From the IMG/VR virus record IMGVR_UViG_3300048625_000042, positions 1-38,854 of that record: a stretch of 38,854 bases of DNA; one strand, 5' to 3'. The position numbers and the translations under genes were made by a program. This stretch comes from a virus. Shown here piece by piece: positions 1 to 38,854 of the stretch; within the stretch, counting starts at the first letter, position 1; the number at the start of each line of letters is the position of its first letter. The notes under the pieces were generated by a model that was not told the DNA's origin, did not search any database, and worked only from the letters and a program-made list of their open reading frames with translations.

Positions 1-898
1 TAATCTCAGCTTCCATTTTCGGGAGGAAAAGTTCTTTGAATTTCGGATAACCAGACTGTGCCTCATAGTCATACTCGCCATTCATGCAAACGATAGGTGG
101 AATATTTGAAGAAGTGCAGTCATATCCACGTTCTCGATGGATAGAATAGTAACGCATAAAATCTTCGACCATTCCTATCGGAGATACCCACCAACCACTG
201 GCGAGTCTATGGGTAAATGTATCAACTACATCTATCATAGCTTCTCTGTAATTAGGTAGTTTATTACTTTGCGGGATAAGTTTTTCCGCCATCAGATTAT
301 AGCGATTATATAACATACGATCTACAGATGCAACAAACCCCCAAGAACCATCAAATGTTCTCTGCCCTGCTGACATACTATAGTCACCCAGTAACTTTTT
401 CTGCTCTTCATCCATCTCAATACCACTCCAAAAATCTATTTTGGTTTGAGTATTTTTATTGTATGGTGGAGAGAAATTCTCGATACAAGAAGCACTGTGT
501 ATAATTAGTTTATCTAACCAACCAGTCTGTTCAGCAGCCATGATAGTCTGAGCAGTAGTTGAACAGTATCCGAAGAGGAAATTATTTTTATAAGAGTCTT
601 TGTACTCTCGAATCACTTCAATAATCTGTTGGGCATTGTAATGTCGGTTATAGTCCCATCCACCTTTGAATCCGATGGCAGAACCGTAACCGATAACGTC
701 AAAGCAGACAACATCAACACCCATCTCGCAGATTATCTCTGCATGGGTCTTATCATTGGGTAGCTTAAAATCCCACAACGCTCGAGATCCGATATTGTTA
801 CCAGTCCCGAGATAAACGACTTTGTCACTATTATTTGAAAAGTGTTTGGTGTAAATCTTACCACCATCAAAGTCGATGTAACGTTCAGTTTTTAACAT
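1..898 (-). CDS. alpha/beta-hydrolase-like protein (C-terminus outside window)
   Basis: The reading frame is open from the ATG at 898 to the window edge (299 codons, no stop), so the C-terminus is missing. The order of elements fits an alpha/beta hydrolase: YLGTGNN near residues 29-35 as an oxyanion-type loop, FDVIGYGSA near 66-74 matching the strand-turn before helix B, and a nucleophile elbow GYCST at 110-114. The nucleophile would be Cys112 rather than Ser, in G-x-C-x-T instead of the usual G-x-S-x-G. A late MNGEYD segment could carry the acid residue. It overlaps the DsbA-like gene by 14 bases and is the last visible gene of the unit driven by the promoter at 3336-3364. The fold call is fairly firm; the substrate is unknown. 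A Cys nucleophile occurs in dienelactone hydrolases. Confidence 0.65.
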   Translation of the reverse strand, partial: MLKTERYIDFDGGKIYTKHFSNNSDKVVYLGTGNNIGSRALWDFKLPNDKTHAEIICEMGVDVVCFDVIGYGSAIGFKGGWDYNRHYNAQQIIEVIREYKDSYKNNFLFGYCSTTAQTIMAAEQTGWLDKLIIHSASCIENFSPPYNKNTQTKIDFWSGIEMDEEQKKLLGDYSMSAGQRTFDGSWGFVASVDRMLYNRYNLMAEKLIPQSNKLPNYREAMIDVVDTFTHRLASGWWVSPIGMVEDFMRYYSIHRERGYDCTSSNIPPIVCMNGEYDYEAQSGYPKFKELFLPKMEAEI

Positions 899-1142
899 TT
901 CCTGTCACTTCTTCGTAGAGAGTTTCAAAGTCCTCGTGGTCTTGTTTCTCTTGAGTAAAGTTTTGTTTGTGATAAGTCTTTGCGATCTTATTAATAATCT
1001 TCTTTGGGAGTTGGAACTCAGCATTGAGTTCTTTCACAACCTCACGAATCAAATCGCTCTCTGCCTCTTTGCGAGTCATTGAGTTGCTAATCTCTTGGAT
1101 AGCATCTTTGAACTTTTTACGGTCTGCTGGGGATGAAATCAT
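885..1142 (-). CDS. dsbA: DsbA-like dsDNA-binding protein
   Basis: This is an 85-aa charged, helical protein. T4 DsbA (89 aa) is a double-stranded DNA-binding protein linked to late transcription. The resemblance is in length and in the C-terminal half: an LI-x-E-V-x-x-E-L stretch, a KTYHKQNF segment matching the T4 LYHKDN region, and a closing acidic LYEEV. The ATG at 1142 follows AAGGAAATAT, a good ribosome site. It sits between a Ser-rich membrane protein and the hydrolase. The assignment is from memory of the T4 sequence and is moderately sure. Confidence 0.6.
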   Translation of the reverse strand: MISSPADRKKFKDAIQEISNSMTRKEAESDLIREVVKELNAEFQLPKKIINKIAKTYHKQNFTQEKQDHEDFETLYEEVTGNVKN

Positions 1143-1150
1143 ATATTTCC

Positions 1151-1645
1151 TTAATCACAAGATGAAGAAGAGCCACTATCAGAAGAAGAACTGTCCGAGT
1201 AGCTAGAAGAAGAATCGCTAGAACTGTAGCTTGAATAGCTAGATGAACTAGAAGATTCATAAGAAGAAGTTGGGGTGATAGTTGGCGTATCATTATCCCA
1301 ACGAACTGAACCAGATACAGTATCAGAAGAACTGTTAAGCGCATTCTGAAGAATCATCATGGTCAACATATCGCTGTTGTCATCAACAGCACGACGATCC
1401 GAGTAACGATCTTGGTGAGCGCGAGTCTCGACTACCTTAGTAGCAGAAGCAGGAGTATACAAAGATGTCATCTTCGATCGACGTTCAGCACGAGCCTGAC
1501 GAATTCGTGCATTGTTTTCATCTAGTTCTCGCATCAAACGTTCATGATTTTCTTTTTCAAGACGTCTTGAACGGCGATAAGAATAGATCGCGATGCAACA
1601 CAAGGTAGCCGAAGCTACCAAGAATCCAATAACAAAGTAGTCCAT
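1151..1645 (-). CDS. membrane-anchored Ser-rich protein
   Basis: A 164-aa protein. I chose the ATG at 1645 because AAGG lies 6 bases upstream and it begins one base after the preceding stop; the frame extends upstream only through non-ATG codons. Residues about 3-23 form one hydrophobic helix, followed by a basic and acidic predicted coiled coil (about 25-55). The last 45 residues are almost only Ser with Tyr and Asp, ending SSSSCD. The layout suggests an N-terminal membrane anchor with a disordered tail. Function is unknown; it pairs with the 61-aa membrane protein just upstream. Confidence 0.75.
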   Translation of the reverse strand: MDYFVIGFLVASATLCCIAIYSYRRSRRLEKENHERLMRELDENNARIRQARAERRSKMTSLYTPASATKVVETRAHQDRYSDRRAVDDNSDMLTMMILQNALNSSSDTVSGSVRWDNDTPTITPTSSYESSSSSSYSSYSSSDSSSSYSDSSSSDSGSSSSCD

Positions 1646-1646
1646 A

Positions 1647-1832
1647 TTAAGCCTTGAACTTAAGAGTACTTTCGCCTCGGAAGAACATACCCAATACAAC
1701 TACAGCACACCAAGTATCAAACGACACTGGAATTGCAGCTGCTGGAATCAACATGTTTACTGACCAGATAACAGCCAGCGGAAACAACACGACAGCTGCA
1801 ACAACCAACAACAAAATCAAAATTTTACCCAT
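1647..1832 (-). CDS. small two-helix membrane protein
   Basis: A 61-aa, very hydrophobic protein with two likely membrane segments (about residues 3-25 and 30-50) and a short basic end. The ATG at 1832 is preferred over an in-frame GTG at 1841 because AAGG is then 8 bases upstream. It lies one base before the Ser-rich membrane protein gene, so the two are probably translated together. No family recognised; holin-like size, but no other lysis signs here. Confidence 0.7.
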   Translation of the reverse strand: MGKILILLLVVAAVVLFPLAVIWSVNMLIPAAAIPVSFDTWCAVVVLGMFFRGESTLKFKA

Positions 1833-1842
1833 AATAATCACC

Positions 1843-2115
1843 TTAGTAAGAAATAACTGAACTTAAACGGAAAGAGCGCCATTCGCTTTTTTCCACATCG
1901 AAAACTCGGATCGCGGATCCAACAGTGCTGGCAGTTTGCGCCTCTGTTGACTTTGGTCGCTTGTCGAGGGGAATCTTAGACTCGACAAGGGTGCATCGCA
2001 TGGTACGCTCAGTACCATCGGATTTTGTGAACTTGACGGTTGCTTCGTTAGTGCGCAATTTTTCAAGAATGTTCTCTTTCAGTAGATCAAGGTTGGTTTG
2101 TTCTAGACTCATCAT
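1843..2115 (-). CDS. DUF2693/WYL_2-like SH3-barrel protein
   Basis: A 90-aa protein. The N-terminal helix is followed by a beta-rich part with the pattern TERTMRCTL ... IRVFDVEKSEWRSFRLSSV. This matches the small Sm/SH3-fold family found in many phages (DUF2693, WYL_2), whose members carry a W-R-x-F/I-x-x-x-x-V end. Start is ATG at 2115 or 2112; an upstream TTG is less likely. It overlaps the preceding gene by about 29 bases. Role in phage is unknown; a nucleic-acid-binding role is often assumed. Confidence 0.65.
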   Translation of the reverse strand: MMSLEQTNLDLLKENILEKLRTNEATVKFTKSDGTERTMRCTLVESKIPLDKRPKSTEAQTASTVGSAIRVFDVEKSEWRSFRLSSVISY

Positions 2116-2344
2116 CAAATCTTTCTTTCATATTATATAAAAACGGTTTAAAAAACTCTTCAAATTCTCGGTTGGTGAACAGCATCTGGTACTTGTTGTC
2201 CAAGATGTAATCACCATTATCGTCAGGTAGTTGTTTGCGAAGTGTAACCTCAATGACATCGTAGTCATGTTCAATCACATCAACACTGGTCATTAGACCA
2301 GCACGAAACAACTCACCCTTGTAAAGAACTTTGCTCTCTTTCAT
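2087..2344 (-). CDS. conserved hypothetical phage protein
   Basis: An 85-aa protein. The ATG at 2344 has AAGGA 6 bases upstream and is preferred to the longer frame with a non-ATG start. It is rich in charged residues, with alternating beta-like stretches (KVLYKGELFRAG, YDVIEVTLRK) and an aromatic C-terminal helix. It overlaps both neighbours (31 bases with the 53-aa gene upstream, about 29 with the SH3-barrel gene downstream), typical of a coupled small-gene string. No family recognised. Confidence 0.65.
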   Translation of the reverse strand: MKESKVLYKGELFRAGLMTSVDVIEHDYDVIEVTLRKQLPDDNGDYILDNKYQMLFTNREFEEFFKPFLYNMKERFDDESRTNQP

Positions 2345-2474
2345 AAGAATCCTTCTTGTGTTTAGCTTTGCGCGTGTACTTAACCCTACTCTCAACCACA
2401 CGCATGCGGTACTTTGGAGTACGTAGATCTTTTGCGATAAGATCTCGAGGTTTTATAGGGTTATTATACTTCAT
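2313..2474 (-). CDS. small basic phage protein, 53 aa
   Basis: A short gene found by translating the apparent gap. The ATG at 2474 gives a 53-aa, strongly basic protein with the core DLRTPKYRMRVVESR followed by KYTRKAKHKK. I recall this TPKYR-x-R-VV-x-x-x-x-x-Y-x-R-K pattern in small conserved proteins of many marine phages (DUF7230-like). A purine-rich GAAAG precedes the start. Its 3' end overlaps the 85-aa gene by 32 bases. Function unknown; the charge suggests nucleic-acid binding. Confidence 0.65.
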   Translation of the reverse strand: MKYNNPIKPRDLIAKDLRTPKYRMRVVESRVKYTRKAKHKKDSYEREQSSLQG

Positions 2475-2494
2475 CTTTCTTTACAAAGCAACTT

Positions 2495-2653
2495 TCATTG
2501 GAGTGTCTCGTGGGTTGCAAACGGTGTTTTCTGGTCTGCAATTAGTTCAAACAATAATTCTTCTACTTCTTGTAGTTCTTCTAGTGTAACATCAGTGGCA
2601 GGGAGAACTCCCTGCATAACCTTTAGCATCACTGCTTGTCGTTCTTCAGTCAT
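2495..2653 (-). CDS. small acidic helical protein, 52 aa
   Basis: The ATG at 2653 overlaps the stop of the MazG-like gene as ATGA, and GGAG lies upstream. The product is 52 aa with a helical, Glu-rich centre (TLEELQEVEELLFELI). No family recognised. The start choice is firm because of the overlap; the function is open. Confidence 0.6.
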   Translation of the reverse strand: MTEERQAVMLKVMQGVLPATDVTLEELQEVEELLFELIADQKTPFATHETLQ

Positions 2654-2925
2654 TTCTTGTCTCCGAAGATATTGGACCATTGTTGCAATTTTGCCATCTT
2701 AAGACTCTTAGCCTTCATGACTGGTGCTTCACGCACAACACCTTTAGTGATCATCAAGTCAATCATACACATCAGATCGCCAATTTCTTCTTCGAGATGT
2801 TCTCGGTTGGTAACACCATTATGTGTGTCATCTAGACCAAACCGAAACACCTTGCTGATAGCCTGAGTGACTTCAGCACATTCTTCTTGGGTGATCAACA
2901 TAATCTCCCGATTCACTTCATTCAT
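2650..2925 (-). CDS. MazG-like NTP pyrophosphohydrolase
   Basis: A 91-aa all-alpha NTP-PPase. Members hydrolyse nucleoside triphosphates to monophosphate and pyrophosphate. The motif is clear: QEECAEV-TQA with paired Glu near residues 13-18, then LEEEIGDLMCMIDLM supplying the second E-x-x-D metal-binding helix. Start ATG at 2925 has GGAG 6 bases upstream and overlaps the kinase stop by 8 bases; an in-frame ATG at 2943 lacks such a site. Phage MazG proteins are thought to adjust nucleotide or alarmone pools; substrate cannot be read here. With NrdA, NrdB and ThyX it adds to nucleotide handling. Confidence 0.75.
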   Translation of the reverse strand: MNEVNREIMLITQEECAEVTQAISKVFRFGLDDTHNGVTNREHLEEEIGDLMCMIDLMITKGVVREAPVMKAKSLKMAKLQQWSNIFGDKK

Positions 2926-3304
2926 ACAATTCTCCAATGTCATATTCAAAACGATCTGCCATACGCTTCAGAGTTTCGTCTGGAACGTTGTGAACAGAAC
3001 CGAATGAGTTCTGACACAGAATCACAGTAGGAATTATACCGTATTCTCGAGCAATGTCAAAGTAAGGTTGCAACTCTCGCTTAGTAGTGAATGTGTTAGA
3101 CACTACAGGAGAGAACCCACGGGTCAACAGCTTGCGTGTTTCATCTTGACACCACTGGTGGGCTTCACCCAACTTAGCGATATCGAATGCATAGTCTTTA
3201 CCCCAGAACTGGTCTGTCTCAAGATGCCAATACCAACCAATCAAGTTCTTAGCAAGAGTGGACTTACCAGAACCTGGAAGACCACGGATTAAAAGCAGTT
3301 TCAT
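2918..3304 (-). CDS. P-loop kinase (N4BP2/polynucleotide kinase-like)
   Basis: A 128-aa protein with an N-terminal Walker A motif GLPGSGKST (residues 8-16), a LETD segment, and VVSNTFTTKREL near the middle. That pattern (S/N-N-T-x-x) is typical of the AAA kinases related to NEDD4-binding protein 2 and polynucleotide kinases. The family phosphorylates 5' ends of nucleic acids or small substrates. It is the first gene after the sigma70-like promoter at 3336-3364. The substrate is not readable; it is distinct from the 201-aa kinase in the modification cluster. Confidence 0.7.
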   Translation of the reverse strand: MKLLLIRGLPGSGKSTLAKNLIGWYWHLETDQFWGKDYAFDIAKLGEAHQWCQDETRKLLTRGFSPVVSNTFTTKRELQPYFDIAREYGIIPTVILCQNSFGSVHNVPDETLKRMADRFEYDIGELYE

Positions 3305-3335
3305 ATTTATCTCTTTATCAACTCTAACACAGTGA

Positions 3336-3364
3336 ATTATGCCCTAAGTCAAGTGTTTTGTCAA
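3336..3364 (-). promoter_or_regulatory. sigma70-type promoter TTGACA-N17-CATAAT
   Basis: On the minus strand TTGACA (3364-3359) is followed by a 17-base spacer and CATAAT (3341-3336). The predicted start is near 3329, giving a 25-base leader to the kinase ATG at 3304. It lies just after the terminator at 3377-3398, so it begins a new unit of small accessory genes read by host RNA polymerase. This is the best promoter match in the window. Confidence 0.75.
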
Positions 3365-3376
3365 GGGATAAATGAA

Positions 3377-3398
3377 AACCCCTCTTTGCAGAGGGGTT
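3377..3398 (-). terminator. rho-independent terminator
   Basis: A 9-bp stem AACCCCTCT/AGAGGGGTT with a 4-base loop, followed on the minus strand by TTTTCATTT. It lies about 25 bases past the stop of the virion protein gene (3422-4201), separating it from the downstream sigma70 unit. Confidence 0.8.
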
Positions 3399-3421
3399 AT
3401 TCTAATTGGAAAACTAAAGGA

Positions 3422-4201
3422 TTACAATACTGAATTTGCAATCAAGAAACCTTCAATTTGACCACCAACAGCGCTAGTTCCTTGGCTAGATTGAGCTTGC
3501 CATTGGATGTCGGTCTTTTCAGTATAAGGTCGAGCGCAAACTTTACGAGAGTTATATGTTTGCACGAATGGGAAAACAATAATAGAATTCTTAACACCGT
3601 TCACATCTCTAGTATAAGAACGATAGTTTGCAGTCTGAGATCCAACTTGGTTTGTTAGAATGTTAGCTTGAGTTAGATAGAAAGTATAACCAGCAGGAAC
3701 AGTATAAACACACATCTGACTACGACCTGCATCTGGCATGATAGTTGCGCATTCAATAGTTTTATTACTAGTACCAATACTAATGTTACCTACGTTAGAA
3801 GTAGATGTAGTTAGGCTCATAGTTTGAATTCGGAGATAACTTTGTGTTGTCATGACTCCAGAAGTTCCATTTGTCAAATGAACTGTTTCGCTAATAGGAT
3901 TATAATTTGAGTCTAAGCCATTAATCAAAACATAAATGTCAGTATCTGATGCTGAGCTACTCCAAACTCTAAGTTGTTGAGTTGTTGGGAGATATACATA
4001 AGGTCTATTATACTCCCAAATAGCAGCCCAATCAGTTCCAATTGTAGCATTATAACCAGCGATACTTAATCCAGTAACACCTGCAATTTTACCACGAGCA
4101 ACTTGAAGTTCCCATGGGATACCAATTGCACCACCAGCATATGAAATCTGAACTGGTATTGGTTCTTGATTTACTATATTTACAAAGTAGTCTTGTGACA
4201 T
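3422..4201 (-). CDS. virion structural protein (putative)
   Basis: A 259-aa beta-rich protein with many Ser, Thr, Gly and Asn, no membrane segment and no enzyme motif. It carries DTDIYVLINGLDSNYNPISETVHL, which resembles the 'V-x-G-LD-x-x-G-x-x-I-x-E-T-V-x-L' strand pattern I recall from structural proteins of marine T4-like phages. The order fits late expression: it follows the DUF4337 membrane gene, which has a late promoter, and is closed by a strong terminator. It could be a tail, fibre or head-decoration protein; which one cannot be read. Confidence 0.5.
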   Translation of the reverse strand: MSQDYFVNIVNQEPIPVQISYAGGAIGIPWELQVARGKIAGVTGLSIAGYNATIGTDWAAIWEYNRPYVYLPTTQQLRVWSSSASDTDIYVLINGLDSNYNPISETVHLTNGTSGVMTTQSYLRIQTMSLTTSTSNVGNISIGTSNKTIECATIMPDAGRSQMCVYTVPAGYTFYLTQANILTNQVGSQTANYRSYTRDVNGVKNSIIVFPFVQTYNSRKVCARPYTEKTDIQWQAQSSQGTSAVGGQIEGFLIANSVL

Positions 4202-4210
4202 TTAGTTTCC

Positions 4211-4747
4211 TTAGATTGGGAACCAAAGCCAGATGCCTTGGGTCATTAGTAATAGGGCAAGAGCACCCACTCCCCAAGAACCCCAATACATGCGAGTATC
4301 AACTGCAATGATGGAGGCTGATAGTAATACAATAGCTAACTGGAATAACATACCAGCGAATGTCAACCACGGGCTATGTAGCTTGGCTTCATTCCGCATC
4401 TCTTTTAGATGAGTTGCTTTGGCAAGTAGTTCTTTCTTACCTTCCATTGACTTTGTATCAGATTCGTAACGATCGATCTTCTTTTGTAAAGCAGCCTTAC
4501 GTTCTGGAGACTTAGCTTCTTCTAATTGTCCTTCAGCGATAGCTTGTTTGATAGACTTGGCTTGAAAGAAGCCATATGTATCACTGGCTTCGATTAGGTT
4601 AGTCATGGCAGTGCCACTAAATGAATTAGAGTAGTAAGTGTTAAGCGCTAAGAACAACGCCATAACAACGATAACTAAACCTGCTTTATCTTTGATTGCA
4701 GCTTCACGTTCGCTGCGTGTCGGTACTTTTTTGATTTCTTCTGCCAT
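4211..4747 (-). CDS. DUF4337-like membrane protein
   Basis: A 178-aa protein with a hydrophobic helix near residues 24-40, then NLIEASDTYGFFQAKSIKQ, a coiled-coil middle, and two more membrane helices (about 127-147 and 155-175). The 'EASD-x-(W/Y)-x-(Y/F)FQAKSIK' segment is the hallmark of the DUF4337 family of bacterial and phage membrane proteins. Function is unknown. ATG at 4747 has AAGGAA at 6 bases and a late promoter AATAAATA at 4769-4776 upstream. It follows two other membrane genes, so this is a membrane-protein cluster expressed late. Confidence 0.7.
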   Translation of the reverse strand: MAEEIKKVPTRSEREAAIKDKAGLVIVVMALFLALNTYYSNSFSGTAMTNLIEASDTYGFFQAKSIKQAIAEGQLEEAKSPERKAALQKKIDRYESDTKSMEGKKELLAKATHLKEMRNEAKLHSPWLTFAGMLFQLAIVLLSASIIAVDTRMYWGSWGVGALALLLMTQGIWLWFPI

Positions 4748-4768
4748 ATAATTCCTTTTCGTTTTGAT

Positions 4769-4776
4769 TATTTATT
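4769..4776 (-). promoter_or_regulatory. T4-type late promoter AATAAATA
   Basis: The minus-strand octamer AATAAATA overlaps the stop codon (TAA, 4775-4777) of the 48-aa gene. By T4 spacing (octamer at -13 to -6) transcription would start near 4763, leaving a 16-base leader with AAGGAA before the DUF4337 gene. Confidence 0.55.
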
Positions 4777-4921
4777 ACTTGATAAAAACTAGAACCTTGG
4801 ATATGACTACGGCTATACCAACTACCATTAGTAGTCCTACTGCGCTAAGAATCATAACTGTGCCTGCTGCTAGTGCTAGGCTGTATTCTAATAATGTGTC
4901 CCATTTTTGTTTCAGGGTCAT
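4775..4921 (-). CDS. small single-helix membrane protein, 48 aa
   Basis: Found by translating the gap between the DUF4337 and 260-aa genes. ATG at 4921 follows AGGAAGATAAC and lies one base after the previous stop. The protein has a short charged N-terminus (MTLKQKWD) and a hydrophobic stretch from about residue 14 to 46, ending FIK. Its size and form would suit a holin-like or accessory membrane peptide, but nothing proves it. Confidence 0.65.
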   Translation of the reverse strand: MTLKQKWDTLLEYSLALAAGTVMILSAVGLLMVVGIAVVISKVLVFIK

Positions 4922-4922
4922 G

Positions 4923-5705
4923 TTATCTTCCTGTCCAGACTTTTGGTGCAGCTTCTATTCTTCGCTGCTCTTCTGTTTTTGGGATCCACTCTTTACCTAG
5001 TTGTGGATACTTTTTGATTCGGTCTTCGATAACTAACGCGATCATTATACCAATAGCAGCACAAACGATAAGCGCACCTATACCTATGGCCATCTCTGCC
5101 CATAGTTTTTCAATACGTTTTCTTTTTCTGATTGCGCTAGCATGGTCGTTTCTCATCTGCTTGGCGATAAGAACACGTTGCGTTGCGCCCATCTTCTGCA
5201 TCATTGCTTCTACTTCTGAGTAGAGAGCGCCGAGTTCAGGCGGGGATTGGTAGACCATTAGTTCACGTAGATCTACAGACATCTGCTCTAGTTGCTTGCG
5301 CATTAGAACACGCTGTAGAGCACGTTTGCCGAGAGAGGCTTCACCCGTATATACTTCGTTTTCTGCTCTGCGTTCTTCTTCTTCGAACACAGCCATACAC
5401 TTGTAGAAGTTATCATAGTAAGTACCAAGATGCTCACCGATTTCACGGTAGATGCCATCGTGTTCGCCAGAGTTGGCTTTCTTGTTTAACTCAATTACTT
5501 CGTTCTTTTCACGAATGAATTGGTTTTTCTGCTCTACTGTGGGTGGTTTCTCAGGTGGGTGTAATTTATGGAACTGGTCATCCAGATCCTTGAGAACGTC
5601 TTTGACTTCTCCAGCAGCACTCTTGATGTCTTTATAGAGCTTACACCCCTGCTTCACCGCTGCCACAGCGGAGTTAGCTAACATAAACAGAGTTATTGGA
5701 TCCAT
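4923..5705 (-). CDS. membrane protein with coiled coil, 260 aa
   Basis: The N-terminus (MDPITLFMLANSAVAAVKQG) is a hydrophobic or amphipathic helix. A long charged helical region follows (about 30-205), then one membrane helix near 211-235 (IGIGALIVCAAIGIMIALVI) and a basic tail. ATG at 5705 has a strong GAGGTGAT ribosome site. An N-terminal MDP-(I/V)-T helix is something I recall in uncharacterised marine T4-like phage proteins. It leads the cluster of 260-, 48- and 178-aa membrane proteins. No enzyme motif is seen. Confidence 0.65.
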   Translation of the reverse strand: MDPITLFMLANSAVAAVKQGCKLYKDIKSAAGEVKDVLKDLDDQFHKLHPPEKPPTVEQKNQFIREKNEVIELNKKANSGEHDGIYREIGEHLGTYYDNFYKCMAVFEEEERRAENEVYTGEASLGKRALQRVLMRKQLEQMSVDLRELMVYQSPPELGALYSEVEAMMQKMGATQRVLIAKQMRNDHASAIRKRKRIEKLWAEMAIGIGALIVCAAIGIMIALVIEDRIKKYPQLGKEWIPKTEEQRRIEAAPKVWTGR

Positions 5706-5771
5706 ATCACCTCAGTGATAGGATTAATGGTGTGGTTTATCGAATCAGTTTTGATTGATATAGACATAACA

Positions 5772-5795
5772 AAAAGACCACATCCGTGATCTTTT
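5772..5795 (-). terminator. terminator or attenuator hairpin
   Basis: Arms 5772-5781 and 5786-5795 form a 10-bp stem (one G-U pair) with a GGAT loop on the minus strand, followed by a short T run and GTTATG. It lies between a TATAAT box (5817-5822) and the 260-aa gene. It may end transcription from the 369-aa gene or attenuate the local promoter. The stem also has T residues on its plus-strand side. Confidence 0.5.
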
Positions 5796-5816
5796 CTGCG
5801 CATTGCGAATCCTAAT

Positions 5817-5844
5817 ATTATAGTTGTTGTAAGGATGTTACAAC
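5817..5844 (-). promoter_or_regulatory. TATAAT box with overlapping 7-bp palindrome
   Basis: TATAAT lies at 5822-5817 on the minus strand. A perfect inverted repeat GTTGTAA-N5-TTACAAC (5826-5844) covers the position of the -35 element. The -35 match itself is weak (TTGTAA at 15 bases or TGTTGT at 17). The palindrome looks like an operator for a dimeric regulator. Confidence 0.4.
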
Positions 5845-5856
5845 ATATTTAGGATT

Positions 5857-6966
5857 TCAGCGTTGCAACTCGTCCACCTCAACTTCGATTGTTCTGACAT
5901 CCACGTTTGGAGCACCCTTTACTTTGTTCAAGAATGACTGGGCTTTAGAGCCAATATTCTCTTCACTGTTCTTTGGGTAATTCTTAGAATACAGTTCTGG
6001 TTCCCAGTCTTTAGGAGCTTCCTCAACTGTAACATTAAGATCATCTTCATTAGTTAGAGCGATGTTCTCTTGTGCTTCCTTAGCAGCTGCGGCTAATGAT
6101 TTCTCTGGCTCTGGTAGGTCGAGTTCTTCCGCAGTTTCAACAGTATCTTCGATATGAATTTCTATTGGAGCAGGTGGTTCTGGCAATTGATAATCGTCTT
6201 CAGGTTCTGGAACTTTAGGTTGTTTCTGTTTTAAGTTCCAGTTGGCTGCAATTAGCAGAAGAACAGCCAGTGGATCAAACACAGCAACAATCATCATAGT
6301 GACGAATCGAACTGCCTTTTCAAGGATGTCATCGGTTGGAGTACCTTCGTAGATTACAGCTGCGATGTACTTGATTGGACCTACTTCAGCCTCAACCTTT
6401 CGTACTTCAGACGCGATGGGCGCACGTTGCTCTTGTAAGGCAGCAAGGTTAGTCTGTGATTTGGATATTTCCGAAGCCAATTGACCACGTTCTTTCTGCT
6501 GCGATCTACGCAGAGATGCTGCTTTAGTGGCACCGTTTTCATTATCTGTGCGTGCCATTGTTTGGTCAACAGCCTCATCCATCTGTTTAAGAGCTTTGCG
6601 GTTTGCATCAATGTTATCTTTCTCAGTTCTAATCTTCTCATCAACAATATTCAATTTAGCAACAACATCACCCGATGGCACAGCTTGATCCAAGTGAGCC
6701 TTAGATAAGAATCCGAAAATGCCCATAGAAGTAAGGAACATTAGGATTAGTAAGGAAATCGTGAAGTAGGTTTTCATCAGCATTGGAATTTGTTTCCAGT
6801 TGCGATACAACCAAGATGCGATTACAAGTTTAGCTGCTCCGAGCAGCGCTCCCATAATAGCGATAGGAATTGGTGCTGACGCAAAGATAGCCATTAGACC
6901 GACGATGGCGTACCATTCGGCGACTGTGGATAATCCTAATGCGATAGCGAAAAGTAGATATGTCAT
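5857..6966 (-). CDS. membrane and coiled-coil protein, 369 aa
   Basis: Three N-terminal membrane segments (about 1-30, 34-55 and 64-88, the last ending LTSMGIFGFLSKAH) are followed by a coiled coil (about 100-200), a further hydrophobic segment (about 225-245), and an acidic, Pro-rich tail. The 'FLTSMGIFGFLSKAH' segment recurs, as I recall, in uncharacterised membrane proteins of marine T4-like phages. It overlaps the GIY-YIG gene as ATGA. Tape-measure function is unlikely at this size; the role is unknown. Confidence 0.7.
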   Translation of the reverse strand: MTYLLFAIALGLSTVAEWYAIVGLMAIFASAPIPIAIMGALLGAAKLVIASWLYRNWKQIPMLMKTYFTISLLILMFLTSMGIFGFLSKAHLDQAVPSGDVVAKLNIVDEKIRTEKDNIDANRKALKQMDEAVDQTMARTDNENGATKAASLRRSQQKERGQLASEISKSQTNLAALQEQRAPIASEVRKVEAEVGPIKYIAAVIYEGTPTDDILEKAVRFVTMMIVAVFDPLAVLLLIAANWNLKQKQPKVPEPEDDYQLPEPPAPIEIHIEDTVETAEELDLPEPEKSLAAAAKEAQENIALTNEDDLNVTVEEAPKDWEPELYSKNYPKNSEENIGSKAQSFLNKVKGAPNVDVRTIEVEVDELQR

Positions 6967-7388
6967 AATTTATTCTTGATATGAGAACCATGGACTCGGA
7001 CAGAGATTTGCCCATTATAGTAGTCGTCTGATTCTAATACTCTCCTTGAAAATTGTTCTCTTGCTTCTATGTATGAACACTCAGCCTTGGACTTACAAAA
7101 GAAAAGAATCTCGCGAGTGAAGTTCTCTTTTCCTAGTTTTTCTACATCTTTAGATAATTCAACCGATGATCCATAGTACTCAATCCAATCAGAGTCAATC
7201 TTGGACTTGATCTTCTTTTTCTTCTTTACACCATTCTTCTGAACAACTGTCTTGTAAGTTGTCTTAGAAAACTTGGCTAACTTTTTCCCGATATACATAC
7301 GACTGTTGGCTTTGTTCGTAATTAAATAAACAAAGCCAACGCAGTCTTCGGGCAACTCTTCAACGATAATATTATTAAATGTCCACAT
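6963..7388 (-). CDS. GIY-YIG nuclease-like protein
   Basis: A 141-aa protein. Residues 20-23 (VYLI) and 31-34 (MYIG) form the GIY-YIG pair with normal spacing, followed by GKK and a catalytic-type region containing DWIEYYGSS and a later E. T4 Seg and I-TevI homing enzymes share this N-terminal fold. The size suits a single nuclease domain without the long DNA-binding tail of a homing enzyme. ATG at 7388 has no Shine-Dalgarno, lies inside a 6-bp hairpin, and is 3 bases from the predicted late start (see 7381-7403). NrdB just upstream has no intron. Confidence 0.65.
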   Translation of the reverse strand: MWTFNNIIVEELPEDCVGFVYLITNKANSRMYIGKKLAKFSKTTYKTVVQKNGVKKKKKIKSKIDSDWIEYYGSSVELSKDVEKLGKENFTREILFFCKSKAECSYIEAREQFSRRVLESDDYYNGQISVRVHGSHIKNKL

Positions 7389-7395
7389 AGTGGAC
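7381..7395 (-). promoter_or_regulatory. hairpin over the GIY-YIG start codon
   Basis: A perfect inverted repeat GTCCAC-N3-GTGGAC; the ATG (7388-7386) is partly in the 3-base loop and partly in the stem. In RNA reading through from nrdB it could hide the start codon. Confidence 0.5.
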
Positions 7396-7403
7396 TATTT
7401 ATT
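7396..7403 (-). promoter_or_regulatory. T4-type late promoter AATAAATA
   Basis: The octamer AATAAATA on the minus strand overlaps the stop codon of the 49-aa zinc-ribbon gene. By T4 spacing the start would be at 7390, two bases before the GIY-YIG ATG, so the transcript would be essentially leaderless and lack the 5' arm of the hairpin. Confidence 0.5.
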
Positions 7404-7551
7404 AGTTCTCTTCGTCGAAGTCTTCTTCTTCATAAATGTCTGCTGAACAAACTGGACAGTAGACGATATCTGATAGATTGTGGTCATCACCCTTTACAGT
7501 GATTTTACCTTCTGCCTCACAAGATTTACATTCATAGTGTTTTGTAATCAT
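7402..7551 (-). CDS. small zinc-ribbon protein, 49 aa
   Basis: Found by translating the gap downstream of nrdB. ATG at 7551 overlaps the nrdB stop as TAATG. The protein has two knuckles, C8-x2-C11 (YECKSCEAEG) and C32-x2-C35 (YCPVCSAD), then an acidic tail (EEEDFDEEN). The spacing suits one bound zinc. I recall similar small zinc-ribbon proteins in T4-like marine phages. Coupling to nrdB is clear; the function is unknown. Confidence 0.7.
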   Translation of the reverse strand: MITKHYECKSCEAEGKITVKGDDHNLSDIVYCPVCSADIYEEEDFDEEN

Positions 7552-8543
7552 TACTTTGCCTTTCCCCATACATCGTCCCACGTACCACCGAGCGCACCCT
7601 TAGCGTAATCAGTAACACGGTTCTCAAAGAAGTTACCATGCACTGGTGCATTGATCATTTCTTCTACCCATGGTAGTGGATTCTTCTTAACTTTAAAAAT
7701 ACCCTTCATTCCTAATGAGATTAGGCGACGGTCTGCGATATAACGAATGTATTGCTTAACTTGTGCTGATGATAGATCACGCATGTCTGCACCAGCAAAA
7801 GAGAGATCGATGAACTTATCTTCAAGTTCAACCATTTTCTCTGCGATTGTATATATCTTTCCTTTGAGTTCATCATTCCAAATCTCAGGATTTTCTTTGA
7901 CGAACTCTTTGAATAGACGAATCATATTCTCGGCGTGCATCGTTTCATCAACAATAGACCAAGTAACAATCTGCCCCATACCCTTCATCAAACCATGACG
8001 AGGAAAGTTCAATAACATAATGAATGACGAGAACAACTGCATTCCTTCAGTGAAAGCAGAGAACACAGCGATGTGTTCAGCAGTCGACGCTAGTGTTCCA
8101 TTGCGAGAAGACAACTCAGTAACATAATCATGTTTATCTTTCATCTCTTGGTATTCCAAGAATTGACTGTATGTTACTTCAGGAAGACCTAGTGTTTCAA
8201 TCAAGTGAGAGTAAGCAGCCACGTGTAAACTTTCACGAGCAGCAAACCCCAGAAGCATCATCCTAATTTCAGGCTGAGGAAAATGGGGAAGGTAATTATT
8301 AACGTAACCACCAGCAACGTCAATGTCACCCTGAGTAAAGAATCTAAAAATATTAGTAAGGAATGTCTTTTCTTCATTTGTTAGTTTCTTTTTCCAATCT
8401 TTAACGTCTTCCATCATTGGTACTTCAGTGTGTAACCAATGCGCCTGTTCGTGTTTTAACCAAGCGTCATATGCCCATGGATAGTTGAACGGCTTAAAGT
8501 GTGTGCGTTCATCCATCAATTTACTATTATTCTTCTTTACCAT
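7551..8543 (-). CDS. nrdB: ribonucleotide reductase beta subunit
   Basis: A 330-aa class I beta subunit that houses the di-metal and tyrosyl-radical site. Expected ligands are all present: D73 or D75 in QGDIDVAGG, E104 and H107 in ARESLH, the radical Tyr111, E167 in FTEGMQ, and E200/H203 in DETMH. Length is near the family norm and the frame is uninterrupted (no intron as in T4 nrdB). ATG at 8543 overlaps the 68-aa gene by 17 bases. With NrdA it supplies deoxynucleotides for replication in the infected cell. Confidence 0.95.
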   Translation of the reverse strand: MVKKNNSKLMDERTHFKPFNYPWAYDAWLKHEQAHWLHTEVPMMEDVKDWKKKLTNEEKTFLTNIFRFFTQGDIDVAGGYVNNYLPHFPQPEIRMMLLGFAARESLHVAAYSHLIETLGLPEVTYSQFLEYQEMKDKHDYVTELSSRNGTLASTAEHIAVFSAFTEGMQLFSSFIMLLNFPRHGLMKGMGQIVTWSIVDETMHAENMIRLFKEFVKENPEIWNDELKGKIYTIAEKMVELEDKFIDLSFAGADMRDLSSAQVKQYIRYIADRRLISLGMKGIFKVKKNPLPWVEEMINAPVHGNFFENRVTDYAKGALGGTWDDVWGKAK

Positions 8544-8733
8544 CGTCCAACTCCAACATAATACCGAGAGTGGGATCCACTCCGATAGATTTAACTTTTA
8601 CTGCGCCCTTGTCTGTATAAACATAGACAGGGACGAGTATCTTTTCCTTATTAGTCTCAGCTGCGTCTTGCCAGTGGAGATATTCTTCTCCCCACAGTTT
8701 ACGCATCTGAGTAGCTAGATCGTACGCGTCCAT
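8527..8733 (-). CDS. hypothetical protein between nrdA and nrdB
   Basis: A 68-aa protein with an N-terminal helix (YDLATQMRKLWGEEYLHW) and beta-like second half (ILVPVYVYTDKGAVKVKSIGV). ATG at 8733 follows the nrdA stop with no gap and has GAGGGTTAA as ribosome site. It overlaps nrdB by 17 bases. It is not a glutaredoxin or thioredoxin (no CxxC). The position suggests a link to the reductase but the family is not recognised. Confidence 0.65.
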   Translation of the reverse strand: MDAYDLATQMRKLWGEEYLHWQDAAETNKEKILVPVYVYTDKGAVKVKSIGVDPTLGIMLELDDGKEE

Positions 8734-10527
8734 TTAACCCTCACAAGCTAGACATTCGTTACCTTCTGTCAGCGCATGCAGATCAATCTCTTTCATAACT
8801 TCACGTTCGATACGCTTACTAACTTTGTCAGCCTTAGCGATCTTGTCAGAACGACAGTAGTACATAGTCTTCAGACCTTGCTTCCATGCTTGGAAATGAA
8901 CAGCATGGATATACTTGATATGACTATCAGGTCTAAAGAATACGTTTAGAGACTGAGCTTGGTCTATATGTACTTGCCTATCTGCGGCGTGTTGGACGAC
9001 CCAGCGCTGGTCGATTTCCATAGAAGTTTTGAAAACATCTTTTGTCCAGTCGTCCATCCAATCGATGTGCTGAACTGAACCATCATTCGCAATGATGCTC
9101 GACCATACTTCATCTGCCCAACCCTCTTTATGATTGACTGCTTCTTTTTGGATGAGTTCATCTAAGTAGCGGTTCTTGTTTAGGTGAGAACCCGATAGAG
9201 TGTCTTGGCGATAAGCATTGGCACGATAAGGTTCAATAGAAGGACTAGTATTGCCCATGAGAATGGAAGAAGAAGCATTGGGAGCGATAGCCATAAGGTG
9301 ACTAAAGCGGTTCCCAGTCCCCACTGCATCAGGCGCTTCACCTCGTTCCAATCCCAACTGTTTGTTCGCTTCATCTAGCTTTCCTCTCACATGTGCAAAG
9401 ATTTGTTTGTTACGTCCAACTGCAATACTTGATTCCCATGGGATACTATTCTTTTGCAAGTAGGCATGCCAACCCAACGCACCGATGCCGATTGATCGCT
9501 CACGCATTGCGGAATACTTTGCTCGCGCGATGGTGTCAGGTGCATTATCAATAAAGAACTGAAGCACATTGTCAAGCATTTCTGCAATATCAAGAAGGAA
9601 TAGAGTGTCGTTCTTCCATTCATCATAGTACTCCAAGTTCAAAGAAGACAAACAACAAACAGCTGTACGCTCTTCATTTGTTGGTAAGATAATCTCAGAG
9701 CAAAGATTAGATTGATGAACCTTAAGACCTAGATCCTTCAAATGTTGAGGTAACTTACGGTTAGACTCATCAATAAAGTGAATGTATGGTTCACCAGTCT
9801 GCATGCGCATCTCAAGGATACGTTGCCATAGTTCTTTGGCTGACACAACTTCACGAATGTCACCAGAAGCTGGATCTTTTAATTCCCATGAGTCATCAGC
9901 ATGGTCATCAACCATGGCGCGTTCAATGATTTGCATGAACGAATCTGGAATGTTAATACCATGGTGTAGATTCAGACAACGCATGTTCTGATCACCAGTT
10001 GGTTTACGCATCTCTAGAAAGTTAATGATATCAGGATGATCAATACTTAGGTAAGCTGCGTAAGAACCGCGACGAGTGCTACCTTGCTTGTATGCCAATG
10101 AAGATGCATCATATGTCTTCAAGTGGGGCATAACGCCAGTAGACTTGTCAGAAGCAGAACGAATACCGAAACCAATACCAACACCACCACCCATCATAGA
10201 CAACCAGCTAGTTTCGCTGAAGTTATCAACTAATCCCTCTGCTGTGTCTTCAATATAGTTTAAGAAACAGGAAATTGGCAGACCACGCTTGGAACGTCCG
10301 AAAGATAGAATTGGCGTTGAATACGACAACCAGTGCTTGCTTGAATACCCGTACAGGCGCTGAGCATGCTCAGGATTACTACCAAAGGTAGAACTAACAA
10401 ACGCGAATCTCTCTTGTGGTGACGTTTCGTCATCCTTCATGTAACTTTCTTTTAATCTAATTCTACCCAATTCATCGAACAGACTATCTCTGGTGTAGTC
10501 TACTTTGATCCCATGTACAATGTCCAT
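8734..10527 (-). CDS. nrdA: ribonucleotide reductase alpha subunit
   Basis: A 597-aa catalytic subunit. Key residues are visible: C87 in LPISCF, the N-x-C-x-E active-site motif at 274-278 (NLCSE), the partner cysteine near 291-292 (VCCLSS), the YY radical-transfer pair in TMYYCRS near the end, and a C-terminal CLAC (C592, C595) for reduction by thioredoxin or glutaredoxin. It is shorter than the E. coli enzyme and has no N-terminal ATP cone, so dATP feedback inhibition is probably missing. ATG at 10527 follows AAGGTATTAC. Thioredoxin is encoded separately at 32824-33072. Confidence 0.95.
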   Translation of the reverse strand: MDIVHGIKVDYTRDSLFDELGRIRLKESYMKDDETSPQERFAFVSSTFGSNPEHAQRLYGYSSKHWLSYSTPILSFGRSKRGLPISCFLNYIEDTAEGLVDNFSETSWLSMMGGGVGIGFGIRSASDKSTGVMPHLKTYDASSLAYKQGSTRRGSYAAYLSIDHPDIINFLEMRKPTGDQNMRCLNLHHGINIPDSFMQIIERAMVDDHADDSWELKDPASGDIREVVSAKELWQRILEMRMQTGEPYIHFIDESNRKLPQHLKDLGLKVHQSNLCSEIILPTNEERTAVCCLSSLNLEYYDEWKNDTLFLLDIAEMLDNVLQFFIDNAPDTIARAKYSAMRERSIGIGALGWHAYLQKNSIPWESSIAVGRNKQIFAHVRGKLDEANKQLGLERGEAPDAVGTGNRFSHLMAIAPNASSSILMGNTSPSIEPYRANAYRQDTLSGSHLNKNRYLDELIQKEAVNHKEGWADEVWSSIIANDGSVQHIDWMDDWTKDVFKTSMEIDQRWVVQHAADRQVHIDQAQSLNVFFRPDSHIKYIHAVHFQAWKQGLKTMYYCRSDKIAKADKVSKRIEREVMKEIDLHALTEGNECLACEG

Positions 10528-10542
10528 GTAATACCTTTGTTA

Positions 10543-11229
10543 TTATTGTTTTGGTGTGAGAGTTTCCGCCATTGGGAAAATCTCGGCGATAATTCTTGCG
10601 CATTCCAACGCAATGTCTCGGTGTTCGAGTTGTGTACTTTCATCAGAGCGAACTTTGATAAAGTGAATCCAGCTACGGATTGTACCATTCATATACATAC
10701 GACTTACCGTGTTACCTTCTGGAAGGACAGCACGTGCTTGTTCTTTTGCGATACCAGCGCCTACTGCCCATTTGTAATTCTCAGTAGCCAATGAAATTAC
10801 TTCTTGTTGACGGCGTTCCCATTCTGCAACTAGAAACCGATCGTCTTCTGAATTCATATCTAATTGAATACTATTCTGACGGTTCTTGGTATCTTGGAGT
10901 CTAGCTTCACGAGTGACGAATGATAGATCCTTGGTAGGATCTGCATATCGTTGTGAAAATTCTTGGAAAGAGAAAGAGCGGTGGCGAAGAATCTGCCTTG
11001 CGATGTCACGTGTAGTTTCGATCTCCAGACATGCCGATACCATTTCTAATGGTGACCAGTGCTGGTGTTTGATCAAATAATTTATAAGTTTTTCCGAGGT
11101 TCCCATGTTGTACTGGTTGCTCGGATTGGATACACGTGCGCAAAAAGCAATAAGTTCTTGCACATCTGTCAAACCTTCATCGTACATCTCACGAGAGGGT
11201 TTGCTATAACTAATCATTCTAACTTTCAT
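10543..11229 (-). CDS. thyX: FAD-dependent thymidylate synthase
   Basis: A 228-aa ThyX. It makes dTMP from dUMP using methylene-tetrahydrofolate, NADPH and FAD. The signature RHRxxSxxxxSxR is exact at residues 82-94 (RHRSFSFQEFSQR), and downstream ISLATENYKWAV and ARAVLP fit. ATG at 11229 is chosen over 11241 because it overlaps the primase stop as ATGA and has GGAAG just upstream. No dUMP or dCMP hydroxymethylase is seen in the window, so thymine here would enter DNA unmodified; this bears on the TET-like enzyme at 28303. Confidence 0.93.
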   Translation of the reverse strand: MKVRMISYSKPSREMYDEGLTDVQELIAFCARVSNPSNQYNMGTSEKLINYLIKHQHWSPLEMVSACLEIETTRDIARQILRHRSFSFQEFSQRYADPTKDLSFVTREARLQDTKNRQNSIQLDMNSEDDRFLVAEWERRQQEVISLATENYKWAVGAGIAKEQARAVLPEGNTVSRMYMNGTIRSWIHFIKVRSDESTQLEHRDIALECARIIAEIFPMAETLTPKQ

Positions 11230-12257
11230 ATTTTCTTCCATGTACTAAATCTAAGTGTCGCTTCAATTCCTGAAAAGGTATTTGTATTTATCGTTTCCAG
11301 AATCTCCTCGGGTGTCAAACCACCCTTAATTATCATATCATTGATGTCTTTTTGTTCAATGTTCTCGGGGAACATACAAACACTGTATCCAGCTTTGATA
11401 TTCTTCTCGAGCAATTTACAGATGTCTCTTGCTCGAGGTTCATTGTCCATTACTAACGTTGCATTAGTAAGAAGGCTCCGCACAGTAGGGGTGTCAAAAG
11501 AGCTTCCTGACACAGCAATGCAATTGGGGATGAAGAGAGAGTCGAGTGGACCTTCCACAACATAGATTCGTTTGCTAAAATCAACTCGGTCGAGTCCATA
11601 AATTTTCTCCTCAGTCTCATCGACTTTAATGGTATAATACTTAGGTTGTTCATCTCCGAAGGCTCTGCCTTGAAAAGCAAAACACTTACCAGCATTGGTA
11701 AAGAACGGAATGATCAGTCGTGGGTGCTCATCGACAATTGGCTCTTGGAACTTAGGTGTTACTGAATTAACAAACGCTTTGAACTTAGGAGCAAAGTAAA
11801 GAAGGTTCCAAAACTCTCTGGGAATCTTCCTGTCGATAAGTGTCTTCATCGCAGGATGAGTCAGTGGTAACTTATCCATACGTGTAAGTTTTTCGAGAAT
11901 ATCATCCTCGAGTAATTCGATCTTTGGAGTTTCTAAGACGACTTGAGTGTCTGCAAGGTCTTTATGGTCATGATAACGGGTAGCGCCAGCCTTGTAACGC
12001 TCAAGAACATACTCATCGTATAAGGTTGTATCGACATACTTGATAAGGTTGCCGATGTTAGAAGAATAACCACACTTGTGGCACTTTGCAAGAAGGTCTG
12101 CTCTGGCACGATAAATGTATCCACGAGCTTTGTTTTTGTTACGTGAACTATCCCCACAAACTGGACAGCTGTAGTTCCAGAGATAGTCTTTCTTTTGATT
12201 GAAATTTCTTAGACGACTGCCTAAGATTTGAGCATACTTTGCATCAATGTATAACAT
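11226..12257 (-). CDS. DNA primase, gp61-like
   Basis: A 343-aa phage primase. An N-terminal zinc finger is formed by C31/C34 (CPVCGDS) and C59/C62 (CHKCGYS), which in T7 and T4 type primases reads the template priming site. A Toprim core follows: VVEGPLDS (233-240) with the catalytic Glu and VMDNE (269-273) with the Asp. It would lay RNA primers for lagging-strand synthesis together with the gp41-like helicase. The start lies 3' of a promoter embedded in a palindrome; GGAG at 7 bases upstream belongs to one arm of that palindrome. Confidence 0.9.
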   Translation of the reverse strand: MLYIDAKYAQILGSRLRNFNQKKDYLWNYSCPVCGDSSRNKNKARGYIYRARADLLAKCHKCGYSSNIGNLIKYVDTTLYDEYVLERYKAGATRYHDHKDLADTQVVLETPKIELLEDDILEKLTRMDKLPLTHPAMKTLIDRKIPREFWNLLYFAPKFKAFVNSVTPKFQEPIVDEHPRLIIPFFTNAGKCFAFQGRAFGDEQPKYYTIKVDETEEKIYGLDRVDFSKRIYVVEGPLDSLFIPNCIAVSGSSFDTPTVRSLLTNATLVMDNEPRARDICKLLEKNIKAGYSVCMFPENIEQKDINDMIIKGGLTPEEILETINTNTFSGIEATLRFSTWKKI

Positions 12258-12262
12258 AACGA

Positions 12263-12303
12263 AACTCCACGTGTAAGGGATTATTATACCCTAACGTGGA
12301 GTT
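12263..12303 (-). promoter_or_regulatory. 10-bp palindrome enclosing a promoter box and the primase RBS
   Basis: Arms AACTCCACGT (12263-12272) and ACGTGGAGTT (12294-12303) pair perfectly, with GGG/CCC able to extend inside. On the minus strand the loop holds TATAAT (12288-12283) and the 3' arm holds GGAG, the primase ribosome site. RNA starting at the local promoter (about 12276) would lack the 5' arm. Confidence 0.65.
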
Positions 12304-12311
12304 GCAAGCAA
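12283..12311 (-). promoter_or_regulatory. promoter TTGCTT-N17-TATAAT for primase operon
   Basis: On the minus strand TTGCTT (12311-12306), 17 bases, TATAAT (12288-12283). The same hexamers and spacing occur at 33092-33120. TTGCTT resembles the T4 MotA box, but the spacing is that of a sigma70 -35 element. Confidence 0.6.
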
Positions 12312-12314
12312 ACT

Positions 12315-12671
12315 TTATTTGCCGAAGAACTTTGAGAAGATCTCTAGGTGTCCTACAACATAGCCGATGGCAATTGCACCACCGACGATCATCCAGCGCC
12401 ACTGTTCTAAAGTATCAACGCGCTTTGTAATTTTGTCAATGTCAGCTTGAATTTCTTTTTGAATTTCTACATGCTGTTCAGTTGACTTTGTTGAATTTGC
12501 GATCATTTTCGCGGAAATGCTCTTGTCCATATTGTCGATCTTCTCCATAATCTCTCTGTTACCAGTAGTGATACGCGAATGGACTTCTTTGACGTCAGCT
12601 TTAAGGTCTTTGACATCATCTTTGATACCTTCGACTTGTGCTTCCAATTTTGCGATTCTTTCTGTTTCCAT
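12315..12671 (-). CDS. XhlA-like coiled-coil membrane protein
   Basis: A 118-aa protein: long heptad-type coiled coil (residues 1-90), then EQWRWMIVGGAIAIGYVVGHL, one C-terminal membrane helix. This plan (coiled coil, W-x-W, membrane helix) is that of haemolysin XhlA-type phage proteins, which act with holins in lysis. It follows the spanin genes with a TGACATG junction, so a lysis role is reasonable. It has no enzyme motif. Confidence 0.65.
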   Translation of the reverse strand: METERIAKLEAQVEGIKDDVKDLKADVKEVHSRITTGNREIMEKIDNMDKSISAKMIANSTKSTEQHVEIQKEIQADIDKITKRVDTLEQWRWMIVGGAIAIGYVVGHLEIFSKFFGK

Positions 12672-12672
12672 G

Positions 12673-13263
12673 TCACTTATTATAGATTGATTGTTGTTCT
12701 TTAACCCACTCTTGTAGAGACTTTAATTGTTCTGCAACTTTATAGTAGGTTGTGTAATTGGTTGAGACGGTTTCGGCAACACCAGAGAGTTTAACACTGG
12801 AGGCTCCACCATCAATACCTCTGGTGGAGTCGGGAACTTCATTGCGACTGGCACTGTCGTGGAGCAAGATGAAACCATTAGGGATAACACACTGACCATC
12901 AGCGTTTGCGTCAATATATTTTGGTATCTCTTTAATGATGGCATTGCCATTCTCCTTGATCACTTCGACTTTAGTTACATACTTTGTTACTACTCGCGTA
13001 GTAGTATCGGCTGATGCAGCGTCTTTTTTAGCCATCTCTATCTTTGCGTCAGCAACTTTTGCTTCCCAACGTTCTTGATTAGAGATACCACCTTCCATGT
13101 AAAGTCCAAAGACTAAAAGGAAAGCAGAACCTACCTTAACAGGTAGTAGATATTTATTAACCAGAGGAATTGAGCCCACGAAGAATGATATGAACAATCC
13201 TACTACACCAGCCAATAAGACTAGATGGAATATCCATGAAGGTAGGAAGTCAAGTATCCACAT
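12673..13263 (-). CDS. inner-membrane spanin-like protein (Rz-like)
   Basis: A 196-aa protein. Two N-terminal hydrophobic helices (about 10-30 and 40-57) precede a coiled-coil periplasmic part and a conserved-looking domain with CVIPNGFILLHDSA and a closing helix LKSLQEWVKEQ. The pairing with a lipoprotein gene wholly inside it in another frame (12723-12944) is the diagnostic lambda Rz/Rz1 layout. The i-spanin links inner and outer membranes at the last step of lysis. Two membrane helices rather than one is unusual for Rz. It starts one base after the previous stop. Confidence 0.75.
   Translation of the reverse strand: MWILDFLPSWIFHLVLLAGVVGLFISFFVGSIPLVNKYLLPVKVGSAFLLVFGLYMEGGISNQERWEAKVADAKIEMAKKDAASADTTTRVVTKYVTKVEVIKENGNAIIKEIPKYIDANADGQCVIPNGFILLHDSASRNEVPDSTRGIDGGASSVKLSGVAETVSTNYTTYYKVAEQLKSLQEWVKEQQSIYNK
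12723..12944 (-). CDS. outer-membrane spanin lipoprotein (Rz1-like), embedded
   Basis: A 73-aa frame fully inside the Rz-like gene, in another frame on the same strand. ATG at 12944 has AAGGAG at 12957-12952, 7 bases upstream; an ATG two codons earlier is too close to it. Signal peptide: basic MPSLKRYQN, hydrophobic LMVSVLSLMV, lipobox-like VSSC with Cys27. The mature part is Pro-rich (PTPPEV, EPPVL, LPKPSQP) as in Rz1 proteins, which fuse the outer membrane at lysis. A separate ribosome site, a lipobox and Pro-rich content in one embedded frame make chance unlikely. Confidence 0.8.
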   Translation of the reverse strand: MPSLKRYQNILTQTLMVSVLSLMVSSCSTTVPVAMKFPTPPEVLMVEPPVLNSLVLPKPSQPITQPTIKLQNN

Positions 13264-13264
13264 G

Positions 13265-13804
13265 TTATGCGTTCACTGGTGAACCACGGCGAGCCATGAT
13301 TTGATACTTCTTGATGTTTTTCTTTTCGATTTTTGGTTCTTGAACAGATACTGGACCAGCAGTATTGTTTGTTGGAGCACCACCAACTGCAGCGACACCC
13401 ATACCGTCTTCAGCTAACACACGGTTGACGATGATTTGTTCTTCGGCAAGAACAACGCTGCTTTCGATAATACGCATGATGTGCTTATATCGATCTTCCA
13501 TTAGAGATGTAGTACGTGAACCACTCTCATAGTATTCTTTGACTAACCACAGAGCACCAACAAGAGATTTCATACGATTCTCACCACCTGGAAGGCGGTT
13601 AAGAATCTTCTTCATATTGAATACTAGACGGTTCAGATATGAATATGCGTCTCGTTCTTGGTCAGTAGTGAGTGAGCTAACTTTACGTAAGTTATTGCCA
13701 TGATGGTCAATGATTCCCAACTTGAAGGCTTCTGTGTCTTCGAAGTTCTGAGTGATCATTCTAACGATCTTCATTGCTATTAAATTGTCTACAATGCGAC
13801 TCAT
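13265..13804 (-). CDS. conserved T4-like phage protein, 179 aa
   Basis: A helical protein with MSRIVDNLIAMKIVRMI at its start, AFKLGIIDHHGNNLRKV, then DAYSYLNRLVFNMKKILNRLPGG. I recall the 'YKLGIID-x-x-G-x-x-L-(R/K)KV' and 'LHRLVF-x-(L/M)K-(R/K)I' patterns from uncharacterised proteins of many T4-like marine phages. The last 45 residues are low-complexity and basic. It overlaps the 125-aa gene as TAATG. Function is unknown. Confidence 0.7.
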   Translation of the reverse strand: MSRIVDNLIAMKIVRMITQNFEDTEAFKLGIIDHHGNNLRKVSSLTTDQERDAYSYLNRLVFNMKKILNRLPGGENRMKSLVGALWLVKEYYESGSRTTSLMEDRYKHIMRIIESSVVLAEEQIIVNRVLAEDGMGVAAVGGAPTNNTAGPVSVQEPKIEKKNIKKYQIMARRGSPVNA

Positions 13805-14181
13805 TAAATCTTCCTTAAAGTGGCGATAACTGTTTCGTCTAACTTGATCTCAGAGAGGATGATACCATACTCTGCGATCGATTCTGGCATACGATCAAGA
13901 TAAACCAAGAAGGTTATCAAGACATCCCAGCAAGATTCTTCTACTTTGTAGAACAGCATTCTTGTAGCTGCGTCACCAAAAATATTGTATAAAACTATAA
14001 TGTGGTTAAGTATAAGTCTCTCTCTTAACTCACCGTTGTTTTTATAACGTGACAACAGTTTTTTAAGATAGAGTATTTTCTTTAAGTCTTCTTCAAACTC
14101 AATGAGACTATGACACTGTGTGTTGTCATAGTGATGCATCGCATAAAGAAGGAAATTACTCTCATTTAGTTTTTCAGTCAT
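13804..14181 (-). CDS. DUF7207-like conserved phage protein
   Basis: A 125-aa helical protein. The order FLLYAMHHYDNTQC, EFEEDLKKILYLKKLLSRY, LRERLILNHIIVLYNIFG and FLVYLDRMPE matches a small family I know from T4-like phages (DUF7207). No enzymatic motif is visible. It starts 18 bases after a terminator hairpin with T run. A late promoter octamer overlaps the stop of the gene before the terminator, and its transcript would begin with that hairpin. Confidence 0.7.
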   Translation of the reverse strand: MTEKLNESNFLLYAMHHYDNTQCHSLIEFEEDLKKILYLKKLLSRYKNNGELRERLILNHIIVLYNIFGDAATRMLFYKVEESCWDVLITFLVYLDRMPESIAEYGIILSEIKLDETVIATLRKI

Positions 14182-14199
14182 ACCCTACATTTCAAAAAA

Positions 14200-14220
14200 A
14201 TGGGGGAACAATTCCCCCAT
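14200..14220 (-). terminator. rho-independent terminator
   Basis: ATGGGGGAA (14200-14208) pairs with TTCCCCCAT (14212-14220), loop 3 bases, followed on the minus strand by a run of seven T. It would end the transcript of the 180-aa virion gene. For RNA starting at the late promoter at 14232-14239 it would be a 5' hairpin only about 6 bases from the 5' end. Confidence 0.85.
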
Positions 14221-14231
14221 CATTACATAAC

Positions 14232-14239
14232 TATTTATT
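14232..14239 (-). promoter_or_regulatory. T4-type late promoter AATAAATA
   Basis: The octamer AATAAATA overlaps the TAA stop (14238-14240) of the virion gene. The predicted start is 14226. It would express the DUF7207, 179-aa and spanin genes, all of which suit late expression. Confidence 0.5.
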
Positions 14240-14780
14240 AGGCGTCTGCAAGGATGGCATCGTCGCCATTATCACCAGCAGCAACTGCTGTACGCTTCAT
14301 TGGTACAAGACACTCAACCTTATGACGTGTCTCACCTTGTGAGCCAGTGTAAGTAGTATACTTGTTCCATCCTGGTGTCTTAAGACCTTCAGCACGGTTA
14401 GCAGTAATACCAGCTTCTGTCAAATCTTCAAAGTAAACTGATGGTGCAGTAAACTGAAGAGTATGAGCAGTACCTGCCGCGCCAGTAGTCAAATTAACAG
14501 CAGTACCTGCAGCGGCATTTGCAGCAGTAGTAGCTAACTTGATAAGTCCTTGCCCTGCTACGATAGCAAAGTAAGTAGTGCCAGATGTCAAACCACCAAT
14601 AGCTGTGCCGCCACCATTTGTATAAAGAACAGGTTCGCCTATTTCATACATGTGACCACCAGCAGAGATGTCGATAGTTTCGTTTGTTAAGTTGACAGCT
14701 GTAGTAGCGTCAAAAGTAACTTTCTTAGTTAAGTTCTTTGGCTTAGAAGCCAGAGTATCTGTGTCAGACCATAGTGCCAT
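14238..14780 (-). CDS. virion structural protein (putative), 180 aa
   Basis: A Thr-, Ala- and Gly-rich protein. The core HMYEIGEPVLYTNGGG-TAIGGLTSGTTYFAI ... IKLATTAANAAAGTAV is the 'V-x-Y-x-NGGGT-x-IGGLT-x-GTTY' beta module repeated in phage tail-fibre and virion proteins. Here it occurs once. The start has CAAGGAG and a late promoter CATAAATA (14809-14816); a strong terminator follows, so it is expressed on its own at high level, as a decoration or head protein might be. The exact virion role is unknown. Confidence 0.6.
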   Translation of the reverse strand: MALWSDTDTLASKPKNLTKKVTFDATTAVNLTNETIDISAGGHMYEIGEPVLYTNGGGTAIGGLTSGTTYFAIVAGQGLIKLATTAANAAAGTAVNLTTGAAGTAHTLQFTAPSVYFEDLTEAGITANRAEGLKTPGWNKYTTYTGSQGETRHKVECLVPMKRTAVAAGDNGDDAILADA

Positions 14781-14807
14781 TTTTAGTTCTCCTTGTGTGG
14801 ACTATTA

Positions 14808-17600
14808 TTATTTATGCAATTTAGAATTGCCGAGATTTTTACGAGCGCCAGACTTTGATCCGACTTTACGACCAGCTTTTGGTGCATCATCATGATCAGT
14901 TTCTGGTTCATCCTTTTGAAGAGAACCACCATAACGTGAACCCTTCTTAACACCAGAACCACCACCTTGCTTAGCACCATCGTACTTAGCTTTGTATTCT
15001 GGAGTTCCTGGCCACATACCTTCTTTCAATGCTTGGAGCAAATCAGAAACAGTGTAACCTTCTTTACGAACTGGCTTTGGTGCCTTTTCGAAAGTTTCTT
15101 CGTGTGGCTTTTGACCAGCAGCATTTACCAAATCAGACTCAACAGCTGGCTTCTTATTCTTAGGAGCAACTGGTTTGTCTTTTTGTTCTGGAGTCATTGC
15201 AGCGATAGCAGCTTCTTCCAACTCAGCGTCTTCTTTACGTAGAGCACGACCGAGTGCCTTGTTGTGTGCTTGGCCAGTCTTATGTTCTGGTTCAGCATCA
15301 GGTACTGGATTGTTTAACTTAAAACGAGCACCACGAGAAGCATCCATCATCTTACGCTTTGTAGCGTTTTCTTTGTTGCGTTCTTCGATCTGTTCAACTT
15401 CTTCTTTTAAATCAGAGTGCTTGATCTTAGTCTTTGGACCATCATTGGCAGAGTGTAGATGAACATCATCACCTTGACGCTTGGCAGTCCAGTGACGACC
15501 ATCTTCAGTCTTGAACTTGTGTTCTTGGTTATCACTTAATGAGTGAATAGCTTTGTGATGTTCTGGGTGCATTGGAACAGAGAAAGAAGCACCATGGTGT
15601 GCAGTCTTCATAGTACCCCAAGAGTATTTCTTAGTCTCAACTTTAGCATAGGCTTCGTCGATAACTTCAACTTCTTCGTTCTGCTTAGCCATTCCAACTT
15701 TACCATTCTGTGGAATGCCCATTTTCTTCTGTAAGTCTTTCTTGTGTCCTTCATCATCTGGACCACCAAGAACTTCAGCTGCTTTCTTGGCAACTTTCTT
15801 AACAGCGTCCATTACACCTTCTTCAACTTTTTTCTTCTTTGATGGTGTATTAGTTAATGTAGGAATAGAATCATCGCCAGACGATTGTAATGTACCTTCT
15901 TTAACTAAAGTCTTGAATGATTTTAATCCCATTTCTTTCTCCTGAGTTTCTTCTGCTATACGTGAACGATTGATAATAGATTCTTCGATAGTCTCTTCTT
16001 TAAGAGACATAGCCTTTTCGTGATGTTCTTCAGACTTTTGAGCATGTGTATCTGCTACGCTATGACGACCCTTCTCAGAGTGCCACTGTGAAAGGTTTTC
16101 ATGATGGTCAGCCATATGCATATGGTAATCGAATGGTCTAGCTTGAGACTTAGCTGCTTCAGCAGAACGTTTGTTTTCTTCAGACTTTGCATAAGCATCA
16201 GACTCTTCAGACATTGTACGGATCTTAGAAACAATCTTACCGTATGTCTTAGCCTTTGGATCTTTTGGAGCGATAACTACTGGAGACTTTTTCTCATAAG
16301 CACCACGTTTTTCTTCTTCAGCCATAGCTTCCTCGTGAATCTTATAACCTTGCTTTGTGATATGAGCACGAGCTAAATGTTCCAACTCATGTTTCTTACG
16401 AGTAGTCAATGGAGTAGTAACATGACGTTCATGTTTCTTACCATCTTCAACTCCAGGCTTTGATACATTATACTTATAAGTGTGACGATATAACTCGCCA
16501 CCTTCGTCATCTTCACGTTTCTTTTTAGCGAAACCAGTACGGTTGTCGTGGACACTTTCCATCATCCCAGCTTTGCGCTTAAGCGCAGCAATGATGTGTC
16601 CACGAAACCCACCTTTATTTTTCTTATTGGATAGTTCTTGTTTGGCAAGATTCTTATCATCGAAGTCTTCGAATTGCATCTCTTCCTCTTTCATATGCTT
16701 AAAGTATTCTACTTGTTTTAATCGTTTCTTGGCACCAGCAAGTGTTGAAGATTTGCCGAGATTTTTATTACCGTGTTCGCTTTCAACTTCGTAACCACCT
16801 GCAACCTTTTCGATATGCTCATTGGTCTTTTGTGGAGCAGGTTTCTTTAGAAGTTCGTCTCCAGCTTTACGAGCAGAAGCTGCTTTCTCTTGCTCGCGTT
16901 GGAATGCTTTCTGCAGCTTCATTGCTGCAGTCATACGAACTTCCATAAATGATTGGTAGCTAATGGCTTCTTCTTTAATACCAGAACCATGACGAACATC
17001 CTTCATTAACTCATGAGCATGTTTATCAGAAACGTGAGCTGGAACGCCCTTACGGAATTCACCGAAGTTACCTGCATGGGCATGTTCGCGCATCTTTGTA
17101 CCAGACATTCCAGATGTACCCTCAGAGTCTGGATCACGTTCACCAGATGAGTGCATTGTGATAGACTTGAATTTAAAAGAACCATGCTTGTGTTCTTCAC
17201 CAGTGTTGTACTTGTGAAGAAGGTCATGCATTTCTTTATGGCGATCTGAACCAGCAACTACGTGTAGGTGTTCAACACCACTCTTATGTAGTGCAGCGGC
17301 ATGATGAAGAATCGTTGGTGATTCTTTAGAAGCAGCTTTAACATTAGTCTCTGAAGAGTAACGTTTGATATGTTTAATTTTCTGTTCAGCACTAAGAGGG
17401 TTTTTCTTAGCGTCTTGAGAGTGAGAAACGATTAGGCTATGTGGAGCATTATGTTCTTTGGCAACAGCATGTAGTTTATTGATAACTTCCATGTGGCCAG
17501 TTGTAGGTGGGTTCATTCGAGCAAATGACATAACATGGTGCTTTTCAGAACCATGCCCACCAGCATCTTTAGCTTCGAATAATTCTTTGAATGATTTCAT
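14808..17600 (-). CDS. NMNAT-like nucleotidyltransferase with long basic tail
   Basis: A 930-aa protein. Residues 20-210 are a nucleotidyltransferase of the HxGH superfamily: MNPPTTGH at 29-36 and MSGTKMR at 165-171 (the ISxTxxR site), with GERDPDS nearby. Such enzymes join NMN or similar to ATP to form NAD-type products. The rest is low-complexity, Lys-, Glu- and His-rich, with recurring EEVEQIEE/EEVEVIDE pieces common in marine T4-like phage proteins. The N-terminus MKSFKELFEA resembles T4 internal-protein capsid-targeting peptides. ATG overlaps the DUF6267 stop as ATGA. A packaged, injected protein is one option. Confidence 0.7.
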   Translation of the reverse strand: MKSFKELFEAKDAGGHGSEKHHVMSFARMNPPTTGHMEVINKLHAVAKEHNAPHSLIVSHSQDAKKNPLSAEQKIKHIKRYSSETNVKAASKESPTILHHAAALHKSGVEHLHVVAGSDRHKEMHDLLHKYNTGEEHKHGSFKFKSITMHSSGERDPDSEGTSGMSGTKMREHAHAGNFGEFRKGVPAHVSDKHAHELMKDVRHGSGIKEEAISYQSFMEVRMTAAMKLQKAFQREQEKAASARKAGDELLKKPAPQKTNEHIEKVAGGYEVESEHGNKNLGKSSTLAGAKKRLKQVEYFKHMKEEEMQFEDFDDKNLAKQELSNKKNKGGFRGHIIAALKRKAGMMESVHDNRTGFAKKKREDDEGGELYRHTYKYNVSKPGVEDGKKHERHVTTPLTTRKKHELEHLARAHITKQGYKIHEEAMAEEEKRGAYEKKSPVVIAPKDPKAKTYGKIVSKIRTMSEESDAYAKSEENKRSAEAAKSQARPFDYHMHMADHHENLSQWHSEKGRHSVADTHAQKSEEHHEKAMSLKEETIEESIINRSRIAEETQEKEMGLKSFKTLVKEGTLQSSGDDSIPTLTNTPSKKKKVEEGVMDAVKKVAKKAAEVLGGPDDEGHKKDLQKKMGIPQNGKVGMAKQNEEVEVIDEAYAKVETKKYSWGTMKTAHHGASFSVPMHPEHHKAIHSLSDNQEHKFKTEDGRHWTAKRQGDDVHLHSANDGPKTKIKHSDLKEEVEQIEERNKENATKRKMMDASRGARFKLNNPVPDAEPEHKTGQAHNKALGRALRKEDAELEEAAIAAMTPEQKDKPVAPKNKKPAVESDLVNAAGQKPHEETFEKAPKPVRKEGYTVSDLLQALKEGMWPGTPEYKAKYDGAKQGGGSGVKKGSRYGGSLQKDEPETDHDDAPKAGRKVGSKSGARKNLGNSKLHK
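14809..14816 (-). promoter_or_regulatory. T4-type late promoter CATAAATA
   Basis: The octamer CATAAATA lies within the last codons of the 930-aa gene. The predicted start is 14803, giving a 22-base leader with AAGGAG for the 180-aa virion protein. Confidence 0.6.
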
Positions 17601-18799
17601 TTTCTTACTTTCAACAAATTAGCTTTTGCAAACTCGGCACGGTTCACTAGTTTAGTTGGTTCATTGTCATGGTGAACAACAAAGCCTTCTGGCTTTGACT
17701 TCTGTCCAGCAATATGGTGTTCAAGACCACCTTCATGAGACTCTAAGTGTTTAACCAGAGTATTCTTGGCTTGATGTAGGTGGTGATGCATAGCAAACAT
17801 GTTGTCGTAGTGAGACTTGTTTGCTTCGATATGAGATTGATGTTCAGCACCTTCAGCAGTCTTCTTTGCTTGACCAGCTTCAGACTTTAGTTTACCGACT
17901 GCCTTTTCATAGTGTCCAGCAACATGAGACTTGAAACCAGATGCTGTTGGGATCTGATCATTCTTCACAGTTGAGTTGATGTAAGTAGCCATGTGGCCAC
18001 CTTCACCTTGATGGCGTTCAGTAGCTTTATACATAGAACCACTATGAGTATTATGAATATCTTTAGCAGCATTCATATGAGCATGGAACTTGTCTTGAGC
18101 ATCTTTAGGATAAGATACTTTGCTTGTATCGTGCTCTGGAGACTTTTGGTAAACGTCTTTATGTGTACCGAAACCTTCGCTGCTGTGCAGTGGCTTTGCA
18201 GACATAGACTCTAAATCTTTACCATGGTATTGTGTATGAGTCACAATACCAACTTTAGACTTCTTAACTTCATCTGCTTCTTTACCGTGAGCAGTATAAG
18301 TGATAGTGTTTGGAGTAAAAGAAGCAGAACCATTCTCATGGTGAGTAACGTCTGTCTTAGAGTGCATCAAGTCACCTTGATAAACACCAGACTTTGGTGC
18401 TACCTTTGGTAGATGATCCAATGCGGCTTTTAATTTATCAGCAAGACCTGGAGCATGACCATGATGCTTATCGATGTCAGAGTGAGAATAGTTAATCTTT
18501 GGAGTCTTGTTGAACGCAGACTTAGAAGCCACAAAGAACTTACCAGACTTTGGGTGATGGCCATAAACAACAGCTGGAGAACCGTCATACTTCATAGACA
18601 GATTCGAGTTCTTTGCGCCAGAAGACATATGAGTATGGGCACGAAGTAATGAACCATGTGCATGTTCAAAACCTTTTGGACCGTGCAATAAAGGACGATC
18701 TTCAGCGTGATGGATGTGCTTTAGCTTATCACCAGATGAATCAGATCCATGACCTAACGCATCTTTTTCTTCTTTTAAGTAAGTTAGAAACGACTTCAT
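17597..18799 (-). CDS. DUF6267-like protein with ligase-type motifs
   Basis: A 400-aa His- and Lys-rich protein. In order it shows MKYDGSP (69-75), YQGDLM (140-145), VGIVTHTQYHG (183-193), EGFVVH (371-376) and KLVNRAEF (383-390). These sit like motifs I (KxDG), III, IIIa, IV and V of ATP-dependent DNA/RNA ligases and capping enzymes. Lys70 would be the adenylated residue. I recall this as DUF6267 of T4-like marine phages. The N-terminus MKSFLTYLKE resembles a T4 capsid-targeting peptide with an L-x-E protease site. It lies one base after dps and overlaps the 930-aa gene. Confidence 0.6.
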   Translation of the reverse strand: MKSFLTYLKEEKDALGHGSDSSGDKLKHIHHAEDRPLLHGPKGFEHAHGSLLRAHTHMSSGAKNSNLSMKYDGSPAVVYGHHPKSGKFFVASKSAFNKTPKINYSHSDIDKHHGHAPGLADKLKAALDHLPKVAPKSGVYQGDLMHSKTDVTHHENGSASFTPNTITYTAHGKEADEVKKSKVGIVTHTQYHGKDLESMSAKPLHSSEGFGTHKDVYQKSPEHDTSKVSYPKDAQDKFHAHMNAAKDIHNTHSGSMYKATERHQGEGGHMATYINSTVKNDQIPTASGFKSHVAGHYEKAVGKLKSEAGQAKKTAEGAEHQSHIEANKSHYDNMFAMHHHLHQAKNTLVKHLESHEGGLEHHIAGQKSKPEGFVVHHDNEPTKLVNRAEFAKANLLKVRK

Positions 18800-18800
18800 T

Positions 18801-19238
18801 TTATCCCTTTAGTGAAGCACGTAGTTGCCAGCCATGCTTCTCATGTGTATCGATACGATCTGCAATAAAGTTGCAGAGACCTTGCTTATTGTCTTTCTGA
18901 GCAAGGGCGAATACTTTATTTAGGCTAGAGATGACTTCTACGTTTGCAGCTAAAGCTGAACGAAGCATACCTTCAATGTCTGGGATACCATTCTCTTCTT
19001 GAATAGTCTTGTGTTCATATAACTCTGAGATGCTCTTTGGAGCATAAGCATCTAATTTACGTAGGTTTTCTGCTAAAGGATCTACAGCACCATAGACATC
19101 ATCATATAAGTCTCCGAAAAACTCATGGTATTGGCTAAACTCAATACCTTCTGTATTCCAGTGGAATGAGTGTAGTTTAAAATACATTACGAATGTATTT
19201 GCCAGAGCTATTTTTAAAGCTGCTTGTAATTCAGTCAT
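18801..19238 (-). CDS. Dps-like ferritin-family protein
   Basis: A 145-aa four-helix protein. Dps proteins store iron and protect DNA from oxidative damage. The ferroxidase pattern is present: HSFHWN in helix A, YHEFFGDLYDDVY, then VDPLAEN-LRKL giving the D and E ligands. Overall length is close to bacterial Dps but lacks a long basic N-terminal tail. Similar genes occur in T4-like marine phages. It overlaps the upstream nucleotidyltransferase as ATGA and lies in the late operon from 20145. It could act in the infected cell or on phage DNA. Confidence 0.8.
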   Translation of the reverse strand: MTELQAALKIALANTFVMYFKLHSFHWNTEGIEFSQYHEFFGDLYDDVYGAVDPLAENLRKLDAYAPKSISELYEHKTIQEENGIPDIEGMLRSALAANVEVISSLNKVFALAQKDNKQGLCNFIADRIDTHEKHGWQLRASLKG

Positions 19239-20116
19239 TTGTTATTCTTTCTCCATGTTTTGAACGATTCTTTAAACATCGGATCAAATGGGTTTCTAAA
19301 ATCATCTGGACATACACCAGTGTGTTCTTTACCGCACTGACCACATGGATCTACTTTAATCTGTGGGTGCTTCTTTGTTTTTGTTGGCTTAGTTTCAGTA
19401 GGCTGCACGTCTTGAATCCATTTAGAAGTAAGTTTACCTGATGCTTCTTTTACTAGCAAGTGGTTAGAACCACGCTTGACGATCTCAAATTGTTCACCAT
19501 TTGATTCTACCATCTCTCCAACCTTAAAGATCTCTCCACGGAAATATTGTTCACGTAGATCATCTTTGACTAGGTTAATCTGTTCCTTGATTGCTTCTAA
19601 TCCTGACCCCATTCTAACATCGTTCATCAAACGACGAGAGTCGATCTCTCTTACAGCAGTTGGAAGACCCTTCTTGAATTCTTCGTACAACCCTTTGGAT
19701 GCGGCAGAACGAAGTGATTCATCAGAGTCTGGATCTTTCTCTCCAGCAGAGATAACCTCTACACCCAAACGACGGATAGCACCAGCTTTATCGGCGCTAG
19801 TTACAACTACGATATTCTTGTAGTTTTCTTTTAATTGTTTGATTAGGGCTGGAACTGCGTCCATGGACTCAACGAAGTTGGTCTTAGGAAACACCAGATT
19901 GAGATACTGGAGTTTCTTTTCTACTAATAGGGGATTCTTTTTGTGATCAGATGCAGAGGATGCATAGATTACGTGGTCTGCGCCTCTTTGTTCGGCGAGC
20001 TTTTTGACAGCCTTTACTACAAGTTCATGTCCCATTGTTGGAGGGTTAAACTTGCCACAGGCTAGAACCACCGTTTTGGATGGTAGTTCTTTTAGTAATT
20101 GTTTGTAATCTTTCAT
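19235..20116 (-). CDS. NMNAT-like nucleotidyltransferase, 293 aa
   Basis: A paralogue of the domain in the 930-aa protein. FNPPTMGH (23-30) is the HxGH-type nucleotide-binding motif, and GEKDPDSDESLRSAA aligns with the partner's ISxTxxR region but lacks the MSGTKM portion, so the second motif is degenerate. A C-terminal addition holds CGQCGKEHTGVC, a likely zinc knuckle. The N-terminus MKDYKQLLKE fits the same capsid-targeting pattern as its two operon partners. It is the first gene after the late promoter at 20145-20152. Activity may be altered; the substrate is unproven. Confidence 0.7.
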   Translation of the reverse strand: MKDYKQLLKELPSKTVVLACGKFNPPTMGHELVVKAVKKLAEQRGADHVIYASSASDHKKNPLLVEKKLQYLNLVFPKTNFVESMDAVPALIKQLKENYKNIVVVTSADKAGAIRRLGVEVISAGEKDPDSDESLRSAASKGLYEEFKKGLPTAVREIDSRRLMNDVRMGSGLEAIKEQINLVKDDLREQYFRGEIFKVGEMVESNGEQFEIVKRGSNHLLVKEASGKLTSKWIQDVQPTETKPTKTKKHPQIKVDPCGQCGKEHTGVCPDDFRNPFDPMFKESFKTWRKNNK

Positions 20117-20144
20117 TTAATCCATCTATAAAGTAGTATGTTCT

Positions 20145-20152
20145 TATTTATC
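20145..20152 (-). promoter_or_regulatory. T4-type late promoter GATAAATA
   Basis: The octamer GATAAATA lies just past the stop of the 332-aa gene. The predicted start is 20139, giving a 22-base leader. It would drive four overlapping or adjacent genes (293 aa, Dps, DUF6267, 930 aa). Confidence 0.55.
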
Positions 20153-20154
20153 TA

Positions 20155-21153
20155 TTACAATCTTTCTAACAATATTCTTAAGTATTTTGGACCAGTGTCG
20201 GAGGCAGTCGTCCCTCTAAACTGAAAGTCGATCTTATACTTACTATTATTGATAGTTCCTGTGAACTTAATCACAGCATATTTTCTCACACCAGCTTCTG
20301 GATACACATAAGAATCTTCATTGATTGGAGAAAGAGATATCTTGGCACGGGAACCTTTCGGGATCTTAGATACCTTAACGTCGCCAGCACCTTTCTTATG
20401 AATAACAACTACATCAGTGCCATATAACTCGGTTATAAAATCTTCGAGATTGGCTCTAACCTTTGAGTAGTTTACCTTAGTTGGTGTTTTACATCTATAC
20501 TTTAATCCAAAACCACCCATCTTATACCCGTCCATTCCAAGGTAAGTACACAACTCAACTTGGGTAGATCTACCAGCAAAGTATTGATCGATAGCAGCAG
20601 ATAAAATATAGAAAGACTTTGACATCTTCAGAGAACAGTAAATTTCTTTACCTGCTTTATTCTGTAGCGTAAGGTCTGTTAGTGTTCGTCCAGTGGAGTT
20701 ACTAACAGATAAGTGTTTACCATCAAACACCAGAGCACGTTTTTGGTTCTTAGAACCCATTGGAACAACGGTGTGTTTGTCTTTCTGGTTAATCTTCATC
20801 ACAGACTCCATCTGTGTGATAACGTCTTGGTGTTTTAGTTTATCTTTTTTAACACCATTCCAGTAATTAGTTAAGTCTAACTCAAGCTCATGCTCGAACT
20901 TAACACCACCTGCACCCTTTTGGATGATTGGTTTAAAAATAACATCACCAATTCCAATAATCTCAAACACATTTATACTGCTAGACTTTGATGCTTTGAA
21001 CACATCTTTAAAGGCAACCTTGTTTGCTTTAAGCCATTTACCAATAATGGTCTTAGAGTTTTCTCTATCTTTTGATTTTACAATGATGTCTTTTTTAGGC
21101 TGCTCAATAGTAGCATCCTTAAGTAATTTTTTAAATTCTTTTACGAAGTCCAT
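20155..21153 (-). CDS. conserved hypothetical protein, 332 aa
   Basis: A basic mixed alpha/beta protein. Stretches that stand out are GAGGVKFEHELELDL, KEIYCSLKMSKSFYILSAAI and GYKMGGFGLKYRCKTP. The 'E-H-E-x-x-L' and 'IYCSLK' segments would fit an endonuclease-like E and x-x-K layout but this is speculation. The ATG at 21153 lacks a clear Shine-Dalgarno, and a sigma70-like promoter (21164-21191) predicts a start only about 4 bases upstream. I do not recognise a family with confidence. Confidence 0.65.
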   Translation of the reverse strand: MDFVKEFKKLLKDATIEQPKKDIIVKSKDRENSKTIIGKWLKANKVAFKDVFKASKSSSINVFEIIGIGDVIFKPIIQKGAGGVKFEHELELDLTNYWNGVKKDKLKHQDVITQMESVMKINQKDKHTVVPMGSKNQKRALVFDGKHLSVSNSTGRTLTDLTLQNKAGKEIYCSLKMSKSFYILSAAIDQYFAGRSTQVELCTYLGMDGYKMGGFGLKYRCKTPTKVNYSKVRANLEDFITELYGTDVVVIHKKGAGDVKVSKIPKGSRAKISLSPINEDSYVYPEAGVRKYAVIKFTGTINNSKYKIDFQFRGTTASDTGPKYLRILLERL

Positions 21154-21163
21154 AGTTGACCCA

Positions 21164-21191
21164 ATTATAGTGTATCCTTTATTTAGGTCAA
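21164..21191 (-). promoter_or_regulatory. sigma70-like promoter TTGACC-N16-TATAAT
   Basis: On the minus strand TTGACC (21191-21186), 16 bases, TATAAT (21169-21164). Start would be near 21157, so the 332-aa mRNA would be almost leaderless. The -35 lies in the end of the upstream gene. Confidence 0.5.
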
Positions 21192-21878
21192 GCGATTATA
21201 CTTCCTATCCCATTTAGCGATCTGCTGGACAATCTTCTGAGGGGACACGTTATTTCTAAAGTCGTAGTTGAATGTCTTTAGAAAGTAGTGTAGAGTTTTA
21301 GAGTCTACTTTTCTCTTACATCGAGACAGTAACACATCTATATCGATGTTTGGTTTGAATACTCTGAAGTCTAGGTATACACAGTGGGCATATGCTTGGA
21401 TCTCATCAAACTCGGAAAGGTATCTTCTCTCCTCATCTTTCTTCTTATGCCCAACTCGTTTATATGGAACAACGTAGTTACTATAACTGTCGTCCCTACG
21501 ATCATACTGCATGAAATGGATTAGCTCATGCATGAGCGTTTGTATAAATCGGTATTTGAATCTATCCCATGACTCTGGAGTAAAGATATGAGAGTTGAAT
21601 TTTCTGGAATGGATGATTAAGGTGCATTGGCGATCTTCGGGAGAGTATTCTCCACCAATGGCGATGAAGTCTCGATAGACTTTAGCCTTAGATTTTTGTT
21701 CGATCCACTCGATTTTTGTACGCCACTTCTTGACGTAATTTGAAAGACCTAGAGAGTCATTTTCATACTTGTCTAGGTCTTTCCACACTTTAGCTGGAAT
21801 GAGTTTAGCACGAAATGGGCGCTCATAAAAGTTGAGCAGACCCATCCAGTCGTAGTTGGCGGTTTCTAGGAAATGCAT
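21183..21878 (-). CDS. HExxH metallopeptidase-like protein
   Basis: A 231-aa protein with HELIHFMQYD at 117-126, the HExxH zinc site of SprT and other gluzincin-like folds, after a hydrophobic LMHELI helix. A downstream E in YLSEFDEIQAYAH could be the third ligand. The rest is basic and aromatic. Start ATG at 21878 has GGGAGG but only 2 bases away, which is short; an internal ATG at 21845 is possible. It is last in the long replication and modification unit. T4-like phages often carry such proteins; substrate unknown. Confidence 0.6.
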   Translation of the reverse strand: MHFLETANYDWMGLLNFYERPFRAKLIPAKVWKDLDKYENDSLGLSNYVKKWRTKIEWIEQKSKAKVYRDFIAIGGEYSPEDRQCTLIIHSRKFNSHIFTPESWDRFKYRFIQTLMHELIHFMQYDRRDDSYSNYVVPYKRVGHKKKDEERRYLSEFDEIQAYAHCVYLDFRVFKPNIDIDVLLSRCKRKVDSKTLHYFLKTFNYDFRNNVSPQKIVQQIAKWDRKYNRLT

Positions 21879-21898
21879 AGCCTCCCAGAAAGTCTTGC

Positions 21899-22504
21899 TT
21901 AACTAAGTTGCTTCTCCAAATGTGCAAGGACTTTCGATTGTTCCTCTAAGTTAGTGTTATTGAACTCAGTAATGTAGGACATCAGGTCGAAATTAGACAG
22001 TATGTTACTATATTTAGTTTCTCGCCCTCTTAGGAATTGCTCGGATTGGTCGGAGCCTCGATCCTTATAACGCTGCTCTAGCATGGTCTGTGGAGCCTTT
22101 AAATAGACTACCTGAAGTTCGGTATTCGGGAGACCCATACAAAACTCTAGGAAAGACTGATTGAATACTCGGTCACCTTCGAAAAGGATGTTACAGTTAT
22201 GGGAGGCGATCCATTCTTGGAGTGGAGGTTGAACAGCCATAGAAAGACGATCTGTTCCAGCAAAGGTTTCACCCTCATCGTACTTACCCAGAACATACAA
22301 GTCTCGATCTTGGTTGTAGCTAGCAACTACTAACTTGGCTGGAGTAGTTTCGATCCAGCTTTTGTCTTCCATATACTTACGAAAGAGAGTAGTCTTACCA
22401 GTCCCTGGAACACCACCAACGGCGATAATCTTTCGAGTCTTCAGAGTGTTCTTGATCAACTCGACTTTGATCTCGTCTTGAACACCAAATTTATCAATCA
22501 TCAT
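21899..22504 (-). CDS. 5-hydroxymethyluracil DNA kinase-like P-loop kinase
   Basis: A 201-aa kinase. Walker A is GVPGTGKT (31-38). Two further blocks, YDEGETFAGTDRLSMAVQP (75-93) and ILFEGDRVFNQSF (106-118), match what I recall of the HMUDK family, which phosphorylates 5-hydroxymethyluracil in DNA as the step before its hydroxyl is displaced. It overlaps the second radical SAM gene (ATGATG junction) and closes the modification cluster. A general nucleotide kinase is the alternative, but the neighbours argue for HMUDK. The start may be one codon later (two ATGs in a row). Confidence 0.7.
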   Translation of the reverse strand: MMIDKFGVQDEIKVELIKNTLKTRKIIAVGGVPGTGKTTLFRKYMEDKSWIETTPAKLVVASYNQDRDLYVLGKYDEGETFAGTDRLSMAVQPPLQEWIASHNCNILFEGDRVFNQSFLEFCMGLPNTELQVVYLKAPQTMLEQRYKDRGSDQSEQFLRGRETKYSNILSNFDLMSYITEFNNTNLEEQSKVLAHLEKQLS

Positions 22505-23988
22505 ATTGCTCCAATCATTTCTTTATACTGATTAAGTTTAAAATTATTAACATTATCAAACATATATTTCGCAGACAAATTATCAAACGTATCATTTACT
22601 TGGTCTAAAGATAACCCCATACTTAAATACTGTTGAATGGCAAAGTCTGCAGGTTTATTTAATGGGTGACGTTTCTTATACATCTCTTCTGCTAAAATCT
22701 GGCACTGCTTGTAATCTAATCCTTGACTTTTAAGAGTCCAGAAGTTTTGATCATCTACCTCATACCCATAAATTTCTGGGTTAAGATTAAACTGAGAAGC
22801 ATTCGGATTTCGTTTCGTCATAGTTTTACCCAACAAACGTAACGGGTAGATCTCAATGAAAGATAATGGATTATCTTTTTGTAGAATCCATTGTTCTAGT
22901 TCATTGAAGTATTCATGTGTGTCATAAGGTAAACCAAGAATAAATCCTGCACCCATTTTAACATCGTCTCCCCATTTCTCTCGTAGCCAATGTAAACGAT
23001 CTTTTACTTTATTTGGATGCAAACCCTTACCAATCGCTCTTGCGCTTTCGTAGTGTAAACTTTCAATTCCAAAGAAGTTTCCAATTAAACCCATTTCTTT
23101 TAGTAAGTCTGCTTGATGCGGAAACTTATTGATAAGGTCAATTCTTAGATAAGCACTAAATTTAATTTTGAATGGTAACGAAGTGAACAATTTATGTATG
23201 CTCTCAACTTTATCATTGTCATCGTTAAAAGTATCATCTACGATATAGTAATTAGTGCATCCAGTAGTTTCCCATGTTCGGATTAAATCATCTCTGACTT
23301 CTTCAACATCTCTAAGATAAGTACCCTTCTTTTTACCAAGTAGTCCATAACCGCAAAATTTACATTTGAAGATACAACCACGTGCCATCTCTAATGGCAA
23401 AGACTCATCGGGTAAGACATTAAAGTCTTCTCTCCACCAATGAGTTCGTATGTTATCCATTTTAGGTTCTTCGTAATCATTAGAAACGATAACCATACTC
23501 TTACCATTACTACTTGTGTGGTGTTTACCGAGTAGACTAATATCATTATACTTCAGATATTTTGTATAGGCAATTGTAGATGTATCTGCATATCCTTGGA
23601 TGTAGCAGTCAATTTCATCATCGTTTTCATTGATTGCTCTAACACCAGCATACACAAGTTTTGCTTTGCTGTGAGATCTAATATAGTCAAACAACTTTAA
23701 TACATCATCATATTGGATATGTGGATACAAACGTTGCTTTTTATCTTCTGACCATCCCCAGAAAAATGTAGATGAGAACCCAACCCAAAGAGTATCTTGT
23801 TCAAGAACTTTTGACATAGCAGAAATGATTTCATCAATAGAGAGATACTGAGTGAAATCAATAACCCTTGCGTCAAAACCTTCATTTTCTAACGCAGAAG
23901 CTATTCTATATGGTCCAAGGCTCCGCATTATTCTTGGATAATGGTTATGTTGATGCATTCCACCAGCGAGTATAATGCAGTCTGCCAC
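22501..23988 (-). CDS. radical SAM protein with B12-binding-like domain (copy 2)
   Basis: A 495-aa protein. Residues 1-150 form a Rossmann-like domain of the B12-binding type (CIILAGG, LGPYRIASALENEGFDARVIDF, LWVGFSSTFFW), though no DxHxxG cobalamin-ligand motif is seen. The radical SAM core has C205-x3-C209-x2-C212 (CIFKCKFC) binding the 4Fe-4S cluster, and FGIESL and GAGFILGLPYDT in the expected later positions. The start is GTG at 23988, next to the previous stop. It is about half identical by eye to the copy at 24462. The role is probably a radical rearrangement or C-C bond step on a modified base. Confidence 0.8.
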   Translation of the reverse strand: MADCIILAGGMHQHNHYPRIMRSLGPYRIASALENEGFDARVIDFTQYLSIDEIISAMSKVLEQDTLWVGFSSTFFWGWSEDKKQRLYPHIQYDDVLKLFDYIRSHSKAKLVYAGVRAINENDDEIDCYIQGYADTSTIAYTKYLKYNDISLLGKHHTSSNGKSMVIVSNDYEEPKMDNIRTHWWREDFNVLPDESLPLEMARGCIFKCKFCGYGLLGKKKGTYLRDVEEVRDDLIRTWETTGCTNYYIVDDTFNDDNDKVESIHKLFTSLPFKIKFSAYLRIDLINKFPHQADLLKEMGLIGNFFGIESLHYESARAIGKGLHPNKVKDRLHWLREKWGDDVKMGAGFILGLPYDTHEYFNELEQWILQKDNPLSFIEIYPLRLLGKTMTKRNPNASQFNLNPEIYGYEVDDQNFWTLKSQGLDYKQCQILAEEMYKKRHPLNKPADFAIQQYLSMGLSLDQVNDTFDNLSAKYMFDNVNNFKLNQYKEMIGAI

Positions 23989-24462
23989 TTAAACTTTACC
24001 TTGCTTAACGTCTTCGATTAGACTAACCAATTCTTCTCGGGTAAACACCCATACACGACCACGGAAAGAGTGGGTAGAAGTATCGGGGTCATGCTTCTTA
24101 GAGAATGACAGCTTCTTAATAAACTCACGAGCACAATTCTTGGCCATGGCTTCTTTAATTTCTTCAGCATAGTTGACGTTCTGTTCTTTCAGCGTCAACA
24201 GTTCTTGCTCTTGGACTTTATGTTCAACAACGAATTGATTGAACTCATATTTCTCGAGCATGTCATCTGGGTTCACTTTGATGGTGAAACCACTACCAAC
24301 ACCCTGATTAGCAGTAACAACATTATGGGCACTCCAATTACCAACAGCACCAATAGAAGATGGAGTAGTAAGCACTGCGTTAGACATAATGGTTTGTAAT
24401 CCATTGTTAGTCATAATTTTCAAATCACCATCGTCATTAATAACATCACCAACATTACTCAT
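23989..24462 (-). CDS. 157-aa protein between the radical SAM genes
   Basis: Start ATG at 24462 overlaps the upstream stop as TGATG; an in-frame GTG one codon earlier is less likely. The N-terminal half is Asn-, Gly- and Val-rich (SNVGDVIND, TTPSSIGAVGNWSAHNVVTAN). A helix follows, then AREFIKKLSFSKKHD and FRGRVWVFTREEL. No family is recognised with confidence. Its place between two paralogous enzymes and its coupling to both suggest a partner or an unrelated insertion. Nothing marks it as a peptide substrate (no Cys-rich core). Confidence 0.55.
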   Translation of the reverse strand: MSNVGDVINDDGDLKIMTNNGLQTIMSNAVLTTPSSIGAVGNWSAHNVVTANQGVGSGFTIKVNPDDMLEKYEFNQFVVEHKVQEQELLTLKEQNVNYAEEIKEAMAKNCAREFIKKLSFSKKHDPDTSTHSFRGRVWVFTREELVSLIEDVKQGKV

Positions 24463-25970
24463 CACATAGCTCCAATCATTTGTTTATAAGAATCAATTTT
24501 TAGTTTATTCATAGCAGGTATATCATATTTGTTAAAGATTTCAATTTCAGTAAGGTTGTATAAATCATCTATCTTAATCCCAGTGTTCAACGCAGTGATC
24601 ATTTGGAACTCCGCAAATTTATTTTTACTACAAATATCTCTACTAAAATCTGATGCTATCTGTTTGCAAATATCATACGACAGGTTTTGAGATTTCAGTT
24701 CCCACTTGATATTGTCTGTTGGAAATGTGTATCCATAGATGTCGGGGTTTAAAGAAAACTCAGAAGTATAAGCATCAAGTCTACCGCCTTTTTGTCGATT
24801 AAACAAATATAATGGATAGAAAGAGATTTGTTGCAAAGGGTTATCTGATTCTAGACACCATTTATACAAGTCATCATAGTACTCAAAAGTATCATAAGGC
24901 AACCCAAGAATAAACCCAGCGCCGATGTTAACCTTTTTATTCCATTTCTCATGCAACCAATATAATCTATCCTTGACTTTTTGTGGAGACAATCCTTTAC
25001 CGATACACTTAGCACTATCTGCTTGCAGAGTTTCAATACCAAAGTAGGTGCCAACTAAACCCATCTCAGTTAGCATATCTGCTTGATGCGGAAACTTATT
25101 GATAAGATCCATTCTTAGATAAGCACTAAATTGAGGTTTAAAAGGTAACGAAGTGAATACTTTATGTAAAGATTCAATCTTATCATTGTCATCGTTAAAA
25201 GTGTCATCAGTAAAGTAGTAAGAAGCAGTCCCTGTGGACTCCCACATCTTTATTAGTTCTTCTTTGATACACTCAGGGTCACGCAGATAAGTGCCTTTCT
25301 TTTTACCGAGCAATGGATATGTACAGAACTTACACTTGAAAATACACCCACGAGCAAGTTCAATAGGTAAACCTTCATTTGGTAGAATGTTGTATTGTTT
25401 ATTCCACCAGTTAGTTGTGATATTATCCATTTTAGGTTCTGGATACTTGTTAGAATCTATAACGTAACTAATGGAATCATCGATAGTAATCTCTTGCACG
25501 TCGGTTAGTGGAACACCATCTTTAAGATAGTTTGATAATTCTATAATTGAGTTATCTGCATAACCAACCACATAGTAGTCGATGTTTTTATCAACTAAAG
25601 AGAATGGTGCCTTGGCTCCACCATAGACGACTTTAGCAGTACTATGCTCTCTAACGTATGAAATTATCTTATTGATGTCTTCATAGTCAGTCCAGTACAT
25701 TCTTTCTAGTTGAGATCTATTGTAGAAGTTATCATTCGCCCAAAAAAATGTAGATGAGAAACCAACCCATAAGGTGTCAGAAGTTAAATTCTTGCTTATG
25801 ACTTTAATAATTTCATCAACTGTCATATTAACAACATAGTCAATAACAGTTGTGCTATATCCAGCGGCTTCTAACGAAGTCGCTACACGATATGGTCCAA
25901 GACTCCGTTGAACTTTAGGGAAATGTTCAGGAGTCCAAGTACCACCAGTTAAAATAATACAGTTAGACAA
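24462..25970 (-). CDS. radical SAM protein with B12-binding-like domain (copy 1)
   Basis: The start is placed at TTG (25970) by alignment with its paralogue: TTG-encoded M-SNCIILTGG matches MADCIILAGG. GGA lies 5 bases upstream. This gives 502 aa. C209-x3-C213-x2-C216 (CIFKCKFC) is the radical SAM cluster site; LGPYRVATSLEAAGY and LWVGFSSTFFW mark the Rossmann-like N-terminal domain; FGIETL and GAGFILGLPYDTFEYY follow. Both copies share an EPKMDNI-x-T-x-WW block before the cluster. Overlaps the transferase-like gene by 8 bases. Confidence 0.8.
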   Translation of the reverse strand: MSNCIILTGGTWTPEHFPKVQRSLGPYRVATSLEAAGYSTTVIDYVVNMTVDEIIKVISKNLTSDTLWVGFSSTFFWANDNFYNRSQLERMYWTDYEDINKIISYVREHSTAKVVYGGAKAPFSLVDKNIDYYVVGYADNSIIELSNYLKDGVPLTDVQEITIDDSISYVIDSNKYPEPKMDNITTNWWNKQYNILPNEGLPIELARGCIFKCKFCTYPLLGKKKGTYLRDPECIKEELIKMWESTGTASYYFTDDTFNDDNDKIESLHKVFTSLPFKPQFSAYLRMDLINKFPHQADMLTEMGLVGTYFGIETLQADSAKCIGKGLSPQKVKDRLYWLHEKWNKKVNIGAGFILGLPYDTFEYYDDLYKWCLESDNPLQQISFYPLYLFNRQKGGRLDAYTSEFSLNPDIYGYTFPTDNIKWELKSQNLSYDICKQIASDFSRDICSKNKFAEFQMITALNTGIKIDDLYNLTEIEIFNKYDIPAMNKLKIDSYKQMIGAM

Positions 25971-26979
25971 AATTATCCAGCCCAATTAATAAAGGTTGAT
26001 CATCAAACATCATCTCAAGTCCACTCAACTGCCCTGTCGCTAAGAAGTCTCCGAATCTTTCCTTATTGATACCACGCTTGTGAATATGTATGCTGTTAAT
26101 AGTTTCTTCTCTAGAATCCCACATCACTTGCCATTCAATACCAGCCCATCCATCACGTTCAGCCACTTGAATCTCTTCAGCTTGTCGATCAAGGTAATAG
26201 CTAAGATATCTACCATGCTTAGTTCTAAATAGTTTCTTAAAGGAACATAGGCAGGTTTCCATTGTAAAGTAGTCTACTTGACTAGCCAACGATGGAAACC
26301 GATCTTTCATCTCAGATCTAATTCCGTTGCCAATAGACTCAAGTGTAGCGTACTCGCTTCCAGTGAGTTTTCGATCCATATCGTCATCCTGCCCAATGGC
26401 AAGAAGAAGTCCATTACGATGAGAACGGGAACCATCATAATCATCCAGCATGAGAGAAGTAGGCTCACAAATAATACCAGCAGTGTGTTTAAGATGCTGC
26501 ATGTAAAACCAAGTAGAATATCTACCAAACTTGTGCAAGTTTCCTTTAAGTACGCTCCACAACGCATCAAAGTTTTGAGACTCATTGTCCCCGTAGTACG
26601 ATTCGAGTTTTTCACGTTGAGATCCATTTCCAATAAATTTCTGATATGATTCGAACATCGCAGGTAGATGCCCTTTGTTCCACTTTGTATCTGTCTGGTA
26701 ACGTAGACGTTTGTAGTTCTTAGAATTCCAATCAGTGATACGTCCAAGGTCAGCCAGTTCGTAGTCAGGGAATTCGTTCTTCAATACCCATGCAGTTGGA
26801 AGTTGATAGGTGTTACCATATAACCACGCAAGCCAGATACGTTCTTCATCATTATGTTCATATCGATCATTGAGATAGTTCGTAGCCCATACTGCTGGAT
26901 CACAATCATTATACTGAAGTGACCAAGCATACCAACGGATGAATGCTTCACGTCGGTTTTCTTTTAAACGATAATCCAT
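25963..26979 (-). CDS. amino acid:DNA transferase-like protein (AGPT-Pplase/ADDT type)
   Basis: A 338-aa helical protein. Blocks that stand out: NDCDPAVWATNYL (24-36), RIWLAWLYGNTYQLPTAW (47-64), NKGHLPAMFESYQKFIG, LHKFGRYSTWFYMQHL (148-163) and DDYDGSRSHRNGLLLAIG (179-196). These fit my memory of the glycosylase-like AADT/aGPT-Pplase families, which replace the pyrophosphate on hydroxymethyluracil in DNA with an amino acid or amine. It ends IGLDNFV, similar to the polymerase tail. TAATG overlap with the GNAT gene. The call leans on context; an HMM test is needed to confirm it. Confidence 0.55.
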   Translation of the reverse strand: MDYRLKENRREAFIRWYAWSLQYNDCDPAVWATNYLNDRYEHNDEERIWLAWLYGNTYQLPTAWVLKNEFPDYELADLGRITDWNSKNYKRLRYQTDTKWNKGHLPAMFESYQKFIGNGSQREKLESYYGDNESQNFDALWSVLKGNLHKFGRYSTWFYMQHLKHTAGIICEPTSLMLDDYDGSRSHRNGLLLAIGQDDDMDRKLTGSEYATLESIGNGIRSEMKDRFPSLASQVDYFTMETCLCSFKKLFRTKHGRYLSYYLDRQAEEIQVAERDGWAGIEWQVMWDSREETINSIHIHKRGINKERFGDFLATGQLSGLEMMFDDQPLLIGLDNFV

Positions 26980-27620
26980 TATTTCAAAAAGTCTTCAAGT
27001 GATGGTTGATCCATTAACGCTTCGCGCAACCAAGACTTACCAACAGTATCAATTGCAGTCTGTGTCTTGGCTTTCTTCTTCTCACCCCATGTGTAAGATT
27101 CCAAACCCTCAGCAAGGAATTGCGCACGAGCCTTTGCTGGTGGTAATGCTTGAAGTGGGTTTACAATGGATTTGTCTCTGTAGGCAATTTGCTCGGCACG
27201 TGTAGGGAATAGTGGTTGGTCTGAGCGGAGTGAACCAGTGGGATCAACTGCCCAAAAGACCAACCCATTGCGATTGTGCCAGCTGACAGAGGATGGGGTA
27301 CAAGAGATTTTAAGTCGTTGGATCTTTCGTTCTTCGACTGCGTATTTGATCCACGCATCCCAGCATTTGGACGCATAACCTTTACCTTCTTGACCTTCGA
27401 TGGTGACGATTTCGTAGAGGTTGGCATATCCATCCCGATTAAATGTAGCAAAGATTAGAGAAACGACTTCACCGTTGACTTCATAAGCCATCGGAAGAGA
27501 CTTATCGTAGTTATGGAAACGAGTCCACAATGAGTGTGCAGCCGATAAGAACTTAGTGTTCTTACCAGCTGGACTGCTTTCGATAAGCTGTTGTACTTTT
27601 GTTGAGTTCACAAGAATCAT
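26979..27620 (-). CDS. GNAT acetyltransferase-like protein
   Basis: A 213-aa protein. The GNAT fold shows in MAYEVNGEVVSLIFATF, NLYEIVTIEGQEGKGYASKCW (acetyl-CoA loop at 77-83) and KISCTPSSVSWHNRNGLVFW. A C-terminal extension of about 70 residues ends QPSLEDFLK, near-identical to the DNA polymerase end SSLEDFFG. In thymidine-hypermodifying phages acetyltransferases act on the amine added to the base, so the same is inferred here. It overlaps its neighbours as ATGA (upstream) and TAATG (downstream). Confidence 0.7.
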   Translation of the reverse strand: MILVNSTKVQQLIESSPAGKNTKFLSAAHSLWTRFHNYDKSLPMAYEVNGEVVSLIFATFNRDGYANLYEIVTIEGQEGKGYASKCWDAWIKYAVEERKIQRLKISCTPSSVSWHNRNGLVFWAVDPTGSLRSDQPLFPTRAEQIAYRDKSIVNPLQALPPAKARAQFLAEGLESYTWGEKKKAKTQTAIDTVGKSWLREALMDQPSLEDFLK

Positions 27621-28303
27621 AATTGATAATCCACTGCACCTTGGATGTCTACTTTCTCTAAAAGATGAGACAAGTGTTCATCGATAGTATGATAGATGTT
27701 CATAGACAGCGGTACAGTTGTATAGTTTAAATTGGCGCGTTTTGCAACGTTAGCCGTAGAAGTAATTATACACCCAGAATCCAAAACTGTCAAGTATAAT
27801 GGACGCTTGCCATTGCGATATGCTCGTAGGGTTCTATCTGTATGCAACTCACAAACAGCAAGACTTGCATCTTTCCAATGCTCTAGTGGGCTGTAATCAG
27901 CGAGGGAACGGAGTAAGAGTTCGGTGTCGTTCTTTCCATCGCATGCGTATCCGTGCAAGACTTCCCAATCAGCAGGATCGTGCTGAGTAATAACACCATT
28001 ATGGACAATTGATGTTGATTCATTTGCTATCGGTTGGTTATACAATAAATCGCTAGTGCTATATCTACAGTGACCAATAAGGTAAAGAGTACCATCGTCA
28101 TCAACCATATCCTCCAAATCATCTAGTTTTCTGAACTCATCCGCTGGGACAGGTTCTTTAAAAGTATGGATTACCCCACCTTTGAGGTAGGACAATCCAG
28201 TCGCATGTAAACCACGAATACGAGACTCGTGGAATACACTTCTAATCATATCAAAGTGAGTTGCTGTGGGTTTTTTAATCACAGCACCGATAACAGCACA
28301 CAT
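27617..28303 (-). CDS. class II glutamine amidotransferase domain protein
   Basis: A 228-aa stand-alone glutaminase domain of the Ntn type. Cys2 right after Met is the nucleophile (MCAVIG), with RGLHATG (30-36), GHCRYST (77-83), HNG (101-103) and NDTE (125-128) in the GlmS/PurF/AsnB order. There is no synthase or transferase domain, so the ammonia must go to a partner. TET/JBP and HMUDK-type phage clusters have been reported with such amidotransferases. Overlaps the dioxygenase as TAATG. Amidation of a base-linked carboxyl group is the likely use, but this is inference. Confidence 0.8.
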   Translation of the reverse strand: MCAVIGAVIKKPTATHFDMIRSVFHESRIRGLHATGLSYLKGGVIHTFKEPVPADEFRKLDDLEDMVDDDGTLYLIGHCRYSTSDLLYNQPIANESTSIVHNGVITQHDPADWEVLHGYACDGKNDTELLLRSLADYSPLEHWKDASLAVCELHTDRTLRAYRNGKRPLYLTVLDSGCIITSTANVAKRANLNYTTVPLSMNIYHTIDEHLSHLLEKVDIQGAVDYQL

Positions 28304-29673
28304 TAAAAGAAGCCTTCAAGTGAATTAGATTTCACAGACAATGGATGATACTTATGAAGTTCTTCAGTACCCAACTTACGTTCGCAGTAGTCGTACCACT
28401 CTTTGTCTTCCCACATACCTTGACTCACACCATTCCATAAGTGACGAGCAGAGCCGTCTTCATTCTTATGACCTGGATGTTCTTTGTCAAGACGACGAGA
28501 CTCAACATATTCATAACGACAATCTTCGTATGCCTTGGAACCCAACTCAAGCATCTTCTCACGGAAATAGCATACCAAAGAAATACGCTCGGCATTCTCG
28601 TCACCAAGAACAATTGGAGTATTACCATGCATAACTTCATGGTTATTAATCAATAGTAAATCACCTGGACGCACGTTAACAGCAACACGATACTCTGGAG
28701 CGATCAAATAACCACCAGTGTAATTACCATTGTTAGAAAGAACCAACAAGTTAGATAAACCAGTCTGTAAGTCACCAGCATCGTAGTGAGCAGCAGTTCT
28801 GAAAGTCTTGTTCACTGTGATTGTAGTGAATGGAGTTCCTGGAACTAAGAAGCCTTGATCGATTTTCTTGGCAGCTTCCATCTGATTATTGTAACGCCAT
28901 GGGAGCAAGTCTTTAAAACCTTTAGCAAGAGTCTGCAGGAATGGGAATGCCATGGCAAACTTTTCTGGCTCTCTAGCAGTATAGCTTGTTGCACGACCAT
29001 AAGGGATGCGTGGATAACGATCGAACCAACCAGCAATACCAGACATAACACCATTGGCGTAAGTAGTTGAACAGACGTAACGCTTAACGACGCGCTCTGC
29101 TTCTTTCTTCATGTCATCTTCGTTCATGCCTTTAGTGGCAGCAACCCAAGTCTCAAAGTCGAAGCCATCTTTCTTAACTGCTTGGATACCCCAAACGTTG
29201 TTACGTGTAGATGGTTGGTCTTTCTTACCCTTGTGTGCTGCTTTAATATCCTCTACTGGATCAGCACCAAACAAGTTAGCCTTTGGGTTAGAGAAATAAT
29301 CAATGATGTCATATTCATACTCAGTCACCCATTCACGGTTACCAAGTTTCTCTGCACGTGGACCAGCAGCCATACCACGGTTCTGTGTCTCTACTGCAGC
29401 TTCTTTAAGACCAGCATAAGCTGCGTCCTGTTGCTCTTTACTGAAGTAGTTCTTACGGAACTTAAACGCAATGCGTAGTTCATCAGTACCCTTGTCGCAA
29501 CCAGCACAGTCTTTACCAGTACCGCAGTCAGCTTGAGTCGCAATGTCACAGTTAGCTGGCATATACACGTCAGCGTCTTCATCAACCAAAATGTCGTAAT
29601 GTGATTCATCTAGGAATTGTCCTTGTAGATGAGCGCAGTCATACTTTCTTTCTGCTACAATTACTTTAACCAT
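28303..29673 (-). CDS. TET/JBP-family Fe(II)/2-oxoglutarate dioxygenase
   Basis: A 456-aa protein; ATG at 29673 has AAGGAG 7 bases upstream. The core, VNKTFRTAAHYDAGD (287-301) with HxD at H296/D298, NYTGGYLIAPEYRVAVNVRPGDLLL, NNHEVMHGNTP with distal H349, and R363 for 2-oxoglutarate, closely follows the JBP1 and phage TET pattern. These oxidise the methyl of thymine (JBP) or 5-methylcytosine (TET) in DNA. A Cys-rich N-terminus (C42, C50, C56, C59) may bind zinc. It ends SNSLEGFF, polymerase-like. It lies directly after gp41, tying modification to replication. Confidence 0.8.
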   Translation of the reverse strand: MVKVIVAERKYDCAHLQGQFLDESHYDILVDEDADVYMPANCDIATQADCGTGKDCAGCDKGTDELRIAFKFRKNYFSKEQQDAAYAGLKEAAVETQNRGMAAGPRAEKLGNREWVTEYEYDIIDYFSNPKANLFGADPVEDIKAAHKGKKDQPSTRNNVWGIQAVKKDGFDFETWVAATKGMNEDDMKKEAERVVKRYVCSTTYANGVMSGIAGWFDRYPRIPYGRATSYTAREPEKFAMAFPFLQTLAKGFKDLLPWRYNNQMEAAKKIDQGFLVPGTPFTTITVNKTFRTAAHYDAGDLQTGLSNLLVLSNNGNYTGGYLIAPEYRVAVNVRPGDLLLINNHEVMHGNTPIVLGDENAERISLVCYFREKMLELGSKAYEDCRYEYVESRRLDKEHPGHKNEDGSARHLWNGVSQGMWEDKEWYDYCERKLGTEELHKYHPLSVKSNSLEGFF

Positions 29674-29684
29674 TTCTCTTCTCC

Positions 29685-31079
29685 TTAAAATTTCCAACCG
29701 TCAAAACTCTCAGCCTTAGCACGTTGACCAAAATCACTCTTGTCGAACATCGGAACATCATCTTTCTTATGTCCTGCGTCCATCAAACCTTCTTGTGCGG
29801 ATGCTTCCACGTCGTAAAGTTTCATCTTGGCACGATCAACTCCGATAACAAATCGTTTGTAAAAACCTGGATCGTTGTAACGATTCTTAAGTTGTTTAAC
29901 GATAATCTGATTCAACTGCTCTAATTCTTCATTACTTACCAAAGCGAACATAAAGTCAGCAGTGGCAGGTAGTCCGAAAGATTCTGAGGTATCTTCCAGA
30001 CCTGGATCGCTGTTAGTGTAACCTGAACGAGTAGTCTGAGTAGCCGATACGATCGGTACGTTATACTCAACTGCAAGACCACGTAACTCTTCAGCGATTG
30101 CCTTAATATATGTATAAGAGTTAACTGAGCCACCTTGCTTCATTCTTTGAGAAGCACAGATGTTCAAATAGTCAATCATAATGATGTCGGGTTTAAATTC
30201 CCGTTTCAGTTTCAACTCTTCAAGCAATGCACGGAAGTGTCCAGCATGGGCACCAGCAGTTGGATATTCTTTGATGATCAGTTTACCTTGAGTCTTCTTG
30301 GCCAGCTTAGCCAGTCGTGATTCGTAGATATCCTTGTCAATCACTTTCAATTCGTCCATGGTTAGGTTAAGAAGGTTCGCATCAATACGTTCAGCGATAC
30401 GTTCTTCAGCCATCTCCATTGTTATGTATAAAACATTTTTACCAGCACTTAGAGCACCAGCAGCAACGTGACACATAAACAAAGACTTACCGACACCAGT
30501 ACCAGCCAGTACGATATTGAGTGTTTTCTTGGACAAACCACCCTTGGTAATCTTGTTGAACATCTCAAGGTCGAAGGCAACCTTCTCTTCAATTCGATGG
30601 TAAAACTCATAACGAGAATTAGCGTCGTCAATATAATCATGACCAACGTGATTGTCAAAAGAAACGGCAAGAGCATCAGAAAGGATAGAAGGAATTGAAT
30701 CGGTAGTATATGTCTTGTCACGCCCTTCTTGGATTCTGATTGATGTGAGGATTGCATTATACACCGCCTTGTCTTTACAAAACTTCTCTGTGTTTTCAAC
30801 TAACCATTCTTCATTGATTGGAGCATCAACAAGAGTATCAATAAACGAATTTACTTCAACAAGTTCTTTGTCATTGATATCAGTTCGGTTACTTACTTCA
30901 ATTGCCAGAATCTCTTTTGTTAATGGCTTGTTATACTTCGTGAAGAATTCTGAGATCTCGCTGATAACGATGGACTCTTTTCTGTCGATAAAATACTCAC
31001 GCTTAAGAAACGGAATTACTTTTCGACAGTAGTTCTCATCATAAATCAGTCTGCTCAGAATCTGTTGTTCTAATCTCAT
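29685..31079 (-). CDS. replicative DNA helicase, gp41-like (DnaB family)
   Basis: A 464-aa helicase. Walker A is AGTGVGKS (192-199), followed by YITMEMAEERIAERID (motif 1a type), DIIMIDYLNI (Walker B) and SATQTTRSGY (sensor). It unwinds the fork and loads with the primase at 11226. The start ATG at 31079 is chosen over the longer non-ATG frame; it overlaps the 110-aa gene by 41 bases. Length is close to T4 gp41 (475 aa). Confidence 0.9.
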   Translation of the reverse strand: MRLEQQILSRLIYDENYCRKVIPFLKREYFIDRKESIVISEISEFFTKYNKPLTKEILAIEVSNRTDINDKELVEVNSFIDTLVDAPINEEWLVENTEKFCKDKAVYNAILTSIRIQEGRDKTYTTDSIPSILSDALAVSFDNHVGHDYIDDANSRYEFYHRIEEKVAFDLEMFNKITKGGLSKKTLNIVLAGTGVGKSLFMCHVAAGALSAGKNVLYITMEMAEERIAERIDANLLNLTMDELKVIDKDIYESRLAKLAKKTQGKLIIKEYPTAGAHAGHFRALLEELKLKREFKPDIIMIDYLNICASQRMKQGGSVNSYTYIKAIAEELRGLAVEYNVPIVSATQTTRSGYTNSDPGLEDTSESFGLPATADFMFALVSNEELEQLNQIIVKQLKNRYNDPGFYKRFVIGVDRAKMKLYDVEASAQEGLMDAGHKKDDVPMFDKSDFGQRAKAESFDGWKF

Positions 31080-31371
31080 CAACCCCGCCTGTGTAGGAAA
31101 TACTATTTTGTTGCAATTGTTCCATAAGAATAAATTGCAACAAATCACCAAGATATTGCTCTAGTTCTTCTTTGATATAAGTGACACCTGAGTCTTCATG
31201 CACCTCATACTCGAAGTGCATTTTACAAGTGTCACCCTGTTCATCAAAGCGAACCGCACCGTAAGAGAAGATTATACCTGAGTAATCACCTTCTGTCAAC
31301 TTCAGTCGATCTTGTCCGCCACTGCGACTTTCCAAGACAACGAATGGTGGTTTCGCTAGATGATCACTCAT
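31039..31371 (-). CDS. conserved hypothetical phage protein, 110 aa
   Basis: The start MSDHLAKPPFVVLE, then DRLKLTEGDYSGIIFSYG and a C-terminal YTGGVDE are features I recall from a small protein next to uvsX in T4-like marine phages. It has no catalytic motif. It overlaps uvsX by 8 bases and gp41 by 41 bases, so all three are made together. A replisome or recombination accessory role is likely from position only. Confidence 0.7.
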   Translation of the reverse strand: MSDHLAKPPFVVLESRSGGQDRLKLTEGDYSGIIFSYGAVRFDEQGDTCKMHFEYEVHEDSGVTYIKEELEQYLGDLLQFILMEQLQQNSISYTGGVDEIRTTDSEQTDL

Positions 31372-32434
31372 CGAATTCTAAACTCTCTAGAGTTTTATCC
31401 AACGCATCTGATTGAATCATATCAGACTGTCCCATAGAGTATTTGTTCTTGATGTAATCATAGAACGACTTCTGAGTCAGTAAAGGCATCCAGAACTCTT
31501 TGGTATCAGTATCTTTTAGACGATACTTCTTGTCTTCAACTACACCAGTCTCTTGGTTTACTTGCGAATACCAACCATTGCTAGGCTTGATAACGTGTCC
31601 TGATTCGAGTGCAACATCAAGAAGACCGCTCCACTTGCTAATACCGCCATCAAAAGATACGGAGACAGGGATTTTAGATTTTTCTTTAACATAACGAGAC
31701 TTTTCAACGTTGATAATGAAGTTGTAGCCGATGACTTCAGTACCTTCTTTTTCTTGCTGGCGTCCCAAGATGAAGATGTTGTCGGCTGAATAATAAGAGC
31801 CAGTACCACCACCAACGATATCCTTAGGATACAAACCGATTTCCTTATATGTATGGTTCACTACAACCATCGGAATGTCTTTGATAGACAAGTGAGGTGT
31901 AACCATACGAAACAAAGACTTCATCTGTTTGGCACGAGACATATCGGCAACAGACTTACCATCCAAAGCATCATCAACTTCTTTCTTAGAAGCCAAGTTA
32001 CCGATGGAGTCAATAACAATCATCAGACGATCTCCACGATCTACGTTCTGAAGTTGTTGCATGATGTCGAACTTCAATTGCTCTACATCAGTGATAGGTG
32101 TATGGAGAACACGATTAGTATCAATACCAAAGGAATCAAAGTAAGACTGTGGAGTACCGAATTCAGAGTCATAGAACAACAGAGCAGCGTCAGGGTATTT
32201 GTCAAGGTAAGACTTAGCCATCAACAAAGAGAACGCAGTCTTAAAGTGTTTCGATGGACCAGCCCACATTGTAAGACCTGGAGTGAGACCACCATCAAGA
32301 CGACCAGAAAGGGCTACGTTGATGATTGGAATTGAAGTAGGAATCATATCCTTCTTAGTGAAGAACTTAGATACGTTAAGGACAGCAGAGTCCTTAATCG
32401 TAGTGTTCTTCTTGATTTTATCAAGAATGCTCAT
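31364..32434 (-). CDS. uvsX: UvsX-type recombinase (RecA family)
   Basis: A 356-aa recombinase. Walker A is GPSKHFKT (59-66), in the T4 form with F-K-T, followed by FYDSEFGTP, LMIVIDSIGNL (Walker B) and MVVVNHTYKEIG with GGGTGSYYSAD as the DNA-binding loop region. It forms filaments on single-stranded DNA and drives strand exchange and recombination-primed replication. Length is near T4 UvsX (about 390). ATG at 32434 is well placed; the gene lies between the 118- and 110-aa genes in the unit from 33072. Confidence 0.9.
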   Translation of the reverse strand: MSILDKIKKNTTIKDSAVLNVSKFFTKKDMIPTSIPIINVALSGRLDGGLTPGLTMWAGPSKHFKTAFSLLMAKSYLDKYPDAALLFYDSEFGTPQSYFDSFGIDTNRVLHTPITDVEQLKFDIMQQLQNVDRGDRLMIVIDSIGNLASKKEVDDALDGKSVADMSRAKQMKSLFRMVTPHLSIKDIPMVVVNHTYKEIGLYPKDIVGGGTGSYYSADNIFILGRQQEKEGTEVIGYNFIINVEKSRYVKEKSKIPVSVSFDGGISKWSGLLDVALESGHVIKPSNGWYSQVNQETGVVEDKKYRLKDTDTKEFWMPLLTQKSFYDYIKNKYSMGQSDMIQSDALDKTLESLEFDE

Positions 32435-32442
32435 TGTTATCC

Positions 32443-32799
32443 TTACAGAGATTTATACAGGCTAGACTGCGCTACGAATTGTTGTTTCCAACCCCACTCA
32501 TCGAGAACCAACTGATTGAAGATATGTTCTTCAACTTCGATGATTTCTTCCACAGACAATTCCAACATACGAATTGCTCGGTTATAGTTATCGGCATAGT
32601 TCATTGGTGCTGGTGGCATCTTCTGGAAAGTAAACTTCTCCAGATCTGATGTGTTAGCGATCTTCAAATTAGCTTTGGCAACCTTCAACACACCAACTTT
32701 ATAATCTACTACAGCTTCGTCATAATCTGCCACGTGCTTGGTTGCGTTTTGTTTAACGATCGCCAGCAACTCGAGACGATTCATCTTTACACTATTCAT
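32443..32799 (-). CDS. conserved hypothetical protein, 118 aa
   Basis: ATG at 32799 has AAGGA 5-6 bases upstream and is preferred over an ATG at 32823. The protein is helical and charged: MNRLELLAIVKQNATKHVADYDEAV ... then NYADNYNRAIRMLELSVEEIIEVEEHIF. It ends in a Trp- and Gln-rich segment. The 'YD-x-A-x-x-L-E-x-S-x-x-(D/E)-x-(I/V)-x-(L/V)' pattern recurs in small phage proteins I have seen, but no function is known. It lies between thioredoxin and uvsX. Confidence 0.65.
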   Translation of the reverse strand: MNSVKMNRLELLAIVKQNATKHVADYDEAVVDYKVGVLKVAKANLKIANTSDLEKFTFQKMPPAPMNYADNYNRAIRMLELSVEEIIEVEEHIFNQLVLDEWGWKQQFVAQSSLYKSL

Positions 32800-32823
32800 A
32801 ACATTCCTTCTAATATCTTGCAT

Positions 32824-33072
32824 TTACTTCAACCACTCTAACAGAGCTTCTTCATTCATCAAACCTACATGACGTTTGACCTCATTCTCTTGAGCATCAA
32901 CTAAAATCATAGTTGGAACAGAACGAACTTTGAACTGTTGAGTGAGCATAATGTTCTCATCAATATTCACATCTTCGATTGGAACTGTGACTTTATCACC
33001 AGCGCCTTTAACTACCATGGATAATCCTTTACATGGACCACACCACTCAGCGTAAAATTTAAAAACTTTCAT
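32824..33072 (-). CDS. thioredoxin-like protein
   Basis: An 82-aa thioredoxin with W10-CGPC-14 (AEWCGPCKGL), VNIDENIMLTQQFKV, and the cis-Pro segment VRSVPTMILVD. It is shorter than E. coli thioredoxin (about 108) and close to phage-type thioredoxin/NrdC size. It is likely to reduce NrdA or act as redox partner elsewhere. The ATG at 33072 is chosen because AGGAG lies 6 bases upstream; an ATG two codons earlier abuts it. It is the first gene after the promoter at 33092-33120. Confidence 0.85.
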   Translation of the reverse strand: MKVFKFYAEWCGPCKGLSMVVKGAGDKVTVPIEDVNIDENIMLTQQFKVRSVPTMILVDAQENEVKRHVGLMNEEALLEWLK

Positions 33073-33091
33073 ATTCATCTCCTAAAAATAT

Positions 33092-33120
33092 ATTATACAC
33101 TATCCCCATATGCAAAGCAA
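33092..33120 (-). promoter_or_regulatory. promoter TTGCTT-N17-TATAAT for the replication/modification unit
   Basis: TTGCTT (33120-33115), 17 bases, TATAAT (33097-33092) on the minus strand; start near 33085. It lies in the only clear gap between 38.7 and 21.9 kb. Hexamers and spacing equal those at 12283-12311. The upstream bases give ATTGCTTTG, 8 of 9 to the T4 MotA box, but the gap to the -10 is longer than in T4 middle promoters. Confidence 0.65.
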
Positions 33121-33657
33121 TTATTTCTGGGGAACATCAAACACAAATGTAACTCTTACTTCATTACCAATATTCTTAGTTCCATGGGGTAATTTATTAT
33201 TGAACCATAGCAAGGTTCCAGGTTCTACCGTAACAGATTCATCGCCTACTGTGTATATGTATCTGCCTTGGATGGACAGATGATAGCGGTCTCTGGTTTG
33301 GTAGTATTGTCCAATGTCAACATGCTGTCCTACTTCGCCACCAACTGGGAGTGAAAGAAAACCGCAGCGACTGACTTTCTTAAAGTGTCGTTTGGCAAAG
33401 CCAATAACTTCAGTGTGGTGTTTGATAGCTGGAGTTGGAATACAAATATCTGTATCTCCAACGTAGTCTCCAATGTTTTCTATACCACCCATAACAAGTT
33501 GTAACACACCAGCTTGAACATCTGGGAATCCATAGGTAAGCATGGACTTTGCTCCATCCATTCTTGTTTGAACTCCCCAGTCTTCTGGGTGCTTCTCCAA
33601 CTGTGCCAAAATCTTTGATACATTTAGATTAGTTTTAATAATGCGAATGTTACTCAT
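33121..33657 (-). CDS. aspartyl/asparaginyl hydroxylase-like Fe/2OG oxygenase
   Basis: A 178-aa protein. H112-V-D114 (GQHVDIGQYY), R124-Y-H126 (DRYHLSI), PGTLLWFNNKLPHGTKN with H158, and R168 in EVRVTFVFD follow the aspartyl/asparaginyl beta-hydroxylase domain layout. ATG at 33657 overlaps the previous stop as ATGA; the longer frame has no ATG support. It acts on a protein or small molecule that cannot be told from sequence. Together with the gene before it and the TET-like enzyme, the window has three different Fe(II)/2OG oxygenases. Confidence 0.75.
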   Translation of the reverse strand: MSNIRIIKTNLNVSKILAQLEKHPEDWGVQTRMDGAKSMLTYGFPDVQAGVLQLVMGGIENIGDYVGDTDICIPTPAIKHHTEVIGFAKRHFKKVSRCGFLSLPVGGEVGQHVDIGQYYQTRDRYHLSIQGRYIYTVGDESVTVEPGTLLWFNNKLPHGTKNIGNEVRVTFVFDVPQK

Positions 33658-34241
33658 ACTCTTGGACCTAACACCCATCCAACTAAACTTTTTCTAATCC
33701 CAGTTTTGATCGGCAATACTTCATGCATTAATCCAGAATCAAAGAATGTAATAGACCCATATGCTTTGTTAAATTCAAAAGTAGTATCGCCGTTATAAGC
33801 AAGAACTTCTCCACCTGTATATGTATCTGGGTGAGATAGCTGTAAACTAAATGAAAGCGAACGTCGCATGCCAGTATATGATTTAGTTTCATCTACATGT
33901 GGTCCATAAAACCCAGCATAAGATGAGTCATATTCTGTATACTGTAATAACTCTAACCCATACAAAGTTTTGTTAAAGTTTATACCATTTGCATGTTTTA
34001 CAGCTTGCGATAGTCTTTCATATAACCAGTCAGAAGACGGATCTTGAAGAAAACTAACATTAGATCTTCTAACATCATTATGTACCTCACTAGAAGAACC
34101 AATTAACGCAGGTCTTAATTGAAGTTTACTTATATCTGATAACAGACAATCTATCTCCTCTTGAGAGAAAAAAGACTCAACGCATATCGCTGGCTTATAG
34201 GATTCTTCTTTATATAATGGGTAGTATCTATGATTAACCAA
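33654..34241 (-). CDS. prolyl-4-hydroxylase-type Fe/2OG oxygenase
   Basis: A 195-aa oxygenase. H115-x-D117 (GPHVDETK), TGGEVLAYNG, H173 (GLMHEVLP) and R183 fit the PKHD/prolyl-4-hydroxylase domain; the FF-x-S-x-x-MHE-V-x-P block is typical. No ATG lies near the natural start; TTG at 34241 has GGAGG exactly 6 bases upstream, inside the end of the polymerase gene, and is taken as the start (overlap 8 bases). An ATG at 34310 lacks a ribosome site. The substrate is unknown. Confidence 0.75.
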   Translation of the reverse strand: MVNHRYYPLYKEESYKPAICVESFFSQEEIDCLLSDISKLQLRPALIGSSSEVHNDVRRSNVSFLQDPSSDWLYERLSQAVKHANGINFNKTLYGLELLQYTEYDSSYAGFYGPHVDETKSYTGMRRSLSFSLQLSHPDTYTGGEVLAYNGDTTFEFNKAYGSITFFDSGLMHEVLPIKTGIRKSLVGWVLGPRV

Positions 34242-36720
34242 AGAAATCCTCCAATGAACTTTCTTCTTGTGTTCTCCAACCAAGGGGTTGAATAACAATC
34301 TGGAGGGCATCAAGAAATACCTTTTCAAATTGTTTGTCGTAATCAATATATGTATTCAATCCAAATTCAGTTGGTAACTCTTGGCTGAATGCAATCACAT
34401 CTTCCTGTAGAGGATTCGGCGTACGAACATATACAAATTTGATCTTATCACCATCGCGAATCGCAGCATACTTCTTATCGATGCCGTGCTTCTTGATATA
34501 GTGATTGTAAAGCAGTGCACCACGAACGTGGATTGGAGTACCCTTAGAATAGATTGGAGAACCAGCGTACTGTTTCATACCATTTACACCACGAGGGAAT
34601 GCGACGTCAGCCAGAGGCATCTTGTCGAATTCCTTTTTGAACTCTGTGACATACTTATGTAGTTCTTTTTCGTCACCCAAAAGGATAACATCAATAGAGT
34701 CTTTCAGTTTACTACGAATGACAGCTGGTGTCGAAGACTTAACCATCTCAAGACCCATAACCTTAACCTTAGGCTTGGCAAACTGCACACCTTCAGAATT
34801 ATGGACGTTCATAATGTAACGCTTCTTCGCAGTCCAGATGGCTTTATCAGCAAGAACTTCTCGCTTCATAACCATCTTCTGAGAATATGCATTCATGTAC
34901 TGAGCCAATTCCTGATAACCAGTGTCAATGAATGGTTGGAAAATCTCTTCACAGACTTTGTCCATGTACTTGATCTTTTGTTCAGTAGTCTTACCAGCAC
35001 ATGTGTGTTCAACTAAAGTCTCAAGAGTTAGATAGATTGAGTCAGTATCGATGGCAATGATGTAATCTTTACCTTCGGTCTTCATCACCTTGTTCATGTA
35101 AGCATTGATCTTGTTAGCCATCCAACGAATAGACAACTGACCAGATGTGGTAATACCTTCAGCCATACGAATATCAAAGTATCGGAAATACTGATTACCC
35201 ATAGCACCATAAGCAGAGTTCAGTGCAATCTTCATTGCCATCTGCAGGTTGTTTAGTCGACTGATGTCTTTTAGAAGATGAACCTTAGACTTATCATTCT
35301 GATACTCTTGTTCGACACCAAGCATCTGCTTCTTGAACTTGGAACGATCCTTGTACATCTTCTCCATCAACTCAGGCATAAAGCCTTTAATGTCTTTACG
35401 ATAGCACCAACCGTTGGCAGTTACAGTTAGATCTCGCTTGTGTGCGTAGCTAGTATCAACTTCTTGGTTGAGCAGCTTATCAACAGTCACTGGCAGTTTC
35501 TCTGAAGTCAGAGTCTCTGGTGAGATGTTGTATTGCATAATCAAGTGAGGATACAGAGAGTTCAAGTCGAATGATGCAACCCACTTGTGAAGACCAATCA
35601 ATGGATCCTTAACGAACGCACCTTCAAACTGCGCATCTTTACCAGAGTAAGACTTGGCTGGGATGACAATACCCTTAGCTCGCAGATGGTTATAGATGAT
35701 AGAGTCCCACATACGAACTTGTGAGTAAACGTCTTCCATATTGATCTTGGCTTGGTACGCCATCGTGAGATGCAACTCAAGCAGACGCATCTTGTCGTCC
35801 ATTCGGTCAACCAACTCTACGTCATGAATATTATACTCAACGAATTGTTGCCAATGGTTTGTGTAGAAGTCCTTGAATGAATCACCTGGATTTTCTTTCT
35901 TACGATCGCCAAGTTCTTGTTCAGCAATGTAATCAAGACGATAAGACTCTTGCTTTTGGTAAGTGTACTTTTTGTAGAGTTCTAGATAGTCTAGCTGAGC
36001 AATACCCACGATGTCGTAGTGAATCTCTTCATTACCTTTGATGAAAGTCTTACGCTCATTGACATAACCCCATGGGCTAATCTTGTTGGCAAAAGAGTCA
36101 CCAAGTTCTCGAGTGATACGTCGAACCAGATATGGCATATCGAAGAAGTCAGTGTTCCATCCTGTAACAGCATCTGGGTAGTTGCCCTGCCAGAAAATCA
36201 TAAACTCTTTAAGGAGTTGCTGTTCGTTGGAGCAGTTGATATAAACCAGATCATCACGATTGTGAACGAACGCACCAACACCGAATGTGATGATACGCTT
36301 GGTGAATAGATCTTTAATCGTGATCAATGTCACTTCTTCATTGGCAGTCTTGATGTCGGGGAAACCAGACTCAGTCTTTGTCTCAATGTCGATGGTAAAG
36401 ATCTTGAATAGATCCATGTCCCAGTTGACAAGGGTATCGTAAGTATCACTGAGATATTGATAGGCGTAGTTGGTCTGTCCATAGACTGGGAAACCTTCGA
36501 TGCCTTCGTAACGTTTAATAAAGTCACGAGTCTCGCGGATGGATCCAGGCTGGACTTCATCAACGAACGTACCCTCCAGTGTTTGCCACTTGGAGGGTTT
36601 CTTTGCTGGGACATAGAGAGTTGGGGAGAAGTCGACTTTGCGTTTATATGGTCGACCATTCTCATAACCACGCACAAGGATCTTGTCTCCGAATGCGTGG
36701 GCTGATGTGTAAAATTCCAT
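34234..36720 (-). CDS. family B DNA polymerase, gp43-like
   Basis: An 828-aa replicative polymerase. The 3'-5' exonuclease has FTIDIET (D111, E113), GWNTDFFDMPY and YNIHDVELVDRM. Polymerase motifs A (FDLNSLYPHLIMQYN), B (KIALNSAYGAMGN) and C (IAIDTDSIYL) are intact. Length is close to T4 gp43 (898). It ends SSLEDFFG, a sliding-clamp-binding type tail. ATG at 36720 overlaps the exonuclease stop as TAATG. This is the phage's own replicase. Confidence 0.95.
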   Translation of the reverse strand: MEFYTSAHAFGDKILVRGYENGRPYKRKVDFSPTLYVPAKKPSKWQTLEGTFVDEVQPGSIRETRDFIKRYEGIEGFPVYGQTNYAYQYLSDTYDTLVNWDMDLFKIFTIDIETKTESGFPDIKTANEEVTLITIKDLFTKRIITFGVGAFVHNRDDLVYINCSNEQQLLKEFMIFWQGNYPDAVTGWNTDFFDMPYLVRRITRELGDSFANKISPWGYVNERKTFIKGNEEIHYDIVGIAQLDYLELYKKYTYQKQESYRLDYIAEQELGDRKKENPGDSFKDFYTNHWQQFVEYNIHDVELVDRMDDKMRLLELHLTMAYQAKINMEDVYSQVRMWDSIIYNHLRAKGIVIPAKSYSGKDAQFEGAFVKDPLIGLHKWVASFDLNSLYPHLIMQYNISPETLTSEKLPVTVDKLLNQEVDTSYAHKRDLTVTANGWCYRKDIKGFMPELMEKMYKDRSKFKKQMLGVEQEYQNDKSKVHLLKDISRLNNLQMAMKIALNSAYGAMGNQYFRYFDIRMAEGITTSGQLSIRWMANKINAYMNKVMKTEGKDYIIAIDTDSIYLTLETLVEHTCAGKTTEQKIKYMDKVCEEIFQPFIDTGYQELAQYMNAYSQKMVMKREVLADKAIWTAKKRYIMNVHNSEGVQFAKPKVKVMGLEMVKSSTPAVIRSKLKDSIDVILLGDEKELHKYVTEFKKEFDKMPLADVAFPRGVNGMKQYAGSPIYSKGTPIHVRGALLYNHYIKKHGIDKKYAAIRDGDKIKFVYVRTPNPLQEDVIAFSQELPTEFGLNTYIDYDKQFEKVFLDALQIVIQPLGWRTQEESSLEDFFG

Positions 36721-37286
36721 TAGTTCTTTCCGTACATTAACATCATTGCGTCATAGGCGCAATCATGAACTGGATGGTGTTTGATAACTTGTGCTCGTTC
36801 AAACTCTGGATGATCAACACCACAGTAACCATTTGATGTGCCGTACAAGATATCTACTGCAGTGCGAACGTCACGCCACTGTGCGTATCCTGTCAACGGC
36901 TCCATGCCTAATTTCGTAGCCAATGAATCGATGGCTAACTGGTCAAGGGAACCACGCGCCCACATAGTTTGCTTACGTGAGTCTGAGTGTTTGTTCATAT
37001 AGTTATGAAGAATCGTCATACCATCTTCGGCTGATACGTCTTCGCTAGATGGGTCAAGAGAAACCCGACGAACATACTCGTGTTGATTCTTCCACCACTC
37101 AAGTGTGGACAGAGTTACAGTGCGCCCGATCTTCGCCTGTTCTTTAGCTTTGAATTTAACAAAGCAAGCGCCATCCAACATCTCTTGATAAGATGGTTTC
37201 TTTTCTGGGTCGAAATACACTAATGCTGCAGATAGAACTACAGCATTAGATTCTACACCAAGTGTTTCAACGTCAAACATAAACAT
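36720..37286 (-). CDS. dexA: DexA-like 3'-5' exonuclease
   Basis: A 188-aa DEDD exonuclease. FDVETLG supplies D5 and E7, STLEWWKNQ and MWARGSLDQLAI mark the middle, and VHDCAYDA near 178-184 supplies the late H and D. T4 DexA and Rv2179c-type RNases share the FD-x-ETLG-x-x-x-x-(A/V)-V and EWW signatures. T4 DexA degrades single-stranded DNA. Coupled to the polymerase by TAATG. Confidence 0.8.
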   Translation of the reverse strand: MFMFDVETLGVESNAVVLSAALVYFDPEKKPSYQEMLDGACFVKFKAKEQAKIGRTVTLSTLEWWKNQHEYVRRVSLDPSSEDVSAEDGMTILHNYMNKHSDSRKQTMWARGSLDQLAIDSLATKLGMEPLTGYAQWRDVRTAVDILYGTSNGYCGVDHPEFERAQVIKHHPVHDCAYDAMMLMYGKN

Positions 37287-37570
37287 TATCGAGACTCGCC
37301 TTCTTTTGTAAACAGAACCCTAATCTTATCTTCTTTTGACCAAGATTTCAAATATGAATTGTCTACATCGCAAACTGCAAGAGCTTCTTCCTCAGAGATA
37401 ACTCGATGAGATGTAATCTGTTCACCTAGCCACTCTTGCGAAAACTCTTTTGCAGTTTCCATTGTTACATCATCAAGCGCATACTCTGGATGATCAGCTG
37501 GTGCTTCAATCACATAGCGCATACGAAAGGTGGAGATTGTATCCACTATCACCCATACTTTATCAGACAT
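37286..37570 (-). CDS. hypothetical protein, 94 aa
   Basis: ATG at 37570 overlaps the stop of the zinc-finger-type gene by 8 bases and has a purine-rich GAAAG upstream. The frame upstream of this ATG is an artefact reading over the neighbour gene. The product has a beta-rich start (DKVWVIVDTISTFRMRYVIEA) and an acidic helical centre with TAKEFSQEWLGEQI. No family recognised. Confidence 0.65.
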   Translation of the reverse strand: MSDKVWVIVDTISTFRMRYVIEAPADHPEYALDDVTMETAKEFSQEWLGEQITSHRVISEEEALAVCDVDNSYLKSWSKEDKIRVLFTKEGESR

Positions 37571-37958
37571 TTTGATTTCTTTCAGCTTCGTGTTTGTCGC
37601 ACAGGGTACGAATCCAACCACCGCTACGACGTTCGCCTTTATCACCACATGTTTCACAAGAATGTTCAGCCCATGCTTCTGCAATACGAACCATGCCATG
37701 AATTTGTTCGTCACCACCATCGTAGTAGAAACGAAGACCACCAAACTTTTCTTTAATCTGAGCAACTACTACCTGTTCAACAACTTGTTCTTTCCTATTA
37801 GCCCAGTCGATGTGATGTTGGATATTGGCACAAAGAGTTTCAATGATGTGCCACCAACCTTTACCTACTGCAAAGCCACCATATGCTCCAACAAACATGG
37901 CAGGGTACTTCTCTTCCATTCGCTTAGCGAAGTCATCATACTCTTTCAATTCATCCAT
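37563..37958 (-). CDS. zinc-finger-type protein, 131 aa
   Basis: Central KEKFGGLRFYYDGGDEQIHG followed by SCETCGDKGERRSGGWIRTLCDKH, which gives C-x2-C ... C-x2-H as a probable zinc site. This 'KFGGLRFY ... CE-x-CG-x-x-G-x-x-R-x-x-GW-x-x-TLC-x-x-H' protein is widespread in phages and some bacteria without known function. It starts two bases after the 283-aa gene stop. Confidence 0.75.
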   Translation of the reverse strand: MDELKEYDDFAKRMEEKYPAMFVGAYGGFAVGKGWWHIIETLCANIQHHIDWANRKEQVVEQVVVAQIKEKFGGLRFYYDGGDEQIHGMVRIAEAWAEHSCETCGDKGERRSGGWIRTLCDKHEAERNQNV

Positions 37959-37960
37959 AA

Positions 37961-38722
37961 TTATTTCCTAAAGTTAAATGGGCATTTACTTATTTTCACA
38001 TTCTTACGAAAAGGCGAAAACATCTTATACAACTCCGCCAATTTAGTATGTGGGTTTGTTTTCTTAATTGTGGTCGTCACCCAACCCAATTTAGTATACT
38101 TCTCAATTAAATCAAAATCAAATTCCTGTTCTAGTTTAACTGTGCTGCCATCTTTAGGATGGAATCTCAAATAGAACAATGGGTCACCACGTTTGATATT
38201 AATGTAAATTCGATTAGTATTATTTGGTGTAGAATTTTTAACAATAGAAGCAATTTCTACACTACGGATCCAATCTCTGATATTGAATTTACCACTAACA
38301 ATCATAGTCTTATTAACGAAATCACTCTGATGGTAGTAACAAGGAACAGTTTCAATCTCAACATCATCATCTGTCATAAACAACAGAAAATGATTCAAAG
38401 AAAATAAAACGTCACCAGTCTCTGGAGCATCATTAACTCTATGTTGTAAATATTTCTCTACAAAGTCACGATCTTTATCTAATTTAACAGTTCGTTCTAC
38501 TGGATCGATCATGATAGAAACATCAAACGGTGCTCTAAAAATGTACGTATTTTTAAACGTGTCTATGAATGCTGGGCATGTATAATGTAACATCCCAGAC
38601 TGGGTTTTAGCTAGATTCGGTAACAACTTTTCTGGAGGAATTGCTACAACATTATCTGCTCCCATAGCTTCTATTAGATTAAATGCAGCATTAGTTGATA
38701 TCATCCATCTAACTAAACTCAT
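37961..38722 (-). CDS. conserved hypothetical phage protein, 253 aa
   Basis: The ATG at 38722 has GGGG six bases upstream and sits one base after the previous stop; the longer frame is read over the neighbour. The product is 253 aa, mixed alpha/beta: AIPPEKLLPNLAKTQSG, TYIFRAPFDVSIMIDP, LFMTDDDVEIETVPCYYHQSDFVN and GDPLFYLRFHPKDGS. I recall proteins with the 'IFRAPFDV' and 'FY-x-RF-x-P' features in marine phage genomes, but no function. No membrane segment. Confidence 0.65.
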   Translation of the reverse strand: MSLVRWMISTNAAFNLIEAMGADNVVAIPPEKLLPNLAKTQSGMLHYTCPAFIDTFKNTYIFRAPFDVSIMIDPVERTVKLDKDRDFVEKYLQHRVNDAPETGDVLFSLNHFLLFMTDDDVEIETVPCYYHQSDFVNKTMIVSGKFNIRDWIRSVEIASIVKNSTPNNTNRIYINIKRGDPLFYLRFHPKDGSTVKLEQEFDFDLIEKYTKLGWVTTTIKKTNPHTKLAELYKMFSPFRKNVKISKCPFNFRK

Positions 38723-38723
38723 A

Positions 38724-38854
38724 TTAACCCCAAGTTCTATGATTTTCAGCGATGTGTTCAATACCATCATACTCACCGATGTGCCAGTTAATTCCATCTG
38801 GGATTTCCACAACAGCTAACTCTGCACAATCACCCCATGATGCCTCACCCATCT
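38724..38854 (-). CDS. hypothetical protein, 3' end only
   Basis: The frame ends at TAA 38726-38724 and runs off the window. The 42 readable residues from an ATG at 38852 begin MGEASWGDCAELAVVEIP and end EHIAENHRTWG. Whether the ATG at 38852 is the true start cannot be told. Confidence 0.5.
   Translation of the reverse strand, partial: MGEASWGDCAELAVVEIPDGINWHIGEYDGIEHIAENHRTWG

What the first reader, a model, noticed from the sequence alone, without database searches (positions are those of the whole stretch)
14808..20116. Three late proteins carry T4-like capsid-targeting N termini: possible injected NAD/ligase effectors
The starts MKDYKQLLKE (293 aa), MKSFLTYLKE (DUF6267) and MKSFKELFEA (930 aa) share the pattern M-K-x-(F/Y)-x-x-(L/F/Y)-(L/I/F)-x-E. 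The T4 internal protein IPI begins MKTYQEFIAE and is cut by the prohead protease after (L/I)-x-E. All three are basic, in one late operon from a GATAAATA promoter. If packaged and injected like T4 Alt, NMNAT-type and ligase-type enzymes would enter the host with the DNA.
Basis: partly seen in the sequence, partly recalled or inferred. Interest (0 to 1): 0.8.

Follow-up and report, generated by a model that had tools for sequence, protein, structure and literature searches.

The report
Phage head-packaging tags on enzymes
Three enzyme-like proteins of a marine-type T4-like phage start with a short tag that closely matches the tag phage T4 uses to load proteins into its head, and relatives of one of them have been found in purified virus particles, so this phage probably injects ready-made enzymes into its host together with its DNA.

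Summary
Two of the three proteins (293 aa and DUF6267) fit the stated pattern exactly. The 930-aa protein does not: its Glu is at residue 9, though the core LFE|A is intact. By chance 0.008 exact matches are expected in this window; two occur. Across 15 T4-like genomes or fragments, 27 of 40 motif hits fall in this one small island, where about 1 is expected. In DUF6267 homologues the four most constant leader positions are 10, 4, 8 and 7, the residues that T4 mutagenesis assigned to targeting (4, 7) and processing (8, 10). All complete relatives encode a gp21-type protease. In cyanophage S-CREM2 the exact pattern picks 3 of 219 proteins, all enzymes found by mass spectrometry in its virions, including the cytidylyltransferase homologue.

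Best reading: a T4-type capsid-targeting sequence loads a nucleotidyltransferase/ligase cargo set, probably injected. DUF6267 has invariant ligase motifs and a ligase-like predicted fold. The 293-aa protein has an adenylyltransferase fold, but NMNAT cannot be told from PPAT. Packaging is likely. Cleavage, injection and substrates are unproven for this phage.

The parts
20087..20116 (-). Capsid-targeting-like leader MKDYKQLLKE (residues 1-10) of the 293-aa nucleotidyltransferase
   Evidence: Exact match to the stated pattern. In 19 homologous N termini 16 fit; E10 is replaced by Q or G in 3.
19235..20116 (-). 293-aa adenylyl/cytidylyltransferase-fold protein (CTP_transf_like; phrog_3041/395 'cytidyltransferase')
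   Evidence: Pfam E=1.6e-4, PHROG E=2e-35. Model residues 12-174 match PPAT Z 12.8 and NMNAT Z 12.3.
18770..18799 (-). Capsid-targeting-like leader MKSFLTYLKE (residues 1-10) of DUF6267
   Evidence: Exact match. E10 is E in 114 of 119 homologues. Isolated low-confidence helix followed by a disordered linker in the model.
17597..18799 (-). DUF6267, a ligase-like covalent nucleotidyltransferase (motif I K70-Y-D-G, IV E371-G-F-V, V K383-L-V)
   Evidence: PF19782 E=3.6e-101. K70/D72/G73 constant in 119 of 119 homologues. 49 of the 50 listed VIA-align rows are RNA/DNA ligases, best Z 8.3.
17574..17600 (-). Shortened leader MKSFKELFE|A of the 930-aa protein
   Evidence: Does not fit the literal pattern (E at 9). 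LFE|A equals the predicted major-capsid maturation site ALFE|A of relatives G001 and G003. 40 of 44 homologous N termini carry a leader of this class.
14808..17600 (-). 930-aa protein: nucleotidyltransferase domain (residues ~20-217, NPPTTGH ... SGTKMR) plus a long basic His/Lys/Glu-rich tail
   Evidence: PF01467 E=3.4e-4, phrog_3041 E=6e-54. Signature motifs conserved in homologues.
18801..19238 (-). Dps/ferritin-like protein inside the same operon; no leader (internal control)
   Evidence: PF00210 E=7e-24. 0 of 25 homologous N termini have the motif; pI 5.3.
20145..20152 (-). T4-late-promoter-like GATAAATA, 36 nt upstream of the 293-aa start codon
   Evidence: TATAAATA at the same place in relative G004; TATAAATA or AATAAATA upstream of the virion-detected homologues of S-CREM2 and S-SCSM1.
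14238..14780 (-). Head-protein-like gene (phrog_613 'head protein') directly downstream, with its own CATAAATA at 14809-14816
   Evidence: phrog_613 E=8e-19; promoter-like site.

Best explanation
The first 9-10 residues of the three proteins are a T4-type capsid-targeting sequence. During late expression the leaders dock the basic cargo proteins onto the scaffold core of the prohead. The phage's gp21-type (S77) protease then cuts after the (L/I/F)-x-E of the leader, as it does at the equivalent site of the major capsid protein. The freed enzymes stay in the head among the DNA and enter the host with it. The cargo is a nucleotide-chemistry set: two adenylyl/cytidylyltransferase-fold proteins and one RNA/DNA-ligase-like protein. 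Shown by sequence: the leader, its conservation pattern, its concentration in this island, the protease in relatives, and the enzyme motifs. Shown by others for homologues: presence of the cytidylyltransferase/NMNAT-like protein in virions. Inferred: packaging in this phage, cleavage, injection, and the reaction catalysed.
For: (1) Chance is excluded: 2 exact hits against 0.008 expected in the window, 11 against 0.11 over 11 genomes or fragments. (2) In 45 distinct DUF6267 N termini the lowest-entropy positions are 10 (0.00), 4 (0.26), 8 (0.50) and 7 (0.87). T4 IPIII mutagenesis put targeting at 4 and 7 and processing at 8 and 10 (PMC9026906 section 2.6). (3) Genome-wide, 27 of 40 motif hits lie in the island (79 of 3493 ORFs), expected 0.96. 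In relatives G002 and G003 all four hits of each genome are there, on DUF6267, DUF6321 and nucleotidyltransferase genes. (4) T4 control: the exact pattern returns IPII, IPIII and gp61.1 only. (5) An S77 protease is present in all 14 annotated phages with homologues or T4 that were searched and in all five 166-174-kb relatives. (6) Major capsid proteins carry the same kind of site at the T4 gp23 position: T4 FLTE|A, S-CRM01 FLAE|A, G001/G003 ALFE|A. (7) Virion proteomics: cytidylyltransferase/NMNAT-like proteins detected in S-CREM2, S-SZBM1 and S-SCSM1 particles (PMC10665884, PMC9146016, PMC9602691). Their leaders are MKNFSSFLTE|A, MRFRQFIIE|A and MKSFLQFLKE|A. (8) In S-CREM2 the exact pattern marks 3 of 219 annotated CDSs (SAM lyase gp6, kinase gp14, cytidylyltransferase gp154) and all three are virion-detected: Fisher p=0.013, or 0.0022 without known structural proteins. 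A loosened pattern gives 5 of 6, p=0.0032 and 0.00017. (9) The acidic Dps in the same operon never carries the leader.
Against: The window is a fragment and its own protease and capsid genes are not in it. No proteome of this phage exists. The authors of the cited proteomes warn that such enzymes could be co-purified contaminants. The leader is not necessary for virion detection: S-SCSM1 gp89, 90 and 92 and S-CREM2 gp155, 156 and 160 are virion-detected without a clean leader. Nor is it always sufficient: S-SZBM1_191 has it and was not reported. Many DUF6267 homologues in cyanophages lack it (S-PM2, P-HM2, S-CRM01, S-SZBM1). In the 293-aa family the cut would fall before Leu-Pro, and E10 is Q or G in 3 of 19. 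S-TIM5, where no S77 was found, still has one exact hit.
Confidence: 0.8

Rival explanations
1. The leaders are simply the natural amphipathic N-terminal helix of these folds (shared ancestry or fold constraint) and have nothing to do with the capsid.
For: The two nucleotidyltransferases are homologous to each other (29% identity), so their leaders could be inherited. The 293-aa leader runs almost straight into strand beta-1 and is modelled as a helix.
Against: DUF6267, DUF6321 proteins, a kinase, a SAM lyase and a HAD-like protein have no detected relationship to each other yet carry the same leader. In DUF6267 the leader is separated from the domain by a disordered, length-variable linker, and many homologues lack it altogether. 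The constant positions are those of the T4 sequence.
Confidence: 0.08
2. The leader binds the scaffold so the proteins act as core or assembly factors inside the prohead (like T4 IPIII or gp67/68), and delivery into the host is incidental.
For: T4 IPIII affects head assembly (PMC9026906). The long basic low-complexity tail of the 930-aa protein looks like a DNA- or core-binding segment. Internal L-x-E sites exist, though not above shuffled expectation (p=0.11-0.14).
Against: Intact catalytic motifs (K70xDG in 119 of 119; NPPTTGH and SGTKMR in most 930-type homologues) imply an enzyme that acts somewhere. Nucleotide chemistry inside a head has no obvious use.
Confidence: 0.2
3. The proteins are ordinary late cytoplasmic enzymes (auxiliary metabolism), and published virion detections are contamination.
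For: The authors of the S-CREM2 and S-SCSM1 proteomes raise this possibility themselves. Peptide counts for the cytidylyltransferases are low (3 in S-CREM2, 2 in S-SZBM1).
Against: Contamination would not select proteins by an N-terminal tag, yet all three exact-pattern proteins of S-CREM2 are detected. The same homologous protein class recurs in three phages examined here.
Confidence: 0.12

Closest known systems
T4 internal proteins IPI, IPII, IPIII with capsid-targeting sequences, and Alt
   Same: 10-residue N-terminal leader with aromatic at 4, hydrophobic at 7 and 8, Glu at 10; cognate gp21/S77 protease in relatives; basic cargo; one leader on unrelated cargo.
   Different: Cargo here is nucleotidyltransferase and ligase-like enzymes in one conserved operon next to replication genes, not anti-restriction proteins or an ADP-ribosyltransferase. 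The 930-aa leader is one residue shorter.
Virion-associated cytidylyltransferase/NMNAT-like proteins of cyanophages S-CREM2, S-SZBM1, S-SCSM1
   Same: Homologous proteins, leader of the same class, found by mass spectrometry in particles.
   Different: Reported without a packaging mechanism. Here there are two such proteins plus a leader-tagged DUF6267 (those in S-SZBM1, S-CRM01 and S-PM2 lack the leader).
RNA ligases of the Rnl2/NgrRnl type and ATP/NAD-dependent DNA ligases
   Same: KxDG, EGxV and KxV motifs in order; nearest solved folds (Z 8.3, 178 aligned, 3.6 A).
   Different: Constant N-terminal HxxHxED, a Q-G-D in the motif III region, and a five-helix insertion (about 231-351). No sequence match to any PDB chain, and no hhalign match to T4 ligases.
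Phage NAD+ salvage enzymes NadM/NadR and the NARP pathways
   Same: HIGH-superfamily adenylyltransferase domain.
   Different: No Nudix, kinase or NadV partner identified here. PPAT and NMNAT folds score equally, so the substrate is open.

Membership tests
T4-type capsid-targeting sequence (CTS) | N-terminal ~10-residue leader: residues 4 and 7 target, 8 and 10 (Glu) allow processing | tested here: met
   Exact in two proteins, one residue shorter in the third; positions 10, 4, 8, 7 most constant in DUF6267 homologues. Residue roles from PMC9026906.
T4-type capsid-targeting sequence (CTS) | Cognate gp21/S77 prohead protease in the same phage | tested here: inconclusive
   Absent from the 38.9-kb fragment; present in all five 166-174-kb relatives and 14 annotated phages.
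T4-type capsid-targeting sequence (CTS) | Same leader on non-homologous cargo (modularity) | tested here: met
   Nucleotidyltransferases, DUF6267, DUF6321, SAM lyase, kinase, HAD-like protein.
T4-type capsid-targeting sequence (CTS) | Tagged protein is in the virion | not testable with these tools
   Published for homologues only (PMC10665884, PMC9146016, PMC9602691).
T4-type capsid-targeting sequence (CTS) | Leader is cut after Glu and the protein is injected | not testable with these tools
   No N-terminal peptide data held. Capsid-protein sites of the same type exist in relatives.
Covalent nucleotidyltransferase (ligase) superfamily, DUF6267 | Motif I KxDG, motif IV EGxV, motif V Lys, in order | tested here: met
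   K70, D72, G73 constant in 119 of 119; E371, G372, V374, K383 in 118 of 119.
Covalent nucleotidyltransferase (ligase) superfamily, DUF6267 | Ligase adenylation-domain fold | tested here: inconclusive
   49 of 50 VIA-align rows are ligases, but best Z is only 8.3 (178 aligned, 3.6 A) and Foldseek gives no E below 0.001.
NMN adenylyltransferase (NMNAT) | HIGH-superfamily nucleotidyltransferase fold with (H/T)xGH | tested here: met
   NPPTMGH; model matches PPAT/NMNAT over residues 12-174.
NMN adenylyltransferase (NMNAT) | NMN specificity | tested here: inconclusive
   PPAT Z 12.8 and NMNAT Z 12.3 are tied. NCBIfam NMNAT models are far below cut-off. SGTxxR motif intact in the 930-aa protein, degenerate in the 293-aa one.

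The most novel reading that the evidence does not exclude
Kyanoviridae and their relatives pre-load a nucleic-acid or NAD repair kit into the head: a ligase-like enzyme and adenylyltransferases, with PNK-like phosphatase or kinase partners in some relatives. It would act from the first minute of infection against tRNA-cleaving, DNA-nicking or NAD-depleting defences, before any phage gene is expressed. In one form the ligase would use NAD+ and the adenylyltransferase would recycle the released NMN; some phages appear to fuse the two domains, as phrog_455 spans both.
Probability: 0.25. Interest if true: 0.88.

Novelty: new variant of a known kind. Interest (0 to 1): 0.72.

Why it matters
Several groups have found NMNAT-like proteins and kinases in cyanophage particles and could not say whether they are cargo or contamination. 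A recognisable packaging tag on those proteins favours cargo and turns the question into a simple test. It also lets cargo be predicted from genomes: homologues of these genes occur in about 500 deposited phage records, and the leader is common on their DUF6267 and cytidylyltransferase relatives in IMG/VR. No paper in the held open-access library was found to link the capsid-targeting sequence to cyanophages; subscription papers were not searched.

Tried and rejected
(a) Fragmentation of the 930-aa tail by gp21: L-x-E sites are not above shuffled expectation (p=0.11-0.14); not claimed. (b) Sequence-only link of DUF6267 to ligases: no PDB hit and hhalign against T4 proteins found no ligase; the claim rests on motifs and fold. 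(c) A loose leader pattern: it also hits UvsX (MSFLNDVVKEI), EndoV and others, and is only about 3x enriched (40 against 14.35), so conclusions use the strict and medium patterns. (d) ATAAATA as a statistical signal in the window: not enriched; only position conservation is used. (e) S-CBWM1 (reported NMNAT in its virion) as a positive case: no S77 match and 0 leader hits in 211 ORFs, so its protein probably enters another way. S-TIM5 has one exact hit with no S77 match, a caution. (f) HTVC008M gives no medium-pattern hit; its leaders are degenerate (MKTLKELLRKK). (g) The PF03420 'own' search rang in no control genome, so absence from the fragment means nothing.
Full report
What is there. The window is a 38.9-kb fragment of a Kyanoviridae-like T4-type phage; by reading, it also encodes a family B DNA polymerase, UvsX, helicase, primase and ribonucleotide reductase. 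On the minus strand four genes follow each other almost without gaps: a 293-aa nucleotidyltransferase-fold protein, a Dps/ferritin, DUF6267 (400 aa), and a 930-aa protein with the same nucleotidyltransferase domain and a long basic tail. The same kind of island, between UvsX/gp41 and gp61/nrdA, is in HTVC008M, Melnitz and Syn9. Homologues are found in about 500 deposited phage records.

The observation. MKDYKQLLKE and MKSFLTYLKE fit the stated pattern exactly. MKSFKELFEA does not, because its Glu is at 9. Permuting each N-terminal column among the proteins of a genome gives 0.008 exact matches for this window (2 seen) and 0.11 over eleven genomes or fragments (11 seen). Internal Met positions gave none. 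In T4 the exact pattern finds IPII, IPIII and gp61.1. All three window proteins have pI 9.2; the Dps between them has pI 5.3 and its homologues never carry the motif.

Conservation. 45 distinct DUF6267 N termini from IMG/VR keep E10 in all, F4 in 43, L/I8 in all and F/Y7 in all, while positions 2, 3, 5, 6, 9 and 12 onward vary more. The 119-sequence alignment has E10 in 114, including homologues of about 27% identity. The review of T4 work states that IPIII residues 4 and 7 determine targeting and 8 and 10 processing (PMC9026906). The match of the constant positions to that experimental map was not used to find the leaders and is the strongest single argument. Caveat: close relatives are overrepresented. 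In the 293-aa family 16 of 19 fit, with Q or G at position 10 in three; the 930-aa family has 27 of 44 with exact spacing and 40 of 44 if one residue shorter is allowed.

Distribution. In complete relatives the motif is almost confined to this island: G002 4 hits of 279 ORFs and G003 4 of 273, all inside about 5 kb; G001 3 of 4; G004 2 of 2. Over 15 genomes or fragments 27 of 40 hits lie in the island, expected 0.96. Phylogenetic non-independence, and island limits that I set by hand, make the p-value nominal. Leader-bearing cargo in relatives includes DUF6321 proteins and a HAD-like protein weakly matching phage polynucleotide kinase (phrog_415, E=1e-4).

Protease and capsid sites. A gp21-type S77 protease is present in all 14 annotated phages examined for it that carry homologues (or are T4) and in all five 166-174-kb relatives. 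At the place homologous to the T4 gp23 cut (FLTE|A) other phages have FLAE|A, LLTE|A, ILTE|A, FLSE|A and, in the relatives of this window, ALFE|A, ALFE|G or ALFE|T. The 930-aa leader ELFE|A therefore looks like its own lineage's capsid site.

Link to real particles. In S-CREM2 (PMC10665884, Table 3) 52 proteins were detected. Using the annotated starts, the exact pattern marks gp6 (SAM lyase), gp14 (APH-like kinase) and gp154 (cytidylyltransferase), and all three were detected (Fisher p=0.013; 0.0022 without known structural proteins). A loosened pattern marks six, of which five were detected. The virion-detected cytidylyltransferase of S-SZBM1 starts MRFRQFIIE|A and the NMNAT of S-SCSM1 starts MKSFLQFLKE|A. 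The authors considered both packaging and contamination; the tag favours packaging. Limits: several virion-detected island proteins lack a clean leader, and S-SZBM1_191 has it but was not reported.

The enzymes. DUF6267 keeps K70-x-D-G, Q-G-D143, E371-G-x-V and K383-x-V-x-R across 118-119 homologues. Its model (pLDDT 85) has the leader as a detached low-confidence helix before a disordered linker. Among 1000 chains re-aligned, 49 of the 50 listed are RNA or DNA ligases (best NgrRnl, Z 8.3, 178 aligned, 3.6 A), but Foldseek alone is not significant. I call it ligase-like, with chemistry untested. The 293-aa model has the PPAT/NMNAT fold over 12-174 (Z 12.8 and 12.3, tied), so 'NAD' is not established. 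PHROG family 455 spans both a DUF6267 part and a nucleotidyltransferase part, which suggests the two act together.

Expression. A GATAAATA lies 36 nt upstream of the 293-aa start codon, with TATAAATA at the same place in G004 and T4-late-like boxes at -28 and -31 for the S-CREM2 and S-SCSM1 homologues. This is consistent with late expression but not proof.

Verdict. The leaders are very probably functional capsid-targeting sequences (0.8). Delivery into the host is likely by analogy with T4 (about 0.65). What the cargo does there is open: early nucleic-acid end repair or NAD/adenylate chemistry are the leading guesses (about 0.25 for the full pre-loaded repair-kit reading). Relative to what is known, it joins two existing facts, the T4 capsid-targeting sequence and cyanophage virion NMNAT-like proteins, and adds a ligase-like cargo. 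Hence 'new variant of a known kind'.

Noticed in passing
Locus L304 (T4 AF158101 18966-19130): T4 gp61.1 (54 aa) begins MKTFKEFIKED, a perfect capsid-targeting-like leader, but is annotated only as hypothetical; it may be an overlooked internal protein.
   Followed up: partly
window 18801-19238: An acidic Dps/ferritin-like gene sits between two leader-tagged genes in the same operon yet never carries the leader in homologues.
   Followed up: yes
L284:17426-18043 and L001:21721-22383: Relatives carry, in the same island, a leader-tagged HAD-like protein weakly matching polynucleotide kinase and a Zeta-toxin/PNK-like P-loop protein starting MIPFILKEG: possible end-repair partners of DUF6267.
   Followed up: partly
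L013 7968-9374 (phage C48C1): The annotated cytidyltransferase start (8031) is probably 21 codons too far downstream; the in-frame upstream sequence reads IKNFSQYLLEEERE, a leader with a non-ATG first codon.
   Followed up: no
L115:7704-10313 (S-CREM2 gp12): A virion-detected protein annotated as Cas9 has no Pfam match; it has a leader-like LRFASFMAE|A at residues 17-25, so the Cas9 name looks doubtful.
   Followed up: partly
S-SZBM1 122311-122628 and S-SCSM1 44215-44535: A conserved ~105-aa protein (MKSFKSFLSESVNISGDF / MKTFKQFMSESVNISGDF) has the leader, lies next to structural genes, and was not reported in either virion proteome.
   Followed up: no
window 22501-23988 and 24462-25985: Two neighbouring radical-SAM-like proteins share the same Cys motif (ARGCIFKCKFC...LLGKKKGTYLRD), apparently a duplication; read by eye only.
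   Followed up: no
L249:2439-2726, L254:8847-9311, L267:3814-4752: DUF6321-domain proteins in relatives carry the leader and lie between DUF6267 and the nucleotidyltransferase; the window has no separate DUF6321 gene there.
   Followed up: partly

Follow-up and report, generated by a model that had tools for sequence, protein, structure and literature searches.

A predicted DNA hypermodification cassette with a TET/JBP oxygenase, an amino acid:DNA transferase and a kinase in a T4-like virus

The window analyzed here, which is the whole 38,854-nucleotide stretch of IMG/VR record IMGVR_UViG_3300048625_000042, carries eight minus-strand genes that occupy exactly positions 21899–29673, from a TET/JBP oxygenase through to a kinase, and raises the question of which base these enzymes would modify and by which steps. 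The sequence-only reading had described the genes as coupled by overlaps of 1–8 bases, and the coordinates agree for every neighboring pair except that of the 158-aa protein and radical SAM protein 2, which abut without overlap. The cassette is real and its contents are as first described. The values of dN/dS among the measurable cassette genes were approximately 0.03–0.23, and the gene order is conserved over dozens of diverged contigs, which indicates that the arrangement is not due to chance.

The cassette is widespread among uncultivated T4-like viruses. Co-occurrence was counted in IMG/VR loci retrieved via the amino acid:DNA transferase (ADDT) alone, where each count is limited to loci with enough flanking sequence. 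The TET gene lies upstream of ADDT in all 34 such loci and the kinase gene downstream in all 55, and a glutamine amidotransferase (GATase) is present in 47 of 49. A single slot is filled by either a GNAT acetyltransferase or a putative amidoligase (49 of 49 loci), never by both and never by neither, and their mutual exclusion was also found in 64 of 64 spanning loci in another count.

The TET/JBP-family 2OG-Fe(II) oxygenase (28303–29673, minus strand; 456 aa from the ATG at 29673) matches Tet_JBP PF12851 with an E-value of 1.8e-26 (92.7 bits against a cut-off of 34.9) and phrog_24024 with 2e-160, and its profile matched human TET2 in the PDB (E = 1.7e-4). The HxD...H iron ligands and the 2OG-binding arginine, from which a TET/JBP enzyme had been proposed, correspond to H304, D306, H357 and R371 in the numbering of the 464-aa open reading frame and are invariant in 23 homologues. 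Except for the B12-binding match given below, the Pfam assignments quoted here for cassette proteins exceed the curated cut-offs.

The 338-aa protein (25963–26979, minus strand) had been called ADDT-like, and it exceeds the cut-off of the ADDT (aGPT-PPlase-like) family PF18724 (1.3e-20; 74.6 bits against 26.2) and matches phrog_3271 (7.5e-54). It shows a full-length identity of 26–29% to the ADDT proteins of Montesquieu (annotated as clade 2), Zemanar-type and Vibrio phages. A direct comparison with M6 gp51, the ADDT of M6, gave no significant alignment; the membership therefore rests on the Pfam model.

The P-loop nucleotide kinase (21899–22504, minus strand) had been described as HMUDK-like. 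This holds in that it shares phrog_800 (1.4e-13) with M6 gp54, classed by Pfam as a 5-hmdU DNA kinase (HMUDK), and aligns with it by hhalign over 123 columns (E = 3.3e-6). It does not hold for the Pfam models, where HMUDK_HMUD1 (PF18748) is not among the matches and the best model is Ploopntkinase3 (PF18751, 6.6e-7, over the cut-off). The kinase is predicted to be a 5-hydroxymethyluridine-DNA kinase. The HMUDK_hel partner (PF18723), to which M6 gp55 belongs rather than to ADDT, was not found in 10 records of relatives in a search that had no positive control. The HMM searches proposed beforehand as a check thus place the 338-aa protein with ADDT and the kinase with Ploopntkinase3, neither of which is an unrelated family. 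Overall, the family matches support the earlier view of a DNA hypermodification cassette that would start from a TET/JBP-made hydroxymethyl pyrimidine and proceed with ADDT and an HMUDK-type kinase.

The class II (Ntn) glutamine amidotransferase domain protein (27617–28303, minus strand) matches GATase_6 (1.8e-9) and the NCBIfam PurF model (2e-7), and the expected Cys2 is invariant in 18 homologues, as are R80, N102-G103 and D126. The next gene (26979–27620, minus strand) was correctly read as a GNAT acetyltransferase, matching Acetyltransf_1 PF00583 over the curated cut-off (1.1e-5); in sister cassettes, an Amidoligase_2-like protein is found in its slot. An amidation step had also been proposed. 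The GATase protein has no synthetase domain, and no ligase was found in the window cassette by Pfam search. Because the window cassette has no ATP-dependent ligase, it is doubtful that an added carboxylate is amidated here, and the glutaminase may instead act as the ammonia source for ADDT.

Radical SAM protein 1 (24462–25970, minus strand), whose TTG start was assigned from homologues, and radical SAM protein 2 (22501–23988, minus strand) match PF04055 with E-values of 6e-13 and 6.4e-13, respectively, and the CxxxCxxC motif from which both had been recognized is invariant in 16 sequences. Protein 1 has an N-terminal B12-binding-like Rossmann domain, where the match to the B12-binding model PF02310 (9.5e-4) is below the cut-off. 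The best PDB matches found by Foldseek for the AlphaFold model (pTM 0.85) were OxsB, MgmA, CysS and TokK, with E-values down to 2.3e-12 and TM-scores of approximately 0.5. Both proteins are predicted to belong to the cobalamin-binding (B12-type) class. Because the predicted fold is that of B12-type radical SAM enzymes, which are mostly methylases, the radical rearrangement suggested earlier is not the favored step. M6 gp53, which we take to be the radical SAM isomerase of M6, was ruled out as a relative of the window proteins by BLASTP (E = 0.14) and hhalign (E = 0.09, outside the radical SAM core).

The two window proteins are 53% identical and belong to separate clades with a support of 1.00; a recent tandem duplication is ruled out by these clades and a dS of approximately 1.9. 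The radical SAM proteins are accessory to the cassette. They are missing from 41 of the 53 loci spanning ADDT to the kinase and occur as one copy each in the cassettes of at least 10 other contigs, two copies being found only in the window. Their patchy distribution would also fit mobile cargo unrelated to base modification, where the pathway proper consists of TET, GATase, GNAT, ADDT and the kinase; viral loci that lack the cassette also have relatives, three of them beside tryptophan halogenases, and the phylogenetic tree mixes copies from inside and outside cassettes. However, cassette copies sit between ADDT and the kinase in those contigs, the window genes have translational overlaps, and two separate clades have reached the same place, and we regard the cargo explanation as unlikely.

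The 158-aa protein (23989–24465, minus strand) has a conserved C-terminal half and a variable N-terminus in an alignment of 24 homologues. It is often encoded between ADDT and the kinase, and some cassettes are without it. Searches of Pfam, PHROG and NCBIfam gave no family match, where Stx2B-like NCBIfam matches (E = 0.05, far below the cut-off) were rejected as chance, and the fold was not predictable by AlphaFold (pLDDT 49).

The TET enzyme is predicted to hydroxylate the methyl group of thymine in DNA, and the genomic context favors thymine over 5-methylcytosine as its substrate. A ThyX thymidylate synthase (10543–11241, minus strand; PF02511, 4.5e-46 at 10573–11166) would supply ordinary dTMP, which fits a pathway that begins with thymine. 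ThyX is present in all five related records of 162–171 kb, in which family searches found neither a C5-cytosine methyltransferase (PF00145) nor a ThyA-type pyrimidine hydroxymethylase (PF00303). PF00145 was found in none of 14 virus records, the window included, where positive controls were detected in 10 of the 14 genomes, and it was not found in Zemanar, Cr30, DLP6 and C48C1. A motif scan of 161 loci, which had no positive control, also gave no C5-methyltransferase, so that the argument rests on the PF00145 profile searches. Since the window is a 38.9-kb fragment, these absences rest on related records of unstated completeness. The PF00303 dUMP hydroxymethylase was found neither in the window nor in relatives, and the ADDT phages that have a PF00303 enzyme (M6, ViI, Vibrio D506 and Montesquieu) are without TET in four of four cases. 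This exclusivity is not absolute because Cr30 carries both, unless its PF00303 enzyme is in fact a thymidylate synthase, which the high score suggests.

In a cytosine pathway, TET would oxidize 5-methylcytosine made by a methyltransferase of the host or by a viral one that escaped detection, and hydroxymethylcytosine would then be decorated by the remaining enzymes. The title of Burke et al. 2021, as cited in PMC12730594, reports a phage TET active in C5-cytosine hypermodification, and this review states that a C5-methyltransferase and glycosyltransferases frequently accompany TET in phages; the sequence here does not reveal which substrate TET uses, and a divergent or host-encoded methyltransferase could provide 5-methylcytosine. 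However, PF00145 was found neither in the 13 virus records that contain cassette-gene relatives (162–171 kb long in five cases) nor in the four named phages, and known pathways with ADDT and 5-hmdU kinases modify thymidine, which makes a cytosine pathway rather improbable. It is very improbable that the enzymes have tRNA, proteins or a small metabolite as their substrate instead of viral DNA. Metabolites and proteins are also among the substrates of the GNAT, GATase and B12-type radical SAM families, and certain phage TETs carry a tRNA-ribosyltransferase annotation, but for TET, ADDT and HMUDK-type kinases taken together all known or predicted roles concern DNA, and the cassette comes after the gene for the replicative helicase, gp41.

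In our judgment, the cassette probably encodes a pathway by which a T4-like virus hypermodifies thymine after replication. Gene content, motifs, synteny and co-occurrence are directly observed, and alternative hydroxymethyl-pyrimidine sources are absent within the reach of the family searches; from these we infer every chemical step, the step order and the protection against host nucleases. Ordinary thymine would first be copied into DNA, where TET/JBP would hydroxylate its methyl group to give 5-hydroxymethyluracil, standing in for the dUMP hydroxymethylase of M6 and ViI. JBP hydroxylates the thymine methyl likewise in the formation of base J. The kinase would then phosphorylate the hydroxymethyl group, and ADDT would exchange the phosphate for a nitrogen nucleophile, which may be an amino acid or ammonia from the glutaminase. 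Acetylation by GNAT would cap the amine or amino acid, a role that the amidoligase would take in sister viruses, and the two B12-type radical SAM enzymes would probably act on sp3 carbons in the side chain, by methylation or by another alteration. The modification would protect the DNA against host nucleases.

A more specific form of this thymine pathway is put forward tentatively, as one possibility. ADDT would displace the phosphate with glutaminase-derived ammonia to give 5-aminomethyl-deoxyuridine, GNAT or the amidoligase would acylate the amine, and the B12-type enzymes would C-methylate the side chain. PurF, which displaces pyrophosphate, is a model for an ammonia-using ADDT, and acylation of the same amine by GNAT and the amidoligase would explain why they are interchangeable. 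If this form is true, it would involve a DNA base that is aminated in a glutamine-dependent way and a cobalamin-dependent radical enzyme that modifies DNA; to our knowledge, neither has been described.

The cassette of this virus family most likely acts on thymine of the viral DNA, first by oxidation and then by decoration in successive steps. The results indicate that phage TET/JBP enzymes can replace pyrimidine hydroxymethylases, in which case hydroxymethyluracil would be made after, not before, replication. In a virus group present in hundreds of environmental contigs, they connect a TET/JBP start with a chemistry that involves a glutaminase, interchangeable enzymes for acyl capping, and radical enzymes of the B12 type. 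Because the window member adds two B12-type radical enzymes, it may make a DNA base so far undescribed. The cassette enzymes could become new DNA-marking tools, and the prediction can be tested in laboratory strains because cultured relatives, Zemanar and Cr30, carry the core genes.

Iyer and colleagues reportedly predicted in 2013 that TET/JBP-made hydroxymethyl pyrimidines serve as starting points for further chemistry. This general idea is common to the cassette, whereas the combination of GATase, GNAT or amidoligase, and B12-type radical SAM enzymes in T4-like viruses differs. The M6/ViI-type pathway likewise has ADDT and a 5-hmdU DNA kinase, but takes its hydroxymethyl group from a PF00303-type hydroxymethylase without TET; M6 also has a radical SAM protein, gp53, not detectably related to those of the window, and a PLP enzyme. 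In the system of Burke et al. 2021, as cited in PMC12730594, a phage TET oxygenase also begins hypermodification, together with a C5-methyltransferase and a glycosyltransferase, whereas the window relatives are without the former and the cassette without the latter. In the Caulobacter phage Cr30 isolate, gp129 (TET), gp123 (ADDT) and gp114 (kinase) are 46–47%, approximately 26% and 37% identical to the window proteins, respectively; however, the genes are scattered over 9 kb, a weak TAGT glycosyltransferase match is present, no GATase or radical SAM protein was recognized, and the PF00303 enzyme is canonical-scoring and ThyX absent. In the Coopervirus mycobacteriophage Zemanar, gp1–gp4 are ParB-like, TET/JBP, ADDT and Ploopntkinase3, with TET, ADDT and the kinase contiguous as in the window, and neither PF00145 nor PF00303 was found in its complete genome, like the window relatives. 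Zemanar differs in that its TET is below the Pfam cut-off, identities with the window are less than 30%, and no GATase, GNAT, amidoligase or radical SAM protein is annotated in the 8.8 kb viewed. The combination of TET, ADDT and kinase, known already from Zemanar and Cr30, is itself not new within the gene set once thought possibly undescribed; the window member adds two B12-type radical SAM proteins.

The cassette occupies 21899–29673 on the minus strand in the order TET, GATase, GNAT, ADDT, rSAM-1 (24462–25970), 158-aa protein (23989–24465), rSAM-2 (22501–23988) and kinase, and the same strand of the window, a virus record of 38,854 bases in IMG/VR, carries T4-like replication genes for DNA polymerase, gp41 helicase, ribonucleotide reductase, primase, ThyX and, as assigned from its sequence, UvsX. 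The sequence-only reading had the eight genes coupled by 1–8 base overlaps, which holds for all neighbours except one pair that abuts; its protein assignments were borne out by profile searches, where seven of the eight scored above the Pfam curated cut-offs, the exception being the 158-aa protein. The catalytic residues are invariant across homologues and dN/dS is 0.03–0.23 in the genes where it was measurable; therefore, selection keeps the cassette proteins.

The spread of the cassette in IMG/VR was determined using a TET-anchored sample (356 stretches matched by the TET query, 80 kept) and an ADDT-anchored sample (568 matched, 80 kept), the latter testing linkage without selecting for TET; the samples share some contigs and are independent by discovery route, not in every member. 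The order gp41-TET-GATase-GNAT-ADDT-(158 aa)-kinase recurred in the TET-anchored sample. In the ADDT-anchored sample, TET was upstream of ADDT in 34 of 34 loci, the kinase downstream in 55 of 55, and GATase present in 47 of 49. In both samples, the slot 3' of GATase was always filled, and by only one of two alternatives: GNAT (59 in the TET-anchored set, 23 in the ADDT-anchored set) or an amidoligase-like protein (5 and 26, respectively). One amidoligase-like protein, from viral locus L056, exceeds the Pfam Amidoligase_2 cut-off, and 27–30% identity ties the others to it.

Several cassettes carry a second 2OG-Fe(II) oxygenase between TET and GATase, recognized by PF13759 in L035 (11362–11958) and by BLAST relationship in L020 (7048–7650), L036 (11368–11964), L077 (11347–11946) and L008 (5810–6403). 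A low-molecular-weight-phosphatase-like gene sits between amidoligase and ADDT in L056 (13011–13433, PF01451) and L094 (2974–3396). The HExxH-motif (HELIH) protein at window 21183–21878 has the kinase as its neighbour in almost every relative; it is probably outside the pathway because it also occurs in viruses without the cassette.

Five cassette-bearing records of 162–171 kb all contain ThyX, and neither a C5-methyltransferase nor a ThyA-type enzyme was found in them; the absence of PF00303 is meaningful because this model recovers the divergent enzymes of phages M6, ViI, D506 and Montesquieu. No TET was found in these four phages, of which M6 and D506 (Pfam) and Montesquieu (annotation and tblastn) have ADDT-family genes, as does ViI. 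Mycobacteriophage Zemanar has TET, ADDT and kinase, with neither PF00303 nor PF00145 found. TET thus looks like a replacement for the hydroxymethylase. Caulobacter phage Cr30, however, has both TET and a PF00303 enzyme, whose score of 373 bits, compared with 49–86 for the divergent enzymes, fits an ordinary thymidylate synthase. The gene content supports, short of proof, thymine as the pathway substrate.

The stretch from ADDT to kinase was covered in 53 loci, of which 41 lack rSAM and 12 (10 contigs) have one; only the window has two. The close relative L030, whose kinase is 97–98% identical, has none, and neither do other close relatives. A recent duplication is ruled out, as rSAM-1 and rSAM-2 share 53% identity and fall in separate clades. 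The predicted structure of rSAM-1 (pTM 0.85) matches OxsB, MgmA, CysS and TokK, all cobalamin-dependent rSAM enzymes, and the best NCBIfam matches are B12-rSAM families. Because of these matches, and because no relationship to M6 gp53, the presumed isomerase, was detectable, C-methylation of the side chain is favoured as their predicted role. Relatives of the window rSAMs also lie directly 3' of a tryptophan halogenase (PF04820) in L012 (7700–10748), L015 (2–2766) and L016 (545–5933), the last with an additional SPASM peptide-maturase-like rSAM, resembling a small viral natural-product cluster.

In the proposed mechanism, TET would convert thymine to hmU, the kinase would phosphorylate hmU, ADDT would put a nitrogen nucleophile in place of the phosphate, GNAT or amidoligase would acylate the product, and rSAM would C-methylate it. 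The glutaminase lacks a ligase partner in the window, is kept alongside either capping enzyme, and has PurF as its best NCBIfam match. By analogy with PurF, one economical reading is that it feeds ammonia to ADDT, which would yield 5-aminomethyl-dU, acylable by either capping enzyme. Alternatively, ADDT may attach an amino acid, in keeping with the name of its family.

TET also occurs in other settings. Some T4-like relatives (L070, L068, L073, L075) have TET without the cassette 3' of it; in L070 (11356–13106) a heptose-type nucleotidyltransferase and a GT-B glycosyltransferase follow, with similar-sized genes in the other three. This arrangement is, judged from its genes, a predicted sugar version of the same TET start. 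In Synechococcus phage S-CBWM1 (L112, 3729–6061) and Nonlabens phage P12024L (L114, 4803–7068), TET is accompanied by a TET-associated glycosyltransferase (PF20691), possibly a base-J-like system; no C5-methyltransferase was seen near the pair. Three viruses unrelated to one another encode a ParB-like protein next to TET or ADDT (L065, 9127–10422; L113, 4018–4647; L171, 1–798). Among public records L105, L106, L112, L171 and L110, TET is misnamed 'SNF2 DNA repair protein' or 'queuine tRNA-ribosyltransferase', and HMUDK-type kinases 'terminase small subunit'.

Iyer et al. reportedly predicted TET-based starts for hypermodification in 2013, and the TET, ADDT and kinase set is already found in isolates. 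As far as a partial literature check extends, the combination of GATase, GNAT or amidoligase, and B12-rSAM in T4-like viruses is undescribed. The window kinase scores above the Ploopntkinase3 cut-off, and Zemanar gp4 belongs to the same family (3.3e-71). M6 gp54, a 5-hmdU DNA kinase in Pfam, shares PHROG 800 with the window kinase, and profile comparison of the two aligned the P-loop, the GKY...GTDRL region and the LFEG segment.
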